Shown here: one piece after another, positions 1 through 64,000 of the stretch
Numbering within the stretch: the stretch's first letter is position 1
How the letters are laid out: each line of letters opens with the position of its first letter
Source of the DNA: Clostridia bacterium
GTDB taxonomy: Bacteria > Bacillota > Clostridia > Oscillospirales > CAG-272
Reading direction: 5' to 3'
NCBI GenBank assembly: GCA_017399105.1
Contig: JAFQEJ010000053.1
Span: 62,001-126,000, forward strand
Length of the DNA: 64,000 nt
Notes under the pieces: generated by a model
The model's input: the letters and a program-made list of their open reading frames with translations, nothing else
The model's database searches: none
What the model was told of the DNA's origin: nothing
Program-made: the position numbers and the translations under genes

Positions 1-1
1 T

Positions 2-454
2 ATCGTTAAAGTTGGATTAATCCAGGCTATCCGTGATTTCCCCGTACAGGTTCCGATTGTGGACGCTCAGTATATTTACCGTCCTTTGCTTTCGGGTGTT
101 CTTCCATATTCCGATTCGAAATTCCCCTTCTTCCAGAATCTCCTCGAGGAAGGACATTTTGCAGGAATATCCGAGAATGTTGAATATCAGTACAACCGTT
201 ATTGTCCGACTCATTATGATCCGAATGCGGCTGTTCAGGAAACTACAGGCAGTGAGACGCTCGATCCCGATTTCGATTATGATCCTGCATTCCCGCCGGA
301 GACAAACGAATTCGGAGAGATTGTTTTACCTCCTGTAGTAACACCTCCGGATCCGGTGGATTCTGATACTGACGATACTGACAAATATGAGACAGAGCCA
401 GAAGAAAGCTATGACACCGAGGCTGAAACACTGCCGGATGATTATATCTGGTAA
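2..454 (+). CDS. C-terminal part of an unrecognised protein with an acidic, proline-rich tail
   Basis: The reading frame is open from the first bases of the window and stops at TAA 452-454, so only the last 150 residues are present. The first 75 residues look like a folded domain (motifs such as VKVGLIQAIRDFP and SKFPFFQNLLEEGHFAG). The rest is low-complexity and rich in Asp, Glu, Pro and Thr, including a PPVVTPPDP stretch. Such tails are common in exported or surface proteins, but the N-terminus that would show a signal peptide is missing. I do not recognise the family. A hairpin follows the stop at once and may terminate it. Confidence 0.6.
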   Translation: MVKVGLIQAIRDFPVQVPIVDAQYIYRPLLSGVLPYSDSKFPFFQNLLEEGHFAGISENVEYQYNRYCPTHYDPNAAVQETTGSETLDPDFDYDPAFPPETNEFGEIVLPPVVTPPDPVDSDTDDTDKYETEPEESYDTEAETLPDDYIW

Positions 455-468
455 CCGAATAAACGACC

Positions 469-502
469 ATATCACCTCATATTTTATATGGGGTGATATT
501 TT
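469..502 (+). promoter_or_regulatory. Terminator-like hairpin that contains the tspO Shine-Dalgarno site
   Basis: Two 14-base arms (469-482 and 486-499) pair completely, with one G-T pair, around a TTT loop. Four T residues follow and then the ATG at 503. The 3' arm contains GGGGTG (490-495), the only good Shine-Dalgarno sequence for the next gene, with a 7-base spacer. The hairpin can act as an intrinsic terminator for the upstream gene and also mask the ribosome site of the downstream gene. Confidence 0.6.
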
Positions 503-1036
503 ATGTCAGTATTAAAAAGAATTGGCTGCTGTGATTTACGAAGGAGATTGCATATAGAGCTCAGATGTATAAACCGAAAAAAATCGATTCTGTCAGCAAT
601 TTTATTCGTGGTTATCGGTATTGCTGATGCAATAATATGCGGTAATTTCTATATATACGAAATGCTGATACTTCCGAAATCTGCGCCCGGAAGGTGGCTG
701 TTCATTCTTGTTTGGACATTTATATATGCAATATTGGGATTCACCTTTCAAATTGTTCTTGCCGAAAAGAACAGGCATTGCTCTTTGCCTCGCGTTAGAG
801 GATGCATTCTGTTTGTTTGCATGATGATATTCAATTTGATCTGGTGCCCGCTGTTTTTCGGAGCAAGCGCATTTTTTTCCGCATTTTTAAATATTTTGAT
901 CATGATACTGCTCGTATTTTTTACCGCTATATATTTTTGGCAGGTTTCTATTATCGCATCAATTGCGCAATTTGTGCTGGAAATATGGTTGATATACTGT
1001 GCATTTCTGAATCTTGGTATAATATTAATAAATTAA
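503..1036 (+). CDS. tspO: TspO/MBR family membrane protein
   Basis: This 177-residue protein has five hydrophobic segments, as expected for TspO/MBR (peripheral benzodiazepine receptor-like) proteins. Family hallmarks are PGRWLFILVWTFIYAILG around residues 70-90 and FNLIWCPLFFG around 112-122, matching the usual P-x-W-x-F-x-x-x-W-x-x-L-Y and N-x-x-W-x-x-x-F-F motifs. An N-terminal basic, cysteine-containing extension of about 30 residues precedes the first helix. Family members bind tetrapyrroles and cholesterol-like ligands; the role in Clostridia is not settled. Its ribosome site lies in the hairpin at 469-499, so translation may depend on that structure opening. Confidence 0.85.
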   Translation: MSVLKRIGCCDLRRRLHIELRCINRKKSILSAILFVVIGIADAIICGNFYIYEMLILPKSAPGRWLFILVWTFIYAILGFTFQIVLAEKNRHCSLPRVRGCILFVCMMIFNLIWCPLFFGASAFFSAFLNILIMILLVFFTAIYFWQVSIIASIAQFVLEIWLIYCAFLNLGIILIN

Positions 1037-1074
1037 ATAACTTAACAGGGAAACATTTAGTTAACATTATATAC

Positions 1075-1104
1075 TTGATTTGTTAATTGGTGATAGTGTA
1101 TACT
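1075..1104 (+). promoter_or_regulatory. Sigma-A type promoter for the DUF4430 lipoprotein
   Basis: TTGATT at 1075-1080, an 18-base spacer and TATACT at 1099-1104. It lies 33 bases before the ATG at 1137, which has GGGAGG at 1121-1126. Confidence 0.5.
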
Positions 1105-1136
1105 CTTTTTACAATCAAATGGGAGGTTGTAAACAT

Positions 1137-1592
1137 ATGAAAATCAAGAAAGTACTTACTGCCTTACTTGCCGCAATGCTTCTTCTCGGCACACTCGCTT
1201 CATGCGCAGGTGAATCCACTGCAATCACAGTCCAGTTGGCTATCTACGCTACCAATGCTGAGGGCGAAGAGGATGTCATTTACGACGGTCCCGTTGAGGT
1301 AGATGTCGAGTCTCCTACTGTACTTTCCGCAGTGCTTGAAGCTGCCGCTCAGAATGGTTTTGATGTAACACTCAAGAGCAATGATATGTCGGTTGCAAGC
1401 TTTAAGGAGTACGGTGACAAGACAGACGAGAATGGTATTGCTTACTATTGGGATTACACCAAGAACGGCGCTATTCCGGATGCTGAGACCGGCGGAAAAG
1501 CAGGTGCTGACGCGATCGTAGATGGTGATGTTATTGTTTATGAGTATCTCACCATGGACCTTAGCGCAGGCGACGACACCGCAGCTGAGTAA
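1137..1592 (+). CDS. DUF4430 domain lipoprotein
   Basis: A 151-residue exported lipoprotein. The start at 1137 is chosen because GGAGG lies 11 bases upstream and because it begins a typical signal peptide (MKIKKVLTALLAAMLLLGTL) ending in the lipobox LASC, which would be cleaved and lipidated at Cys22. The mature part, from about residue 28, resembles DUF4430, the domain related to the C-terminal domain of transcobalamin/intrinsic factor. Its hallmarks are a VLSAVLEAAAQ helix and the GIAYYWDYTKNG segment. DUF4430 proteins are often surface-anchored and some are linked to cobalamin binding; nothing here proves that. The gene is monocistronic, between its own promoter and a terminator. Confidence 0.75.
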   Translation: MKIKKVLTALLAAMLLLGTLASCAGESTAITVQLAIYATNAEGEEDVIYDGPVEVDVESPTVLSAVLEAAAQNGFDVTLKSNDMSVASFKEYGDKTDENGIAYYWDYTKNGAIPDAETGGKAGADAIVDGDVIVYEYLTMDLSAGDDTAAE

Positions 1593-1612
1593 TTAAATAA
1601 TGCTTAGCATTC

Positions 1613-1646
1613 AGACGTCTTCCGAAGGGAGGACGTCTATTTTTTG
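1613..1646 (+). terminator. Intrinsic terminator after the DUF4430 gene
   Basis: Inverted repeat beginning AGACGTCTTCC and ending GGAGGACGTCT (1613-1638), followed by ATTTTTTG. It lies 20 bases past the stop codon. Confidence 0.8.
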
Positions 1647-1675
1647 TTGACCAAATTTGAACGGCATGATATAAT
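1647..1675 (+). promoter_or_regulatory. Sigma-A promoter of the cca-xylB operon
   Basis: TTGACC at 1647-1652, a 17-base spacer and TATAAT at 1670-1675. The predicted start of transcription is near 1682, leaving a leader of about 15 bases that contains GGGGGAG before the ATG at 1697. Confidence 0.75.
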
Positions 1676-1696
1676 GTATCGGAAGGGGGAGATCTT

Positions 1697-3040
1697 ATGA
1701 CAAAAACAATGTCACTGCCGCAAGCCGTATTGCACGCACTCGAAACTTTGCATAACAGCGGCTATGAAGCTTATGTAGTCGGGGGATGTGTCCGCGATCA
1801 TCTGATGGGAAAGATACCGCATGATTATGATATCTGTACTTCCGCGATGCCATGTGAAACGATTGAAGTTTTTTCCGGATACCGAACGATAGAAACGGGA
1901 CTAAAGCATGGTACGGTTACCGTCCTGATAGGTGATACATCTTTGGAGATTACGACTTTTCGCACAGAGGGAGAATACAGCGACTCTCGTCATCCGGATA
2001 CGGTAGACTTTGTTCGCAGCTTCAGGGAAGATGCGGCACGCCGTGATTTTACAATGAATTCAATCGGATATTCACCGCATATCGGAATCGCAGATCACTA
2101 TAACGGAGTACAGGATATACAAAACAAGCTGATTCGTGCAGTAGGTGATCCCGAAACCCGATTCAAAGAGGACGCGCTTCGAATTCTGAGAGCACTTCGT
2201 TTTTCGGCTGTTACTGGCTTTGCCATAGAGCAGAATACCATGCTGGCTATCCATAAACACTCAGCAGATATACATAATGTATCATCCGAGAGAGTGTTCA
2301 GCGAACTTACAAAGCTGATATGCGGCGATTATGCGGCATCCGTCATAGACGAATATTTTGATGTCATAACTCAGGTTTTGCCCGAGCTTGCTCCCATGAA
2401 GGACTTTCAGCAGCACAATCCGCATCACATCTACGATGTGCTTCATCATACATTGAAATCATTGGAAGCAGCTCCAAAAGATTCAATTCTACGATGGACA
2501 ATTCTGTTTCATGACGTCGGTAAACCTTCCTGTTTCAGCATGGATGAGAATGGCATTGGTCATTTCTACCGTCATGCGCATGTCTCCTATGAAATTGCCG
2601 GAAATATATTGCGCAGACTGCGTGCTTCCAACAACCTGATTGATCGTGTATCAACCTTAATTCGCCACCATGACACACCGATCGAGATAAATCGCACGAC
2701 CATCAAGAAACGCATGGCATCGCTGGGAGAATACGTTTTTTTTGATCTGCTGCAGGTGATGCGTGCCGACTGCAGGGGACTTGCTCCCGAATATCATTAT
2801 AGATTAAAAGAATACGATGACATCGAATATATTGCAAAAGAAATATTAGCAGAGGCTCCGTGCTTAACAATTCGAGATTTAAAAATCAGCGGAAACGATC
2901 TAAAACAGAATGGCATATCTCCGGGACCTCTTATGGGACGAATTCTGAACATTCTTCTAAACGAAGTATTAGATGAAAAAACAACCAACGAAAGGGAAGC
3001 GCTCATCAAACGAGCGCTGGAAATTGAGAAGACATTATGA
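1697..3040 (+). CDS. cca: CCA tRNA nucleotidyltransferase with HD domain
   Basis: This 447-residue enzyme adds or repairs the 3' CCA end of tRNAs from CTP and ATP. The class II nucleotidyltransferase head is clear: VVGGCVRD at residues 27-34, then the metal-binding D-x-D in HDYDICTSA (Asp43, Asp45), then RRDFTMNSIGY. The neck motif RFKEDALRILRALRF follows near residues 155-170. The C-terminal half carries an HD phosphohydrolase domain (LFHDVGK near residue 275, and RHAHVS and IRHHD downstream), as in Gram-positive CCA enzymes with an appended HD region. The stop overlaps the start of the sugar kinase gene in an ATGA, so the two genes are translationally coupled. Confidence 0.95.
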   Translation: MTKTMSLPQAVLHALETLHNSGYEAYVVGGCVRDHLMGKIPHDYDICTSAMPCETIEVFSGYRTIETGLKHGTVTVLIGDTSLEITTFRTEGEYSDSRHPDTVDFVRSFREDAARRDFTMNSIGYSPHIGIADHYNGVQDIQNKLIRAVGDPETRFKEDALRILRALRFSAVTGFAIEQNTMLAIHKHSADIHNVSSERVFSELTKLICGDYAASVIDEYFDVITQVLPELAPMKDFQQHNPHHIYDVLHHTLKSLEAAPKDSILRWTILFHDVGKPSCFSMDENGIGHFYRHAHVSYEIAGNILRRLRASNNLIDRVSTLIRHHDTPIEINRTTIKKRMASLGEYVFFDLLQVMRADCRGLAPEYHYRLKEYDDIEYIAKEILAEAPCLTIRDLKISGNDLKQNGISPGPLMGRILNILLNEVLDEKTTNEREALIKRALEIEKTL

Positions 3041-4554
3041 AAAATCTCATACTTGCACATGACCTCGGTACATCCGCAAATAAAGCCGTACTATTTTCTC
3101 TGGAGGATGGCGTTATAACATCGGAGACGGCAGAATATAAGCTCTACACAACAGGAAAAGGGGATGCGGAACAGGATGCAAATGACTGGTGGCAGGCTGT
3201 TTACGAAACCACAAGACGGATTACCGCGCGTTTTGATGCCAATTCCATTGCAGCAGTTACATTCAGTGCGCAAATGCAAGGATGCCTCTGTATCGATCGA
3301 AATCACACTCCGCTGCGTCGGGCAATGATATGGGCTGATATGCGTGCGTCAAAAGAAGAATCGGAGCTTGCCGAAAAAATCTCAAAAGAAGAATATTACC
3401 GTATCACCGGACACAGAATGAGCTGTACATACGGCGCATTCAAACTGATGTGGCTTAAAAAGCATGAGCCGGAAATATATAATAAAACCTGGAAGGTACT
3501 CTGCGCAAAGGATTATGCTATCTTAAAGCTCTGCGGTAATGCCGCAACCGAAGCTTCCGATGCGTCAGGGTATGGGCTTACAGATATCAAAGCAGGCTGC
3601 TGGTCGGAGCATTTAATCGCGCTCTGCGGTCTTGATGCCGATAAGCTGCCGGAGATTCACCACAGTACCGATATTGCAGGATATGTGACAAAGGAAGCCG
3701 CCGACCTCACAGGTTTGCCTGCCGGTACTCCTGTTGTGTTCGGTGCCGGCGACGGTCCCTGCGCGGCGGTTGGAAGCGGTTGCGTAAGAGAAGGGATAGC
3801 ATATGCAAGCATGGGGACCTCATCCTGGATTTCAATTGCGACAAAAGAACCCTGTTATGACAGAAAAATGCGTACTGTAAGCTGGCCCCACGTTGTTTCG
3901 GGATATTATATGCCCTGCGGAGCGATGCAAAGCGGCGGCGGTTCACTTGCATGGGCTGTTCGCGAGCTTTGTCTTCCCGAGATTGAAGAAGCAAAGAGCA
4001 TCGGATGCTCAAAATACGATCTTACAAACGAGCTTGCAGCTAAATCTCCCTGCGGTGCAAATCAACTCCTCTTTCTTCCTCATCTTCTCGGAGAGCGTGC
4101 TCCTTATTGGGAAGAATGTGCCAAAGGAAGCTTTATAGGATTGAAATACGCTCACACAAGAGCAGATATGGTTCGCGCAGTCATGGAAGGTGTAGTATAT
4201 CATCTCGGTATGATTCTGGATATTTACCAAGAAAACGGATTCCATATGGATCATCTCATTGCCATCGGCGGCGGTGCAAAAAGTTCGCTTTGGCGACAAA
4301 TCTCGGCATCTGTGTATGGTATTCCGATTTGCACATCAAATTTTTCGGATGAAGCCTGCTCTGTAGGCGCTGCTGTAACTGCAGGTGTTGGAATCGGACT
4401 TTACCACAGCTTTGATGTAATTGATCAATTTATCGATCATAACAACATGATACATCCAAAAAGAGAAGAATATGCAGTTTACGAAAAAATGAGCCTGCTA
4501 TATCAACGCTCATATGCTGCTCTGCACAGCGTATTTGAAGAACTGCATATGTGA
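3037..4554 (+). CDS. xylB: FGGY-family sugar kinase, probably xylulokinase
   Basis: A 505-residue carbohydrate kinase of the FGGY family (ASKHA fold). The N-terminal lobe begins with the phosphate-binding DLGTSANKAVLF (residues 9-20) and contains AVTFSAQMQGCL. The second lobe has VVFGAGDGPCAAVGSG, ASMGTSSW and the FGGY signature region AIGGGAKSSLWRQISASVYG near residues 410-430. Motif content and length fit xylulokinase (D-xylulose + ATP to D-xylulose 5-phosphate), but gluconate, glycerol and L-xylulose kinases share this architecture. It follows cca with a 4-base overlap, an unusual partner that probably reflects a shared transcript only. Confidence 0.8.
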   Translation: MKNLILAHDLGTSANKAVLFSLEDGVITSETAEYKLYTTGKGDAEQDANDWWQAVYETTRRITARFDANSIAAVTFSAQMQGCLCIDRNHTPLRRAMIWADMRASKEESELAEKISKEEYYRITGHRMSCTYGAFKLMWLKKHEPEIYNKTWKVLCAKDYAILKLCGNAATEASDASGYGLTDIKAGCWSEHLIALCGLDADKLPEIHHSTDIAGYVTKEAADLTGLPAGTPVVFGAGDGPCAAVGSGCVREGIAYASMGTSSWISIATKEPCYDRKMRTVSWPHVVSGYYMPCGAMQSGGGSLAWAVRELCLPEIEEAKSIGCSKYDLTNELAAKSPCGANQLLFLPHLLGERAPYWEECAKGSFIGLKYAHTRADMVRAVMEGVVYHLGMILDIYQENGFHMDHLIAIGGGAKSSLWRQISASVYGIPICTSNFSDEACSVGAAVTAGVGIGLYHSFDVIDQFIDHNNMIHPKREEYAVYEKMSLLYQRSYAALHSVFEELHM

Positions 4555-4654
4555 TATTATATAAAAATCGTTGTATTATTTTGTCAATTTAGTGAATTTC
4601 AATTTTGATCTGACTATGTTAAAATAATATATAATAAGCTTGGAGGTGTTATGC

Positions 4655-7600
4655 TTGATAAAGAAAATTGGAATCCTGTTACTGATGTTGTCCTTATTTC
4701 TTCTTTCGTCCTGCAATAGTGAAGAAACAGGAGATGAGACACAGGGCAATGTCACGGGAGGAATATCAGATGCCGCTGTAACTCTCATTAAAGGCGGTGT
4801 AACCGAATATACCGTTATTCGTCCCGATATTGCAGACGAAAACGAAGTTGAAGCAGCCATGAAACTCAGACAGGCACTCAAAACCGCAACCGGAAATGAG
4901 GTTGCCATTGCCAGCGACTGGGATGGTAAGGGCGTGGATAACAGCACACATAAGGAAATTCTCATCGGTAAAACAAACCGTCCCGCATCGGAAGCTGCAA
5001 TCGCAAAAATAACATCGGACAAGGGATATTCGGTAACAGTGGTCGACAACTACATCGTTATAGCAGCTAAAGAATCAGCTTCCCTCAGTGATGCCGTGAC
5101 AGCTTTTATCAATGAAGTTATCGGATATGATCAAAGTGGAAATGTAAAAACCGCAACGGAGGTATCTGTGATGATGTCACTCAACATTACCGGTGAACGG
5201 GACACATCGAAGCGTGTCACAATCGTTGTCCCCAACAATGGTGCCGATTATACAGGTGCACTGATTGAATCGGTCAGCCGACTTACAGGCAAGATAAAAA
5301 CCGCAGGCTGGGATGATGATCCAAAAAAGATCTACGATGTCGATGAAACCGATCTTGTAATTGTCTGCAACGCACGAAATGTACCTATCGGAACGCTTAC
5401 CGCAGTTGACAAATATATGCAAGAAGGCGGAAAAATCATTACTCTCGGCGGACCGACCTTTGAAAATGTACTCTACAATCTCAATGACACATGGCTTCTG
5501 CGCGATGACTATATGTCGGGACTTGCCAACACTGTTTCTGCAGATCTTCTGATTGATACAACCAATGACAGTATTATCAAAAAATTCAAGCGCAGCACCA
5601 ATAATTCTGCTGCAGATCAGATTATCACATTTGAGGATGACGGCAGGGATAATTCCGATACACCTGCGATTAAGCTTGAAATCGAAGAGCTGACGAGCTG
5701 GGATATTTTCGGTTATAATATCAGCATCCCTGCCGGTAATAATTCGATCGCATTCTGGGGTAAAGGCTCTGACCGTACCGATTCTGTCTATGTTGAAGTT
5801 CAGGAAAAAGACGGCTCCAGATGGTATGCAACTCCGGAGTTAAAAAATGAATGGAAATATATTGTTTTGACAGCATCCGATTTCGTATATTGGGACGGAA
5901 ACGGCAGAGGCGGATCGGGCGATAAGGTTGCCATTGACAACCTGCAGCGAATCAGTTTCGGTCTTGCAAGATCGGGCCAGCCTGCTATCGAGCTGGGCGC
6001 ACATACCATGTGGATTGACGATGTCGTTACCATGAAATTCTCGTCTCTCAGCACAGATGCACAGCCTGTCATTGACGGTATGTCACCGCAGTATAAGCTC
6101 TATCAGATCACAAATGCGGCTGATGTTTCTGCACATGCCAATCAGGTTGTTGTTTCTGATGCCGACTTTGTAATAGGCGATGAAATTTTCTCGGTCGCTC
6201 CCGGCAGACAGGGCGTCGGCTTTACCAATATGCGCAAGAATCGTTTTATTCCGATTCTTGAGGTAAAGGATGCCAAGGGACTCCATTCCGGATATGCCGC
6301 ATGGATGTATGTTTTCGAGTCTATGGGAGACTTCAGTGAACAGCACCGCGGTGCTATGCTTGCATCCTACGGTGTCAATGATGCTTCGTTCTACAACGCA
6401 GATGCAATCAAAGCGATCACCGAAACGGCGGAATTTATGCTCCGTGATGCCGTTCTTGTAGAAGGCGGAACAGACGAATTCATCTATATTACATCGGATA
6501 CCCAGGAAATTAGCTATGGCGCTATCACAGCCGCAAAAGAAACAGCCGGTACCGAAGTTAAAGTTACACTCTATCAAGGCGATAAGATTCTAACGGAAGT
6601 CTCCGCAGCTCTTGATAGTGCTGAGTCTGTGCAGACTCATGATGAAATATCACTTCTTCAGGTTCAGGATATATACACACCAATCGAGCAGCCCGACCGC
6701 GCTGTTACAGAGCTCTTATTAAACGGTGAGGTTATCGACCGAATTGAGCATGAAGTCGATTTCTGGGAATCCAAGCCCGAATCGGAGCGCAAGTTTGTAT
6801 ATACCGAAAACGGCAGTTACATGCGTGACGGCGAGAGGATCAATCTCTTCGGTATCAACTATATGCCTTCATCGGGTATGGCAAACGAAGCCGGTCAACT
6901 GTTTGAGCACTATGTATCGGCTGCAAGCTATGACCCCGAGGTGTTTTATAATGACCTGCTTCATATCAAGGACATCGGATTTAATGCAGTCTCAGTCTTC
7001 TATTATGCACAGACAGTGAAAGACAGCAATAACATGCTTCATCTGGTACAGATGTGCGAAGAACTCGGTATTCTTGTTGACCTTTCCATCAGACCAAACG
7101 CATATCCTTTCAACTATAATGAAGCGGATGTGGAAGCGCTGATAACCAAGCTCCACTTCCAGGAAAACGATAATATTGTCGCATACGATATCGCATGGGA
7201 ATCCACCATCGGCACATACGAAGGCGGCTCCTTTACAGCAGGCGGACAGCTCCGTAAGGATCTGGATGATGACTGGAGAGAATGGATCAAGGTACAGTAC
7301 GGCTCCATTGAAGCTGCTGAAGAATCTTGGGGCGTAAAAGCTCCCAGAGCAAACGGCGAGGTTATCGGCGTTACCGATGACATGCTCAAAGAAAGCGCAG
7401 GTTCAAAATATACCGCCATCGTAGCAGCATACCGCCGCTTTATTGATGATGCGGTAGCAGCTCGCTTCCGTTATTGTGCGGATCACATCAAGTCGCTGGC
7501 GCCCAATCAGCTTGTCAGCTTCCGCATGCAGACCGCAGGCAGTGCTGATTCCGATCCCGCACAGTATCACTACGATTTCCACTCACTCGCAACATCTCTT

Positions 7601-8497
7601 GATTTTATGTCGCCTGAAGCATATGCGCTCAATATCTGGGCGGATAATATCCGTCAGGGTGTCTTTGCCAACCTTTATGCCAGATTGGCTCTGCCCGACA
7701 GCGCCGTTGTCTGGAAGGAATTCGGCATGCATGTCTGGAGCGGCAGCAATATCTATCAGAGTGAAAAAAGCTTAGGCTATCAGGCTGAATTCTACCGCGA
7801 GATTTATGAGATGTGTCTTGAAGGCTATACTGCAGCCACATACTGCTGGTACTACACACCCGGTTATCGTGTCGGCGAAAATTCTGACTACGGTATTCTC
7901 AATCCCGATGGAAGTGACCGCCCCGTAACTGCTGTTATTCGTGAATACGCAGAAAAATTTGCGAATATCGGTGATATGAAAGCGCCCGATTACTTTATCT
8001 CGGTTGACCGAGAAGAGCACCCCAATACTATTCGCGGTATGTACTACGAAATTAAAGATGAATTGGAAAAAGCTCTTGACAGCGGATATACTGTCGCACT
8101 GACGAATGAAGCAATAGGCAAGTCTGTCGAAGAGGTGTTCGATCAGGCAGTCGGCGGTGCTTCGACCGAAAACGGTCTTTATCCCAGAAAGTACGTCAAT
8201 GGTTATGTATCCGATCTTCGTGTTGACGGAAGTTACAAACCCGACGGAACAACCATTACAATGAAGGATAAAGTGGAGATCTCACTTGATATTACCAACT
8301 CTGCATACGCATCTTGGAAAGACGGTCAGATTAAACTCGTTGCCCCTGAAACCGGCTTCGAGATTACTCTTGGAGCATATGATTATCTTGATACCAACGA
8401 GATCACCTTTAAGCTGACGGAGAAAGGAGCTTATCATTTCCGCTTCTCCTATAACGGCGAGCTTTTCGGCAACGATTACACACTGATTATTAAATAA
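4655..8497 (+). CDS. Large multidomain glycosidase-like lipoprotein
   Basis: A 1280-residue exported protein. I place the start at TTG 4655 because GGAGGT at 4642-4647 sits 7 bases upstream and because it gives a compact signal peptide (MIKKIGILLLMLSLFLL) with lipobox LSSC. Residues about 40-150 resemble the carbohydrate-binding N-terminal domain seen before alpha-glucuronidase and DUF4838 enzymes. Residues about 300-460 look like a beta-sandwich carbohydrate-binding module (WYATPELKNEWKYIVLTASDF). From about 712 an (alpha/beta)8 barrel related to GH5/GH42 begins (RINLFGINYMP, FNAVSVFYYA, AYDIAWEST, FMSPEAYALN, VWKEFGMHVW). A C-terminal Ig-like domain follows. It probably acts on a plant polysaccharide at the cell surface; substrate and exact GH family cannot be fixed by eye. 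Confidence 0.8.
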   Translation: MIKKIGILLLMLSLFLLSSCNSEETGDETQGNVTGGISDAAVTLIKGGVTEYTVIRPDIADENEVEAAMKLRQALKTATGNEVAIASDWDGKGVDNSTHKEILIGKTNRPASEAAIAKITSDKGYSVTVVDNYIVIAAKESASLSDAVTAFINEVIGYDQSGNVKTATEVSVMMSLNITGERDTSKRVTIVVPNNGADYTGALIESVSRLTGKIKTAGWDDDPKKIYDVDETDLVIVCNARNVPIGTLTAVDKYMQEGGKIITLGGPTFENVLYNLNDTWLLRDDYMSGLANTVSADLLIDTTNDSIIKKFKRSTNNSAADQIITFEDDGRDNSDTPAIKLEIEELTSWDIFGYNISIPAGNNSIAFWGKGSDRTDSVYVEVQEKDGSRWYATPELKNEWKYIVLTASDFVYWDGNGRGGSGDKVAIDNLQRISFGLARSGQPAIELGAHTMWIDDVVTMKFSSLSTDAQPVIDGMSPQYKLYQITNAADVSAHANQVVVSDADFVIGDEIFSVAPGRQGVGFTNMRKNRFIPILEVKDAKGLHSGYAAWMYVFESMGDFSEQHRGAMLASYGVNDASFYNADAIKAITETAEFMLRDAVLVEGGTDEFIYITSDTQEISYGAITAAKETAGTEVKVTLYQGDKILTEVSAALDSAESVQTHDEISLLQVQDIYTPIEQPDRAVTELLLNGEVIDRIEHEVDFWESKPESERKFVYTENGSYMRDGERINLFGINYMPSSGMANEAGQLFEHYVSAASYDPEVFYNDLLHIKDIGFNAVSVFYYAQTVKDSNNMLHLVQMCEELGILVDLSIRPNAYPFNYNEADVEALITKLHFQENDNIVAYDIAWESTIGTYEGGSFTAGGQLRKDLDDDWREWIKVQYGSIEAAEESWGVKAPRANGEVIGVTDDMLKESAGSKYTAIVAAYRRFIDDAVAARFRYCADHIKSLAPNQLVSFRMQTAGSADSDPAQYHYDFHSLATSLDFMSPEAYALNIWADNIRQGVFANLYARLALPDSAVVWKEFGMHVWSGSNIYQSEKSLGYQAEFYREIYEMCLEGYTAATYCWYYTPGYRVGENSDYGILNPDGSDRPVTAVIREYAEKFANIGDMKAPDYFISVDREEHPNTIRGMYYEIKDELEKALDSGYTVALTNEAIGKSVEEVFDQAVGGASTENGLYPRKYVNGYVSDLRVDGSYKPDGTTITMKDKVEISLDITNSAYASWKDGQIKLVAPETGFEITLGAYDYLDTNEITFKLTEKGAYHFRFSYNGELFGNDYTLIIK

Positions 8498-8514
8498 TCA
8501 TGTATCATGAATGA

Positions 8515-8544
8515 GGGGATGTTGTCCAAAAGAGCAGCATCCCC
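8515..8544 (+). terminator. Stem-loop after the glycosidase lipoprotein
   Basis: GGGGATGTTG and CAGCATCCCC form a stem around a short A-rich loop, 18 bases past the stop codon. The following sequence (TAAATGATTT) has only a weak T tract, so termination may be partial. Confidence 0.55.
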
Positions 8545-8566
8545 TAAATGATTTATGCTCTAACTC

Positions 8567-8595
8567 TTGACAGAATCAAAAGGAAATGATATAAT
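8567..8595 (+). promoter_or_regulatory. Consensus sigma-A promoter of the LacI-type regulator
   Basis: Perfect TTGACA at 8567-8572, a 17-base spacer and perfect TATAAT at 8590-8595. The gene starts at GTG 8634. Confidence 0.85.
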
Positions 8596-8633
8596 CAGCA
8601 CAGTATAAAACGATTTATCATACAAAGAAAGCA

Positions 8634-9677
8634 GTGAGAGCAATAAAAAAAGTCATTACAATAACCGACGTAGCAAGTGCTGCCGGCGTTTCCACCGCGG
8701 CAGTCTGCAACGCATTGTCCGGAAAAGGAAGAATGCGTGAGGAAACGAGGAATCGCATTAAAGAAATTGCCAAGGAACTGAACTATCATCCCAATCGTGC
8801 AGCCAGCGCACTTGCGCGAAGAACAATCGTGATCGGTGTACTTCTTCCAGCTTGGCCAGCGGTGATTCAGTCACAGTTATACAGAGGTATAACCGACCGA
8901 TTTAATGAATACAAAGAACAAAATATTGAATGCAGAATCTGTTATTATAATCAGCAAACCTCCTACAGTGAATTGAGCAGCTTTCTGTATGAAAATCTTG
9001 ACGATCTTGACGGCATCATTATTGAATCAGGTAATGAGGTTGATGATCCGCAGGTATTCGAATTTATTGAAAAAATCAATCAAAAGGATATTCCTGTTGT
9101 ATCACTTGTCACATCTACTGATTATCTGAAATATGCGGCTGTTGTTACTTATAATGCAGAAATATCCGGAAAAATTGCCGCTCAATATTTTCAAATGATG
9201 AATCGAAATCGTGCAGTCGTAATAACGGGATTTAAAAATGCACCGATTCATATCAGAAACACAAAGGGATTCTTAAAAAGCCTGAGCAATACTGGCATTA
9301 CCTGCGTCGGTGTGTATGAAAATCAGGATCAAAACGAAATGTCATATAATCTGACACGAGAACTGTTGCTTCGTGATCCCGATATTGATGCGATTTTTCT
9401 TACCAATTATGCGGCTCCTGCAGTATGCAAATGCCTGACCGAAATGAATATTGCCAAACGTATTTCGGTGGTTGGAGTCGATATTTTTGATGAAATCGCT
9501 GATTGTATCCGTGACGGCAGCCTTGATATGACAATCTATCAGAATCAATATCAGAGCGCGGTTACCGCTGTTGATACAATGGTCGGTTTCTTTACATATG
9601 ACGCAAACCGCAATGTAACAGAAAAGCTTATCAAGCCGGAAATTGTAATTAAATCGAATCTGGATTGCTATATATAA
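8634..9677 (+). CDS. LacI/GalR family transcriptional regulator
   Basis: A 347-residue repressor starting at GTG 8634. Residues about 8-55 form the LacI helix-turn-helix and hinge: ITDVASAAGVSTAAVCNALS, then RIKEIAKELNYHPNRAASAL. The remaining part is a periplasmic-binding-protein-like effector domain beginning TIVIGVLLPAW, with the late segment VVGVDIFDEIADCIRDGSLDMT typical of the sugar-binding subclass. It lies between the large glycosidase lipoprotein and a second glycosidase-like gene, so it probably controls this local carbohydrate block. The effector is unknown. It has its own consensus promoter; the Shine-Dalgarno site (AAAGAAAG) is weak. Confidence 0.88.
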   Translation: MRAIKKVITITDVASAAGVSTAAVCNALSGKGRMREETRNRIKEIAKELNYHPNRAASALARRTIVIGVLLPAWPAVIQSQLYRGITDRFNEYKEQNIECRICYYNQQTSYSELSSFLYENLDDLDGIIIESGNEVDDPQVFEFIEKINQKDIPVVSLVTSTDYLKYAAVVTYNAEISGKIAAQYFQMMNRNRAVVITGFKNAPIHIRNTKGFLKSLSNTGITCVGVYENQDQNEMSYNLTRELLLRDPDIDAIFLTNYAAPAVCKCLTEMNIAKRISVVGVDIFDEIADCIRDGSLDMTIYQNQYQSAVTAVDTMVGFFTYDANRNVTEKLIKPEIVIKSNLDCYI

Positions 9678-9746
9678 GTTATGCTGTGTACGCCGGTTAT
9701 CGTTATATATTATAAAATATAAAAATGATAAGGAGTCAGAACCGAA

Positions 9747-10376
9747 ATGAAAGTATTACTCATCAACGGCAGCCCTCATGAATTTGGCTGTACATATACG
9801 GCACTTCGCGAGGTTGCCGACGCAATTGAGAGCCGGGAAATTGAAACAGAAATCATCAATCTCGGCATTAAACCGATCGACAGCTGCCACGGATGCGGTC
9901 TGTGCCATAAAAATCAACTTGGCGCATGCGTTTTCGATAACGATTGTGTGAACGATATTATCGATGCCGCCGCAGACGCTGATGGATTCATCTTTGGTAC
10001 GCCAGTTCATTATGCCGCTGCATCGGGAGCAATCACTGCCGCTCTGGGACGCTGTTTTTATGCCGGTGCCGCAAATTTTGCTTTTAAACCCGGAGCCGCT
10101 GTTGTGAGCTGCCGCCGCGGAGGAGCTTCTGCCGCTTTTGATCAGATCAACAAATTCTTCACCATCAATAACATGCCTATTGTCTCCTCCACCTACTGGA
10201 ATCAGGTTCACGGTAATACCCCCGAAGAGGTAAAGCAGGATCTTGAAGGACTTCACACCATGAAGGTATTGGGGCTTAACATGGCATGGATGCTGAAGTG
10301 CATAGAAGCGGGTAAGAGTGCGGGAATTGATCATCCTGACAACCTTGGAAAGGTGCGTACCAATTTTATTCGCTGA
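9747..10376 (+). CDS. Iron-sulfur flavoprotein / NAD(P)H-dependent FMN reductase
   Basis: A 209-residue flavodoxin-fold protein. It opens with the FMN phosphate-binding loop MKVLLINGSPHEFGCTYTAL. Cysteines 47, 50, 53 and 61 form the compact C-x2-C-x2-C-x7-C motif of archaeal and clostridial iron-sulfur flavoproteins (Isf), which hold a 4Fe-4S cluster beside FMN; another Cys (67) follows. The second flavin contact GTPVHYAAASG is near residues 88-98. Isf proteins carry single electrons between ferredoxin-like donors and various acceptors; the local partner is not evident. AAGGAG lies 10 bases before the ATG, and the next gene starts 12 bases after the stop, so they are probably cotranscribed. 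Confidence 0.82.
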   Translation: MKVLLINGSPHEFGCTYTALREVADAIESREIETEIINLGIKPIDSCHGCGLCHKNQLGACVFDNDCVNDIIDAAADADGFIFGTPVHYAAASGAITAALGRCFYAGAANFAFKPGAAVVSCRRGGASAAFDQINKFFTINNMPIVSSTYWNQVHGNTPEEVKQDLEGLHTMKVLGLNMAWMLKCIEAGKSAGIDHPDNLGKVRTNFIR

Positions 10377-10388
10377 AGGAGATACGCC

Positions 10389-12542
10389 ATGTTATCTTAT
10401 GAAAACCAATTCTATTCGTTAAAGCTGAACGAGCGAAGTCTGATCAGCTTCAGCCAAAATGGAGTTGAGCTTACATCTGAGCATAAGCTTCCGCTTTTTT
10501 CAATCCGATTGCTTGATCAAGATGGAAATGCTCAGCTCATCGATGCCAATACAGCAGAGACTGCACAGATTGACGGCAATGTTATTCACTACAGCGGATT
10601 TCAGGAGAAAGATCTTACCATAACCGTCACTATTGAAGCAAGTGAAGATTCACCTCAGGTGCAATTCGGAATTGCCCTTGAAAATCATTCCGATCTCGTC
10701 ATTGAGTATATTGATTTTCCGCAGATTCTTGTACCCAACAATCTGACAGGTGCAGGCGGTGATTATAAGCTGCTCTGGCCGTTCAATGAGGGTGTTATTA
10801 TCGAGAATCTCGAATACAGAGAGCGGTCTCCCTTCTCGTATATAGAACCGTCCTATCCCTCTCGCGGTACCTCCGGATTTTATCCCGGAATCGTCGAAGG
10901 ACAACTGATGGCGTATTACAACGGTACTAACGGATTATATCTTGCCGCACACGATAATACAGGTACACTGAAAGTTTGTGAGTGCTTCCGCTATGACAGT
11001 GATATCAAACTGCACTTCCGCGCCTACACAGGTTCTGATTTTGGCTGTGATTATTCCATGCCATATAAAATGGTACTTGCAGCTTTTTCGGGAGAATGGC
11101 AGGATGCCGCTGATATCTACCGCGATTGGTTCGAGGAAAATCACGCCTCAGATCTTATCAAAATCAGCGAGAACAAGGTACTGCCTGAGTGGTATGCAGA
11201 TTCTCCGATCATTGTAACCTATCCCGTACGCGGCAGACATGATACCGATGTCATGTCACCGAACGCATTATTTCCATATAAGAATGCCATGCCGCATATC
11301 GATCATTATTCCAATGCAACAGACAGCCGTATCATGGCGCTTCTCATGCATTGGGAAGGTACAGCTCCTTGGGCTCCCCCCTATGTGTGGCCTCCCTACG
11401 GCGGTGCAGAATCGCTCCGTGAATTTGCCGACCTTCTCCATGAAAAGAATCATCTGCTCGGTGTCTACTGCAGTGGACTTGGCTATACCGACCACAGCGG
11501 ATTGACCTTCTATATGCGCGGCGGACTGTACGCCCACGAAGGTTTGGAAAGATATATGTGTGCATCCCCAAAGGGAAATGTTGAAATGTCGCACATCTGC
11601 CGAGGTATCCGATATGGATATGATATCTGCCCCGCAACTGAATATGCCCACCAGACACTTGGTAAAGAAGTTGAAGGCATGGCAAGCGGTGATATCGATT
11701 ATGTGCAGATTCTTGACCAAAATCATGGCGGTCTTTCTACCATGTGCTACAGCCGCAATCACGGTCATGCTCCCGTCCCGGGAAAATGGCAGGTAGATGA
11801 GGTAAAAGCCCTTCTGTCGGAATTTGCGGATAAAGCGAAAGAGCAAGGAAAAAATATGCTTTTTGGCTGTGAAAGTGCAGCAGGCGAAGCTTTTATCCCC
11901 CAGCTTCTCTTCAGTGATAACCGTTATAATCTAAACTTTGTTATCGGTCGACCTGTTCCGTTATATGCCTACCTGTACCATTCCTATGTCAACAACTTCA
12001 TGGGAAATCAGGTCTGTGCAACCATGGCATTTGATCATGAACAGGATCCGCTGAATCTGAACTTCCGTATTGCTTATTCCTTCACCGCCGGCGATATGCT
12101 CACCGCTGTGATCAATCCCGAAGGAAAAATTATGTTCAACTGGGGAATGCAGCGCTCAGATAAGCTGCTGCCAGATCAGGAGAATATTTTAACCCTTCTC
12201 AGAAATACGAACCGTTGGAGAAGGAGTGATTTTAAAAAATATCTTCTTGAGGGACAGATGCTCAAGCCTATTCCAATCTGTGAATGCTCGACGATCACAT
12301 TTAGACTGGTCAACGGCAGAGATTATACAACAAAAATAATTCTCACCAGCCGTTGGCAAGCCAATGACCAGAGCATCGCACAGATTTTCACAAATTTCGA
12401 TGAAACTGAGCAGACATGCACCGTGCAGCTTGGTGATAAAAGTGCAAAACTTTATACATCGCCCATTGCAGAACCGATTCACTTGACAGGAACTGCCCGC
12501 ATTACAATCCCACCGCTCAGTGCAGTTATGTTAACCGAATAA
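10389..12542 (+). CDS. DUF6259-type glycoside-hydrolase-like protein
   Basis: A 717-residue protein without a signal peptide, hence probably cytoplasmic. The N-terminal third is beta-rich, as in the beta-sandwich heads of clan GH-D and related enzymes. The middle holds a barrel-like region with motifs such as LMHWEGTAPWAPPYVWPPYG, HLLGVYCSGLGYT, DYVQILDQNHGG and LLFGCESAAGEAF, which supply candidate catalytic acids (Asp in QILDQNHGG, Glu in GCESAAGE). The C-terminal part is another beta domain. The pattern resembles proteins annotated DUF6259, related to GH36/GH27-like barrels; the activity is not established. It follows the flavoprotein by 12 bases and ends at a convergent terminator. Confidence 0.65.
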   Translation: MLSYENQFYSLKLNERSLISFSQNGVELTSEHKLPLFSIRLLDQDGNAQLIDANTAETAQIDGNVIHYSGFQEKDLTITVTIEASEDSPQVQFGIALENHSDLVIEYIDFPQILVPNNLTGAGGDYKLLWPFNEGVIIENLEYRERSPFSYIEPSYPSRGTSGFYPGIVEGQLMAYYNGTNGLYLAAHDNTGTLKVCECFRYDSDIKLHFRAYTGSDFGCDYSMPYKMVLAAFSGEWQDAADIYRDWFEENHASDLIKISENKVLPEWYADSPIIVTYPVRGRHDTDVMSPNALFPYKNAMPHIDHYSNATDSRIMALLMHWEGTAPWAPPYVWPPYGGAESLREFADLLHEKNHLLGVYCSGLGYTDHSGLTFYMRGGLYAHEGLERYMCASPKGNVEMSHICRGIRYGYDICPATEYAHQTLGKEVEGMASGDIDYVQILDQNHGGLSTMCYSRNHGHAPVPGKWQVDEVKALLSEFADKAKEQGKNMLFGCESAAGEAFIPQLLFSDNRYNLNFVIGRPVPLYAYLYHSYVNNFMGNQVCATMAFDHEQDPLNLNFRIAYSFTAGDMLTAVINPEGKIMFNWGMQRSDKLLPDQENILTLLRNTNRWRRSDFKKYLLEGQMLKPIPICECSTITFRLVNGRDYTTKIILTSRWQANDQSIAQIFTNFDETEQTCTVQLGDKSAKLYTSPIAEPIHLTGTARITIPPLSAVMLTE

Positions 12543-12546
12543 GGAA

Positions 12547-12590
12547 TGAGGATGACAGCAGTAATATGCAGTCATCCTCAAATTTTATTT
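12547..12590. terminator. Convergent terminator between the DUF6259 gene and gatB
   Basis: Ten-base arms TGAGGATGAC (12547-12556) and GTCATCCTCA (12571-12580), followed on the plus strand by AATTTTATTTT. The T tract runs into the last codons of gatB, so it serves the plus strand best. Confidence 0.75.
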
Positions 12591-13994
12591 TAGAACATCA
12601 GCCAGTATCTCACTTACTTTAACAGCATTTGCACGTCCGGAGGTGCTGCGCATCACCGATCCCACAATCGCCTTCAGAGCAGCACTTTTTCCGGCTTTAT
12701 AATCATTTACAGATTTTTGATTACCTGCAATTGCCTCTTCAACAAACGGCATCAAAGCCTCGACAGAACTGATCTGTTCAAGATTTTCTTCTCTAATAAT
12801 ATCCTCCGGGGTTCTCTTATCACCATTCAGCAGGGAAGTAAGCAGCTTTTTGGCCGTATTACTGTTGATCCTCTCTTCACCGCTAAAATTGCATATCTGT
12901 GCTAACATTTCTGCATCCGGCAGGCAGGCGCACTCAGTAAGCTCAGATATCATTATATTTGCAAGAATTTTCGGATAATTTGTTTTACTTGCTGCAAATT
13001 CATAATATTCACAGCGTGAAGGATTTTCTGTCAGCAGCTCAGCATCGTATTTGGTCAGCCCATATTTCACCATAAGCATTTCTTTTTTTGCATCGGGCAG
13101 CATCGGAAGTTCGACTGCAATTTTTGAAATATAATCGTCACTTATCAGAAAAGCAGGTATGTCCGGTTCGGGAAAGAATCGGTATTCACCCGCATCTTCC
13201 TTTGGACGCATTGCGTAGGTTTTTCCGTCATTCTGATCAAACCGTCGGGTTTCAATAACAATTAACTCTCCGCGCTCAACTGCATCGACCTGCCTGCGAA
13301 ATTCGTATTCGATTGCTTCCGCAATAAAACGAAAGGAATTGATGTTTTTAAGCTCACATCGGTTTCCAAGCATTGAATCTCCCCGACGTCTGACCGACAA
13401 ATTCACATCGCACCGAAGCGAACCTTCCTGCATTTTTACATCCGAAACACCGGTATAGAGCAATATAGATCGCAGTGATTTTACATAGGTAACCGCCTCT
13501 TCCGCCGAGCGAATATCCGGTTCAGATACAATCTCAATCAGCGGCACACCACAACGATTGCAGTCAATCAATGTACCCGCATCGGCGTCATGAATCAGCT
13601 TTCCCGCATCCTCCTCAAGATGAATTCTCGTAATGCCGATCTTTTTCCTTTTGCCGGAGGACTCAATCTCCACGTACCCATTCTTACAGAGCGGTAAATC
13701 ATACTGTGAAATCTGATAAGCTTTTGGTAAATCCGGATAAAAATAGTTCTTTCGATCCATTCTTGTATAACGGTTGATATCGCAATTCAGAGCAAGCCCT
13801 GCTTTAATTGCATATTCTACAGCCTTTTTGTTCAGTGTTGGAAGCGCTCCGGGGAGCCCCATGCAAACAGGGCAGCACTGTGTATTTGGTTCTGCACCGA
13901 ATGCAGTTGAACAGGAACAAAAGATCTTTGTTTCGGTTTTTAACTCCACATGCACTTCAAGTCCAATCACCATTTCGTATACATCATAAACCAC
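12585..13994 (-). CDS. gatB: Aspartyl/glutamyl-tRNA(Asn/Gln) amidotransferase subunit B
   Basis: GatB (469 residues) activates the misacylated Glu-tRNA(Gln) or Asp-tRNA(Asn) by phosphorylation and receives ammonia from GatA. The kinase cradle begins with YEMVIGLEVHVELKT and contains FCSCSTAF with CCPVCMGLPG, the zinc-binding cysteines, then MDRKNYFYPDLPKAYQISQ. The C-terminal tail (AGKSAALKAIVGSVMRST) is the tRNA-binding YqeY-like domain. Start is GTG 13994, supported by GGAGGTG 7 bases upstream; the first internal ATG (residue 8) lacks such a site. The start overlaps the gatA stop by 11 bases. Third gene of gatC-gatA-gatB. Confidence 0.95.
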   Translation of the reverse strand: MVYDVYEMVIGLEVHVELKTETKIFCSCSTAFGAEPNTQCCPVCMGLPGALPTLNKKAVEYAIKAGLALNCDINRYTRMDRKNYFYPDLPKAYQISQYDLPLCKNGYVEIESSGKRKKIGITRIHLEEDAGKLIHDADAGTLIDCNRCGVPLIEIVSEPDIRSAEEAVTYVKSLRSILLYTGVSDVKMQEGSLRCDVNLSVRRRGDSMLGNRCELKNINSFRFIAEAIEYEFRRQVDAVERGELIVIETRRFDQNDGKTYAMRPKEDAGEYRFFPEPDIPAFLISDDYISKIAVELPMLPDAKKEMLMVKYGLTKYDAELLTENPSRCEYYEFAASKTNYPKILANIMISELTECACLPDAEMLAQICNFSGEERINSNTAKKLLTSLLNGDKRTPEDIIREENLEQISSVEALMPFVEEAIAGNQKSVNDYKAGKSAALKAIVGSVMRSTSGRANAVKVSEILADVLK

Positions 13995-15399
13995 AGTATT
14001 TCACCTCCCTTTCCAGCAGTTCCGCGACCGAATATATCAGGTTCTCAGAGAATGCAGCGCCAATCAACTGCGCACCGATCGGAAGTCCTGCGGCATTTTT
14101 TCCGACAGGCAGCGAAAGCGCAGGAAGGCCTGCAATGCTGGCAGGTACCGTGCAGATATCCTGGCGGTACATTGCAGTAGGATCATTCTTCATTTCACCG
14201 AAGCGAAAAGCAACGCCGGGAGTCGTTGGTGCCAAAATCAAATCATAACTTTTAAAAATGCGATCAAATGCATTAATAACCGCACGTTGGACGTGCTTTG
14301 CCCGTTTATAATAAGCATCGTGATAGCCTGTACTAAGTGCAAATGTTCCAAGCATAATGCGGCGTTTAACTTCTTCACCAAAGCCTTCACTCCGTGATTG
14401 AATCATCATATCATCAATGTCATCGAAGTTTTTTACGCGATAGCCGTACCGAACGCCATCGTAACGTGCCAGATTGGAGGATGCTTCTGCACTTGAAATG
14501 ATATAATAAGCTGAAAGCGCACTTTTTATCTCAGGTAACGAAAGAATATCAATTTGAGCTCCCAATCGCTCCAGCTTAGAAGCAGCTTTAATAATTTTTT
14601 CTTTCACATCAGCGGACGCGGAATCCATCAATTCAGATAAAACTGCAATCCTCAGACTGCTAATATCTATTGCATCTCTCTCGTACACACTCTCAGCAGT
14701 CGTGGAATCTCTCGCATCCTTTCCGCAAATGATATTAAAAATCAACCTGTTATCGCGAACTGTTCTTGTAATCGGTCCGATCTGATCTAAGGATGAAGCG
14801 AATGCCACAAGTCCATATCTTGAAACACTTCCATATGTGGGCTTCATACCGACCACCCCGCAGAAGGCGGCAGGCTGTCTGATCGATCCGCCCGTGTCTG
14901 ATGCAATCGCAAAAGGGGCTTCATAAGCTGCAACAGCAGCCGCTGCTCCCCCCGAGCTTCCTCCCGGCACCCTATCGTAGTCATATGGATTCCTTGTAAG
15001 CTTCAATGCAGAATTTTCAGTAGATGATCCCATACCGAATTCGTCCATATTTAATTTACCGAGCACAAATGATCCCGCAGATTTCAGTTTTTCAATAACA
15101 CTTGCATCATATGGCGGAACATATCCGTAAAGCATTTTTGAAGCACAAGTTGTAGTGATCCCCTTGGTGCAGATATTATCCTTAACGGCTACCGGTATGC
15201 CGGCAATATCGGACAGGGAAGTGTCAGCGTTTTTTGAAGCTTCAAGTGTGCCTTGATTACAAACAGTTATATATGCTCCAATCTCGCCATCCTTTTTTGC
15301 GATGCGCTGTAAATATGCTTCTGCAATTTCAATTGAGGTTATCTCATGTTTTTTTAAAGCTTCGCTGAGCTCAATAACCGATAATAATGTCAAATCCAT
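13984..15399 (-). CDS. gatA: Aspartyl/glutamyl-tRNA(Asn/Gln) amidotransferase subunit A
   Basis: GatA (471 residues) is the amidase subunit that frees ammonia from glutamine. The Ser-cisSer-Lys triad of the amidase-signature family is intact: Lys73 in GIPVAVKDNICTKG, cis-Ser148 in the loop GGSSGGAAAAV, and Ser172 in SDTGGSIRQPAAFCG. Length matches the family norm of about 480. It starts 9 bases after gatC and overlaps gatB by 11 bases, so subunit production is coupled. Confidence 0.96.
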   Translation of the reverse strand: MDLTLLSVIELSEALKKHEITSIEIAEAYLQRIAKKDGEIGAYITVCNQGTLEASKNADTSLSDIAGIPVAVKDNICTKGITTTCASKMLYGYVPPYDASVIEKLKSAGSFVLGKLNMDEFGMGSSTENSALKLTRNPYDYDRVPGGSSGGAAAAVAAYEAPFAIASDTGGSIRQPAAFCGVVGMKPTYGSVSRYGLVAFASSLDQIGPITRTVRDNRLIFNIICGKDARDSTTAESVYERDAIDISSLRIAVLSELMDSASADVKEKIIKAASKLERLGAQIDILSLPEIKSALSAYYIISSAEASSNLARYDGVRYGYRVKNFDDIDDMMIQSRSEGFGEEVKRRIMLGTFALSTGYHDAYYKRAKHVQRAVINAFDRIFKSYDLILAPTTPGVAFRFGEMKNDPTAMYRQDICTVPASIAGLPALSLPVGKNAAGLPIGAQLIGAAFSENLIYSVAELLEREVKYCGL

Positions 15400-15408
15400 C
15401 TTGTCACC

Positions 15409-15687
15409 TCAGTTTTCAATTACTTTCGGCACAGATATAAATCCATTTAACGAAGATGGAGCCTGCTTCAGTAATATATCAACGGATATTCCTGCGGATA
15501 TATGATCGTCGCGCAGTTTGTCAAGCTCCAATACATCAGACATATCATCGGCATCGACGAGTATCGGCAGCTCACCCGCAAAATCTAAAATTGATTCAAA
15601 ATTCTTTTCAAGAATTGCTGTTTCTTGATCATCGAAACTGAGTTTCGCAAGCGAAGCAATGTGTTTTATATCAATTCTTCTTTTCAT
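15409..15687 (-). CDS. gatC: Aspartyl/glutamyl-tRNA(Asn/Gln) amidotransferase subunit C
   Basis: GatC (92 residues) is the small subunit that wraps between GatA and GatB and stabilises the complex. The family pattern is visible: IDIKHIASLAKLSFDDQE at the start, then FESILDFAGELPILVDAD and LDKLRDDHI. It is the promoter-proximal gene of the operon. Its ribosome site (GAGGT) directly follows the T run of a terminator-like hairpin in the leader. Confidence 0.93.
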   Translation of the reverse strand: MKRRIDIKHIASLAKLSFDDQETAILEKNFESILDFAGELPILVDADDMSDVLELDKLRDDHISAGISVDILLKQAPSSLNGFISVPKVIEN

Positions 15688-15698
15688 ACTGACCTCAT

Positions 15699-15736
15699 AA
15701 AAAATCCTTTGCCCAACTCAAAATTTCAGGCAAAGG
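15699..15736 (-). terminator. Terminator-like hairpin in the gatC leader
   Basis: Read on the minus strand, CCTTTGCC and GGCAAAGG form an 8-bp stem, then comes A and a run of six T. The structure lies between the gatCAB promoter and the gatC ribosome site, so it should cut transcripts before the operon unless relieved. No T-box core sequence is visible. Confidence 0.6.
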
Positions 15737-15751
15737 GCTTGTATTGATTTT

Positions 15752-15781
15752 ATTGTATCATATCATAAATCTCTGTGTCAA
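15752..15781 (-). promoter_or_regulatory. Sigma-A promoter of gatCAB
   Basis: On the minus strand: TTGACA (15781-15776), an 18-base spacer and TACAAT (15757-15752). Transcription would begin near 15745, giving a leader of only about 58 bases. Confidence 0.75.
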
Positions 15782-15811
15782 GATATTTACAAATTATTAT
15801 AATAAATGGGA

Positions 15812-15840
15812 TTGACCGGTTTGAAAATATAGCATATAAT
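15812..15840 (+). promoter_or_regulatory. Sigma-A promoter of glmS
   Basis: TTGACC at 15812-15817, a 17-base spacer and TATAAT at 15835-15840. It faces away from the gatCAB promoter 31 bases upstream. The predicted transcript begins near 15847 with a leader of about 310 bases that contains the glmS ribozyme. Confidence 0.8.
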
Positions 15841-15871
15841 AATGATATCATACCAGAGAAAGGAGGATCGT

Positions 15872-15928
15872 TTGAATCAGAATTCGAAAGGAGTGATCGC
15901 ACCAATCATAAGATATCATAGCGCCTGA
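15872..15928 (+). CDS. Possible 18-codon leader ORF crossing the glmS ribozyme cleavage site
   Basis: AGGAGG (15861-15866), part of the longer AAAGGAGG, precedes TTG 15872 by 5 bases. From there an open frame of 18 codons (MNQNSKGVIAPIIRYHSA) ends at TGA 15926-15928. The ribozyme cleavage site lies between 15920 and 15921, inside the AGC codon for the second-last residue. The ORF is too short for codon statistics and could be chance; the strong Shine-Dalgarno match is the main support. No protein function is proposed. Confidence 0.35.
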   Translation: MNQNSKGVIAPIIRYHSA

Positions 15929-16110
15929 TCCGTCGATATTCGGCGGATGACGAGGATGGGGAGTATCGATAATTCGGCGGATGCCCCACGGTCTTTAAAA
16001 TAATAGAGGTCGAAAGACTGCGAGCAAAAACGGAAGTGATTCCGCAACAGAGGCGCAGTTAATGATTAAATACAACAACTACCGGGTGAGCATTTCGGAT
16101 AATGTCCCCG
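15920..16110 (+). ncRNA. glmS glucosamine-6-phosphate-activated ribozyme
   Basis: The leader matches the conserved core of the glmS self-cleaving ribozyme: the cleavage site A|GCGCC at 15920/15921, then GACGAGGATGGGG, TATCGATAATTCGGCGGA and TGCCCC, which form the P1/P2 double-pseudoknot core. Downstream lie a P3-like pairing (GGTCTTT with AAAGACTGC) and a P4-like hairpin (CGGAA-GTGA-TTCCG). The 3' limit is approximate. In known cases glucosamine 6-phosphate acts as the cofactor for cleavage, after which the glmS mRNA is degraded, giving product feedback. Its place 5' of glmS agrees. Confidence 0.95.
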
Positions 16111-16159
16111 AATCTGACAATTCCATATATGTTTCCCGGAACGAAAAGGAGAACATATT

Positions 16160-17986
16160 ATGTGCGGAATCGTAGGATATATTGGAAACAACAGAGCGGA
16201 TGAAATTCTGATTGAAGGACTTCGTAAGCTGGAATACAGAGGTTATGACTCATCAGGCATCGCCCTTGCGGATGCAGGTAAAGTGAAATGCATCAAAACC
16301 AAGGGCCGTATCGATGTGCTCGCAGAAAAGGTGGGCGACGGTTATGCAGACGCAGTTTGCGGCATAGGTCATACACGCTGGGCAACTCATGGTGAACCTT
16401 CTGACAGAAATTCGCATCCTCATACAAGCTGTGACGGTAAGGTTACGCTTGTACATAACGGAATTATTGAAAATTACATTAAGCTGAAACGTGAGCTCAC
16501 CGAGAAGGGTATCACATTTAAGTCGGAAACCGACACCGAATGTGCTGTCAATCTCATTGCCGCTCTCTATGACGGAAATCCCAAAGATACACTTCTTCGT
16601 GCCATGGAGATGCTTACAGGCTCGTATGCATTTGCTGTTATTTTCTCCGATCATCCTTATACACTCTACGCGGTTAAAAAGGACAGTCCCTTGATTCTCG
16701 GCGTCGGAGAGGGAGAAAATTTCATTGCATCTGATATCCCCGCCATTTTAAAGTGGACTCGCAGGTATATCGTTCTGAATGAAGGCGAAATCGCGGAGGT
16801 TAAACGCGATTCCATTCACATTGTTGATCGGCACAGAAATCCGATTAATCGCGAAATTGAGCATGTGGAATGGAATGTGGGTGATGCCGAGAAGAGCGGA
16901 TTTCCTCACTTCATGCTGAAAGAAATCTTTGAACAGCCATCAGCACTCAAAGCCACAATCTCGCCGAGAATTAACAACGGTAAAGTTAACTTTTCGGATG
17001 AGGGATTGACAGCGGAAATAGCAGAAAGAATCGAGACAATCCATATCGTTGCATGCGGAAGTGCTCTGCATACTGGTATCATCGGAAAAACGCTGATTGA
17101 GCGTCTTGCAGGTATTCCTGTCGATTATGAGATTGCATCCGAATTCCGCTATCGCGATCCTATCATCAAAAAGAATGAGCTTGTGCTTCTGATTTCACAG
17201 TCAGGCGAAACTGCTGATACACTGGCAGCACTCCGTCTGGCGAAAGAACGCGGCGCGCTCACTGTCGCAATTGTCAATGTGGTCGGTTCTTCCATAGCTC
17301 GAGAGGCTGATATTTCGCTCTTCACGCATGCCGGTCCTGAAATCGCAGTTGCTACGACAAAGGCTTATTCAGCTCAGGTCGCCATGATGGAGCTTCTTGC
17401 CATATATTTTGCTCAGATAAAGAGGACGCTTCCCCCCGAGCGAATAGCACAGCTTTTAAACGACCTTACCAGTCTTCCTTCTCAGGTCGAGAACATTCTT
17501 CCTCTTTATGAGACGAGCAGAGAACTGGCAGAGCATATCTCAGCCAATGCGCACGTATTTTTCATTGGACGAGGTCTCGATTACTGTGTCGCACATGAAG
17601 GCTCACTGAAGCTGAAAGAGATTTCGTACATTCACAGTGAGGCATATGCAGCAGGCGAACTGAAGCACGGCACGATTTCCCTGGTATCCACCGGAACACC
17701 TGTTATCGCAATCGCCACTCAGCGTGATGTATTCGATAAGATGGTCAGCAATATCAAAGAAGTAAAGTGCCGAGGTGCATTTGTTTTGCTCATTACCCGT
17801 AAAGGCTGGTATGATGAAAGTGACAGCTACGCCGATCAGGTAATTGAACTTCCGGAAGCAGAAAGCTTATTCATGCCTTCTCTTGTTGCGGTTATATGCC
17901 AGATTCTGGCTTATAATACCGCTGATATCATGGGCTGTGACATCGATAAGCCGAGAAATCTTGCTAAATCCGTTACTGTTGAATGA
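16160..17986 (+). CDS. glmS: Glutamine-fructose-6-phosphate aminotransferase (isomerizing)
   Basis: GlmS (608 residues) makes glucosamine 6-phosphate from fructose 6-phosphate and glutamine, the first step to UDP-GlcNAc and the cell wall. The class II glutaminase domain begins with the nucleophile Cys2 (MCGIVGYIG) and includes RKLEYRGYDSSGIA, GHTRWATHGEPSDRNSHPH and HNGIIENY. Two SIS isomerase domains follow, with ACGSALHTG and SQSGETADTLAAL in the first, and GRGLDYCVAHEGSLKLKE and SEAYAAGELKHGTI in the second. The end DKPRNLAKSVTVE is the conserved C-tail. AAAGGAG lies 10 bases before the ATG. Expression is controlled by the ribozyme in the leader. Confidence 0.97.
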   Translation: MCGIVGYIGNNRADEILIEGLRKLEYRGYDSSGIALADAGKVKCIKTKGRIDVLAEKVGDGYADAVCGIGHTRWATHGEPSDRNSHPHTSCDGKVTLVHNGIIENYIKLKRELTEKGITFKSETDTECAVNLIAALYDGNPKDTLLRAMEMLTGSYAFAVIFSDHPYTLYAVKKDSPLILGVGEGENFIASDIPAILKWTRRYIVLNEGEIAEVKRDSIHIVDRHRNPINREIEHVEWNVGDAEKSGFPHFMLKEIFEQPSALKATISPRINNGKVNFSDEGLTAEIAERIETIHIVACGSALHTGIIGKTLIERLAGIPVDYEIASEFRYRDPIIKKNELVLLISQSGETADTLAALRLAKERGALTVAIVNVVGSSIAREADISLFTHAGPEIAVATTKAYSAQVAMMELLAIYFAQIKRTLPPERIAQLLNDLTSLPSQVENILPLYETSRELAEHISANAHVFFIGRGLDYCVAHEGSLKLKEISYIHSEAYAAGELKHGTISLVSTGTPVIAIATQRDVFDKMVSNIKEVKCRGAFVLLITRKGWYDESDSYADQVIELPEAESLFMPSLVAVICQILAYNTADIMGCDIDKPRNLAKSVTVE

Positions 17987-18013
17987 TATATTCGCACATA
18001 TACCGGTAATTAT

Positions 18014-18173
18014 AGGGCTGTCGCATTTACCATGCGTCAGCCCTTGGATATTGATTTGCCGGTCAAAGACCGTCATTTTAGGGCATTACATGCCCTAAAA
18101 ACAATCAATAAACGCCCCTAATTTTTCGATTTTGTGGCTTGGCTGTTATAAATTTTTCATTTGCAACAGCCCC
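18014..18173 (+). repeat. Five-hairpin repeat, copy 1 (after glmS)
   Basis: First of three related elements of about 160 bp (others at 23172 and 40814). Hairpins in order: GGGCTG-T-CGCAT paired with ATGCG-T-CAGCCC; CGGTC-AAA-GACCG; TTTTAGGGCA with TGCCCTAAAA; a degenerate fourth stem; and GGCTGTTATAAAT with ATTTGCAACAGCC. It ends CAGCCCC followed by TTTT. The element begins 27 bases after the glmS stop and is the most divergent copy. It may serve as the glmS terminator. The rest of the gap up to 18260 is AT-rich with no gene. Confidence 0.85.
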
Positions 18174-18260
18174 TTTTATGCAAGCAGGTTGAAATGTACA
18201 GAAATATACATGTATTTTTATACAAAATGTAGATTGTATGGAGAAATTTGTTGAATTCTC

Positions 18261-18289
18261 TTGAAAAAGAAAAGATAATGAGATATAAT
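18261..18289 (+). promoter_or_regulatory. Sigma-A promoter of the BMP transporter operon
   Basis: TTGAAA at 18261-18266, a 17-base spacer and TATAAT at 18284-18289. The leader of about 70 bases has a weak stem (AAGC...GCTT flanked by ATTAA...TTAAT) and ends with CGGAGG before the ATG at 18366. No known riboswitch core is recognised. Confidence 0.8.
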
Positions 18290-18365
18290 AATAACTAATA
18301 TTAATAAAGCGGAAATGCTTCGTTAATAATGTAAAAGAAGCCGAAAGGCAAAAACGGAGGAAATC

Positions 18366-19514
18366 ATGAAGAAGTTATTATCCATCCTACTTGTTCTCAC
18401 CACAATCCTCAGCATGGGTGTTTTCACATCCTGCTCGAGCGCAGACTCCAACTTTAAGGTTGGTGTCATTCACATTGGAGATCCCGCTGACGGCTCCGGT
18501 TATTCTTTCGCACACGATCAGGGTATCGTTGATATGCAGAAGAATATCGGTCTTGCTGACAGCCAGATTGTAAGAAAGATCAACATCAACGACGGCGATG
18601 CTGCCGCTACCAAGACTGCAATCGAAGAGTGCATCGAAGAAGGCTGCAACATCATCTTCGGTACAAGCTGGGGCTACATGGAAACCATGGCAGAACTTGC
18701 TGAGCAGTATCCTGATGTTATCTTCTCCCATGGCACAGGCTACATGAGCAACGACACTAACTTCAACAACTATTTCGGACGCATCTACCAGGCAAGATAC
18801 CTCTCCGGTATCGCTGCGGGTCTCAAGACTCAGTCGAATAAGATCGGTTATGTAGCAGCTTGGGGTACCGACAATGCAGAAGTTACCGGCGGTCTCGACG
18901 CTTTTGCTAAGGGCGTTGCTGCTGTTAATCCCGATGCTACTGTATATGTAAAGACCACTGATTCCTGGTTCGACCTTTCCAAGGAAGGCGAAGTTGCACA
19001 GGCTCTCATCGATCTGGGCTGCGACGTTATCGGTCAGCACTGCGATACCACTGCTCCCCAGCTTGCAGCTGAAAATGCAGGCGTGTGGGGCTGCGGTTAT
19101 AACTCTGATATGACCTCTTCCGCTCCCAACGCACACCTCACCGCTCCTATCTGGAACTGGGGCGTATACTACACTTCCGCTGTTGAAGCTGCAATGGACG
19201 GTAAGTGGGCTGAATTCGGCAACTACTTCGGCGGCCTCAAGGAAGGCTTTGTAGATATTTCTCCTCTGACTGCTAACTGCGCAGAGAACACTCAGACCAT
19301 CATCGAAGCTGTTAAGAAGCTGATCGTCGACGGTGAGTTTGCAGTATTTGACGGCAAGCAGATAAAGGTTGATGGTACAACTGTATCTGTAGTTGACGAG
19401 GCTATGATGGACAACGCTGGCAATACCATCGTTGAAGCCGGCGGCGCATGCCTTGACGACGCTACCATCACTGGTGCAATCAACTGGTATTACAGCAACG
19501 TAGTAGCAGCATAA
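18366..19514 (+). CDS. BMP-family substrate-binding lipoprotein of an ABC transporter
   Basis: A 382-residue exported lipoprotein (signal MKKLLSILLVLTTILSMGVF, lipobox FTSC). The mature part is a BmpA/PnrA-type binding protein: KVGVIHIGDPADGSGYSFAHDQG, EECIEEGCNIIFGTSWGYM, HGTGYM, IGYVAAWG and VIGQHCDTTAPQLAAENAG. This family binds purine nucleosides in spirochetes and lactic acid bacteria. It is the first gene of a four-gene operon with one ATPase and two permeases in the order known for bmpA-nupA-nupB-nupC. Its codons favour C-ending forms more than the neighbours, consistent with high expression of a binding protein. Confidence 0.9.
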   Translation: MKKLLSILLVLTTILSMGVFTSCSSADSNFKVGVIHIGDPADGSGYSFAHDQGIVDMQKNIGLADSQIVRKININDGDAAATKTAIEECIEEGCNIIFGTSWGYMETMAELAEQYPDVIFSHGTGYMSNDTNFNNYFGRIYQARYLSGIAAGLKTQSNKIGYVAAWGTDNAEVTGGLDAFAKGVAAVNPDATVYVKTTDSWFDLSKEGEVAQALIDLGCDVIGQHCDTTAPQLAAENAGVWGCGYNSDMTSSAPNAHLTAPIWNWGVYYTSAVEAAMDGKWAEFGNYFGGLKEGFVDISPLTANCAENTQTIIEAVKKLIVDGEFAVFDGKQIKVDGTTVSVVDEAMMDNAGNTIVEAGGACLDDATITGAINWYYSNVVAA

Positions 19515-19536
19515 CTCTATTGATTAGGTGAATTAA

Positions 19537-21075
19537 GTGGAGATGCAACAGAATAAAACTGAATTTGCGATCGAGCTTAAGGGTATCACCAAAACCTTTG
19601 GCAGCGTTGTTGCCAATCATAATATTGACCTTTCCGTTAAGCAGGGTGAGATTCTCGCCCTGCTTGGCGAAAACGGTTCCGGTAAGACAACCCTTATGAA
19701 TATGCTGTCCGGTATTTATCGTCCCGACAGCGGATCGATCTATGTAAACGGTAAAGAGGTATTCATCAATTCCCCCGAAGACGCAAAAAAACTCGGAATC
19801 GGAATGATTCATCAGCATTTTAAACTCGTAGACGTGCTTTCCGCTGCCGATAATATTTATATCGGCTCAAAGAAGGAAGGCTTTTTTCTTTCAGGCAAGC
19901 GCTTTGATAAAATAACGGAGCTTTGTGAAAAAACAGGACTTGAAATTGATCCGCATAAGCCTGTTTATTCTATGTCGGTCAGTGAAAAGCAGACGGTAGA
20001 AATTATCAAGGTGCTCTATTACGGTGCCAATATTCTTATTCTCGATGAACCGACAGCAGTTCTGACACCTCAGGAAACGCAGAAGCTCTTTTCCATCATG
20101 CGCAACATGAAAGAAGCAGGATGTGCGATTATTATCATCACGCACAAACTCAACGAGGTTCTTGAGATATCGGACCGTGTAACCATTCTTCGCAAGGGCG
20201 AGAGCGTTGCGACTGTAAAAACAGCAGAAACAACCGCAAAAGAACTTACCGAATTAATGGTCGGCCACTCTGTAGAGCTTTCTATCGACCGTCCGGAACC
20301 GGATCGTGGAGAGGTTCTTTTGACAGTTACCCATCTTTCGATTGCAAATGACGATAATGTCGATGTGATCAAAGACATCTCATTTGAGCTGTATGAAGGC
20401 GAAATACTTGGTGTCGCAGGCGTTGCGGGAAGCGGACAGAAGGAGCTCTGTGAAGCAATTACCGGTCTTCAAAAGATCCGACAGGGTTCAATTCTTTACA
20501 AAAAAGAAAACATTGAGGGAAAATCCCCCCGCGATATTATCAAGCTTGGCATCGCCATGAGCTTTATTCCCGAGGACCGACTTGGTATGGGACTTGCCGC
20601 TTCAATGAATATTACCGATAATATGCTCCTTAAGAGCTATCGTGACAGCAGTACCCCCTTTGTTGACCGCAAATCTGCGGCTGAAGTTGCCGAGCGTATT
20701 GTTAAAGATCTTGAGATTGCGACTCCCGGAATCAATATTCCGGTGCGCAGATTGTCTGGCGGTAACGTACAGAAGGTGCTTCTGGGCAGAGAGATCGAAT
20801 CTGCACCTAAGGTTCTCATCACTGCATATGCGGTTCGTGGACTTGATATTAACTCATCCTACACAATTTACGATAATATCAATATCCAGAAGAAAAAGGG
20901 AGTCGGCGTTCTCTTCATCGGAGAGGATCTCGATGTTATGCTGGAGCTTTGCGATAGAATCATGGTGCTCTGCCACGGAGAGATCACAGGCATTGTCGAT
21001 GCTAAAAATGTAACAAAGGAGCAGCTTGGTCTGCTGATGACTGCCGCAGTAAAGGAAGGTGAAGCTCATGAATAA
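19537..21075 (+). CDS. Nucleoside/simple-sugar ABC transporter ATP-binding protein (two cassettes)
   Basis: A 512-residue ATPase with two cassettes, as in NupA, RbsA and YufO. Cassette 1: Walker A GENGSGKTTL (about 44-53), signature YSMSVSEKQTVEI, Walker B ILILDEPTAVLTPQE and switch histidine in IITHKLNEV. Cassette 2: VAGVAGSGQKELCEAI, signature RRLSGGNVQKVLLGRE, and a Walker B/D-loop ITAYAVRGLDINSS that departs from the usual AAQPTRGLDVGA. Cassette 2 of this subfamily is often degenerate. Start GTG 19537 has AGGTG 6 bases upstream; ATG 19543 is an alternative. It follows the binding protein gene by 22 bases. Confidence 0.92.
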   Translation: MEMQQNKTEFAIELKGITKTFGSVVANHNIDLSVKQGEILALLGENGSGKTTLMNMLSGIYRPDSGSIYVNGKEVFINSPEDAKKLGIGMIHQHFKLVDVLSAADNIYIGSKKEGFFLSGKRFDKITELCEKTGLEIDPHKPVYSMSVSEKQTVEIIKVLYYGANILILDEPTAVLTPQETQKLFSIMRNMKEAGCAIIIITHKLNEVLEISDRVTILRKGESVATVKTAETTAKELTELMVGHSVELSIDRPEPDRGEVLLTVTHLSIANDDNVDVIKDISFELYEGEILGVAGVAGSGQKELCEAITGLQKIRQGSILYKKENIEGKSPRDIIKLGIAMSFIPEDRLGMGLAASMNITDNMLLKSYRDSSTPFVDRKSAAEVAERIVKDLEIATPGINIPVRRLSGGNVQKVLLGREIESAPKVLITAYAVRGLDINSSYTIYDNINIQKKKGVGVLFIGEDLDVMLELCDRIMVLCHGEITGIVDAKNVTKEQLGLLMTAAVKEGEAHE

Positions 21076-22186
21076 ACCCCTCAAGCTGGGCGGAGAAAAT
21101 CGTTTTCATGTCGTAAAACGAGCAGAGCTTCCTTTCAAGCAGACCGCTCTTCTTTACATTCTCGCAATTGTCCTTGCACTGGTTGCAGGAGGTATCTTCA
21201 TACTTTGTATAGGTCACAATCCTTTCAGCTTTTATGCTACGCTGATTTCCGGATGCTTCCGCTCCAAGCTGGCATTTGTTGCACTAATTAAGATCATCAT
21301 GCCGCTGCTGCTCACAACACTCGGCGTTGCAGTCGCATTTAAGATGAAATTCTGGAACATTGGTGCCGAGGGACAGTTTATTATGGGCGCAATCTGCGCG
21401 ACCTATTTTGCACTCTATTGGGGTGATATGCCGCATTTCCTGCTGGTCATTGTTATGATGCTTGCAGGCTTTGTCGGAGGCGGTATCTGGGGCTTGATTC
21501 CTGCATATTTCAAGTGTCGCTTCGATACTAACGAAACACTCTTGACACTGATGCTCAATTACATCGCACTATACATCGTTCAGTATCTTCGTGACGGTCC
21601 CTGGCGTGATCCCGCTGCCGGCGGATTTTTAAAGATTGCTAAGCATCCTGAAAGTGCATGGCTTGATAAGCTCTTTGGCATCGATATCACATGGGTTATT
21701 TGTATCATCCTTGTTGTTATCATGTTTATCTACCTCAGCTACACAAAGCAAGGTTACGAAATAGCGGTTGTAGGTGACAGCCACAATACCGCCCGTTATG
21801 CAGGCATGAATGTGAAGGGAATTATTCTTCGCACCATGTTTATCTCTGCCGCAGTCTGCGGACTTGCCGGTATGCTTCAGGTTACAGGTGATGCAACAAG
21901 CCATACGCTCACAATGGGTATTGCCAGCGGCGTCGGCTTCACTGCAATCATTGTCGCTTGGCTCGCAAAGCTTAATCCGTTTGGCATTCTCCTTGTCTCA
22001 ACCTTCTTTGGTATTCTCGACAAAGGTTCCGGAGTCGCGGAAAGTACCTTTGGACTTTCCTCGTCGGTTGCAGATGTATTGCAGGGAATCATTCTCTTTT
22101 TCATTCTTGGTCTTGACTTCTTCATTCGTTACAAGATTGTCATTTCCAAGAGCGAGCATGAAGAAACAAAGGAGGCAGCAAAATGA
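21068..22186 (+). CDS. ABC transporter permease (NupB/YufP-like)
   Basis: A membrane protein of 372 residues with about nine hydrophobic helices. It belongs to the branched-chain/ribose-type permease family used with BMP binding proteins: FKMKFWNIGAEGQFIMGAI near residue 90 is the cytoplasmic EAA-like segment that touches the ATPase, and DSHNTARYAGMNV occurs later. I place the start at ATG 21068, which has AGGAAGG 8 bases upstream and overlaps the stop of the ATPase gene; GTG 21059 in frame is less likely. It overlaps the next permease gene by ATGA. Confidence 0.9.
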   Translation: MNKPLKLGGENRFHVVKRAELPFKQTALLYILAIVLALVAGGIFILCIGHNPFSFYATLISGCFRSKLAFVALIKIIMPLLLTTLGVAVAFKMKFWNIGAEGQFIMGAICATYFALYWGDMPHFLLVIVMMLAGFVGGGIWGLIPAYFKCRFDTNETLLTLMLNYIALYIVQYLRDGPWRDPAAGGFLKIAKHPESAWLDKLFGIDITWVICIILVVIMFIYLSYTKQGYEIAVVGDSHNTARYAGMNVKGIILRTMFISAAVCGLAGMLQVTGDATSHTLTMGIASGVGFTAIIVAWLAKLNPFGILLVSTFFGILDKGSGVAESTFGLSSSVADVLQGIILFFILGLDFFIRYKIVISKSEHEETKEAAK

Positions 22187-23163
22187 ATACCATCATAAAC
22201 TTCCTCTTTGCTGCAATCAAAGCAGGCACCCCGCTGCTTCTCGGTACTACCGGTGAGATTATCACCGAAAAGTCGGGAAGCCTCAACCTTGGTGTCGAGG
22301 GTCTCATGTATATGGGAGCTTTTGCCGGTTTCTACGCCGGCTACAAAACCAACAGTGTCATTATTGCTGTGATTGCCTCTATGCTCATGGCAATGTTCGG
22401 TGCGCTGATATTTGCATTCCTGACAGTTACACTTCAGGCAAATCAGAATGTTACAGGCTTGACACTGACAATATTCGGATCCGGTCTTTCCATCTTCTTC
22501 GGACAGCAAATGATCAATAACGAGGGTGGAAAACCCAGTATGTCCGTAGATTTTATGGCAAAATTAGCAGAAGAGCCTCTACCTTTACTCGGAGATATCC
22601 CAGTAGTAGGAAAAATCCTCTTCTCCCACAATCCTCTTGTCTATCTCGCCGTTGTTATTGCGATCCTGGCATGGATTTACATCCGATTCACCAGAGCCGG
22701 TCTTAACATGCGTGCTGTGGGTGAAAATGCTGCTGCAGCAGATGCATCAGGCATCAATGTCAACCGTGTAAAGTATATGAACATACTCCTTGGCGGTGGT
22801 GTCTGCGGTATCGGCGGAGCCTATATTGCTATCATCAACAGCTACGGCGGATGGGATAACGGCTGTATAAACGGTCAAGGCTGGATTTCGGTGGCGCTGG
22901 TCATCTTCGCAAGCTGGTCGCCGGCAAAAGCTATTCTCGGCTCGCTGGTATTCGGCGCGTTCTCGGCGTTCCAGATTCGTGCAAATGAATTTGCAAGCGC
23001 ATTTCCGGCACTCAGCTTCCTTGCTGAGATTCCCAGCGCAATTTATGTTATGCTTCCGTTCCTGCTCACTGCGATCATTCTGATCTTTACATCAATTCGC
23101 GGAAAACGTGAAGGCGCACAGCCTGCGAACTGCGGCATCAACTACTATAGAGAAGAACGATAA
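22183..23163 (+). CDS. ABC transporter permease (NupC/YufQ-like)
   Basis: The second permease (326 residues, about eight helices), pairing with the preceding one as a heterodimer. The family motif EKSGSLNLGVEGLMYMGA near residues 27-44 and the segment AVGENAAAADASGINV near 180-195 match the NupC/YufQ group. It starts in a 4-base ATGA overlap with the first permease, so the two subunits are coupled. It ends the operon; the hairpin repeat copy 2 begins 8 bases later. Confidence 0.9.
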   Translation: MNTIINFLFAAIKAGTPLLLGTTGEIITEKSGSLNLGVEGLMYMGAFAGFYAGYKTNSVIIAVIASMLMAMFGALIFAFLTVTLQANQNVTGLTLTIFGSGLSIFFGQQMINNEGGKPSMSVDFMAKLAEEPLPLLGDIPVVGKILFSHNPLVYLAVVIAILAWIYIRFTRAGLNMRAVGENAAAADASGINVNRVKYMNILLGGGVCGIGGAYIAIINSYGGWDNGCINGQGWISVALVIFASWSPAKAILGSLVFGAFSAFQIRANEFASAFPALSFLAEIPSAIYVMLPFLLTAIILIFTSIRGKREGAQPANCGINYYREER

Positions 23164-23171
23164 AGAAGAAT

Positions 23172-23332
23172 AGGGCTGTCGCATTTGCAATGCGTCAGCC
23201 CCCTGATATTGATTTTGCCGGTCATAGACCGCCATTTCAGGGCATTTTTTGCCCTGAAGCCAATCAATATACGCCACAAAATCGAAAATTTTGTGGCTGG
23301 GCTGTTGCAAATTTTTCATTTGCAACAGCCCC
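23172..23332 (+). repeat. Five-hairpin repeat, copy 2 (after the BMP transporter operon)
   Basis: Most regular copy. Stems: GGGCTG-T-CGCATT with AATGCG-T-CAGCCC; CGGTC-ATA-GACCG; TTCAGGGCA with TGCCCTGAA; GCCACAAAAT-CGAAA-ATTTTGTGGC; and GGGCTGTTGCAAAT with ATTTGCAACAGCCC. TATTGATT and AATCAATA can enclose stems 2 and 3. Ends GGGCTGTCGCA and TGCAACAGCCC also form imperfect terminal inverted repeats, as in a MITE. It separates the plus-strand transporter operon from the convergent GNAT gene. Confidence 0.88.
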
Positions 23333-23341
23333 ATTTAAATA

Positions 23342-23779
23342 TTAATGTTTAATGTACATCTGTGTATATTCTAAATTCTCAAATCCACACCGACCGTACA
23401 GCCGCTTTACAGATTCATTGTCCGGTGAAATCTCAAGTCTGAAACGCGCCGCATTCTTGTAAAGCTTGGTCAGCTCACGTACCGCATCACCACCAAGCCC
23501 TTTTCCGCGGTATTCGGGTTTAATATAAAGCTCATCAATCCAAACGACCTCTCCGCCTGCTTCGTTGGAATATGTAATGGCAAGCAGTACAAAGCCAGCA
23601 ATAATATCATCTTTCTTGATCATATATGCTTCTGCAAAGGGCGTACCCTTTTCCAATAAATCTGCAGTCTTAATCATATGTGCCTCTGGAATCGAATGAA
23701 GTACCGCGTCGGAATTGTAAAAATTTTTATTCATCTCAAGGAATTCATTTCGATAGGAAGCGTTATATGAAACCAGCAT
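23342..23779 (-). CDS. GNAT family N-acetyltransferase
   Basis: A 145-residue acetyltransferase. The acetyl-CoA-binding motif A is clear: VVWIDELYIKPEYRGKGLGG, with R-G-K-G-L-G as the pyrophosphate loop, followed by the C-terminal LYGRCGFENLEY. The start at 23779 is chosen because GAGG lies 7 bases upstream and because it is one base past the stop of the methyltransferase gene; a longer frame would overlap that gene by 100 bases. The acceptor is unknown. Last gene of the minus-strand cluster ppx-ppk-methyltransferase-GNAT. Confidence 0.85.
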   Translation of the reverse strand: MLVSYNASYRNEFLEMNKNFYNSDAVLHSIPEAHMIKTADLLEKGTPFAEAYMIKKDDIIAGFVLLAITYSNEAGGEVVWIDELYIKPEYRGKGLGGDAVRELTKLYKNAARFRLEISPDNESVKRLYGRCGFENLEYTQMYIKH

Positions 23780-23780
23780 T

Positions 23781-24581
23781 TTAAGTCCTCTCATAGTTAT
23801 TTCTAAAAATTTCATAAGCCAGAATCGATGCTGCCGAAGCGGCGGAAAGGGCAGCAGGGAAGCGTCGTCCATAAGGCAGCTCAACAATCACATCGGAGAT
23901 GTCGAGCAATGGTTTTGTGATCCCTCGCTTTTCGCCGCCGACAATGAGCAGAAGCGGAACTTGCAATGAAACATCAAATAAAGGGGTTGAACGATCGGAT
24001 TTATCCGCAGCAGCGATAGTATAACCCTTTTCTTTCAGACATGAGGCAGCATCAAACAGATCAGCTGTATACATCTCAAAAAGCTCGGATGCACCTGCAG
24101 AAGCTCTGCAAACAACTCCTGCTGCACTCATCCAATTTCGAGGAGGCATGATTACAGCAGTCACGCCGGCTGCATAAAGAGATCGCAGAGCATAACCATA
24201 ATTATACGGATCTTCGATTCCATCAAGCATCACATAAAAGCCATTGTCCTTTATTTTATCGGATGTAAATTCATCGATCAAACGATCACTGCAGATTGCA
24301 ACAATACCACCGTGTGTTGAACCTACTGTAAGCGCATCAATATCAGTATTATCGGTATACTCGATCACAAAACCATGCATACCCGCCATACGCTTTAAAA
24401 AAGCAAGCTCACGGCTTTTGCTTTTGCACTTTTCCTGATCGAATAGAATCTTCTCAATTTTTCGATTGTTGACTCCGATTGAGCGTCCCTCTAATACAGC
24501 TTTTATGGAAATCATACCCTCCAGAATGTTGGAGGGTATAAATTTTTGTGATTCTTTTTTAATTTTGCTCATAGAGCTCAT
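23781..24581 (-). CDS. TrmH/SpoU-family RNA 2'-O-methyltransferase
   Basis: A 266-residue SPOUT methyltransferase. An N-terminal substrate-binding part (SIKAVLEGRSIGVNNRKIEKI) precedes the knotted SAM domain with motif 1 GIEDPYNYGYALRSLYAAG, motif 2 LLLIVGGEKRGI and motif 3 VELPYGRRFPAALSAASAAS. Motif 3 lacks the usual Ser-Leu-Asn-Val run, which may indicate a divergent target or activity. ATG 24581 overlaps the ppk stop (ATGA); ATG 24572 has GAGGT 9 bases upstream and is a good alternative. Inside the early coding region a 9-bp stem (TACCCTCCA/TGGAGGGTA) is present. The RNA target is unknown. Confidence 0.82.
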   Translation of the reverse strand: MSSMSKIKKESQKFIPSNILEGMISIKAVLEGRSIGVNNRKIEKILFDQEKCKSKSRELAFLKRMAGMHGFVIEYTDNTDIDALTVGSTHGGIVAICSDRLIDEFTSDKIKDNGFYVMLDGIEDPYNYGYALRSLYAAGVTAVIMPPRNWMSAAGVVCRASAGASELFEMYTADLFDAASCLKEKGYTIAAADKSDRSTPLFDVSLQVPLLLIVGGEKRGITKPLLDISDVIVELPYGRRFPAALSAASAASILAYEIFRNNYERT

Positions 24582-26638
24582 ACCTCATGCTTGAAGAAAT
24601 AAATCTGGCTGTCCAGCGGCTTAGAATCGCGAAGAAGATGTTCATACTCTCCGTTAGAGCAGAGAAGATTAGATTTTACATTATCCTGCAGCATTACACG
24701 GGTCATCTCATATAGTCGGTTCGCAATTCTTTTGTCAAAAATCGGTGTGATAATTTCGATTCTGCGAGAAGTATTTCTCGTCATCAGATCGGCAGAACCG
24801 ATATAAACTCGTTTATTATCATCTTTGCCGAAAATAAAAATACGCGAATGCTCAAGATATCGTCCCACAATGCTGATCACACGGATGTTATCGGTAACAT
24901 CGGGTATTCCCGGCTGAAGACAGCAAATTCCGCGAATAATAAGATCGATCTTGACTCCGCACTGAGAGGCGTGAACAAGCTCATCGATCACTTCTTTGTC
25001 GGTCAAGCTGTTCATCTTCATGCAGATATAAGGCTCATAATCAGGATCATTTCCGGATTCAATTTCGGCTCTGATCTCATCGATAATCCCCGATTTCAAG
25101 CTGTCAGGCGCAACTAGCAGAGATTTATACCTCTTTTGTGTGATTCCCAGAGTCATATTCTGGAAGAATTCTACCGCATCACTGCAGATAGTTTCTTCAC
25201 TTGTGATGATGCCAACATCTGTATAGAGTCGAGCAGTTTTCTCATTATAGTTTCCGGTTGCGATATGCGTGATTAGAGATATTTTGTCGTCGATTCTACG
25301 AGTAATCAAGGTGATTTTGGAATGAACCTTCAGCGAATCTATGCCGTAAATAACACGGCATCCTGCCTCCTCCAGACGACGGGACCAGTTGATGTTATTC
25401 GCCTCATCAAATCTTGCCTTCAATTCGACAACTGCTGTTACTTCTTTGCCCAAGTCAGCAGCGCGGCAGAGCAGTCTGATGATCTCCGAATTGGAGCTTA
25501 GCCTGTAAAGCGTGATTTTAATACTGACTGTGTTTTCGTCATCAACCGCCTCTTCAAGCAATCTCAAGTAGTGCTTGATGCTGTCATAAGGATAAGAAAG
25601 GAAAATATCCTCCCGTGAGGCGAGCTCGGTGATCGATTTTACACCCTCAAGCTGAGATGTTGCACGTTGCGGCAGGGAAGAAAAGAAGATCGACTTGTCA
25701 ATATGAGTGTTGTTCGATATAAAATTCTCAAGCTCACCGATATAATTCATATCTGCAGGTGCCTGTGTATAGAAACACTGATCTTCGGAAAGTCCCAACT
25801 TGCCAAGCATATATTTAACCAATTTGCCGCTCTTGTTTTTATTTTTGGCAGCAACCTCGAAACGAACAGGAGTCAGTTTTTCTCGGCGCTTGATAATAAC
25901 CTTTACATAATCTCTGTAGTCAATATCATCATCGGAGAAGTTGTCCTCAACCGTTACATCGGCATTTCTTGTAACGCGGATTACAGTACGCGTTACAATT
26001 TTGTGCTGTTTGAAAATTTCGCCCGCATATTTTTGAATTAATTCTTCGACCAGCAGATAAGTGCCGGTAAATGTTCCATCCTCTCCGGGAACAAAGATCA
26101 CGCGATGTAACACATTTGAAATCGGAATAATACCGTAGGATGATTTATCATCATATTTCAACGCCGCAACCACATAAAGCCGCTTGTTTTCAAGATGAGG
26201 GAAGGGATGCATTGTATCGATAATCTGCGGAGAAAGGAGCGGCAGAATTTCGCGCTTGAAATATTGCTTCAGATGCTTCTTTTGTGCTGAGCTCAATTCA
26301 TCGAATTCAGTGTGAATAAGACCGTAGCCGTCCAGCACATCCGAAACCTTTTTGTACATCGCATCTTTCAGCGCATAAAGCGGACGTGCTTCTTCATAAA
26401 TTCGATCAAGCTGTTCTTTTGCTGTCATACCGGTTTTGTTATCAGGCATCTCTTCTTTAAGGAGAGAACGGTCGTAAAGACTGCCGGCACGCACCATGAA
26501 AAATTCATCTAAATTGGATATGAAAATCGAGATAAAACGAAGCTGTTCAAAGGCAGGAACCTCTTTTGCATCAGCCTGCTCAAGAACACGTTTATTGAAC
26601 TTCAGCCAGGACAGCTCACGATTGATGTAATAATTCAT
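24578..26638 (-). CDS. ppk1: Polyphosphate kinase 1
   Basis: PPK1 (686 residues) reversibly moves the gamma-phosphate of ATP onto polyphosphate chains. The N-terminal domain begins YINRELSWLKFNKRVLEQA, the standard PPK1 opening with NRELSWL-F. The two phospholipase-D-like domains hold the phospho-histidine candidate in KVHSKITLI, the HIATGNYNEKTARLYTDVG motif and, near the end, VYIGSADLMTRNTSRR with the second HKD-type site. Length is normal. It lies 24 bases after ppx, so synthesis and hydrolysis of polyphosphate are encoded together. Confidence 0.96.
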   Translation of the reverse strand: MNYYINRELSWLKFNKRVLEQADAKEVPAFEQLRFISIFISNLDEFFMVRAGSLYDRSLLKEEMPDNKTGMTAKEQLDRIYEEARPLYALKDAMYKKVSDVLDGYGLIHTEFDELSSAQKKHLKQYFKREILPLLSPQIIDTMHPFPHLENKRLYVVAALKYDDKSSYGIIPISNVLHRVIFVPGEDGTFTGTYLLVEELIQKYAGEIFKQHKIVTRTVIRVTRNADVTVEDNFSDDDIDYRDYVKVIIKRREKLTPVRFEVAAKNKNKSGKLVKYMLGKLGLSEDQCFYTQAPADMNYIGELENFISNNTHIDKSIFFSSLPQRATSQLEGVKSITELASREDIFLSYPYDSIKHYLRLLEEAVDDENTVSIKITLYRLSSNSEIIRLLCRAADLGKEVTAVVELKARFDEANNINWSRRLEEAGCRVIYGIDSLKVHSKITLITRRIDDKISLITHIATGNYNEKTARLYTDVGIITSEETICSDAVEFFQNMTLGITQKRYKSLLVAPDSLKSGIIDEIRAEIESGNDPDYEPYICMKMNSLTDKEVIDELVHASQCGVKIDLIIRGICCLQPGIPDVTDNIRVISIVGRYLEHSRIFIFGKDDNKRVYIGSADLMTRNTSRRIEIITPIFDKRIANRLYEMTRVMLQDNVKSNLLCSNGEYEHLLRDSKPLDSQIYFFKHEV

Positions 26639-26662
26639 AATGAAATCGCTTTCCTTTGATAC

Positions 26663-27589
26663 TTATTCCTCAGATTCTGCAATACGTCGAGCCAGATACC
26701 CCTCTCTGATACCCGAAGTGCAGACAACAATATTTTTAGTACCGATATGATCGATGATTTCTTTGTAAGCCGCAAGACCGGGAAGAATGGTATGCAGTCT
26801 TTCAGGCTGCGTGCGAACAAGAAGACGTATTTCCTCGTTTTTCATCTTTTTGAAATAGTCGCAGAGATAATTAAATTCATCGATGGAAATCTTATAATTG
26901 GTCAATGTCAGCTCACGCTTATAGATCTCGTTGTGAATGGACGCGATTGCACGACCTGTACCGCCGACGAGATAGGTAGTATCACCGTATTTTTTGATCC
27001 AGTCAATCTCCTCGAGTTTCTTTGCTACATGCTTGCGGATGTCTTTTAACTCCCCCTTTTGCGGGAAAATCTCGTCAACAAATTTACGGTAAAGAGAAAG
27101 GCATCCGAAGGGCATGCTGTGAGCTCTTACTGCAAGCGCATCGACAAAGCCGATCAGCTCTGTGCTTCCACCGCCCATATCGATCATGACTCCCGAGTGG
27201 AGGCTTTCATTTACTGTACTTTTCAGTCCCTCAAAGCTGAGCATAGCTTCGGTTTCACCGTCAATCAGGTCCACTTCCACATCGGCATGCTGCTTTACCT
27301 TTTCAAGAACCACATCAACATTTTCAATATTGCGGAGGCTTGCTGTGGCAAAGCAGATGAAGACATCCGTACTGATGTTATCGGAAATACGCTTGTAATC
27401 AATCAGCGTTTGCACAAGCTTTAAAATACCGTCCTCGGACATCTGACCTTTCTTTACATAGTTAATTAATCCCAGCGTGCGCGATTCGCACATAATCTGT
27501 GTCAGCTTAAGACCGCTATCGCCTTTAACGGCGTCATACACATAAATTTTTACTGTGTTAGAACCGATGTCCACAACTGCATATCTCAT
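26663..27589 (-). CDS. ppx: Ppx/GppA family exopolyphosphatase
   Basis: A 308-residue ASKHA-fold phosphatase that removes terminal phosphates from polyphosphate or converts pppGpp. The family blocks are present: AVVDIGSNTVKIYVYD at residues 4-19 and MIDMGGGSTELIGF near 140. TYLVGGTGRAIASIHNEIY corresponds to the third block. It lacks the C-terminal HD-like domain of long Ppx enzymes, matching the short Ppx1/GppA type. First gene of the ppx-ppk1 cluster; GGAGC precedes the ATG. Whether it prefers polyphosphate or pppGpp cannot be told, but pairing with ppk1 favours polyphosphate. Confidence 0.92.
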   Translation of the reverse strand: MRYAVVDIGSNTVKIYVYDAVKGDSGLKLTQIMCESRTLGLINYVKKGQMSEDGILKLVQTLIDYKRISDNISTDVFICFATASLRNIENVDVVLEKVKQHADVEVDLIDGETEAMLSFEGLKSTVNESLHSGVMIDMGGGSTELIGFVDALAVRAHSMPFGCLSLYRKFVDEIFPQKGELKDIRKHVAKKLEEIDWIKKYGDTTYLVGGTGRAIASIHNEIYKRELTLTNYKISIDEFNYLCDYFKKMKNEEIRLLVRTQPERLHTILPGLAAYKEIIDHIGTKNIVVCTSGIREGYLARRIAESEE

Positions 27590-27722
27590 AGTTTTGCTCC
27601 GATCTCAACAATATTATTTCTGGCAATGCCAATTTTATTCTTACATAATATTATAACAAAAGTGTGATAAAAGGTCAAGGCGATTCATAAATATTAATAA
27701 CACATTCATAGGGGGAATATGC

Positions 27723-28403
27723 ATGGGAAGCGGTGTATTTACGTTAATAAAAAATATGATCTTTCTCATACTGAAAGTGTCGCCCGGAGGCTCCTTTCCG
27801 CCTCCCCTTGACAATGAAGAAGAAAAGCGCTGTTTTCGGCTTGCAAGAGAAGGGGATGCCGCAGCACGGGAAAAATTAATCGTACACAATCTTAGATTGG
27901 TAGCGCATATTGTCAAAAAATATTATACTGCATATAAGAACCAGGATGATTTAATTTCAATCGGAACAATCGGTTTGATCAAGGCCATCGACTCTTTTGA
28001 TATCGATAATGGCGCACGCTTTGCTACTTACGCGTCAAAATGTCTCCAGAATGAAATATTGATGTTCTTTCGCTCTCAGAAGAAGCTGGGCTGCGAAGTA
28101 TCGCTCGATGAGACAATTGATGTTGATAAAGATGGCAATCCACTCACCTATATTGATATTATCAGCTGTGACGACACCATAGCCGATGATCTCGATATGA
28201 AGATTAAAATTTCCAAAGCAATCCGCGTTATCGAAAATACCCTTGATGAAAGAGAGCGAAGCATTATCATCCTGCGATACGGGCTGTCCGGGAGAAAGCC
28301 ACTGACACAGCGCGAAATTGCAGCGCACATGGGTATTTCACGCTCCTATGTATCTCGTATCGAAAAAAGCGCGCTCGAAAAAATCAACGATTATATTAGT
28401 TGA
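27723..28403 (+). CDS. sigK: Sporulation sigma factor SigK
   Basis: A 226-residue sigma-70 family protein. Residues about 1-22 (MGSGVFTLIKNMIFLILKVS) form the hydrophobic pro-sequence typical of pro-SigK. Then follow the SigK-type GSFPPPLDNEEE, region 2 (LIVHNLRLVAHIVKKY, DDLISIGTIGLIKAIDSF, FATYASKCLQNEILMFFRS) and region 4 (LTQREIAAHMGISRSYVSRI). SigK drives late mother-cell genes for cortex and coat. The gene is continuous and carries no skin-type insertion. GGGGGAA precedes the ATG. The next gene, a spore-envelope candidate, follows a SigE-like promoter that begins right at the sigK stop. Confidence 0.95.
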   Translation: MGSGVFTLIKNMIFLILKVSPGGSFPPPLDNEEEKRCFRLAREGDAAAREKLIVHNLRLVAHIVKKYYTAYKNQDDLISIGTIGLIKAIDSFDIDNGARFATYASKCLQNEILMFFRSQKKLGCEVSLDETIDVDKDGNPLTYIDIISCDDTIADDLDMKIKISKAIRVIENTLDERERSIIILRYGLSGRKPLTQREIAAHMGISRSYVSRIEKSALEKINDYIS

Positions 28404-28433
28404 GTCATAGCCGCACACCTGTAAACATACAAT
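28404..28433 (+). promoter_or_regulatory. Candidate SigE promoter for the DUF3794-LysM gene
   Basis: GTCATAGC at 28404-28411, a 14-base spacer and CATACAAT at 28426-28433. This closely follows the Bacillus SigE pattern (GTCATATT, N14, CATACAAT). It begins directly after the sigK stop codon and lies 31 bases before the ATG at 28465. Confidence 0.65.
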
Positions 28434-28464
28434 GTATTATAATAACGAAAAGCGGAGGAGTCAA

Positions 28465-30078
28465 ATGGAAATGAATAACTTCACCCGAATGAACGAGGTC
28501 TGTGCAGATGTAGTCATCCATCGTGATATGAAAACAATTGAGCTTTCAAACGATTATATCCTGCCCGATTATCTTGCCGATATCAAGAGCGTACTCTACA
28601 TAAAGCCTGCCATTCACAGAAACAGTCGAATAGTCTCAGACGGTAAGCTTGAATATGACGGAGAGCTTACTTATAGTGTTGTTTTCATCACAGAGGACGA
28701 AAAAATACGCAGTGCGATTTTCGATGAAGCCTATAACGGAAGCATAGCGGTCGAGGGTATCAACGATGAAAACTGTACTGCACTCATACTGCCTGTTATC
28801 GGTGATCTTCAATGGAAGCTGAGTAATCCGAGAAAACTGAATATCAAAACCATGCTGAATCTCGATATATCCATACAATGCAATCGCTGTATTATGCCAC
28901 GCATCACGGGAAAGCACACGATCGAGAATGAAATGACGTTGGAGCGGCTTGAGGATGACATCAGCTTTATAAAATGTAGAATGATCGATGATAATGACGT
29001 ATCGATCAGCGAAGATATCGTCCTCGATTCGAGCTATCCTAACATTTCAGAAATCCTTGTCTGCACATTGGATTCACATATTTCCGATGTCCGCAGTGTG
29101 GGAGGAAAACTAATATATCGCGGTGAAATCCTTGCAAGCTGTCTTTTTACAAGCGCTGCCGAAGATGACAGCGAGCATTATCACACAGTCACCAAAAAAA
29201 TTCCTATTGAAGGTGATCTTGAATTCAATTCCGAGCTTCAAAAAGATCGCTGCCGTTGGAAAATCATTACCGAGCGCCCGAAGGTAGCAGCAAGAAACAA
29301 TGAGTTTGAAGAAAAGCGGATTATTGAGCTTGACTTTACTTATGATCTTCAGATGATCTGCTGTACAAACGAAACCGCCCGCTGCGTGACAGATTCGTAT
29401 TCTGTTGACTGCGAATATAAAAACAGTTTTGTTACTTTTGACATACTGAAGGAAATTCGCCAAATCGGCGGAAGTGTTTCAATCAACGAAACACTCGATG
29501 TACAGGAGCTTCACGACGATCATACCGGCGAAATTATTTCTGCTTCAGCTTCGCTTAAAAATATAAGCACAGCATATGACAGTCAGAAGGGAAGAATAAT
29601 CTGTACCGGCGATATTACCTTTGATTTCTGCATTCAAATAGACGAAAAATCCCCGAAGGTAGTTACTTTCACCCGTCCAATTCGTTTTGAAGCCGATGGA
29701 GACAGTTGCAATGATTTGATGTATATAACAGCCGACGCTTCTGTTGTTAAGTTAAAATGTCGCACAGATGATTCACATTATTATACCGATGCCGAGATTG
29801 GATATATTATTTCAGCAGAAGAGCGTCGCACAGAAAAAACGCTTGAATCGGTAGAACTGAATGTCACCGATCATAAAGCATCAAAGGGCGGGGCATATCC
29901 GATTACTTTGTATTATCCAAGAGAAAATGAATCGCTTTGGGATATTGCAAAAAAATATAATACAACAACAATGGCTATTCGTTCTGCCAATGATCTTGCC
30001 GATGATAATATTAGCAGCATGAGTACTCTCGTTATCCCTCGTGGAACACTCAAGCCAGTGTATTCAAAGCTGATTTGA
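28465..30078 (+). CDS. DUF3794 and LysM domain protein, probable spore-envelope morphogenetic factor
   Basis: A 537-residue protein with no signal peptide. Several DUF3794 (SPOCS) modules make up most of it, with recurring phrases such as SVLYIKPAIHRNSRIVSDGK, DGELTYSVVFITED and ILASCLFT. The last 60 residues are a LysM peptidoglycan-binding module (ITLYYPRENESLWDIAKKYN, ANDLADDN, LVIPRG). The arrangement matches clostridial SipL and related SpoVID/SafA-like proteins that tether the coat basement layer to the forespore. I choose ATG 28465 because GCGGAGGAG is 5 bases upstream. The SigE-like promoter agrees with mother-cell expression. Confidence 0.85.
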   Translation: MEMNNFTRMNEVCADVVIHRDMKTIELSNDYILPDYLADIKSVLYIKPAIHRNSRIVSDGKLEYDGELTYSVVFITEDEKIRSAIFDEAYNGSIAVEGINDENCTALILPVIGDLQWKLSNPRKLNIKTMLNLDISIQCNRCIMPRITGKHTIENEMTLERLEDDISFIKCRMIDDNDVSISEDIVLDSSYPNISEILVCTLDSHISDVRSVGGKLIYRGEILASCLFTSAAEDDSEHYHTVTKKIPIEGDLEFNSELQKDRCRWKIITERPKVAARNNEFEEKRIIELDFTYDLQMICCTNETARCVTDSYSVDCEYKNSFVTFDILKEIRQIGGSVSINETLDVQELHDDHTGEIISASASLKNISTAYDSQKGRIICTGDITFDFCIQIDEKSPKVVTFTRPIRFEADGDSCNDLMYITADASVVKLKCRTDDSHYYTDAEIGYIISAEERRTEKTLESVELNVTDHKASKGGAYPITLYYPRENESLWDIAKKYNTTTMAIRSANDLADDNISSMSTLVIPRGTLKPVYSKLI

Positions 30079-30095
30079 TGCCCTCTGCAATTAAC

Positions 30096-30132
30096 TACCG
30101 GACTGCCTCAGTTATACTGTGACAGTCCGGTA
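30096..30132. terminator. Convergent terminator after the DUF3794-LysM gene
   Basis: Ten-base arms TACCGGACTG (30096-30105) and CAGTCCGGTA (30123-30132). Followed on the plus strand by GATTTATATTG, a weak T tract. It separates two convergent genes. Confidence 0.65.
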
Positions 30133-30135
30133 GAT

Positions 30136-32130
30136 TTATATTGTTAGCTCACTGATCGCGGTGACAGTGATTCTGTTCTCGATAAATAACTCGGTATTAT
30201 AACCATCCCGAAGTACAATCGGTGTATGCTTGCGAATTAATCTTACAGAAGTTCCTGCACCACGCTTGCTGATTTCTTCAAGTGCTGCCTTCTCTGCTTC
30301 AATGAATGCAGCATTTGTCGCTTCATCCAGCGTCTCGTATTCTCTGTTGCCGCCGGGACAAAAAGCAATATAAACATCTTCAGCGCGTCGTATGCTCACA
30401 GAAACCGAAGCGGTGATATTTCCGGCAACTGCTCCAACTGCATTGATAACTCCTGCATTTTCAGGTATAATACATTCGCACCCCAGCGCTTTTGCTACAT
30501 CCGGAAGGAATACATGAATCGGTGCTCCAATACCTACCAAAGCAGAATCTGTTTTTATTCGAAGATCAACCTGACCGATACCGCTCTGTGTTTGTTCCCA
30601 TGCTCGAAACAGCAGTGCATCAATCGTCTTTTCGTCAAGTGAATCAGATACTTCCGGAATTTCTTCTTTTATAAGTATACTTCCAATATGATAATAGATC
30701 TTGCGCTTAACCTCATTGTAAACCCAGTCAACCAGCGCATCAATTTCAGGAAGACCTGCACATTTTGCGAGGAATCGGGCACCCAAAATCGATGCCTCTC
30801 TGTCAAATTCAGAGAAATCTCCTTTTATATGCATCATATCGGTAGGCGTTAGTGCACAGCGTATGATAATCCCTTCATTCTCGAGACGCGCTGTATTGAA
30901 GTTGTACTCGTCACATCCCGCAGCAGCAGCGGCATCAGAGAAAATTAAGGGACCGTTCATTAACGCTGCTGTCAGATTCCGTTCGTGCTCATTATAAGAC
31001 AAATCTGAGGAGATATCTCTTATTCCCATGAAAAATTGATACAAAGGGAGCGTATGCCTCTCTCTCTCGCTGAGAAGCGCTCGAAGATCATCCTTCATTT
31101 TCGGATAACGCATCGCGGCTGCGCACAGAGGAACTGCCTTTCTCTCACCAAGAAAAAGTTTACCATATTTATCACACATAACTGTGCTGTCGCCGCCAAG
31201 CCCAAAGGTGCTGACATAAAAGCCCTTGACAAAGGTCTGCCAGTTGCCTATTGCAATACCTTCATCGGAAATGACCGGGATCATATCGCGTATCAAGGAT
31301 ATGTCTGTGGTAGTGCCACCCATATCGCAGATGATCGCATTATTTGCCTTTGTCAGTGCAAGACCGCCAACCGTACTTGCAGCAGGTCCAGAAAGAATCG
31401 CTTCTACAGGTCGCTCACGTGTGAAGGATTCAGACATCAGCGAACCGTCACTGCGCATGACAACAACAGGCGCCTTAATACCAAGCTTTTCAAAGGAACG
31501 CTTGATTGCTGCAATAAAATCAGCCATGATGGGCATTAGCCGACCATTCAGCAGTGTGCTGGAACCCCGTTTCACAGAATTTAGATCACTGAAAATCTCA
31601 TGTCCGCAAACGATGGGAAGATTGTATTCTGCCGCAATCAGTTCTTTGGCTTTTTTCTCAAGCAACGCACCGTTCTTAGGAGCATTCAGCTCTACAATTC
31701 CAAGCGCTTCGGCATCGGTGAGAAATTCCGCCATATCAGCTGCAATTCTTTCCCAATCAGGTTCCGAGAGAATTCTGCCATCAATGGTTGTTATGGCTTC
31801 AGCAAAATATAATTTAGCAGTATCGTCAAGACCGTATTCAGTGCCAAATCTGCTCACAACATTGGGATCTACACCGATAAAGAGAAGCTTTGACCGCCCG
31901 CCTTTTCCCTCAACACAGGCATTTGTAGCAAGAGTAGTAGAGAGGGAAACAGTTGCAGCCTGCCCGAGAAGTGATGCATCGATTTGGGAAAGTGCTCCGA
32001 TAATTCCTATTGAAAGATCTTCCTTTGTTGTAGGAGATTTTGCACATTGTAAAATACTGCCGGATGAAAAATCATAAGCAACGGCGTCTGTATATGTACC
32101 ACCGGTATCAATTCCGATTCCAATCTTCAT
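30136..32130 (-). CDS. Hydantoinase/oxoprolinase family protein (HyuA-like)
   Basis: A 664-residue ATP-dependent amidohydrolase of the hydantoinase A/5-oxoprolinase family. The N-terminal ATP-binding block is GIGIDTGGTYTDAVAYDFSSG, followed by TTLATNACVEGKGGR; the central phosphate loop AIICDMGGTTTDISLI with GPAASTVGGLAL fits the ASKHA fold. No HyuB partner gene adjoins, and the length matches stand-alone clostridial members. Substrate is unknown. It is transcribed alone, with GGAGGTCATT before its ATG. Confidence 0.85.
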   Translation of the reverse strand: MKIGIGIDTGGTYTDAVAYDFSSGSILQCAKSPTTKEDLSIGIIGALSQIDASLLGQAATVSLSTTLATNACVEGKGGRSKLLFIGVDPNVVSRFGTEYGLDDTAKLYFAEAITTIDGRILSEPDWERIAADMAEFLTDAEALGIVELNAPKNGALLEKKAKELIAAEYNLPIVCGHEIFSDLNSVKRGSSTLLNGRLMPIMADFIAAIKRSFEKLGIKAPVVVMRSDGSLMSESFTRERPVEAILSGPAASTVGGLALTKANNAIICDMGGTTTDISLIRDMIPVISDEGIAIGNWQTFVKGFYVSTFGLGGDSTVMCDKYGKLFLGERKAVPLCAAAMRYPKMKDDLRALLSERERHTLPLYQFFMGIRDISSDLSYNEHERNLTAALMNGPLIFSDAAAAAGCDEYNFNTARLENEGIIIRCALTPTDMMHIKGDFSEFDREASILGARFLAKCAGLPEIDALVDWVYNEVKRKIYYHIGSILIKEEIPEVSDSLDEKTIDALLFRAWEQTQSGIGQVDLRIKTDSALVGIGAPIHVFLPDVAKALGCECIIPENAGVINAVGAVAGNITASVSVSIRRAEDVYIAFCPGGNREYETLDEATNAAFIEAEKAALEEISKRGAGTSVRLIRKHTPIVLRDGYNTELFIENRITVTAISELTI

Positions 32131-32261
32131 AATGACCTCCGATTTTATCTGAAATACTGATATTCATATCATACCATTGGAAGCAAAAAAGAGAAAGAAC
32201 CTCGCGTCATAGTTTACAAAGTATTAACATGATATGTAAAAAATAATTCTATCAAAAACTA

Positions 32262-32290
32262 TTGAAAAATATGTTATTTTGTGATATCAT
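32262..32290 (+). promoter_or_regulatory. Sigma-A promoter of asnA
   Basis: TTGAAA at 32262-32267, a 17-base spacer and TATCAT at 32285-32290, 43 bases before the ATG. CGGAGG lies in the leader. No T-box core was seen. Confidence 0.6.
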
Positions 32291-32332
32291 ATTCTATATT
32301 ATTTCTTTACAAGATTAACTCGGAGGCATGTT

Positions 32333-33340
32333 ATGCATAAGACGCATATTCCCCAAAATTACCGCTCGATTCTCGGTGTGCGCGATACCGAAATCGCCAT
32401 TAAAAAGGTCAAGGACTTCTTTGAGCGCGATCTGGCAATCCAGCTCAATCTGACCCGTGTTTCCGCTCCTCTCTTTGTCGAGCGTTCAAGCGGCCTGAAT
32501 GATAATCTGAGCGGCGTGGAGCGTCCTGTTGCATTTGATATCCGCGGTGTATGTTCTGATGCTGAAATCGTACAATCTCTTGCAAAATGGAAACGTTATG
32601 CTCTCGGAAAATACGGTTTTGCTCATGGCGAAGGTCTTTATACAGACATGAATGCCATTCGCCGAGACGAGGAGCTTGACAACATTCACTCGGTATTTGT
32701 GGATCAGTGGGACTGGGAAAAGATTATCACTCATGAAGAACGCACCCTCGATACCTTAAAATCCACCGTTAAGCTCATATATGCTTCTCTGCGTCATACA
32801 GAGAATTTCATCACTGAGGATTATAAATTTATAAACAAGCTGCTCCCCGAAAAGATTCATTTCATTACATCGGAGGAGTTGGAAGAGAAATATCCCGATC
32901 TGACTGCCAAGGAGAGGGAATACAAAGCTGTTCGTGAATACGGTGCCGTATTTATTATCGGTATTGGCGGCAAGCTCAAATCCGGTAAGCCTCATGATGG
33001 CCGTGCTCCCGATTATGACGACTGGTCTCTGAACGGTGACATTCTGGTATATTATCCTGTACTTGATATTGCGCTTGAACTCTCTTCCATGGGTATCCGT
33101 GTGGATGAAGCGGCTCTTCTGCGACAGCTTGAGCTTGCGGGATGCCCTGAGCGTGCCGAGCTCCCCTTCCAGAAAGCACTTCTTGATGGCAAGCTTCCTT
33201 ATACCATTGGCGGCGGCATTGGACAGTCGAGAATGTGTATGTTCTTCCTCCAGAAAGCTCATATCGGTGAAGTTCAGTCTTCTATCTGGGACGAGGATAC
33301 CTGTCGTATCTGCAGAGAATCGGGTATTGAACTGCTGTAA
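32333..33340 (+). CDS. asnA: Aspartate-ammonia ligase (asparagine synthetase A)
   Basis: AsnA (335 residues) makes asparagine from aspartate, ammonia and ATP. It has a class II aminoacyl-tRNA-synthetase-like fold. Hallmarks are LNLTRVSAPLFVERSSGLND, the SLAKWKRYALGKYGF block, GLYTDMNAIRRDE, SVFVDQWDWEKII and the ATP-site end TIGGGIGQSRMCMFFLQKAHIGE, split here as motif 3 near residues 295-315. Length matches the family. It is monocistronic between its promoter and a strong terminator. Confidence 0.96.
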   Translation: MHKTHIPQNYRSILGVRDTEIAIKKVKDFFERDLAIQLNLTRVSAPLFVERSSGLNDNLSGVERPVAFDIRGVCSDAEIVQSLAKWKRYALGKYGFAHGEGLYTDMNAIRRDEELDNIHSVFVDQWDWEKIITHEERTLDTLKSTVKLIYASLRHTENFITEDYKFINKLLPEKIHFITSEELEEKYPDLTAKEREYKAVREYGAVFIIGIGGKLKSGKPHDGRAPDYDDWSLNGDILVYYPVLDIALELSSMGIRVDEAALLRQLELAGCPERAELPFQKALLDGKLPYTIGGGIGQSRMCMFFLQKAHIGEVQSSIWDEDTCRICRESGIELL

Positions 33341-33356
33341 TAAGTAAAAAATAAAA

Positions 33357-33394
33357 ACGGGTTGCTGTAACCTTCAATGGTAACGGCAGCCCGT
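33357..33394. terminator. Convergent terminator after asnA
   Basis: ACGGGTTGCTGTAACC (33357-33372) pairs with GGTAACGGCAGCCCGT (33379-33394) with one mismatch around TTCAAT. CAATTTATTTT follows; on the minus strand the stem is followed by TTTTTATTTTTT. Confidence 0.85.
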
Positions 33395-33409
33395 CAATTT
33401 ATTTTCATT

Positions 33410-34096
33410 TCAGATATAAACCTGATCTTCATGCTCGGCGACAACAAGAACTACATTCAAATTGCCATTGCGCACTCTTACTTCATCAATAAACTCTTTT
33501 GCGGATACAACATTTTTCATGCGCACATTATATACAACTTCAAACATAGATCCGAAATCAATTGTCTTGACTCTCTTTAAGTAATAAAAATCGGTGTATT
33601 TATCGAGAATTTCATCGAATATACCTTCGTAGTTCATATTCTCGGGGATAGTTATTTTGAGATGCATTATACGATTTTGAGGTTTTGCAAATCGAGTAAC
33701 TTCCAACAAAATCATAACAAGACCGAGAATAATCGTAAAGAGCACTCCGTAGCCGATATACCCCATACCGCAGCAAAGACCAATTGCCATGGTGAAGAAA
33801 ACATATGCGACATCTTTCGGATCCCCCAGCGCACTTCTGTAGCGCACAAGAGTAAAAGCACCGGCAAGGCTGAAGGCACGTGCAACACTGTTTCCAACAA
33901 GAATTATAATGATCGAGATGATTGCGGGAAGCATGATCAAGGTGAGTGGCATTGATTCAGTATAACCGCTTTTTCTGTGTGTCAGAATGTAAATTCCGCT
34001 GATTAATAAACCGAGAATCAGAGAAGAAAGTACTACAAGCAATAGCAATTCCACTGAGAGCGTGTCCATTGCGAGCTGATTAAATAGTGATGCCAT
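33410..34096 (-). CDS. DUF4956 membrane protein, partner of the VTC-domain protein
   Basis: A 228-residue membrane protein with four hydrophobic helices in its first 150 residues (VELLLLVVLSSLILGLLIS, LIMLPAIISIIIILVG, DVAYVFFTMAIGLCCGMGYI and GVLFTIILGLVMILLEV). ARAFSLAGAFTLVRYRSALG is the characteristic DUF4956 segment. A cytoplasmic C-terminal domain follows. DUF4956 genes typically sit beside VTC-domain polyphosphate polymerase genes, as here with a 17-base overlap. The membrane protein may anchor the polymerase or form the channel for the product; that is inference. Confidence 0.88.
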   Translation of the reverse strand: MASLFNQLAMDTLSVELLLLVVLSSLILGLLISGIYILTHRKSGYTESMPLTLIMLPAIISIIIILVGNSVARAFSLAGAFTLVRYRSALGDPKDVAYVFFTMAIGLCCGMGYIGYGVLFTIILGLVMILLEVTRFAKPQNRIMHLKITIPENMNYEGIFDEILDKYTDFYYLKRVKTIDFGSMFEVVYNVRMKNVVSAKEFIDEVRVRNGNLNVVLVVAEHEDQVYI

Positions 34097-34904
34097 AATG
34101 TTCGTTAACCTTTCTTGATAAGTTTATAATACAATCCGGCGATGAAAGTCTGTATTTATCAAATATGCGATCCTGATTAAAACGGTGCATTTCATAAGCT
34201 GTTCCGTATTTTGAGAAGCTTGTCTTTCTCAGACCAAAATCGCTGAATATATTTGCAAGCCATATCGGAAACGCTCCGATAATTTTCACTTCGGCAAGAA
34301 CAACATTATCGTCGAGAATTGATATATAATGCTGTGTATTCTGAAGCGACGGATGATCGAAATTGTATTTTAAATCTGTGTCAAAAGTAATGCGGATTTC
34401 CTTATTATCACGATAGAAAAAAGCAAGTCTTCTATAGGAGATGTATGCGGCAGGCTTTGCTTGATAACGCGAGAGAAAATATTTAATCTCGTTCATGATC
34501 TGGCGCTTTAAATAGGGAAGAGAGATATCTTCGGTAATACAATCAATCAGCGTCGGATTTGATATAAAAGAGTCAATCTCCCTGATTTTCAAACCGATAC
34601 GTCGCTTGTTGACAATTCCGCCAATCTTCTTTTTCAGTTCAAGGAACACGGTATCCTCGTCGCTTAAATTGTCATAATAACTGCGAAGTCGGAGCTTCTC
34701 TTTGTAAACCGGCTTCATATTTGATGCACGAATCACATGAAAGTTATCCGTATCATAATATACATTATGTATAATGTATCCGTTTCCGTCAATACAGTAT
34801 GGATCGGGATCCATATAAGGAGATAAAGCAGCAATCAGGGAAGGGAGATCACTTGCTGCCATCAGATATTTCTTTTCATACCGTTTGAAAGTCTGAATCG
34901 CCAT
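34080..34904 (-). CDS. VTC-domain polyphosphate polymerase-like protein
   Basis: A 274-residue protein with the VTC tunnel fold (CYTH/TTM superfamily) known from the yeast vacuolar transporter chaperone that makes polyphosphate from ATP. Typical basic and acidic tunnel residues occur in FKRYEKKYLM, YKEKLRLRSYYD, VFLELKKKIGGIVNKRRIGL, PAAYISYRRLAFF and VVLAEVKIIGAFPIWL. It lies directly upstream of, and overlaps, the DUF4956 gene. GAAAGGAG precedes the ATG. The window thus has a second putative polyphosphate synthesis system besides ppk1. Confidence 0.88.
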   Translation of the reverse strand: MAIQTFKRYEKKYLMAASDLPSLIAALSPYMDPDPYCIDGNGYIIHNVYYDTDNFHVIRASNMKPVYKEKLRLRSYYDNLSDEDTVFLELKKKIGGIVNKRRIGLKIREIDSFISNPTLIDCITEDISLPYLKRQIMNEIKYFLSRYQAKPAAYISYRRLAFFYRDNKEIRITFDTDLKYNFDHPSLQNTQHYISILDDNVVLAEVKIIGAFPIWLANIFSDFGLRKTSFSKYGTAYEMHRFNQDRIFDKYRLSSPDCIINLSRKVNEHYGITI

Positions 34905-35137
34905 AAAAGCTCCTTTCTCATTGTGCTGCAGTTAAGCTGTACAATTTATTTTAACGGTTTTATGTGAAGTCTATATGAAGATGAACAAAATGATTTATGA
35001 ATTATTCATGATTAGGTTGGACATTATTAATTATGTTGTCACATAATTCACCTTGCAAACTGTAATGAAAATAATTCATCGTCATTATATACGAAAATCA
35101 AAGCTTATTTTTGACATTTTCATTTTCGAAATTTATC

Positions 35138-35165
35138 TTGACATCATTTTTCTGGATGTTATAAT
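35138..35165 (+). promoter_or_regulatory. Sigma-A promoter of the beta-mannosidase/glycyl-radical operon
   Basis: TTGACA at 35138-35143, a 16-base spacer and TATAAT at 35160-35165. The gene-free stretch 34905-35227 also holds AT-rich palindromes (ATGAATTATTCAT at 34997-35009, TTATG-N6-CATAA at 35031-35046) that could be operators, but nothing else. Confidence 0.75.
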
Positions 35166-35227
35166 GTAGATAAGCATTTTCCATGAAATTTTTTATTTCA
35201 ATATAATGGAAACCTTATGGAGGAAAC

Positions 35228-37681
35228 ATGAAAACTATCAATCTATGCGGCACTTGGAAGCTTCGCGGAAGCAACGGAGAAAGAGGTGCCATAAGAGAAT
35301 GGCCGAATGATCAGCCTCATCTCCCCTCTTATGATGCCCCTGTACCAGGTACTGTACAGGAAGCAATGGAAGAGTTCACCGGAAATGTTCTGTATGCTCA
35401 CAATTGCTATAATGCCCGCTTTATCGAGGAGTCCTTCTGGAATTATTCTCGCTATTTCAACGTAGATGAAGCTGACATCGGAAAAAATTTCCGCATCGTA
35501 TTTGACGGACTTGACCTGACAGCCGATATTTACATCAACGGTAAAAAGGTTGGTAATCATAATAATTATTACACCCCATGTAAACTGGACATCTCAAATT
35601 ATGTTGTTGCAGGTGAGAATCGAGTTAATGTCATTATTGAAAGCGGTCTTTTCTATTCTGCAAATAAGGATACGAGTGATACATTCATCGGTGCATCTCA
35701 TCAAATTGCGAAGCGCGTATGGCTGAGAAAACCTCAGTCCTCCTTTGAGTGGGACTGGTCGCCTCGTCTTATCAATGTTGGTATCTATAAGCCCTGTCGA
35801 ATAGAAATCAGTGATGGTATTTTCGCCGATGAAACAAAGCTGTTTGCCCGTATCAGTGATGATTATAAATCAGGTATGCTTGATATGACGCAGTATCTCA
35901 CCTCCCTTAAGGCAGGCACCGAATATACAGTAAAAGCCGAAGTCCTCGAAACCGGTGCTTCTGGCGAGGTATCTGGTGTCAGTGAAAGCGTCGGCAGTCT
36001 TGCGATTCCGATAAAAATTGAAGTTCCCAATCCTGAACTTTGGTATCCTCGTAATTATGGCGCGCAGAAGCTATATACCGTAAAAATTACGGTTAATACC
36101 GGCGATAATGAAATAAAAATTTTGAAAAAGACAGGTTTCAGAAAAGCTGTCATCGATCAGTCCGAACACCCCATTGAAGGAAAATATTTCATTCTTCAGG
36201 TAAACGGAATAAATGTATTTGCTAAGGGCGGTAATATGGTTCCTGCAGATATTCTTTGTTCTCGCTTCACAAGAGATGTATATGAAGTGCTGATTTCTCG
36301 CGCTGTTGAAGCCAATATGAATGCGCTTAGAGTTTGGGGCGGCGGTTTATATGAAAATGATGATTTCTATGAGCTTTGCGACGAGTACGGAATTGTCGTA
36401 TGGCAGGACTTCATTGGCGCATGCGCAAATTATCCCGGCGATGATAAGATTTGGTTCAATAATTATGTTGACGAGATTGTCCATACAATCCGACGTCTGT
36501 CCTGCCATCCCTCTCTTGTTATCTATTCCGGAAATAACGAGATCGACTGGCAGATGCAGGCAATGTTGAATGTAAGACGTTATCCCGATGCACAGTTGTA
36601 TTATTGGATTCTTCCCAAAAAGTTGGCTGCAGAGGGCGAAGACAGATATTATCAGCCTTCCAGTCCCTATTCTGATCCTAAGGATCATACCGATGCCAAC
36701 ATCGATATTGTTGGTGATCAGCACCCCTGGTCTATCGGTTTTGCAGACAGAGAATACTTTAAATATCGTAATATGGTCTGCAGATTCCCCAATGAAGGAG
36801 GCATTCTCGGTCCGACCAGTCTTCCCAATATGATGGCATGCTTTGGAGAGGGGCAGGATTATATTCATTCCTTCGATTGGCAGGTACATGATAACACGAT
36901 TGCATTCCCCTACAGCAGCACACCGGACCGCATGACAGAAGAAAAATTAAATCTTTCGATTAAAGATATGAATATTGCTGACTATGTTTATTACGGCGGT
37001 TTCTGCCAGGGCGAAGGTCTTACCGAATATATTCTTAACTTCCGCCGCAGAATGTACAGCTCCGCCTCCGCAATCTTCTGGATGTACAATGACTGTTGGC
37101 CTGCTACAAGAAGCTGGACTGTTGTTGATTATCTCCGCAATCGCACACCTTCCTTCCAGCCTGTAAAACGTGCTAACGCCCCTGTAACCGTTGATATTGT
37201 TAAGAATAGTGACAGCTACACTGTATATGCAATCAGCGAACGACTCAAAGAGAAGAAGGCTGTGCTTGAATATGGTGCTTTCACAGTAGATGGACAGTAC
37301 ATTACCGAAACTAAGGAAATTGTAATTCCCGAAAATGCATCTTATGCTGCAGCCGTAATTGAAAATATTCCTGAGGGATATATCCCTTACGCAATCCTCA
37401 AGGCTGAAGATGAGCCTGTTGCACGCCGCAGATTTGTTGAGTGTGCATACAGCAATCTTGGACTTAAGCCTGCCAATATCACCTGCGAGATAAATGATGG
37501 CGTAGCGACATATACTGCAGATAAGCTTGTTCTGGGCGTATGCCTCGATCTCAATGGAGAAGATGGCGATCTCGGTGATAATTTCTTTGATCTATATCCC
37601 GGCAAACCCTATTCTGTCAAGCTGGGTGGACTCAGCGGAGAAATTCTCTATTCTTATCAGGGACAGACTGCTGTAAAATGA
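35228..37681 (+). CDS. GH2 family beta-mannosidase
   Basis: An 817-residue glycoside hydrolase without a signal peptide. The sugar-binding jelly roll (residues 1-190) has VPGTVQEAME, FRIVFDGLDLTADIYINGKK and the GH2 beta-mannosidase phrase QSSFEWDWSPRL. An Ig-like domain follows, and then the barrel with LRVWGGGLYENDDFYELCDEYG. The acid/base is Glu438 in YSGNNEIDW and the nucleophile is Glu523 in RFPNEGGI. It should cleave terminal beta-linked mannose from short oligosaccharides in the cytoplasm. It is the first gene of an operon with a glycyl-radical activase (12 bases later) and a glycyl-radical enzyme. Confidence 0.93.
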   Translation: MKTINLCGTWKLRGSNGERGAIREWPNDQPHLPSYDAPVPGTVQEAMEEFTGNVLYAHNCYNARFIEESFWNYSRYFNVDEADIGKNFRIVFDGLDLTADIYINGKKVGNHNNYYTPCKLDISNYVVAGENRVNVIIESGLFYSANKDTSDTFIGASHQIAKRVWLRKPQSSFEWDWSPRLINVGIYKPCRIEISDGIFADETKLFARISDDYKSGMLDMTQYLTSLKAGTEYTVKAEVLETGASGEVSGVSESVGSLAIPIKIEVPNPELWYPRNYGAQKLYTVKITVNTGDNEIKILKKTGFRKAVIDQSEHPIEGKYFILQVNGINVFAKGGNMVPADILCSRFTRDVYEVLISRAVEANMNALRVWGGGLYENDDFYELCDEYGIVVWQDFIGACANYPGDDKIWFNNYVDEIVHTIRRLSCHPSLVIYSGNNEIDWQMQAMLNVRRYPDAQLYYWILPKKLAAEGEDRYYQPSSPYSDPKDHTDANIDIVGDQHPWSIGFADREYFKYRNMVCRFPNEGGILGPTSLPNMMACFGEGQDYIHSFDWQVHDNTIAFPYSSTPDRMTEEKLNLSIKDMNIADYVYYGGFCQGEGLTEYILNFRRRMYSSASAIFWMYNDCWPATRSWTVVDYLRNRTPSFQPVKRANAPVTVDIVKNSDSYTVYAISERLKEKKAVLEYGAFTVDGQYITETKEIVIPENASYAAAVIENIPEGYIPYAILKAEDEPVARRRFVECAYSNLGLKPANITCEINDGVATYTADKLVLGVCLDLNGEDGDLGDNFFDLYPGKPYSVKLGGLSGEILYSYQGQTAVK

Positions 37682-37693
37682 GAGGTAACAATT

Positions 37694-38596
37694 TTGGAAA
37701 TCTGTTACGGAAACATTTTTAATATTCAGCGCTTTTCTGTACATGACGGTCCCGGAGCAAGAACAACAGTATTTTTTAAAGGCTGTAATCTGCACTGTGT
37801 ATGGTGTCACAATCCTGAATCCATTCCATCCAAAGCTGTGATTGAATTTTATCCGCAGAAATGTATCGGTTGCGGCGAATGCTTTAAAGTTTGCACGCAC
37901 AAAGTGCATCTCATCGCACCTGACGGTGATCATCTTATCGACCGTCAAGCTTGCGAGGGATGCCTCACCTGTACCGATACCTGCTACGCCGGCGCACTTG
38001 CTCCGGTTGGCAGGAAGGTAACAGCTGAATATGTAGTGAAGCAAATTGAAACCGATATTCCATATTATCAGAGTTCAGGAGGCGGCGTAACCTTCTCAGG
38101 TGGAGAAGCGATGCTTCAGATTGAATTTCTCTCAAAACTTCTCACCGAATGCAGAAAAAAAGGAATTCATACCGCTGTCGATACAGCAGGAAATGTCCCG
38201 CGTGAGTATTTTGAAAAAATCCTCCCTGTCACCGATCTGTTTCTCTTTGACGTGAAGGCTGCTGACAGCGAGGTTCATAAGATGCTTACCGGAGTACATA
38301 ATGAACGAATTCTTTCCAATCTGTACTGGCTGGCAGATCAGGGAGCACGAATCTTTGTCCGTATCCCATTTGTTCCGTCACGCAACGGAAGCGAGATGGA
38401 AGCAATTGCCGATATCCTGTCCGAGATTAAGCCTGAGCTTGCTGAAGTTATCCCCTACCATAAGCTGGGCGCTGCCAAATATGCTGCTCTTGGTCTCATC
38501 GATCAATGCCATGACGAGTCCACTCCCTCTGATGAAGAGGTTGAAGAAGTACTTACTATTTTAAAAAACGCTGGTGTCAATGCCAGAAAAAGCTGA
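37694..38596 (+). CDS. Glycyl-radical enzyme activating protein (radical SAM)
   Basis: A 300-residue radical SAM enzyme that installs the glycyl radical on its partner. The SAM cluster motif is Cys31-x3-Cys35-x2-Cys38 in GCNLHCVWCHNPE. Two ferredoxin-type cluster motifs follow (CIGCGECFKVC and CEGCLTCTDTC), which mark activases of non-PFL glycyl-radical enzymes and are absent from classical PflA. SGGGVTFSGGEAMLQ is the conserved SAM-binding GGE region. The start is TTG 37694 with AGAGG 7 bases upstream. The target is the gene 25 bases downstream. Confidence 0.93.
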   Translation: MEICYGNIFNIQRFSVHDGPGARTTVFFKGCNLHCVWCHNPESIPSKAVIEFYPQKCIGCGECFKVCTHKVHLIAPDGDHLIDRQACEGCLTCTDTCYAGALAPVGRKVTAEYVVKQIETDIPYYQSSGGGVTFSGGEAMLQIEFLSKLLTECRKKGIHTAVDTAGNVPREYFEKILPVTDLFLFDVKAADSEVHKMLTGVHNERILSNLYWLADQGARIFVRIPFVPSRNGSEMEAIADILSEIKPELAEVIPYHKLGAAKYAALGLIDQCHDESTPSDEEVEEVLTILKNAGVNARKS

Positions 38597-38621
38597 TTCT
38601 ACCATAAAGGAGGCATATTTT

Positions 38622-40802
38622 ATGCTCGATACATCAAAGGTAGTTTTATCCCCTCTTTACAGAGACCGTATCAACGGTCTGCATGAAGACAAACTGAAGA
38701 TCAACGACATCAAGATGAAGCTCATCGGACATCTTAATTTTGACGACTGGGGTTTTGTCTATTATCCGGATTTCAAATTTGAAGCACGTCCGAATCATCC
38801 TTCAGGAATTGTCTGCGGATATCGCGCAATCGGTGAGCACATTCGCCGTTTTATGCATGAGATGCCGAAATATGTCAATGTTAACAGTGCACTCGGCGGT
38901 GCGTGGATCAAACCGATCACCGATTATGTCAACATCGGTATTGCCCCTGAGGATGATGTTCCCAAGGAACTGAAAGAATGCTGGCATAAATATCACACCT
39001 ATCCCGGATTCGCAGGTATGAATCACTGTGCAGGTGATATCAACATCGGTCTTGAGCTCGGATGGGGCGGATTACTTAAAAAGCTTCGTTATTACCGTGA
39101 ATTAAATAATCCCGCTGATCCCGCCTTCTATGATGGTGAAGAGGATGTCGTTCTCGGTATGCAGGAATGGATTGCAGGTGTTTCGAAAGAAGCAAGACGT
39201 ATGGCAGCCGAAGAAACAGATCCCGACAAGCATCAGAATCTTATTGAAATCGCGGAAATGAACGAGTGGCTGATCGAAAATCCTCCCCGCACACTTCGCG
39301 AAGCCTGCCAGTTTATCGCTCATTTCCAGACACTTGACCGTACATATTACGTGGGAGGCGCACTTGATCAGCTTGATGAAAAACTTCGCCCCTATTATGA
39401 GCGTGATGTCGCAGCAGGCATTCTTACCGATGACATGGCAGTTTGGTATATTGCCAGCGTATTCTTCAACGATACCCACTACTCTCAGATTGCCGGACTT
39501 ACCCCCGATGGCAGCCGTGATCTTACAAGCCGCATGAGCTTCATCATTCTTGATGCCATGCATGCAATCAAGATTCCGGTCAATATTGCTATCCGCGTCC
39601 ATGACGGTGTAAATAAAGAACTTCTTCGACGTTCGCTTGAGTATACCGTAGAAGATGGCACAGGCGTTGATTATTCCTGCAACATTGGTATTGAGCAGGG
39701 CTATAAAAAGAACGGATATCCTGAAGGACTCGCCCGAACCAGAATCAAGGTCGGTTGTAACTGGTGCTGTGTCTGTGGCCACGAATATCCACTCCAAGAC
39801 GTCACAAGAGCTAACATGGGCTTTGCACTCTACTGGGCGCTTCAGGACATCAGAAACGAATCTGAGCGCTCCACAGCACGTCTATTCGAGCTCTTCTGCA
39901 AGCACACACAGATTATCGTCGATTCTATCAAGCAGGGCTACGACCGTCATTATGAAATCATGGGACGCAACCGTCCCGAGGTGGTCTATAATCTCTTCAT
40001 GTACGGTCCTGTTGAGCGCGGTTTGAACTGCTCGGAAGGCGGCGTTGACATCCTCAACTTTAATATTGACGGTGTTGCACTCGCAACCGTTGCAGATTCT
40101 TTTGCAGCAATTGAGCAGCGCATAGAGAAAGAAGGCAGAATTACCTGGGATCAGATGTTTGAAGCACTCGATGCCAATTATGAAGGTTACGAAAACATCC
40201 GTCTCATGATGAAGAATATCAATCGTTTCGGTTCTCCCGACAGTCTTGCTGAGGACTGGGCATATAAGATTCGTGACTTTTATGTCTGGGCATGCAAGCA
40301 TGAAGGCACACCTAAACATCATCTCATGATAATCCCCGGCCTCTTCTCGCATGGCACTGTCGCTGAACTGGGCGCAAGACTTCCCGCTACCCCCAATGGA
40401 CGCAAGAACTACGAGCCGATTTCTCACTCCAACGAGCCTGATCCTGGTTTTGCTGCAGGTATCAATACCTTCGCTCCTACGTTGAAAGCGAACGCGGTTG
40501 CACAAGCTCAGCCCGGTTTCGGAAATTCTGCTCCCCTTCATCTCGATATTGATACCGATATGTTGAGTAAAGAGGGCGGTATTGATGCTCTCATCGCTCT
40601 AATTCATACTCACAATCACATGGGCGGCACACTCATCAATCTCAACTGTCTCACCGAGAAGAAACTTCTCGAGGCACATGAGGATCCCTCTAAGCACCCC
40701 GATCTGCTTGTACGTGTAACAGGCTACTCAGCCTTCTTTGCATCCCTCTCCAAAGACTACAGACAGCAGATTATTGACAGGTTCCTTTCGAAGAAGTATT
40801 AA
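38622..40802 (+). CDS. Glycyl-radical enzyme of unknown substrate (PFL-like)
   Basis: A 726-residue PFL-fold enzyme. The glycyl radical loop RVTGYSAFFASLSKDYRQQ is intact near the C-terminus with Gly701. The thiyl loop is unusual: GCNWCCVCGHEY has Cys379, 382, 383 and 385, whereas most dehydratase/lyase members read GCVE and PFL has a Cys-Cys pair. ATG 38622 is chosen because AAAGGAGG lies upstream and because a start at 38574 would overlap the activase stop. The operon with a beta-mannosidase suggests the substrate comes from mannoside breakdown; that is inference. Repeat copy 3 begins 11 bases after the stop. Confidence 0.88.
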   Translation: MLDTSKVVLSPLYRDRINGLHEDKLKINDIKMKLIGHLNFDDWGFVYYPDFKFEARPNHPSGIVCGYRAIGEHIRRFMHEMPKYVNVNSALGGAWIKPITDYVNIGIAPEDDVPKELKECWHKYHTYPGFAGMNHCAGDINIGLELGWGGLLKKLRYYRELNNPADPAFYDGEEDVVLGMQEWIAGVSKEARRMAAEETDPDKHQNLIEIAEMNEWLIENPPRTLREACQFIAHFQTLDRTYYVGGALDQLDEKLRPYYERDVAAGILTDDMAVWYIASVFFNDTHYSQIAGLTPDGSRDLTSRMSFIILDAMHAIKIPVNIAIRVHDGVNKELLRRSLEYTVEDGTGVDYSCNIGIEQGYKKNGYPEGLARTRIKVGCNWCCVCGHEYPLQDVTRANMGFALYWALQDIRNESERSTARLFELFCKHTQIIVDSIKQGYDRHYEIMGRNRPEVVYNLFMYGPVERGLNCSEGGVDILNFNIDGVALATVADSFAAIEQRIEKEGRITWDQMFEALDANYEGYENIRLMMKNINRFGSPDSLAEDWAYKIRDFYVWACKHEGTPKHHLMIIPGLFSHGTVAELGARLPATPNGRKNYEPISHSNEPDPGFAAGINTFAPTLKANAVAQAQPGFGNSAPLHLDIDTDMLSKEGGIDALIALIHTHNHMGGTLINLNCLTEKKLLEAHEDPSKHPDLLVRVTGYSAFFASLSKDYRQQIIDRFLSKKY

Positions 40803-40813
40803 TCCAAATCAAA

Positions 40814-40976
40814 AGGGACTGTCGCATTGGCATGCGACAGTCCCTTGAATACTGTTTTTGCCGGTCAAAGACCGCCATTTCAGGGCGTTTTACGCCCTGA
40901 AACCAATCAATATACGCCACAAAATCGAAAATTTTGTGGCTGGGCTGTTGTAAATGTTCCATTTGCAACAGCCCCC
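40814..40976 (+). repeat. Five-hairpin repeat, copy 3 (after the glycyl-radical enzyme)
   Basis: Stem 1 is perfect for 15 bp here: AAGGGACTGTCGCAT with ATGCGACAGTCCCTT. Stem 2 is CGGTC-AAA-GACCG; stem 3 TTTCAGGGCGT-TTT-ACGCCCTGAAA; stem 4 GCCACAAAAT-CGAAA-ATTTTGTGGC; stem 5 GGGCTGTTGTAAATG with CATTTGCAACAGCCC (one G-T pair). Several stem positions differ from copies 1 and 2 with compensating changes on the other arm. The 5' arm of the enclosing TATTGATT pairing is changed to ATACTGTT. Confidence 0.88.
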
Positions 40977-41222
40977 TTTGGTTTTATTTCGTTTAAAAGC
41001 ATAATGCCGGAGGTAAACGTTGTCAATCCAAGCAAAAAAAACTTCAGCCAGTTCATCTTATCCCCAAAATCACCGCCATATACAACAGCAGTGCTGGTGT
41101 TATATCCATTAACGAACATTCCCGTGTTATAAAGCAGGACGAGCGAAACGATAAGCGCGAGTAAGCTGAAAAGAAAGGTGATTAATGTACTTGTTTTATC
41201 ACCATTTATTTCCCAAATAATT
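40977..41222 (-). pseudogene. Probable remnant of a small two-helix membrane protein gene
   Basis: On the minus strand between uxaC and repeat copy 3 an open frame encodes two hydrophobic segments (LITFLFSLLALIVSLVLLYN and WLKFFLLGLTTFTSGIMLL) separated by a polar part with NGYNTSTAVVYGGDFGDKMN. The sequence looks coding, but no start codon with a ribosome site exists downstream of the uxaC stop, and the frame runs into the repeat, where it ends. I read it as a truncated gene whose 3' end was replaced by the repeat. It could also be translated by coupling to uxaC from a non-standard start. Family unknown. Confidence 0.4.
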
Positions 41223-42641
41223 TTAAAAACCGAAGAATTTCTTGGTGTTGTTATAGCAAATATCCATAACAATATCAGCAAGTGCATCGATGTCATCGGG
41301 ATATTCACCGTTTTCAACCCACTCTCCGATAAGATTGCAGAGAATACGTCTGAAGTATTCATGTCTGGGATAGGAGATAAAACTGCGGGAATCGGTAAGC
41401 ATACCGATAAAGTTTCCGAATGCAGATGCATTGGCAAGCGCCGTCATCTGATTTTCCATACCAATCTTGTTGTCATTAAACCACCATGCGCTTCCATGCT
41501 GAATGTAGGGAAGTCCACTGCCATCATTCTTGGCAAAGCATCCGGTAAGCGCTCCAAGAGCTGTATTATCGGTGGGATTAATCGAATAAAGAACAGTGCG
41601 GGGAAGAGCATTTTCGGAATTGAGTCTGTTGAGCAGGCGAGCAAGGCTCATGGTGCAGTTCACACCGCTAATTGTATCAAAACCGGAATCGGGGCCGAGT
41701 TTCTTAAACATCTCGCTGTTCGCGTTGCGGAGCACGCCGAAGTGAATCTGCATAACCCAGTTATGATCTTTGTACAGTTTTCCGAGGAAGATCATAAGCT
41801 CGGTCTTATACACGGAAAGCTCGTTTGCAGTAATTTCATTGCCATCGGTGCGGAGTGCCTTTTCAAAGATCGCAGCAGCATCAAGTCCCTGTGTGGAGAC
41901 GAGATAGGATACATAATCGTCAAAGCCATGGTCAGCAGTGCAGCAGCCAAGTTCATTGAAGAAGGCAATTCTTGAAGCAAGTGCAGCCTTCAGATCATCA
42001 ATTGTAACGATACTGATACCAGAGGCTTCTCCGAGCTTTGCGATATAATCACGAAAACCACGGCGTTCACAGTTCATTGCCTTATCCGGACGGAATGCGG
42101 GATACACCTTAACGCCAAAGCTGTCATCCTCTGCAAGCTGTTTGTGATATTCCAGTGTATCTGCAGGATCATCCGTAGTGCACAGCACTTCCACATTGCT
42201 GTTTTTGATCAAATTACGGACACTCATAGAATCGTCGGCAAGTTTTTCATTCGCAAGCGCCCAGATTTCATCACAGGTATCCGCATTGATAATACCGTGA
42301 TAATCGAAATAACGCTGAAGCTCAAGATGTGACCAATGATAAAGCGGATTACCAATTAGCTTGGGCATGCAGACACACCATGCCTTGAATTTTTCATAAT
42401 CGGATGCGCTGCCTGTGATGCACTCTTCATCTACACCGCAGAAACGCATCGCGCGCCATTTATAATGGTCACCGCCAAGCCAGAGCTGAGTGATATTCTC
42501 ATACTTACAATTCTCTGCAATGTCCTTGGACGGAACATGACAGTGATAATCGATAATCGGCAGCTTAGCTGCATAATTGTGGTAAAGCACCTTAGCCACT
42601 TCGCTCTTTAATAAAAAGTTTTTACCCATAAATTTTTTCAT
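41223..42641 (-). CDS. uxaC: Uronate isomerase
   Basis: UxaC (472 residues) converts glucuronate to fructuronate or galacturonate to tagaturonate. This amidohydrolase-fold enzyme has IIDYHCHVPSKDIAE near the start (metal ligands His-x-His), ITQLWLGGDHYKWRAMR, the TTDDPADTLEYH segment and MQIHFGVLRNAN. I start at 42641 because AGGAG lies 10 bases upstream; a longer frame to 42692 has no ribosome site. No uxuA, uxuB or kdg genes adjoin, so the rest of the hexuronate pathway must lie elsewhere. It has its own promoter at 42683-42711. Confidence 0.95.
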   Translation of the reverse strand: MKKFMGKNFLLKSEVAKVLYHNYAAKLPIIDYHCHVPSKDIAENCKYENITQLWLGGDHYKWRAMRFCGVDEECITGSASDYEKFKAWCVCMPKLIGNPLYHWSHLELQRYFDYHGIINADTCDEIWALANEKLADDSMSVRNLIKNSNVEVLCTTDDPADTLEYHKQLAEDDSFGVKVYPAFRPDKAMNCERRGFRDYIAKLGEASGISIVTIDDLKAALASRIAFFNELGCCTADHGFDDYVSYLVSTQGLDAAAIFEKALRTDGNEITANELSVYKTELMIFLGKLYKDHNWVMQIHFGVLRNANSEMFKKLGPDSGFDTISGVNCTMSLARLLNRLNSENALPRTVLYSINPTDNTALGALTGCFAKNDGSGLPYIQHGSAWWFNDNKIGMENQMTALANASAFGNFIGMLTDSRSFISYPRHEYFRRILCNLIGEWVENGEYPDDIDALADIVMDICYNNTKKFFGF

Positions 42642-42682
42642 ATTAAAATATCTCCTGAAGCTGTGATAATATTTCTTTATAT

Positions 42683-42711
42683 AGTTTAACATAAAAATTT
42701 GTATGTTTCAA
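42683..42711 (-). promoter_or_regulatory. Sigma-A type promoter of uxaC
   Basis: On the minus strand: TTGAAA (42711-42706), a 17-base spacer and TAAACT (42688-42683), 42 bases before the ATG. Confidence 0.6.
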
Positions 42712-42803
42712 TAAAATTTTAAAAAATAGTCTTTCCAAACTCATAAAAATATGTTAAAATAAAAAACAACATTGATTTGTACGGTTATACAAACGGAGGA
42801 TTC

Positions 42804-43637
42804 ATGTACATCTGCGATCAACATCTTCATACCAAATACTCTTTCGACGGAGATCGAGAAAAAGCGACGGTGAATAACATTACCGAAGCAGCTATTGCGG
42901 CAGGTCTCAGTGAAATCTGCATCACCGATCATTATGATATCAACGGTATCATAGAAAAAACATATCCTGATTACGATGCGGAAAACGCGCGAGCGGAAAT
43001 CTTTGCCGCAAAGGAAAAATATAAAAATAAACTTACAATCACATATGGAATCGAACTTGGTGAAGCGACACATTATCCGACAGAATCAAAAGAATTCTTA
43101 AAAAAATACCCATTTGAGTATGTTATCGGTTCGATTCACAACATCAAGGACGTTCCCGATTTTTACTATATTAATTTCACCGATATGACCGATGCGCTGA
43201 TCGCATCTTTGTGGGAACGTTATCTGAAAGAAATCGAGGAATTGGTTGATTTCGGTGGATTCAGCACACTGGCTCACCTGACCTATCCTATACGTTATGT
43301 CAATAAATACGGAAGACAATTTGATGTAAATAGGTATTACGACCGTATTGAAAGGATATATCGCAAGCTTATAACAAAAAACATAGCACTTGAAGTCAAC
43401 ACATCTGGACTGCGGCAGGGAATGGGTTGCACAATGCCCTACAGACAACTGATTGAGCTTTATTACGAGTGCGGAGGCAAAATGATTACCTGCGGCTCGG
43501 ATGCTCATACACCCGGCGATGTGGGTGTAGGGATCTTAGAAACATATAAAATGCTTATCAATATCGGTTTCAAAACGATTACGATATTCCGAAACAGAAC
43601 ACCTGAAATGATCTCAATTACGGAGGTACTATCATGA
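42804..43637 (+). CDS. PHP-domain phosphatase (histidinol-phosphatase type)
   Basis: A 277-residue PHP phosphoesterase. Metal-binding motifs are DQHLHTKYSFDG (residues 4-15), CITDHYD near 45, the GIELGEATHY glutamate, GSIHNIKD and the C-terminal CGSDAHTPGDVG. Length and motif order match HisK-type histidinol-phosphate phosphatases, but no other his genes are near, so another small phosphorylated substrate is possible. Start at 42804 follows CGGAGG. It overlaps the Lrp gene by ATGA and thus leads a three-gene operon with an aminotransferase. Confidence 0.85.
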   Translation: MYICDQHLHTKYSFDGDREKATVNNITEAAIAAGLSEICITDHYDINGIIEKTYPDYDAENARAEIFAAKEKYKNKLTITYGIELGEATHYPTESKEFLKKYPFEYVIGSIHNIKDVPDFYYINFTDMTDALIASLWERYLKEIEELVDFGGFSTLAHLTYPIRYVNKYGRQFDVNRYYDRIERIYRKLITKNIALEVNTSGLRQGMGCTMPYRQLIELYYECGGKMITCGSDAHTPGDVGVGILETYKMLINIGFKTITIFRNRTPEMISITEVLS

Positions 43638-44119
43638 ACGACAGCGAAAAGATTTTAAAATTACTTGAAAACGACAGCACACTTACCGCCGAACAGCTTG
43701 CCGCTATGTGTGAAAAGGAAGTCGGCGATATCAAAGATATGATTGAAAAATACGAGAAAGACGGCGTAATTCTCGGATACAAAACCATCATTGACTGGGA
43801 TAAAACCGATCGTGAATATGTAAGTGCACTGATTGAGCTGAAGGTTGCGCCACAGCGTGACCGTGGCTTTGATCGTGTAGCTGAAAAGATTTACAACTAT
43901 CCGGAAGTGCAAAGTGTCTACCTCATGTCTGGCAGCTTTGATCTGACGGTTATCCTTGAAGGCCGTACAATGAAAGAAGTCGCATATTTCGTTGCGCAGA
44001 AACTGGCACCCATGGAATTTATTGTGTCTACTGCCACCCATTTTGTTCTTCGTAAATACAAGGACAAGGGCGTCATCTACGGTTCTACCGAGGTTGATGA
44101 GAGAGGAAACTACTGCTAA
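43634..44119 (+). CDS. Lrp/AsnC family transcriptional regulator
   Basis: A 161-residue regulator. Residues about 5-60 are the winged helix (EKILKLLENDSTLTAEQLAA, EKYEKDGVILGYKTIIDWDK). The rest is the RAM ligand-binding domain (VSALIELKVAPQRDRGFDRV, SVYLMSGSFDLTVILEGRTM). It overlaps the genes on both sides (ATGA before, TAATG after). The pairing with an aminotransferase is the same as in Bacillus yugG-patA/alaT-like loci, so it probably senses an amino acid and controls this operon. Confidence 0.92.
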   Translation: MNDSEKILKLLENDSTLTAEQLAAMCEKEVGDIKDMIEKYEKDGVILGYKTIIDWDKTDREYVSALIELKVAPQRDRGFDRVAEKIYNYPEVQSVYLMSGSFDLTVILEGRTMKEVAYFVAQKLAPMEFIVSTATHFVLRKYKDKGVIYGSTEVDERGNYC

Positions 44120-45285
44120 TGGATTACAGCAAAGTATTATCAAAAAATGTTGTTGCACTTCAGCCATCGGGTATTCGCAAATTCTTCGATCTTCTCGATA
44201 ATATGCAGGATGTTATAGCACTGACAGTAGGACAGCCTGATTTTGTTACCCCATGGCATATCCGCGAAGCTGCAATCGAGAGCCTCGAGAAAGGAAAAAC
44301 CTACTACACCTCGAACCTTGGTTTGATGGAGCTGCGTACTGAAATTGCCAACTACATGAAACGCCGCTTTTCTCTCAGCTATAATCCTGCAAATGAAGTG
44401 GTTGTTACTGTCGGCGGCAGTGAAGCAATTGATCTTGCGATCAGAGCGCTTATTAATCCGGGCGATGAAGTAATTGTGCCAATTCCTTCTTTCGTTTGTT
44501 ATGATCCTCTTGTGCATATGGCTGGCGGTGTACCGGTTATTGTTCCTACACATGAGAAAGACAACTTTAAATTGACAGCAGAAACACTGAAAGCGGCGAT
44601 TACACCTCGTACTAAGCTTCTCGTACTGCCGTTCCCGAATAATCCGACGGGAGCTGTACTTGATCGCAATGATCTGGAAGCTATCGCAGATGTCCTTCGC
44701 AGCACTGACATTATGGTTCTTTCCGATGAGATTTATGCAGAACTCACATACGGAGCCAAGCATATCTCCATCGCATCACTTGATGGAATGAGAGAACGCA
44801 CAATCATTGTAAGCGGATTCTCCAAAGCATATGCAATGACCGGCTGGAGACTCGGATATACGCTCGCGCCTGCAGAAGTAACACAGCAGATGTTTAAAAT
44901 TCACCAGTATGGAATCATGTGCGCACCTACAACGAGCCAATATGCTGCTATAGAAGCACTTAAAAACGGTGATGAAGATATCGAATTTATGACCGATGAA
45001 TATAATCGCCGCAGACGCTATATTGTCAACGGACTTCAAAGCATTGGTGTCGAATGCTTTGAGCCCCTGGGTGCATTTTATGTCTTCCCCAATATCGGAA
45101 AATTCGGTATGAGCAGTGAAGAATTCTGCGAGAGACTTCTATATGAGCATAAGCTTGCAATTGTTCCCGGTACAGCATTTGGTGCATCCGGAGAAGGATT
45201 TGCAAGAATCTCATATGCCTATTCAATCAAGCATATCACTGCTGCACTTGAAAAAATGGAAGCTTTTATTAAGAAAATCAAATGA
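44119..45285 (+). CDS. Class I/II pyridoxal-phosphate aminotransferase (PatA/AlaT-like)
   Basis: A 388-residue aminotransferase. The PLP lysine is Lys236 in VSGFSKAYAMTGWRLGY. Other fold I marks are LTVGQPDFVTPWHIREAA, YTSNLGLMELR, LPFPNNPTGAVL and SDEIYAELTYG. C-terminal GEGFARISYAYS holds the carboxylate-binding Arg. The closest described group is PatA/alanine or aromatic aminotransferases. Its start shares one base with the stop of the Lrp gene. Confidence 0.92.
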   Translation: MDYSKVLSKNVVALQPSGIRKFFDLLDNMQDVIALTVGQPDFVTPWHIREAAIESLEKGKTYYTSNLGLMELRTEIANYMKRRFSLSYNPANEVVVTVGGSEAIDLAIRALINPGDEVIVPIPSFVCYDPLVHMAGGVPVIVPTHEKDNFKLTAETLKAAITPRTKLLVLPFPNNPTGAVLDRNDLEAIADVLRSTDIMVLSDEIYAELTYGAKHISIASLDGMRERTIIVSGFSKAYAMTGWRLGYTLAPAEVTQQMFKIHQYGIMCAPTTSQYAAIEALKNGDEDIEFMTDEYNRRRRYIVNGLQSIGVECFEPLGAFYVFPNIGKFGMSSEEFCERLLYEHKLAIVPGTAFGASGEGFARISYAYSIKHITAALEKMEAFIKKIK

Positions 45286-45286
45286 G

Positions 45287-45322
45287 AAAAAGGATGCTTT
45301 ATTAAGCATCCTTTTTCTTTTT
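45287..45322. terminator. Bidirectional terminator between the aminotransferase and metY
   Basis: AAAAAGGATGCTT (45287-45299) and AAGCATCCTTTTT (45304-45316) around TATT, with T tracts on both strands. It serves both convergent operons. Confidence 0.9.
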
Positions 45323-45329
45323 ACTCTAC

Positions 45330-46613
45330 TCATTTTTGTGAAGCTTCAAGTGCCTGCTTGATATCGGCAATAATATCATCGACATCTTCAATGCCGACAG
45401 ATAGGCGAATTAAATCTGCACCGACGCCTGCATCTTTTAACTGCTCATCATTCATCTGGCGATGTGTTGTGCTGGCAGGATGGAGCACGCAGGTACGGGT
45501 ATCTGCAACATGGGTTACCACAGCTGCAAGACGCAGTGTATCCATAAATTTTGTTGCCGCCTCACGTCCGCCTTTTACACCGAATGAGATGACACCGCAT
45601 GTGCCGTTGGGCATATACTTCTTTGCAATCTCATAATATTTGTTGCTTTCCAGACCGGGATAATTTACCCATGTAACAAGCTCATTTGCATCAAGAAATT
45701 CCGCAACCTGCTGTGCATTATCGCAGTGCTTTTTCATGCGGAGAGGAAGTGACTCCAAGCCGAGATTAAGCACAAAAGCCTGCTGCGGTGCCTGAATTGA
45801 GCCGAGGTCACGCATGAGCTGAACAGTTGCTTTGGTAATATAAGCTGCTTCACCAAATGTTTGCGCATAGCAGAGACCGTGGTAAGAATCATCGGGGGTA
45901 GTCATACCAGGGAATTTTTCGCTGTTGGCAATCCAATCGAATTTGCCGCTGTCCACAATTACACCACCTACAGTGGATGCATGACCGTCCATATATTTTG
46001 TCGTAGAGTGAGTTACAATATCGGCTCCGTGTTCAATCGGACGGCAGTTGACAGGGGTAGGGAAGGTGTTATCCACAATCAGCGGAACACCATTTTTGTG
46101 AGCTGCCTTTGCGAATTTTTCAATATCCAGAACGCAGAGCGAAGGATTGGAGATGGTTTCTGCAAAGAGTAATTTTGTATTAGGACGGAATGCTGCACAA
46201 ATCTCCTCTTCTGTCGAATCGGGCGAAATGAAGGTTACATCAATACCCATACGCTTCATTGTTACAGAGAGAAGATTATAGGTACCTCCGTATATCTGAG
46301 AAGAGCTTACTACATGATCACCGCAGCCGCAGATATTGAAGATGGCAAAGAAATTGGCAGCCTGTCCGGAAGAGGTTAGCATTGCAGCAGCGCCGCCCTC
46401 GAGGGTACAAATTTTTGCTGCAACACAGTCGTTTGTGGGATTCTGAAGCCTGGAGTAAAAATATCCGGATTTCTTCAGATCAAACAACTGTCCCATCTCG
46501 TCGCTTGACTCATATTTGAATGTAGTAGACTGATAAATCGGCAGAACGCGAGGCTCTCCGTTTTTTGGGGAATAGCCCGCCTGCACGCAGTTCGTATTGA
46601 TTTTATAAGACAT
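45330..46613 (-). CDS. metY: O-acetylhomoserine aminocarboxypropyltransferase (sulfhydrylase)
   Basis: A 427-residue Cys/Met-metabolism PLP enzyme that makes homocysteine from O-acetylhomoserine and sulfide (or methionine with methanethiol). Lys206 in THSTTKYMDGHAS binds PLP. VLPIYQSTTFKYES, GYFYSRLQNPTND, SSGQAANFFAIFNICG, SQIYGGTYNLL and VDNTFPTPVNCRPIEHGAD match the MetY subgroup, and a length near 430 separates it from the shorter MetB/MetC group. AAGGAG precedes the ATG. It follows the PH-domain gene by 20 bases. Confidence 0.93.
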   Translation of the reverse strand: MSYKINTNCVQAGYSPKNGEPRVLPIYQSTTFKYESSDEMGQLFDLKKSGYFYSRLQNPTNDCVAAKICTLEGGAAAMLTSSGQAANFFAIFNICGCGDHVVSSSQIYGGTYNLLSVTMKRMGIDVTFISPDSTEEEICAAFRPNTKLLFAETISNPSLCVLDIEKFAKAAHKNGVPLIVDNTFPTPVNCRPIEHGADIVTHSTTKYMDGHASTVGGVIVDSGKFDWIANSEKFPGMTTPDDSYHGLCYAQTFGEAAYITKATVQLMRDLGSIQAPQQAFVLNLGLESLPLRMKKHCDNAQQVAEFLDANELVTWVNYPGLESNKYYEIAKKYMPNGTCGVISFGVKGGREAATKFMDTLRLAAVVTHVADTRTCVLHPASTTHRQMNDEQLKDAGVGADLIRLSVGIEDVDDIIADIKQALEASQK

Positions 46614-46633
46614 GATTATAACTCCTTATGGTA

Positions 46634-47032
46634 TTATTCGTGTTCGTCGCCGAATTCTTCTTCACTTTCGGCGTCATCAAGTAATTCTCTGACACCGATT
46701 CGCCGCTCGAGTCTTTTGTGTTCGACCATATCCGAGAGCATATCTTTGACACACCTGGAATCCTTGATATGCAGAATATCAAATTCCGGACTGGTTTTGT
46801 CGCCTGAGCAGCAGTGTATGGTGCCAAGACCGAAGATTCTCTCCCAGAAAGCTCTCTTCAGTGTGATATCGGTGATACGGTATAGTCGAATTTCATCCTC
46901 ACTGCGGGACAAAAATCCCTGATCAATGATCAACTTTTCATCGGTCAACATATATCGCGTAAATGACCAAGGCAAACCAAATATGATACGCTTGCGATCC
47001 TTCCACACATAGGAAGCTTCTGCTTGTTTCAT
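46634..47032 (-). CDS. Small PH-domain (bPH2-like) protein
   Basis: A 132-residue soluble protein. The first 100 residues resemble bacterial pleckstrin-homology domains (DUF304/bPH2): WKDRKRIIFGLPWSFTRYML, the turn TDEKLIIDQGFLSRSEDEI, LYRITDITLKRAFWERIFGLG and a closing helix SRCVKDMLSDMVE. Unlike many family members it has no membrane helices. The tail is acidic (ESEEEFGDEHE). It lies between glnS and metY with 12- and 20-base gaps and is probably cotranscribed. Function is unknown. Confidence 0.78.
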   Translation of the reverse strand: MKQAEASYVWKDRKRIIFGLPWSFTRYMLTDEKLIIDQGFLSRSEDEIRLYRITDITLKRAFWERIFGLGTIHCCSGDKTSPEFDILHIKDSRCVKDMLSDMVEHKRLERRIGVRELLDDAESEEEFGDEHE

Positions 47033-47044
47033 AACAGCTCTCCT

Positions 47045-48694
47045 TTATTTTGCCGGTTTATAACCGTCTTTAAGCGTTACGATGCGGTTGAAAGTGTTGT
47101 TGTTTTTGGTATCCTTACAGAAATATCCGGTGCGCACAAACTGGAATTTATCGCCGGGTTTAGCGTCAACCAAAGACAACTCCAGCTTACAGGAACTCTT
47201 TTTGATGACAGACTCTGGATTGAGATAATCGGTGTATTCCTTATCCTCGGGAAGCTTACTGGGATCCTCAAGTGTGAGCAGATTGTCGTACAGCATTACA
47301 TCTGCATCAATGGTGTTTGCAGCTGAGAGCCAGTGAATTGTGCCCTTGATCTTTCTGCCGTCTACAGGAATACCACAGCCGGTCTCAAGATCAGCCGTAA
47401 CATGGATTTCCTTGATGCTACCGTCCTCATTTTTAATAATTTCACCGCACTTGATGATATAAGCACCCATGAGACGCACCTCGCCATCAGGTTTCAAGCG
47501 GAAGAACTTGGGAGGCGGAACCTCAGCAAAATCCTCAGCGTCGATATAAATCTCGCGAGTGAAGGGAAGTGCTCTTGTACCCAACTCAGGATGCTGCGGA
47601 TGATTGGGAACTTCAAAAGTCTCGCTCTTATCCGCAGGATAATTATCGATTACAACCTTAATAGGATCCAGAACCGCAATTCTGCGGGGAGCGCTTTCAT
47701 TCAGCTCATCACGGATGCAGGCCTCCATGAGACGGATATCAACAAGACTGTTAGCCTTCGCCACACCGACACGGGAACAGAAATCAAGAATGGAAGCACC
47801 GGTATAACCGCGTCTGCGCAGTCCGCAGAGTGTTGGCATACGGGGATCATCCCAACCATCAACAGTTCCCGATTCAACCATCGAACGAAGGAATCGCTTG
47901 GAGAGAACAGTATTTGTGATGTTCAGACGTGCAAATTCAATCTGGCGGGGTGTATGAGGAACGCTGACATTTTCAACAACCCAGTTATAAAGCGGACGGT
48001 GTATTTCAAATTCCAGTGAGCAGAGCGAGTGTGTGATTCCCTCAATCGCATCCTGAATGGGATGCGCGAAGTCATATGTGGGATATATACACCACTTGTT
48101 GCCGTGGCGGTGATGATGCATATGCTTGATGCGGTAGATAACCGGATCACGCATCCAGAAGTTTCCTGATGCGAGATCGATTTTGGCACGCAGTGTGTAC
48201 TTTCCGTCGGGGAATTCACCGTTCTTCATTCGCTCAAATAGGTCGAGATTTTCTTCAATCGGACGGTCTCTCCAGGGAGAAATCGCAGGATGTGTCAGAT
48301 CTCCGCGGTATTCATCCATCTGGTCGGGAGTAAGTTCGCATACATATGCAAGTCCCTTGTTTATTAGTTCAACTGCATACTCATAATCCTTTTCAAAATA
48401 GTCGGATCCGTAATAGAATCTGTCGCCCCAGTCAAAACCGAGCCAGTGAATATCTTCTTTGATGGCGTCTACATATTCAGTGTCTTCTTTTGCAGGATTT
48501 GTATCATCCATGCGAAGGTTGCAGAGACCCTCATATTTCTTGGCTACACCGAAATCAATGGTAATTGCTTTGCAGTGACCGATATGAAGATAACCGTTCG
48601 GTTCCGGAGGGAAGCGAGTGTGTATTTTTGTGACCTTGCCGGATGCAAGATCTTCGTTTATAAATTCTTCAATAAAATTGGATGCTTCAACCAT
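47045..48694 (-). CDS. glnS: Glutaminyl-tRNA synthetase
   Basis: GlnRS (549 residues) charges tRNA(Gln) directly. The class I signature HIGH is residues 37-40 in PPEPNGYLHIGHCKA. MDDTNPAKED and the KMSKS equivalent VLSKRF follow. The anticodon-binding beta-barrels at the C-terminus (FFRLKPDGEVRLMGAYIIK, LSLVDAKPGDKFQFVRTGYF) set it apart from GluRS. GlnRS is uncommon in Firmicutes, which normally use GatCAB; both are present here. The gene starts 14 bases after gltX. GGAG lies 9 bases before the ATG. Confidence 0.96.
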   Translation of the reverse strand: MVEASNFIEEFINEDLASGKVTKIHTRFPPEPNGYLHIGHCKAITIDFGVAKKYEGLCNLRMDDTNPAKEDTEYVDAIKEDIHWLGFDWGDRFYYGSDYFEKDYEYAVELINKGLAYVCELTPDQMDEYRGDLTHPAISPWRDRPIEENLDLFERMKNGEFPDGKYTLRAKIDLASGNFWMRDPVIYRIKHMHHHRHGNKWCIYPTYDFAHPIQDAIEGITHSLCSLEFEIHRPLYNWVVENVSVPHTPRQIEFARLNITNTVLSKRFLRSMVESGTVDGWDDPRMPTLCGLRRRGYTGASILDFCSRVGVAKANSLVDIRLMEACIRDELNESAPRRIAVLDPIKVVIDNYPADKSETFEVPNHPQHPELGTRALPFTREIYIDAEDFAEVPPPKFFRLKPDGEVRLMGAYIIKCGEIIKNEDGSIKEIHVTADLETGCGIPVDGRKIKGTIHWLSAANTIDADVMLYDNLLTLEDPSKLPEDKEYTDYLNPESVIKKSSCKLELSLVDAKPGDKFQFVRTGYFCKDTKNNNTFNRIVTLKDGYKPAK

Positions 48695-48708
48695 GTTGAT
48701 TCACTCCT

Positions 48709-50358
48709 TCAGATTGTTTCAGCATATGCTGTAATTCTTGCTTTTACACGATCAGCACCGAGAATACGCATGATCTCATACATGTCGGGAGAACTTGCCT
48801 TGCCGGTTACAGCAATTCGAAGGAACATGCTGATATCACCGACATGCCCCTTGTATTCTTCGGGATTTTTCTTATATAGCTTTGTCTCGGGCGCATAACC
48901 AAGCTCGCTTGCCAGTGCCTTAATTTTATCAAACCAGGAGATTTGATCGTCTTCTTCAGAATAGATTTCAAGATATTTGTTCAGTGCAGCTTTAATATCT
49001 GCTTTGTCAAACTTATCTGGTATTTCATCGATAATACTGAAATATTCATCCCACAGGAATCCCATATATGACTGCACCTCATTCCAGCGGGCGATATCCT
49101 TTCTGGGCTTTGCACCGCCGCGGCCGATGGAAAGCGCTGCTATAGCCATATCAGCGTCCACAGTCAGTTTATCGGCAAAGTCAGCATCAAAATCCTTAGC
49201 CCATGCCAATACATTTTCGTAGACTTCTTCTGCAGTCATACGTGAGATGACATTCTTTGAAATATCATTCAGCTTGTCCATATCAAACAATGAGCCAGAA
49301 ACAGACATTTTCTTTGTAGTAAACTTAAAATCTTCAATCGGGGCTGTAGGATTTGCGATTCGCCACTCTTCAAAGTTGGAGTTCAGAAGTGTGATCAGAT
49401 ACTCACGGGTTACCGCCGCGGGATAGCCTTGTTCATGGTAGAAGGTTGCGGCAAATTCAGGGTCTTTTCTCTTTGAAATTTTTCGTTTATTGCCATTGTC
49501 CAGCTTCATAACCTGTGCGGTATGACAGTATTTGGGGAGTTTGAAACCAAGCGCCTTGAAAAGCTGAATGTGAAAGGGAAGAGTAGACAGCCAACTTTCG
49601 TCGCGGACAACATGAGTTGTGCCCATCAGGTGATCATCTACTGCATGTGCAAAGTGATAGGTAGGAATACCGTCGCTCTTCAGAATAACATGGTCAATGT
49701 CGTTTTCGGTAACATTGATTTCACCCTTAATCTGATCATTGAACTTCATTTTATTTTCGATGCTGCCCTCAGATCTGAAGCGAAGCACAAACGGAACGCC
49801 TGCATTGAGCTTCTCTTCGATCTTTTCAATGGGAGCATCGCGCCATACTGCGTACTCACCGTAATAACCGGGAGTTAATTTCAGTGCTTCCTGCTTCTCA
49901 CGCATTGCGGCAATCTCTTCTTCGGTACAGAAACAAGGATAAGCCTTGCCTTCACGAATCAATTGCTTCGCATATGTTTGATAAATTTCAGCACGTTCAG
50001 ACTGTCTGTAGGGACCGTACGCGCCCTTATCTTCGCCGTTCTTGATAGCTCCCTCGTCGAAATTTACACCAAGCTTCGCAAGTGTATCAATGATGAGCTC
50101 CACTCCATTGGGAACAGTTCTTTTTGCATCGGTGTCCTCTATTCTAAGGTAGAACACGCCGCCGGAGGTGTGGGCGAGCCGCTCATCGGTAAATGCACCG
50201 TAAAGATTTCCAAGATGAAGAAATCCGGTAGGGCTGGGAGCGAAGCGCGTGACCTTTGCTCCTTCGGGAAGCTGGCGCTTAGGATAGCGAGCTTCCATAT
50301 CCTCGGGGAGCGTATGAATATTAGGGTAGAGCAGATCAGCAAGATAGTTGTTGTCCAT
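48709..50358 (-). CDS. gltX: Glutamyl-tRNA synthetase
   Basis: GluRS of 549 residues. The HIGH motif reads HLGN in FAPSPTGFLHLGNLYGAF; LRIEDTDAKRTVPNGVE and the KMSKS site KRKISKRKDPEF follow. The C-terminal third holds the helical anticodon-binding domain. I place the start at ATG 50358 because AGGA lies 9 bases upstream; TTG 50364 is also in frame. Whether it is discriminating or charges tRNA(Gln) with Glu cannot be told by eye. It forms an operon with glnS and the PH-domain gene. Confidence 0.94.
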   Translation of the reverse strand: MDNNYLADLLYPNIHTLPEDMEARYPKRQLPEGAKVTRFAPSPTGFLHLGNLYGAFTDERLAHTSGGVFYLRIEDTDAKRTVPNGVELIIDTLAKLGVNFDEGAIKNGEDKGAYGPYRQSERAEIYQTYAKQLIREGKAYPCFCTEEEIAAMREKQEALKLTPGYYGEYAVWRDAPIEKIEEKLNAGVPFVLRFRSEGSIENKMKFNDQIKGEINVTENDIDHVILKSDGIPTYHFAHAVDDHLMGTTHVVRDESWLSTLPFHIQLFKALGFKLPKYCHTAQVMKLDNGNKRKISKRKDPEFAATFYHEQGYPAAVTREYLITLLNSNFEEWRIANPTAPIEDFKFTTKKMSVSGSLFDMDKLNDISKNVISRMTAEEVYENVLAWAKDFDADFADKLTVDADMAIAALSIGRGGAKPRKDIARWNEVQSYMGFLWDEYFSIIDEIPDKFDKADIKAALNKYLEIYSEEDDQISWFDKIKALASELGYAPETKLYKKNPEEYKGHVGDISMFLRIAVTGKASSPDMYEIMRILGADRVKARITAYAETI

Positions 50359-50383
50359 AATCAATCGTCCTTTATATTTGTAG

Positions 50384-51001
50384 TTATTTCATAAAAACAT
50401 TATTCAGCCGTTCATTCTGAAGAGATGAGGAAGATCCGTGTCCGGGATACACCCGATAATCTCCCTCGAGTGATTTTAATTTGTTCAGAGAACGCATGAG
50501 TTCAAAATGATCACCGCCATACAGATCACAGCGACCGGCACTTCCTGCAAAGAGTGTGTCGCCGGTAAAAAGGGAAGTGGCAATCTTATACGTAACTGAA
50601 CCTTCGGTATGTCCCGGTGTATGAACAACTTCAAAATGATCATTACCGAAAGGAATCAGATCACCGTCATCCAGCAGACAGTCAGCAGGCATAAATGGCT
50701 TATCGATACCTGCGAAGGAACGCATATAGCTGATATCAGGATTTATAAGGCATTCCGCGTCAAGTCTGTGAATATACACCGGAACGCGGAGAGTAGTCTG
50801 TAAGTCACCAATCGCCATGATATGATCAAAATGACCATGGGTCAGAAGAATATAATCCGGTGTCAGATTTTTATCTGCAAGCTTGTTTATAAAAAATTCT
50901 GCGTCGCCACCCGCATCAATTATGACACAGTGATTGTCTTCATCAATCACGAAATAGCAATTGGTAAACATTGTACCGCGCTTGAATGTAAGAATTTTCA
51001 T
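50384..51001 (-). CDS. MBL-fold metallo-hydrolase (glyoxalase II-like)
   Basis: A 205-residue metallo-beta-lactamase fold enzyme. The metal motif THGHFDHIMAIG (H-x-H-x-D-H), HTPGHTEGSV and FTGDTLFAGSAGRCDLYGG are complete, and YPGHGSSSSL supplies the last His. It belongs to the short YcbL/GloB-like group that hydrolyses thioesters such as S-lactoylglutathione analogues. It lies just upstream of gltX with a 25-base gap. AAGG precedes the ATG. Confidence 0.88.
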   Translation of the reverse strand: MKILTFKRGTMFTNCYFVIDEDNHCVIIDAGGDAEFFINKLADKNLTPDYILLTHGHFDHIMAIGDLQTTLRVPVYIHRLDAECLINPDISYMRSFAGIDKPFMPADCLLDDGDLIPFGNDHFEVVHTPGHTEGSVTYKIATSLFTGDTLFAGSAGRCDLYGGDHFELMRSLNKLKSLEGDYRVYPGHGSSSSLQNERLNNVFMK

Positions 51002-51167
51002 GATGAACCTTATTTGAGTATAAAGATTATAATATAATATTATATCATAAAAGCGCGGATATGTCTATATTCGGAAGAAAATTTCCGGAAGAAAAGAATG
51101 AATGGGCATCAAAAACAAATCGCATTAATTATATCAAACATAAATTTTATCTAATATGGAGCAGCGT

Positions 51168-51701
51168 TCACTTATATAGTACACAACACGTATATGCAAG
51201 AGTGTTTTTTTCGTGATAATACGGAACATTTGCCTTTTTGCAGACATTACTGACCATCAAGCCATATGCCTCCATAGACGGAAAAACATTTTCGGGAAAT
51301 CTGCAAGGTGCGTCAGGATATGTACACTTTGAGCAAAGTCTGCACCCGCCGCATCCCATCGGCAATATTTCCATTTTAGGTTTTAATTCCGCTACGATTT
51401 TTTCAAGCGCGATTCTGATTCGCTCTCCGGCATCCTGCATTGCTTCCACATCAAAATCATCTTCCATCTGAGCTATGCACTGAAGAACAAGACAATATTG
51501 ATATCCTTTGATTTTTTTGTACGAATCCTCAATTGTTCCGATTGCAGGCGGACATGACCAGCTTTTATTATATGCGCCGCACTTGCCTGCTGCACACATA
51601 TCTCTTACTTCGGGCATAAATTTTAGATTTTCAGCCTCTGTAATCCCCATTGCATCAAATCCGCATTCCTTTGCCAATTGAATCATTTCTTCAGATGTCA
51701 T
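51168..51701 (-). CDS. DUF2284 cysteine-rich putative metal-binding protein
   Basis: A 177-residue protein of the DUF2284 family. Conserved cysteines lie in RDMCAAGKCGAYNKSWSCPP and in a second cluster GCGGCRLCSKCTYPDAPCRFP, which look like iron-sulfur or zinc sites. AYGLMVSNVCKKANVPYYH is the family's third block. The role of DUF2284 is not known; it is often found in anaerobes. GAGGTG precedes the ATG. It is followed by a gene-poor gap of 166 bases to the MBL gene. Confidence 0.85.
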   Translation of the reverse strand: MTSEEMIQLAKECGFDAMGITEAENLKFMPEVRDMCAAGKCGAYNKSWSCPPAIGTIEDSYKKIKGYQYCLVLQCIAQMEDDFDVEAMQDAGERIRIALEKIVAELKPKMEILPMGCGGCRLCSKCTYPDAPCRFPENVFPSMEAYGLMVSNVCKKANVPYYHEKNTLAYTCCVLYK

Positions 51702-51747
51702 AATTACACCTCATTATTTAACATCAAAAATGTATTAGATAAAATAA

Positions 51748-52425
51748 TTAATTCGCGTATAAATTCTTTCTTCCGTCTTTACCGATCAATTTTATTACGC
51801 CAACATATGAAAGTACATGTACGGCAGTCTGAGCACGATTGAGTGTTATTTTCGCTGCTTTGGAAAACATCTCGCTTGTGAATTTATTCTCAAGCTGCTC
51901 CGGAATGAACATTTTATAATCATCCGCACATTCTATGTCAAATATCTCTCCGTATCCTACAGGAATCCTTTCTGCTCTGGTTGAACCTTTCTTTTTATCT
52001 TTGCTCCATCCATTGAGTATGCGATATTCCTCCACATCCACTTCGATGATCTTAATCCTAAGATTCGGGTGTGTCAGAAAGAATTTAATTTTATATAATT
52101 CAGGAAATATCTGCAGAGCATTTCCCTTTTTTCCGGATTTACGCTTTTTTGTTGTTTCTCCGGATTCGGGATCAATCCAAATCAGCCATTTATCTCTCAC
52201 AGAAGGATAGACAATTGTCACAATATCATCTTTCAGAAAAGCTTCCAGTTTCTTTCTCATAGTATTGAAAGAACGTGTTTGAATTTCGTAAATGCCTTTT
52301 TCGTTTTTGATATCACATACAAACGACTTGTATTTAATCTCATGCTTGTCCATATCCGGCTCGATAAATTTTTTCAGAGAAGCGTGGAGCGTTCGTTCTT
52401 TGTATGTACCGATTCCTTTTTCCAT
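51748..52425 (-). CDS. Conserved hypothetical protein with possible nuclease-like core
   Basis: A 225-residue basic, soluble protein that I do not assign. The N-terminal half has GIGTYKERTLHASLKKFI, then CDIKNEKGIYEIQTRSF and VTIVYPSVRDKWLIWIDPE. The D...E-x-Q arrangement with a following basic helix recalls PD-(D/E)XK nuclease cores but is not proof. The centre is Lys-rich (TTKKRKSGKKGN). The end (NRAQTAVHVLSYVGVIKLIG) looks like a winged-helix tail. AAGGAA precedes the ATG. No clear operon partner. Confidence 0.7.
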   Translation of the reverse strand: MEKGIGTYKERTLHASLKKFIEPDMDKHEIKYKSFVCDIKNEKGIYEIQTRSFNTMRKKLEAFLKDDIVTIVYPSVRDKWLIWIDPESGETTKKRKSGKKGNALQIFPELYKIKFFLTHPNLRIKIIEVDVEEYRILNGWSKDKKKGSTRAERIPVGYGEIFDIECADDYKMFIPEQLENKFTSEMFSKAAKITLNRAQTAVHVLSYVGVIKLIGKDGRKNLYAN

Positions 52426-52454
52426 TATATCTCAATTCCTTAAAGAAATAAAGA

Positions 52455-52482
52455 TATATCCCGCTTTTTTATGAGCGGGATA
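52455..52482 (-). terminator. Intrinsic terminator after the cysteine-rich protein gene
   Basis: On the minus strand ATATCCCGCT and AGCGGGATAT form a perfect 10-bp stem, 12 bases past the stop at 52494. ATCTTTATTTC follows. Confidence 0.7.
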
Positions 52483-52493
52483 TTCTTTTATTT

Positions 52494-53333
52494 TCAGCAT
52501 CCGCAATTATTGTTTTTATCTTCTCCCACAAGCTGTCTGAAAGAAGGCGGACTGAATTCATTGATCGGAAATGCCATCTTGCTGAACAGTGTACAAGGAT
52601 CATCATCACATGATGTGACACACTCCTTGTCGGGGACACTGTACTCGGTGGCACTGATCAGATACTGTGCAGGTCTTTCAATTCTGATTACTGAGAAAAA
52701 TCCGAGAGTTGTGAACAGCTTCTTGCCATCATCTGCATAATCGGAAAGCGAACCGTTTACACAGTTGCAGACATATTCGGGAATTTCCTCCACCGAATTG
52801 CAGCAGCAGCATTTTTCAGTTTTCTCTTTAATACAGATATCCAGTGCGATAGGATCAATTACCTCGCATACCGCGATGGGACGATTGCTGTAGGAAATCT
52901 CGTTACAGTTAGGAAAACCGCAGAAGCTGGTGCTGTTCGTATCGCTCTTGAAAATATTGACACATCCTTCACTGCCATAAAGGATAACCTTCTTCTCACA
53001 GACTGCGATTCCCTCCAGTTCCTGAAGCTTTCCGAGACAGATGCAGGCTTCCATTATCAGTTTTACATAAAAGCGTACCGTTACCTGATAAAAGCCGCGG
53101 TTAAACTGAATTGGATCGACAAGAATTCCGGTGGAGATGATTTTAGTATTCTTTACCCGAATACTTCCCGTGCGTTCGATAATTTCCTGACCGAAATCAG
53201 TTAAATACACGCGTGTATCCTCAAAGCAATCTTTATCTCGACAGCTGTCAAGAACCCGATTACAGTCGATACAGACGGTTTCCTTACACGAGGAATTCAT
53301 GTTCTGCGAAAAACAGAATTTGTTTTCAGCCAT
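52494..53333 (-). CDS. Cysteine-rich clostridial protein, possibly sporulation-related
   Basis: A 279-residue soluble protein with more than 25 cysteines. The opening CIDCNRVLDSCRDKDCFED is a conserved clostridial signature, followed by RVYLTDFGQEIIE and a beta-rich region (FNRGFYQVTVRFYVKLIMEA). The C-terminal half has KCCCCNSVEE, DDDPCTLFSK and the end NNNCGC. The family is uncharacterised; high Cys content and restriction to spore formers suggest a coat-type or metal-binding role. That is inference. AGGAGG precedes the ATG. It has its own terminator and no membrane segment. Confidence 0.7.
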   Translation of the reverse strand: MAENKFCFSQNMNSSCKETVCIDCNRVLDSCRDKDCFEDTRVYLTDFGQEIIERTGSIRVKNTKIISTGILVDPIQFNRGFYQVTVRFYVKLIMEACICLGKLQELEGIAVCEKKVILYGSEGCVNIFKSDTNSTSFCGFPNCNEISYSNRPIAVCEVIDPIALDICIKEKTEKCCCCNSVEEIPEYVCNCVNGSLSDYADDGKKLFTTLGFFSVIRIERPAQYLISATEYSVPDKECVTSCDDDPCTLFSKMAFPINEFSPPSFRQLVGEDKNNNCGC

Positions 53334-53471
53334 AATATTCCTTTTCCTCCTGTTCTATACTAAGACGCGCATATGTAACTGCGTCTTCGTTATCATCATA
53401 TGCAGGAGAATTTCATTTTGGCATACAATTCTGTATATTTATTTTTATATTCCATCTGAAACAGAAGTACA

Positions 53472-53497
53472 AACAGGCTACCCGAAGGCAGCCTGTT
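53472..53497 (-). terminator. Terminator after the small P-loop protein
   Basis: AACAGGCTGCC with loop TTCG and GGTAGCCTGTT on the minus strand gives an 11-bp stem with one mismatch and a stable tetraloop, followed by TGTACTTCTGTTTC. Confidence 0.7.
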
Positions 53498-53504
53498 ATA
53501 AAAC

Positions 53505-53915
53505 TCAGTCAATATACTTTTTGAGAGCTTCGGGTACTTCTTCAACGGGAATGGAGGAGGTGATGACCAGATTGATCGACTTGCTTTCAACGAAGGTGTT
53601 TGCCATATCGATGAACTTAATAAAAGAATCCATATCATTCTCGCAGATTTTGAGTGCGGAATCGATAAAGATATCGGTTACATCATGGTTGCTTGCGTAA
53701 ATGCCGGCTACGAAACCGAAAAGATATTCGGCGTCGGTGATTGCATATTCGTCGGTGTCGATGAGTCGAACCTGATATTTAATCTCATGAATGAGCTTAG
53801 TGCCCTTTTCAAGGAATACAACAGAGCCGTTTGTCTTTTCAACAGCTTCGTTTGCCATGCTGATCAGTGTCTTTGTCTTACCTGTGCCTTTGATTCCAAC
53901 GATGAGTTTTAACAT
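53505..53915 (-). CDS. Small P-loop ATPase-like protein
   Basis: A 136-residue protein. Walker A is GIKGTGKTKTL at residues 7-17. A Walker B candidate is DIFIDSALKI near residues 80-90, and NLVITSSIPVEEVPEAL resembles the sensor strand of P-loop folds. It is shorter than usual ATPases and has no other domain, so it may be a nucleotide-dependent switch. Start 53915 follows GGAGG with a 7-base spacer; a longer frame to 53930 is less likely. Its promoter is at 53981-54009. Function unknown. Confidence 0.75.
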   Translation of the reverse strand: MLKLIVGIKGTGKTKTLISMANEAVEKTNGSVVFLEKGTKLIHEIKYQVRLIDTDEYAITDAEYLFGFVAGIYASNHDVTDIFIDSALKICENDMDSFIKFIDMANTFVESKSINLVITSSIPVEEVPEALKKYID

Positions 53916-53980
53916 TATGAACTCCTCCAATACTTATGTTCATATCAGCGGCTTGGATAACTCCCTGCCCCTGTGATCTT

Positions 53981-54009
53981 ATTATACAATAATACAGTTA
54001 TTTTTTCAA
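53981..54009 (-). promoter_or_regulatory. Sigma-A promoter of the P-loop gene
   Basis: On the minus strand: TTGAAA (54009-54004), a 17-base spacer and TATAAT (53986-53981), 66 bases before the ATG. Confidence 0.7.
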
Positions 54010-54073
54010 TAGTTTTTTGCAATATAGATAAATATTTTGATTTTGTTCATGATTTCACATAAACTATACGGTT

Positions 54074-55417
54074 TCATATACGTCCTGCAAGTTCAGCTCG
54101 TCTGGCATCATGTTCTTCGCCGGGCTTTCCCAGAAGCGCGTACATATTGTTTTTATATGCTTCGACACCGGGCTGGTCAAAGGGATTTACGCCGAGAATA
54201 TAGCCGGAAATAGCGCACGCCAGCTCATAAAAATAGACCATGTAACCGAAATCATATTCGCTTCTTCCGTCAAGTTCCAGTACAAGATTGGGAACGCCAC
54301 CGTCTACATGTGCAAGAGCGGTAGCTTTGAAGGCGGTGCGATTGACATAGCTCATATTCTTACCGGAAAGGAAGTTGAGCTCATCAAGATTCAGAGGGTC
54401 ATTGGGGATGATGATTTCATCTCGCCGATTCTGTACATCCAAAACAGTTTCAAAAATAGTACGCTCACCCTGCTGAATGATCTGACCGAGAGAATGAAGA
54501 TCGGTTGTAAACATAACAGATGCGGGAAAAATTCCTTTGCCGTCCTTTCCTTCACTCTCTCCGTAAAGCTGCTTCCACCACTCTGCAAGCATAGCAAGAT
54601 AATTATCGTATCCAACGAATATCTCAGTTTTTTTACCTTTTCTATACAAAAGATTTCGGTATGCTGCGTACTTATAACAATCATTACCGGTAAGATCGGA
54701 AACAGTTGTATATTCAGCTCTTGCGTCGGCAGCCCCCTTCATCATGGCATCGATATCACAGCCGGCAACAGCAATAGGGAGCATTCCGACAGCAGTCAGA
54801 ACCGAATAGCGTCCCCCTACATCATCAGGAACAACAAAGGTTTCATATCCCTTCCCGTCGGATAATTCCTTCAGTTTGCCGCGTGTCTTATCTGTAGTAA
54901 CGAAAATGCGGTCCTTTGCACCTTCTTCACCGTACTTTTTCTCAAGCAGCTCACGGAAGATGCGGAAAGCAAGCGCGGGCTCTGTAGTCTTGCCCGATTT
55001 TGAAATGACATTGATGCAAACATCTTTACCTTCGCAGATATCAAGAAGTTCTCTCATAGCGGATGAGCTGAGATCACAGCCTGCAAAATATATGTCGGGG
55101 GTATCCTTCTTGATTTCATTGTATCGGGGAGATTTTACAAATTCGATTGCAGCTCTCGCACCGAGATAAGATCCTCCAATACCGATTACAACAAACACAT
55201 TGCAGTTTTTCTGAATTTTAGAAGCTGCAGATTTGATTCGGGCAAATTCTTCTTTATCATAGTTTTCGGGAAGATCAAGCCAGCCAAGAAAATCAGCCCC
55301 CTTGCCGGATCGATTCATTACGAGCTCATGAGCAGCCTTTACCTCTGCATTCATTGCCAGCAGCTCATCATCCCTAATAAAATCTTTTACATAACGATTG
55401 TTTAATTTAACAGACAT
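54074..55417 (-). CDS. pgi: Glucose-6-phosphate isomerase
   Basis: Pgi (447 residues) interconverts glucose 6-phosphate and fructose 6-phosphate. Family blocks are [20 protein letters not shown] near residue 75, [41 protein letters not shown] (signature 1 region) and [18 protein letters not shown] near the end. The length of about 450 is that of the short bacterial form. GGAGG lies 6 bases before the ATG. It is monocistronic with a near-consensus promoter; no terminator was seen. Confidence 0.96.
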
Positions 55418-55446
55418 ATTTGGCCTCCGTCCTGTGTGATGAATAT

Positions 55447-55475
55447 ATTATACTCTAATACTTACCAATTTTCAA
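55447..55475 (-). promoter_or_regulatory. Sigma-A promoter of pgi
   Basis: On the minus strand: TTGAAA (55475-55470), a 17-base spacer and TATAAT (55452-55447), 30 bases before the ATG. Confidence 0.8.
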
Positions 55476-55519
55476 TATCAAAATTCGATGAACAATATTA
55501 TATTTTTAAGATTTTTATA

Positions 55520-56674
55520 TCATCCTATTACAAGGAATTCTTTTATTATGCGAATGAGCAGCTCGTAATAAGTGATTTTCGGTACATCGACCGAGGCGGT
55601 AATATCTACACTTCCGAGAGCCTCACCATCGAGCATATAAGTGATCTTTCCGACAACATCACCTTTTTGTATCGGGGCAGCCAATGATTCGGGAAGATCG
55701 ATCACCGTTTCTATTTTTTCGGTTTTTCCCTTCTCTACTACAGCCTCAAAGCTTTCGTATACAATCGGACATTCTGTATCATATCCGCCATAAACCGGAA
55801 GCGGTGTAAGTGTGCTGCCTTCAATTTCGGTGTGAGAATAATTAGCAAAGCCGAAATCAAGCAGCTTTTTTGCTTCTTCATTTCTGATATCTCTTGTAGG
55901 CGATCCCATGATAACCGCTATCAGTTGTAAACCGTCCCGAAGTGCGGTAGCAGAGATACAAAATCCGGCTTTTGATGTCGAACCCGTTTTCAAACCGTTC
56001 GCTCCGCTATAAAATTTTATAAGGCGATTAGTGTTAGTCAAACCGAACGCTCCGTCACGAATTGTGTCCATCCATATGCCGGTATAATTGAGTATGGTTT
56101 CATGCTTCAGCAATTCTCTGCTCATTATCGCTATATCAAGTGCGCTTGTCAGATGATTCTTTGTATCGTCATCAAGTCCGTTGGTGTTCTCAAAGCTTGT
56201 ATTTACCATGCCCAGTTCTCCCGCACGCTTGTTCATCAGCGCAACAAATGCTTCTTCACTTCCGGCTACATACTCAGCCAGAGCGACCGCAGCGTCATTT
56301 GCCGAGGATACCACCACCGATTTGATCAATTCCTCAACGCTCATTTCTTCACCCACCTTGAGATAGATCTGGGATCCTCCCATAGAAGCTGCGTGCTCAC
56401 TTGCCTGTACCATATCGGTCATTTTGATTGTTCCGTTATCGACTGCTTCCATAACAAGAAGCAGTGTCATGATTTTTGTCACCGAAGCAGGTGGGAGCGC
56501 CTCATTTTCATTATAAGCGAATAAAATTCTTCCTGTAGAAGCCTCCATTAATACTGCACTTTTTGCAGCTACCTCCGCAGTGAACTCGGCTGCATGCGTA
56601 AAATTTGCCGTGATTCCGATGATGATAGCGATCAGAAGAAAAAATGCTGCAACACGATAAGCAGTCCTTGTCAT
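55520..56674 (-). CDS. D-alanyl-D-alanine carboxypeptidase (DacB/DacF type)
   Basis: An exported 384-residue penicillin-binding protein that trims the terminal D-Ala of peptidoglycan stem peptides. A signal peptide (residues 1-29, ending THAA) precedes the S11 peptidase domain with SVTK (Ser64, Lys67), SSAN near residue 127 and KTG in GANGLKTGSTSKAG. A beta-rich PBP5_C domain follows. The C-terminal amphipathic anchor is short. ATG 56674 is chosen because GGAGG is 6 bases upstream. A SigE-like promoter upstream suggests a sporulation role like Bacillus dacB; family alone would also allow a vegetative enzyme. Confidence 0.9.
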   Translation of the reverse strand: MTRTAYRVAAFFLLIAIIIGITANFTHAAEFTAEVAAKSAVLMEASTGRILFAYNENEALPPASVTKIMTLLLVMEAVDNGTIKMTDMVQASEHAASMGGSQIYLKVGEEMSVEELIKSVVVSSANDAAVALAEYVAGSEEAFVALMNKRAGELGMVNTSFENTNGLDDDTKNHLTSALDIAIMSRELLKHETILNYTGIWMDTIRDGAFGLTNTNRLIKFYSGANGLKTGSTSKAGFCISATALRDGLQLIAVIMGSPTRDIRNEEAKKLLDFGFANYSHTEIEGSTLTPLPVYGGYDTECPIVYESFEAVVEKGKTEKIETVIDLPESLAAPIQKGDVVGKITYMLDGEALGSVDITASVDVPKITYYELLIRIIKEFLVIG

Positions 56675-56713
56675 AATGAACCTCCGCATGATAAAATTAC
56701 AGTTTGTTATCCT

Positions 56714-56743
56714 ATCATATGCGGACAGCCCTATTATTATGAG
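56714..56743 (-). promoter_or_regulatory. Candidate SigE promoter of the carboxypeptidase gene
   Basis: On the minus strand CTCATAAT (56743-56736), a 14-base spacer and CATATGAT (56721-56714). Spacing equals that of the SigE-like site at 28404, and both hexamer cores fit the SigE pattern with two changes. No sigma-A promoter is obvious. Confidence 0.45.
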
Positions 56744-56762
56744 ATTGTTTTACACTAAAATC

Positions 56763-56792
56763 AAAAATACCGATCGCTCAAAACGATCGGTA
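56763..56792 (-). terminator. Intrinsic terminator after the HPr-like gene
   Basis: TACCGATCG and CGATCGGTA form a 9-bp stem around TTTTGAG (minus strand), followed by TTTTTGA. It lies 14 bases past the stop. Confidence 0.85.
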
Positions 56793-56806
56793 AATTCGAG
56801 TATTTC

Positions 56807-57037
56807 TTACTTAACAATATATTCCTTGATCTCTTCCATAAGATCATCGCAGTCATCGTTCTGAGCTGTGAGAGTAATAGGCTGGAGAAGATCGAGGCTG
56901 AATATGCCCATAATTGACTTTGCATCAACGATGTAACGGCCGGATGCGAGATCAATGTCCATATCATACTTTCCTACAATGTTAACGAAATTTCTTACAT
57001 CCTGAATAGAGGAAAGACGAATATCTACTTTTTTCAT
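56807..57037 (-). CDS. HPr-like protein without the phosphorylatable histidine
   Basis: A 76-residue protein with HPr fold length. The Ser46 region is conserved as AKSIMGIFSLDL (Ser41 here), the site phosphorylated by HPr kinase in Firmicutes. The active-site loop that should read GIHARPA is SIQDVRN, with Gln12 at the histidine position, so PTS phosphotransfer is not possible. This is the Crh arrangement known from Bacillus (Gln in place of His15), although overall similarity to Crh is modest. A regulatory role is therefore more likely than transport. It has its own promoter and terminator. Confidence 0.85.
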   Translation of the reverse strand: MKKVDIRLSSIQDVRNFVNIVGKYDMDIDLASGRYIVDAKSIMGIFSLDLLQPITLTAQNDDCDDLMEEIKEYIVK

Positions 57038-57081
57038 AATGTGTTTTACCCCACTTTCTGATTTAAAATTATTACACTTTA

Positions 57082-57110
57082 ATCATACATCAAAAAGCCT
57101 TTTTTGTCAA
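57082..57110 (-). promoter_or_regulatory. Sigma-A promoter of the HPr-like gene
   Basis: On the minus strand: perfect TTGACA (57110-57105), a 17-base spacer and TATGAT (57087-57082). Confidence 0.8.
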
Positions 57111-57133
57111 TACTGAAGGATAATTTTTTCATT

Positions 57134-57161
57134 TATACAGAATTATCTATACAGAATTATC
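57134..57161 (+). repeat. Perfect 14-bp tandem duplication
   Basis: TATACAGAATTATC occurs twice head to tail, 33 bases upstream of the LCP promoter and 24 bases behind the HPr-like promoter. It could be a regulator site or simple slippage. The gene-free stretch 57038-57277 holds nothing else besides the two promoters. Confidence 0.7.
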
Positions 57162-57193
57162 GAATCGTTTATAATTTTTCTATGGTTTATCTA

Positions 57194-57222
57194 TTGAAAA
57201 AATCATTGAATTAATATATAAT
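57194..57222 (+). promoter_or_regulatory. Sigma-A promoter of the LCP-like gene
   Basis: TTGAAA at 57194-57199, a 17-base spacer and TATAAT at 57217-57222. Confidence 0.8.
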
Positions 57223-57277
57223 ATAGTTTATTACAGAAGATTATCCATTATGCTTGATATTATACCGAGGTACATAT

Positions 57278-58492
57278 ATGCTGAACTCTATCAAGAGCTT
57301 TGTCATTACATTTTGTGTCGCAATTCTGATCTTCGGGCTTGTCGCCTGGTTTGTAGTCGGCAGAGTTTCCGAGACCTTCGGCCTTGTTGAAACTACCGAT
57401 ACATCATCCTCAAGTTCTCTGCCTGTCGATTCGGACATAACGAGCGGCAGTGAAAATGTCAATCCTCCCGACACTGATGTACCGCCTATTGAAGGTCCCG
57501 ACGGCACCTCCGATATTACCGGAGAAGAGGAAACCGGAGCTGAATCTGAGGTTTCTTTTAATCCCGAAAAAATTAAAGGCGAATCCTTTACAATGCTGCT
57601 TATCGGTACAGATTTTCTGCCTGAAGTCCTGACAGATTATCCCGATGAGCTGTACATTCTCGCCGAGCAGAAAAAGGCTGCCGCTGAAGCTGCTGAAACA
57701 AAAGAGAACGATACAACAGTTGCTCCCGAAACAGAACCCGAATTCGCAGAGGAGACCACGGCAGAAATTGAAGTTGAAGCCGAGCCTCCTTTTGGATATA
57801 AAGAACGTACCGTTACCACCGATGCCATCATGCTTCTTCGCATCGATAAAGAGCGCGGCGAAATTATGCTTTCCCCCATTCCCGGCAATCTGAAGGTTCA
57901 GTCTGCAGGCGTTTATACGATGCTTGGTGACATCTATTCCAAGCGCGGTGCCGAATATCTGTGCGGTATCGTAACAACCTATACAGGACTGGCAATTGAT
58001 TATTATGCGGTTATTGATCCGGATGGCCTTGTTGAAATTATTGACTCGATTGAGGGAATTCGTTATTATGTCCCGCAGAATATGGAATATGTCGATGAAG
58101 TTCAGGGACTGAATATCTCCTTGAAGATGGGTACCAATGACCTCACAGGAGAAGAGGTTGTTGACATGCTTCGATTTGTTGGATATCCGGACGGTAATAC
58201 CTCAAGAATGAAGCTGGCTGCCGAATTCTTGAAAGCTTTTATTGCAAAGATGACTGATGAAGAGATGCTGGAAAAGGTCCCCGACCTCTATACCGCTCTC
58301 GTATATAATGTCGAAACCAATTTTTCTCTTGCGGATCTGACCGAGCGGCTCGATTTGATTTTCGCTTATTCCAAGCTGACACCAGTTACGCTGATGTATC
58401 CCGCAAACAAGGTGATATTTGACGGCGCGGAATGTCTTGAACCCTCTTATTCGCAGGCGTTATCTCAATATAAGGCATATAAAATTCAGTAA
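57278..58492 (+). CDS. Degenerate LytR-CpsA-Psr (LCP) family protein
   Basis: A 404-residue membrane-anchored protein. One N-terminal helix (FVITFCVAILIFGLVAWFVV) is followed by a Ser/Thr/Asp-rich linker, an LCP domain interrupted by a 50-residue Ala/Glu-rich insert, and a second LCP half. LCP enzymes attach teichoic acids or other glycopolymers to peptidoglycan. The strand DAIMLLRIDKERGEIMLSPI keeps the Asp, but the usual R-D after IP is replaced by IPGNL. EIIDSIEGIRYYVP matches the IVD-x-x-GG-V segment imperfectly. It may thus be inactive or regulatory. ATG 57278 has GAGGT 6 bases upstream; glycyl-tRNA synthetase follows 21 bases later. Confidence 0.8.
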   Translation: MLNSIKSFVITFCVAILIFGLVAWFVVGRVSETFGLVETTDTSSSSSLPVDSDITSGSENVNPPDTDVPPIEGPDGTSDITGEEETGAESEVSFNPEKIKGESFTMLLIGTDFLPEVLTDYPDELYILAEQKKAAAEAAETKENDTTVAPETEPEFAEETTAEIEVEAEPPFGYKERTVTTDAIMLLRIDKERGEIMLSPIPGNLKVQSAGVYTMLGDIYSKRGAEYLCGIVTTYTGLAIDYYAVIDPDGLVEIIDSIEGIRYYVPQNMEYVDEVQGLNISLKMGTNDLTGEEVVDMLRFVGYPDGNTSRMKLAAEFLKAFIAKMTDEEMLEKVPDLYTALVYNVETNFSLADLTERLDLIFAYSKLTPVTLMYPANKVIFDGAECLEPSYSQALSQYKAYKIQ

Positions 58493-58513
58493 AATAAACA
58501 GGAGTGTAACATC

Positions 58514-59911
58514 ATGAAAAACACAGAAAAGACGATGGAAAAAATCGTCGCCCTTTGCAAGACCCGCGGCTTTGTCTTCCCCGGCAGCGAAATCTACGGT
58601 GGTCTTGCCAACAGTTGGGATTATGGCCCTCTTGGCGTTGAGATGAAAAATAACGTAAAGCGTGCTTGGTGGAAGAAATTCGTACAGGAAAATCCTTATA
58701 ATGTCGGTCTTGATTCCGCAATTCTGATGAATCCCCAGGTATGGGTCGCATCGGGACATGTTGCTACCTTCAACGATCCGCTGATTGACTGCAAAGCTTG
58801 TAAAATGCGTCATCGTGCAGATAAACTGGTTGAGGAATATGTCAAGGAAAATAATCTCGACGTCAATGTTGAAGCAATGGACGGTGAAGCACTGGTAAGC
58901 TTTATCCGCGACAACAATGTTCCCTGCCCCGGCTGCGGAAAATCTGATTTCACCGATATCCGCAAGTTTAATCTCATGTTTAAGACACATCAGGGTGTTA
59001 CTGAGGACAACTCCAGCGAGGTATATCTCCGCCCCGAGACTGCTCAGGGTATTTTTGTAAACTTCCCAGCTATCCAGCGTACTACTCGCCGTAAACTGCC
59101 CTTCGGTGTCTGCCAGGTCGGTAAGTCTTTCCGTAACGAGATCACTCCCGGTAACTTCATTTTCCGTATTCGTGAGTTTGAGCAGATGGAGCTTGAATTC
59201 TTCTGCAAACCCGATACCGACCTTGAGTGGTTCCAGTATTGGAGATCCTACTGCCACGAGTGGCTGAAATCTCTCAATGTCAAAGAAGAAAACCTCCGTC
59301 TTCGTGACCATGAGCCTGAAGAGCTCTCCTTCTATTCCAAGGCGACAACCGACTTCGAGTATCTCTTCCCCTTCGGATGGGGAGAACTTTGGGGCGTTGC
59401 CGACAGAACCAATTATGACCTCACCCAGCATCAGGATCACTCCGGTCAGGATCTTACTTACTTTGATCCCGAAACAAACGAACATTATGTTCCTTATGTT
59501 GTTGAACCCTCTCTTGGTGCAGACCGTATGGCACTTGCTCTGCTTGTTGAAGCATACGACGAGGAAGTAATCGATGCTGAAAAGAACGATACCCGCGTTG
59601 TTATGCGTTTCCATCCCACCATTGCTCCTTACAAGTGCGCTGTACTGCCTCTCTCCAAGAAGCTTGCTCCCGAGGCTACCGAAATTTTCGCAAAGCTTTC
59701 CAAGAACTTCATGACTGACTATGACGAAACCGGTTCTATCGGTAAGCGTTACCGCCGCGAGGATGAAATTGGTACTCCTCTCTGCATTACTTACGACTTT
59801 GAGTCCAAGGAAGATGGATGTGTAACTGTTCGTGACCGTGATACAATGGAACAGGTTCGCATCCCGATCGATCAGCTCGAAGCATATATTGCCGAAAAGA
59901 TTGCATTCTAA
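58514..59911 (+). CDS. glyQS: Glycyl-tRNA synthetase (alpha2 type)
   Basis: A 465-residue class II synthetase of the homodimeric type, distinct from the alpha2beta2 glyQ/glyS form. [20 protein letters not shown] opens the domain. Motif 2 is in [20 protein letters not shown], preceded by [13 protein letters not shown] (family hallmark). Zinc-ligand-like cysteines lie in [13 protein letters not shown] and [12 protein letters not shown]. Motif 3 is [16 protein letters not shown] and the anticodon-binding domain closes the chain. GGAGTG precedes the ATG. It ends at a strong terminator. Confidence 0.96.
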
Positions 59912-59926
59912 TGCGGTAAAAAAATT

Positions 59927-59962
59927 AAGGAACGTCGCTTCTAATGCGGCGTTCCTTTTTGT
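59927..59962 (+). terminator. Intrinsic terminator after glyQS
   Basis: AAGGAACGTCGC and GCGGCGTTCCTT pair with one mismatch, followed by TTTTTG. It starts 16 bases past the stop. Confidence 0.9.
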
Positions 59963-60014
59963 ATGCCCGTTAAAACAAAAGGACGGAATATCCATCCTCT
60001 TGTTCAAACGTGTA

Positions 60015-60953
60015 TTAATAATCTCTGTGCTGTTTCCACACATCAAGAACGAGCAGATAACGATCCAGAGGCAAGCCACGGAACGGAACATTACTGGTGG
60101 AGTAGATGTATCCGCCGCCTTCTTTTGCACTGTTAATCGCGTACATTGCGCTCTCGATGATCTCTTCCTCGGTGCCGGTTTGCAGCAATGCACAGTTGAC
60201 ATTACCTACAATGGCACACTTGCCTTTGGTGATTCTCTTGACTTCAGCGATATCAACACCTGCCATAGGATCAAGAGAGTGAATTGCATGTGGCTTTGCT
60301 TCAATCAGTTGATCAAGAATCGGCATAATGTTTCCATCGGTGTGCTTAATCGCGTATCCGCCGCCCTTGCGAATTTCTTCGATAATCTTCGCAAGATAAG
60401 GTGTAATTATCTCTGCAAACATTGCGGGAGATACAAAAGGTCCGGAATTATAGCAATAGTCCGCACAAAGGATAAAAGACTGAACGCCGTGATCCAGGTA
60501 GCGCTTATTTCTTTCAATAGCACCGTTAGCCATATTTTCAGCATCCTGAAGGACACCTTCCATATCATCGGCAATACGATATGCAAAATCATACATGTGA
60601 TTTCCATCGGGAATGGAGTATGTTCCGTCTCCGTGAGCCGTGAAAAGATACTTATCACCGACCATTTCTTTCATATACTTTACGGAACGGAAGACAAACT
60701 CTTCTCTTAAGTAAGGTACCGGAATGATATCATGCTCCAGCTTTTCATATACCTGAAGAATGTACTCAGCATTCTCATGAAGCTTTCTGTCGATTTCGGC
60801 ATCTGAAAGTCCCTGCAGATCCTGCTCGAATAGCCACTCTTTTCCGAGAAGATCCTTAGAAAGCTGAAATTCCAATTCAAACGTGGGAATTCTATCCGGG
60901 ATTCCTCCCTCAAGTGCACAGATCGCTCTCTGTCTGGGAGTCATTGTAGTCAT
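60015..60953 (-). CDS. Uroporphyrinogen decarboxylase (URO-D) family protein
   Basis: A 312-residue barrel protein of the URO-D superfamily, which includes HemE and corrinoid methyltransferases. MTPRQRAICALEGGIPDRIP is the shared opening; GGGYAIKHTDGNIMPILDQL and GNVNCALLQTGTEEEI are later conserved blocks. It lacks the HemE arginine pattern, so it is probably not haem-related; a methyltransferase-like or unknown role fits better. It follows the GH38 gene by 14 bases, and such barrels are often found near sugar genes in Clostridia. GAGGT precedes the ATG at 60953. Confidence 0.82.
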   Translation of the reverse strand: MTTMTPRQRAICALEGGIPDRIPTFELEFQLSKDLLGKEWLFEQDLQGLSDAEIDRKLHENAEYILQVYEKLEHDIIPVPYLREEFVFRSVKYMKEMVGDKYLFTAHGDGTYSIPDGNHMYDFAYRIADDMEGVLQDAENMANGAIERNKRYLDHGVQSFILCADYCYNSGPFVSPAMFAEIITPYLAKIIEEIRKGGGYAIKHTDGNIMPILDQLIEAKPHAIHSLDPMAGVDIAEVKRITKGKCAIVGNVNCALLQTGTEEEIIESAMYAINSAKEGGGYIYSTSNVPFRGLPLDRYLLVLDVWKQHRDY

Positions 60954-60967
60954 AAATATTACCTCTC

Positions 60968-63631
60968 TTATTTAATTGATATTGTTACGATTTCTTTAGC
61001 ACCGATTTTAATCGTGTCGATTGTGTTTCCGTTGGAGTTCAGTTCGGCAATCAGTTTTTCATCGAGATTTACAACTGCTGCAGTATTGATCTTCTTATAA
61101 TAGCGGAAAGAGATATCAGAAGGAGCATCCGAGTTATTGAATACACGGACAATCTGAGAATCACCGTCTTCCGACTTTTTATAAGCGGAAATAACCACGC
61201 GGTTATCATCATTTCCGAGCAATTCAACAAACGCACATTTTCTGGGAAGCTTGATTTCTGCGTGAGGCTTAGTTCTGTAGTACAGACTGGGCAGATCACT
61301 CCCCTGAACGAAAGGACGTCCTCCGACAAACTTGTTGCAATCCACTGAAGTACAGACGGCGTAAGGACGGCAGAGGAAGGACTGTGCATGGGCGGATACA
61401 GCCGCATCATTGTGATCGCCTACGTAAGGATAGAGTGCCAATCTGTAGGTCTGTTTTCCCTTGCACTGGTTTCCGGGAATGAGCCAGCCTTCGTTCATTT
61501 CATTTTTGCGTTCATAGGAACCGCTGATCATACCGGTGCATCTGAGCAGTGTCAGTGCAAGGGTGTTGGCTTCATCATTGTAGTTTTCATATTCATAGAT
61601 CCCCTGATTCAGCACTGCAATACCACAGTTCTCGCCGTCGATACCGACATAATCGGTATTGGGCTGACGTTCATTTCCGGGGGTTGTTTCGCGGTTACGG
61701 ATGATGCAGTCGAAGGGCGCACCGGAATAGTTGGTGTCTGCTTTCAAATATGTGGGAACCAGAAGACGTACACGGTGATCTTCGGCGTCATTGATAAGCT
61801 CAATATCAACATCAAGCTCGCGGGAACCTGTATTAAGAGTGAGCAGGAATGTAAAGGGTATGCTGTAAGCCTCGCCGTCGCGCTTCACATCAAGTGTATA
61901 TGTAACCTTTCTGATCTGTGCAAACTCGCTGTTTTCGATGATTTCAATTTCTGCATCAACCTTTTCGTTTGTTACAATCGTCGCGAGGTTGTTGGCGCCG
62001 TATTGATATGAATCGCCATGATCGATGTTATCTTCAATCAAAAGCGCAGATTTGTATATATGTCCGGAGCACTTTTCTGTCAGATCAACAGTGCCATTCT
62101 TGTTGATTGTAACCTTGAGATATTCGTTTTCCATCACATCGGCTGCAAAAGAATGCACCTTAACAGAAGTCATCTCACCTTTGCAGGGAGTCAATACAAG
62201 CGTTTCATATCCCATGCCGGGCAGATCATCAAGCATAAACTTGATAATAAATGAATCTGCATCCATTCCACCGGGAAGATTGATCGGGCTGAGAATACGA
62301 AGTTCCTTCTTTTTCTTGGAAAGAAGTTCATAAGGGACGTTGCCTCCGTCAGCAGCGGTAAGGGTGAAATTGTTGACCGCCTCGGCACAGGGGATAATAA
62401 CCTCGCACTGGAGTACCTTTTTACCGCCCAGCTGGGTTGTATTGATGGTATTAATCAGATACTGCTTATCGGTAAGTCCGTCGCGATCGATATAATCACC
62501 AAGCAGCTGAGAACCGCGTCTGACAAGTTCGCTGCCTGCTTCATCGATTCTCTTGAAGCGATCCATCATGTGTTCATGAACCGCATCAACACTGCAGCCG
62601 CAAATGCTGTCGTGAGGATGATTTTCTATGAGAAGCTTCCAGAGATATCTGAGATATTCATCGGGATATGTCTTTACCCCTGTAGTGCTGAGGTAAGCAT
62701 AAAGAGGTTCCAGCTTCTTCTCAAGAAGTGCCTGACAGAATGCATTCCACTGCTTGAGATAGATACGTGATGAGAGTGTTCCTGTAAGTACATTACCCTC
62801 GCCGCCATTTCTCATTTCTCCGTAATATGTTTCAAGTTCAATATTCTTTTCGGCAAGCTCATTACGGACACGCTTCATAAATTCAGGGAAGGTATCCTGG
62901 AAAACCACACGGTCTTCGGGCAATTCTGCATTGAGTCCATCAATAATCGGAGGAAGATCTTCCTCAGCCTCAAGATGGTCAACGCCATTCATCAGCAGGA
63001 AATTTGATGTTGTCGCACGGGGACGAATGCAGTTGTCGATATGGTTAAGAATTGCTTTAGATTCCTTGATGGACGGAGAGAAGCGCTGTGCATTGTTATA
63101 CCAGAATGCCATATGTTCACAAAGAACCTGCGAGCCGTCAGGAGATTCCCAGTAAAATTCCAGCGGTCTTGCGTAAGGAAAAGAATAACCGCGTCCGAAA
63201 ATACAGTCATCAATTCCAAATTTTTTGAAAATCTGAGGGAGCTGAGATACAAGACCAAACTGATCAGCAGCATAACCGATCATCATATTTCTTCCGAAAT
63301 TCTCGGCAATACGAGAGCCGATTATGAGGTTTCGTATGGTAGCTTCGCCGCTTGTAAGGTTAAAGTCATTCTGAACATACCAGGGACCGACGAGAATATG
63401 TCCGCTCTTGATGTGGTTCTCAAGAGTCTGGCGCCTGTCGGGCTTGACAGAGAGATAGTCTTCCAGGACGATGGTCTGTGCATCGAGGTGGAAGCGATAA
63501 TCAGGATATTCATCCAGAATATCCAAAAGATTGTCGATCAGATCAACAAGGCGCATTTTAAACTGTTCAAGAGGGAGATACCATTCACGATCCCAATGCG
63601 TGTGGGAAATAATACAATACTTAGTTTTCAT
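60968..63631 (-). CDS. GH38 family alpha-mannosidase
   Basis: A cytoplasmic 887-residue glycosidase. The zinc-binding HTHWDREW motif is at residues 10-17. The nucleophile Asp is in GYAADQFGLVSQLPQIFKKF, and NHPHDSICGCSVDAVHEHM supplies the third zinc-site block. A middle helical domain and a large C-terminal beta domain follow (TVDLTEKCSGHIYKSALLIE). I start at 63631 because the HTHWDREW motif is always close to the N-terminus in this group; a longer frame to 63799 adds 56 unrelated residues. It would cleave alpha-linked mannose and complements the beta-mannosidase. Confidence 0.93.
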   Translation of the reverse strand: MKTKYCIISHTHWDREWYLPLEQFKMRLVDLIDNLLDILDEYPDYRFHLDAQTIVLEDYLSVKPDRRQTLENHIKSGHILVGPWYVQNDFNLTSGEATIRNLIIGSRIAENFGRNMMIGYAADQFGLVSQLPQIFKKFGIDDCIFGRGYSFPYARPLEFYWESPDGSQVLCEHMAFWYNNAQRFSPSIKESKAILNHIDNCIRPRATTSNFLLMNGVDHLEAEEDLPPIIDGLNAELPEDRVVFQDTFPEFMKRVRNELAEKNIELETYYGEMRNGGEGNVLTGTLSSRIYLKQWNAFCQALLEKKLEPLYAYLSTTGVKTYPDEYLRYLWKLLIENHPHDSICGCSVDAVHEHMMDRFKRIDEAGSELVRRGSQLLGDYIDRDGLTDKQYLINTINTTQLGGKKVLQCEVIIPCAEAVNNFTLTAADGGNVPYELLSKKKKELRILSPINLPGGMDADSFIIKFMLDDLPGMGYETLVLTPCKGEMTSVKVHSFAADVMENEYLKVTINKNGTVDLTEKCSGHIYKSALLIEDNIDHGDSYQYGANNLATIVTNEKVDAEIEIIENSEFAQIRKVTYTLDVKRDGEAYSIPFTFLLTLNTGSRELDVDIELINDAEDHRVRLLVPTYLKADTNYSGAPFDCIIRNRETTPGNERQPNTDYVGIDGENCGIAVLNQGIYEYENYNDEANTLALTLLRCTGMISGSYERKNEMNEGWLIPGNQCKGKQTYRLALYPYVGDHNDAAVSAHAQSFLCRPYAVCTSVDCNKFVGGRPFVQGSDLPSLYYRTKPHAEIKLPRKCAFVELLGNDDNRVVISAYKKSEDGDSQIVRVFNNSDAPSDISFRYYKKINTAAVVNLDEKLIAELNSNGNTIDTIKIGAKEIVTISIK

Positions 63632-63807
63632 ATTTGTATTCACTTTCTGATTTGAATTTCGGTATAACCGAATTACTGCATTTATTATAACATATTGAGC
63701 AATGAAATCAAGAGTATTCGCAAATTTTTCAAAATTTTCGATGCTGCATCGACTATAATATGGGATAGTGAACATATTTTCATCGATTGTTTTTGCCAAT
63801 ATGCTAA

Positions 63808-63836
63808 TTGATTTTCTCTGATTATTCCTGTATAAT
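63808..63836 (+). promoter_or_regulatory. Sigma-A promoter of the terminal lipoprotein gene
   Basis: TTGATT at 63808-63813, a 17-base spacer and TATAAT at 63831-63836. AAGGAG (63884-63889) precedes the ATG at 63896. Confidence 0.7.
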
Positions 63837-63895
63837 ATAATAAGATAATCATATGAGGTGGTTTATCTATATTCCAAGAAGACAAGGAGAATAAG

Positions 63896-64000
63896 ATGAA
63901 AAAAATAGGATTGATCCTGCTTGCACTGCTGATGCTTCTCTTATGCGCTGCCTGTGATTCTTCCGATTCGCAGAAAGACAGCACCGGTGATACTGTTGAT
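63896..64000 (+). CDS. N-terminus of a lipoprotein (cut by the window end)
   Basis: The first 35 codons of an exported lipoprotein: a signal peptide MKKIGLILLALLMLLL, lipobox LCAAC with the lipidated Cys at 20, then a polar SSDSQKDSTGD linker. Such starts are typical of ABC solute-binding proteins, but nothing of the folded domain is in the window, so no function is given. It diverges from the GH38 gene and has a good promoter and AAGGAG. Confidence 0.75.
   Translation, partial: MKKIGLILLALLMLLLCAACDSSDSQKDSTGDTVD

Follow-up and report, generated by a model that had tools for sequence, protein, structure and literature searches.

A mobile, terminator-like non-coding element that probably replaces terminator stem-loops in gut Clostridia

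REP, BIME and REPIN sequences are high-copy extragenic palindromes with proposed roles in termination and mRNA stabilisation (PMC3733652). The element described here, present in three copies in a 64,000-nucleotide stretch of a Clostridia genome (the window), is likewise a high-copy extragenic palindrome, but it measures 160–210 bp across the family instead of 20–40 bp, has a conserved junction core and appears to replace terminators. The GTAG or CGTC tag of REP/REPIN was absent from all element ends read by eye, these being GGG(A)CTG and CAGCCC in the window's genome (G000) and GGGGGTGAG and GCAGCCCC in genome G378, and G000, the most populated genome, has no RAYT (Y1) transposase. With MITEs, the origin considered possible in the initial annotation, the element has in common its non-coding nature, high copy number, imperfect inverted ends and recent bursts. 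That suggestion held for the mobility and the inverted ends, but a strict MITE is not supported: target-site duplications were not seen, each end is itself a hairpin, the stem-loop at the target is lost, and no related transposase was found in a search for the Y1 family.

Group IIC introns are mobile and insert behind intrinsic terminators, leaving the terminator in place; they carry a ribozyme and, in most cases, a reverse transcriptase. The element is also mobile and also targets terminator hairpins, but it appears to replace the terminator and carries neither ribozyme nor reverse transcriptase, and none of its copies matched a group II intron in Rfam. The uptake-sequence terminators of Haemophilus and Neisseria are pairs of ~10-nt signals; they were reportedly described by Kingsford et al. 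2007. Here the likeness lies in a repeated sequence common to many intrinsic terminators, while the difference is that the element is a composite unit with a core, swapped in whole. In the part of the literature covered, no title or abstract was found on a mobile element replacing terminators.

Architecture, copies and distribution

All three copies claimed in the initial annotation were present in the window, its starts including one extra flanking A relative to limits set at the first G of stem 1 and the last C of stem 5 (Table 1), and the paired changes it had named in the stems were read correctly. Its five consecutive hairpins were found as well, with the refinement that the interval between stems 1 and 4 is a three-way junction holding its hairpins 2 and 3. 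The layout of copy 2 was derived from folding and the later covariance analysis. Upstream of glmS the window also contains a glmS ribozyme riboswitch (15909–16070), which was its sole Rfam match at gathering level.

Table 1. Window coordinates of the element copies, their parts and the adjacent genes
Feature	Position	Strand	Remarks
Element copy 2 (main finding)	23173..23332	+	begins 10 nt past the ABC permease stop, ends 10 nt ahead of GNAT
End hairpin H1, copy 2	23173..23201		GGGCTGtCGCAT..ATGCGtCAGCCC, one T-T mismatch
Three-way junction, copy 2	23206..23270		closing stem P2, ATATTGATT (23206-23214) paired with AATCAATAT (23262-23270), around h2 (23216-23234) and h3 (23235-23259)
Hairpin h4, copy 2	23273..23297		GCCACAAAAT..ATTTTGTGGC
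End hairpin H5, copy 2	23299..23331		GGGCTGTTGCAAAT..ATTTGCAACAGCCC
ABC permease gene	22183-23163	+	upstream of copy 2
GNAT gene	23342-23887	-	convergent to copy 2
Element copy 1	18015..18173	+	diverged copy, 29 nt past the glmS stop codon
glmS	16160-17986	+	upstream of copy 1
Element copy 3	40815..40976	+	GGGACTG subfamily, behind the PFL-like gene
PFL-like glycyl-radical enzyme gene	38574-40802	+	upstream of copy 3
H1 of copy 3, terminator-like hairpin	40813..40846	-	15 pairs, T-rich tail
H5 of copy 3, terminator-like hairpin	40942..40974	+	15 pairs, T-rich tail

The general layout given by the covariance model runs from an end hairpin through the three-way junction with its two hairpins and one to two more hairpins to the other end hairpin. 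Between genera the letters vary widely while this layout is kept, often with an extra hairpin ahead of H5. The junction is the most sequence-conserved part: TTG...CATTT is recurrent and, at the foot of h3, three T-A pairs are invariant across genera. Several genera have an h3 loop of ~25–45 nt instead of 3–5 nt (L150, L163, L164, L167, L169), and in G060 two added hairpins, GTGAGAATGAT..ATCATTCTCAC and AAAGAATTG..CAATTCTTT, are nested between the junction and the next hairpin (L217 and L224). In one copy (L120) the junction has collapsed into a single long palindrome.

The window's genome (2.9 Mb, 57 contigs) contains ~75 near-full-length copies. BLAST scored 40 of them at E values of 1e-48 or lower, a 22-base core pattern with at most 3 mismatches occurred at 73 places and its reversed control at 0, and the covariance model gave 78 matches at E < 1e-26, a few of which are interrupted by contig ends. 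The repeat family is real and lies far beyond chance. A covariance-model search for further copies in this genome and its relatives, as proposed in the initial annotation, was positive in both: a survey model (R3) built from 40 copies matched at least 40 of 395 genomes and at least 18 of the 71 genera of the bacterial family, these counts being lower bounds because seven candidates were scored per genome. Related elements occur in MAGs called Oscillospiraceae or Clostridia, some of them linked to goat or roe deer colon. In G378, most of the 21 copies are near-identical and lie in unique flanks, indicating recent spread and bearing out the mobility of the element. A very different member, of a second subfamily, is present in G000 (L096, 1509–1674), with H1 GCTTCAAGTGC..GCACTTGAAGC and P2 GGATATTTCTC/GAGAAATATC, its H5 being common to a normal copy.

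Terminator-like ends and sister-species sites

With gene neighbours assigned by simple ORF calling, 49 of the 74 two-neighbour copies in the window's genome had convergent genes on either side and 2 had divergent ones, with roughly half of the stop-codon distances at 20 nt or less. At least four A were present within 8 nt before H1 in 55 of 59 copies (background 14% for A), and at least four T within 8 nt behind H5, again in 55 of 59. At both ends the family has the sequence expected of a bidirectional intrinsic terminator, a G+C-rich hairpin followed by a T-tract. A simple terminator rule recognised copy 3 on both strands but neither end of copies 1 and 2, whose end hairpins are weaker. The flanks and end hairpins have the anatomy of a bidirectional intrinsic terminator, from which termination activity can be predicted.

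The window's genus is represented by its own genome alone, and empty sites were sought in other genera. Genus g61 has sister species, in which insertion flank pieces were mapped and the sites fetched, giving 11 comparisons beyond the first. At 11 of the 12 sites compared, the element-free sister had an ordinary intrinsic terminator. At the first of them, found by protein search (L183 vs L184/L185), G162 carries the element and G418 and G060 the ordinary terminator, with the further flank conserved. The swap was base-exact, right to the foot of the stem, at three sites (L159/L211 vs L252, L219 vs L241 and L222 vs L259): G418 reads GTTACAAAA-AGCTGCCGATTTTTTCAAATCGGCAG-CTTTTTTAGTTGGGAATGC where G060 and G162 have identical flanks and the element instead of the stem-loop, and G205 reads CAAACAAAAAA-CGCTTTGCTATCGCTTGATAGCAAAGCG-TTTTTTTTAACA where G378 carries the element. 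It was near-exact at L228 vs L243. The sisters of L213, L225, L229, L220, L217 and L224 also have a terminator there, with junctions that are less exact or incompletely visible; at L220 and L217 unmatched sequence adjoins the element. Only at L218, where synteny is lost on one side, was no terminator evident in the sisters. Since a terminator is expected behind most genes, its mere presence at an empty site says little, and the weight lies on the few base-exact swaps. The evidence for replacement comes from a few exact sites in a different genus of the family, and the copies of the window's genome presumably arrived in the same way. Two elements with one common end hairpin were found both head to head (L144, G227) and tail to tail (L096, G000), as expected if one element had replaced the end hairpin of another.

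No consistent target-site duplication was found by eye in recent copies of G378, G205 and G060, their flanks being A-rich on the left and T-rich on the right. Of 14 genomes tested for the Y1 transposase (PF01797), 6 had it; G000 (96.8% complete), the best-populated genome, gave 0 matches, which speaks against this transposase as the driver. No other mobilising gene came to light. Plasmid, phage and viral collections gave no match to the element, hence no vehicle was seen.

Paired changes and the mode of spread

The covariation reported in the initial annotation proved to be massive. In the A5 alignment, composed mainly of the window's genome plus three copies from two relatives, 48 of 66 pairs had double changes, and across genera 59 of 66 pairs had changed on both sides, with a covariation score of 0.541 compared to 0.157 after shuffling and at most 0.105 with slid partners, in an alignment fitted to the model and leaning towards it. 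The paired changes had been taken as a sign of selection on an RNA or cruciform structure; that by themselves they show selection on RNA is not supported, given rare wobble, unbiased orientation and inverted loops. The structured-RNA rival, a regulatory or mRNA-stabilising 3' UTR element transcribed from one strand and kept by selection on its fold, would agree with the conserved fold, with covariation in all helices and with the position directly behind genes. However, a functional RNA of one strand is expected to have more G-U than A-C on that strand, which the counts on the plus strand do not show, either in the window's genome (47 G-T vs 59 A-C of 2393 cells) or across genera (21 vs 39 of 1239), G-U making up ~2% of cells. 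Orientation relative to co-directional genes was unbiased in the window's genome (10 vs 13), the element is present in dozens of copies, the few neighbouring genes looked at were unrelated, and at gathering and relaxed Rfam thresholds no copy reached the gathering score of any family, with only chance-level or long-palindrome matches below it. The H5 loops occurred in both orientations (GTTCC 14/GGAAC 3, TTTTC 7/GAAAA 6, GAAAC 6/GTTTC 2), as did loops of H1 (TTGC/GCAA) and h3 (GTTTTAC/GTAAAAC), and 38 of the 44 five-base H5 loops fell in reverse-complement pairs, compared to an average of 18.6 over 2000 column shuffles, the highest of which reached 30. Template switching between DNA arms yields an inverted loop and compensatory changes in one event, a combination that one study ranked above any other support for template switching in DNA replication and found to be extremely rare in RNA genes (PMC8794818). 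The inverted loops, together with the collapsed palindrome of L120, therefore indicate that the compensatory changes are at least partly a mutational product. A constrained fold is still argued for by the cross-genus covariation of P2, whose arms are ~50 nt apart, and by the conserved junction letters. RNA from one strand is unlikely as the explanation, and the structured-RNA rival as a whole is very hard to credit.

Template switching might also account for the spread itself, if nascent strands stalled at terminators re-primed through microhomology of the A- and T-tracts and copied a longer hairpin array with no dedicated enzyme. The junctions do coincide with A/T tracts common to all terminators, and the inverted loops mark template switching at the palindromes of the element. 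The two sister-species versions of an orthologous ordinary terminator (L238/L239; G060:C49, G162:C10) likewise differ in what looks like an inverted loop and in a 3-nt repeat, as in the element hairpins. This mechanism leaves unexplained, however, the amplification of one 160–210-nt unit with a conserved junction over 18 genera and the conservation of the junction letters, including the three invariant T-A pairs, and we consider it quite improbable. Somewhat less improbable, but still unlikely, is an ordinary MITE- or REP-like element inserted beside the terminator by a conventional transposase, with later deletion of the redundant terminator, so that the swap merely looks exact. In favor of this rival, the repeat is intergenic, palindromic and high in copy number, its inverted ends are imperfect, and the old flank is partly changed at several sites (L220, L217). 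Against it stand fresh near-identical copies in which nothing of the old stem remains and the flanks are unchanged as far as the A- and T-tracts (L219/L241, L159/L252, L222/L259), and the lack of target-site duplication in ~17 recent copies read by eye.

We favor, as the probable explanation, a mobile, bidirectional, terminator-like non-coding DNA element of gut Clostridia that replaces terminator stem-loops. Each end is a near-perfect G+C-rich hairpin; with an A-tract preceding H1 and a T-tract following H5, the unit would act as an intrinsic terminator on both strands, and the conserved three-way junction of DNA hairpins could be the recognition site of a putative trans-acting factor. During spread, the old terminator would keep its A-tract and T-tract but lose its stem-loop, and the element would come to sit between the two tracts; insertion between convergent genes would be tolerated, and copies would pile up there, because the element supplies a working terminator. 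Template switching between the arms as the DNA replicates would account, at least in part, for the near-perfect state of the palindromes and would flip the loops too. A further, tentative suggestion is a dedicated system for recognising DNA hairpins and swapping whole stem-loops at a single step, with no duplication of the target, which would make terminators mobile, interchangeable cassettes. If the favored explanation is right, a selfish yet harmless element is overwriting intrinsic terminators throughout a bacterial family while taking over their job. Bacterial repeats would then have a new kind of target and, perhaps, a new mode of movement. The element would also be a clean case in which compensatory changes in hairpins come at least partly from DNA template switching and not from RNA selection, a warning for covariation-based RNA discovery.

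Partial forms of the element were observed as well. The window's genome has at least 12 solo hairpins, AAAGGGACTGTCGCA..TGCGACAGTCCCTTT, with the H1 sequence (L032–L050) and several derivatives with internal deletions, both apparently intergenic. The HtrA-like gene of genus g76 ends, in G245, in a solo hairpin corresponding to H1 of the G271 element (L203/L204); past this gene the sequences of the two genomes diverge from the element onwards, so that copies may be points of rearrangement.
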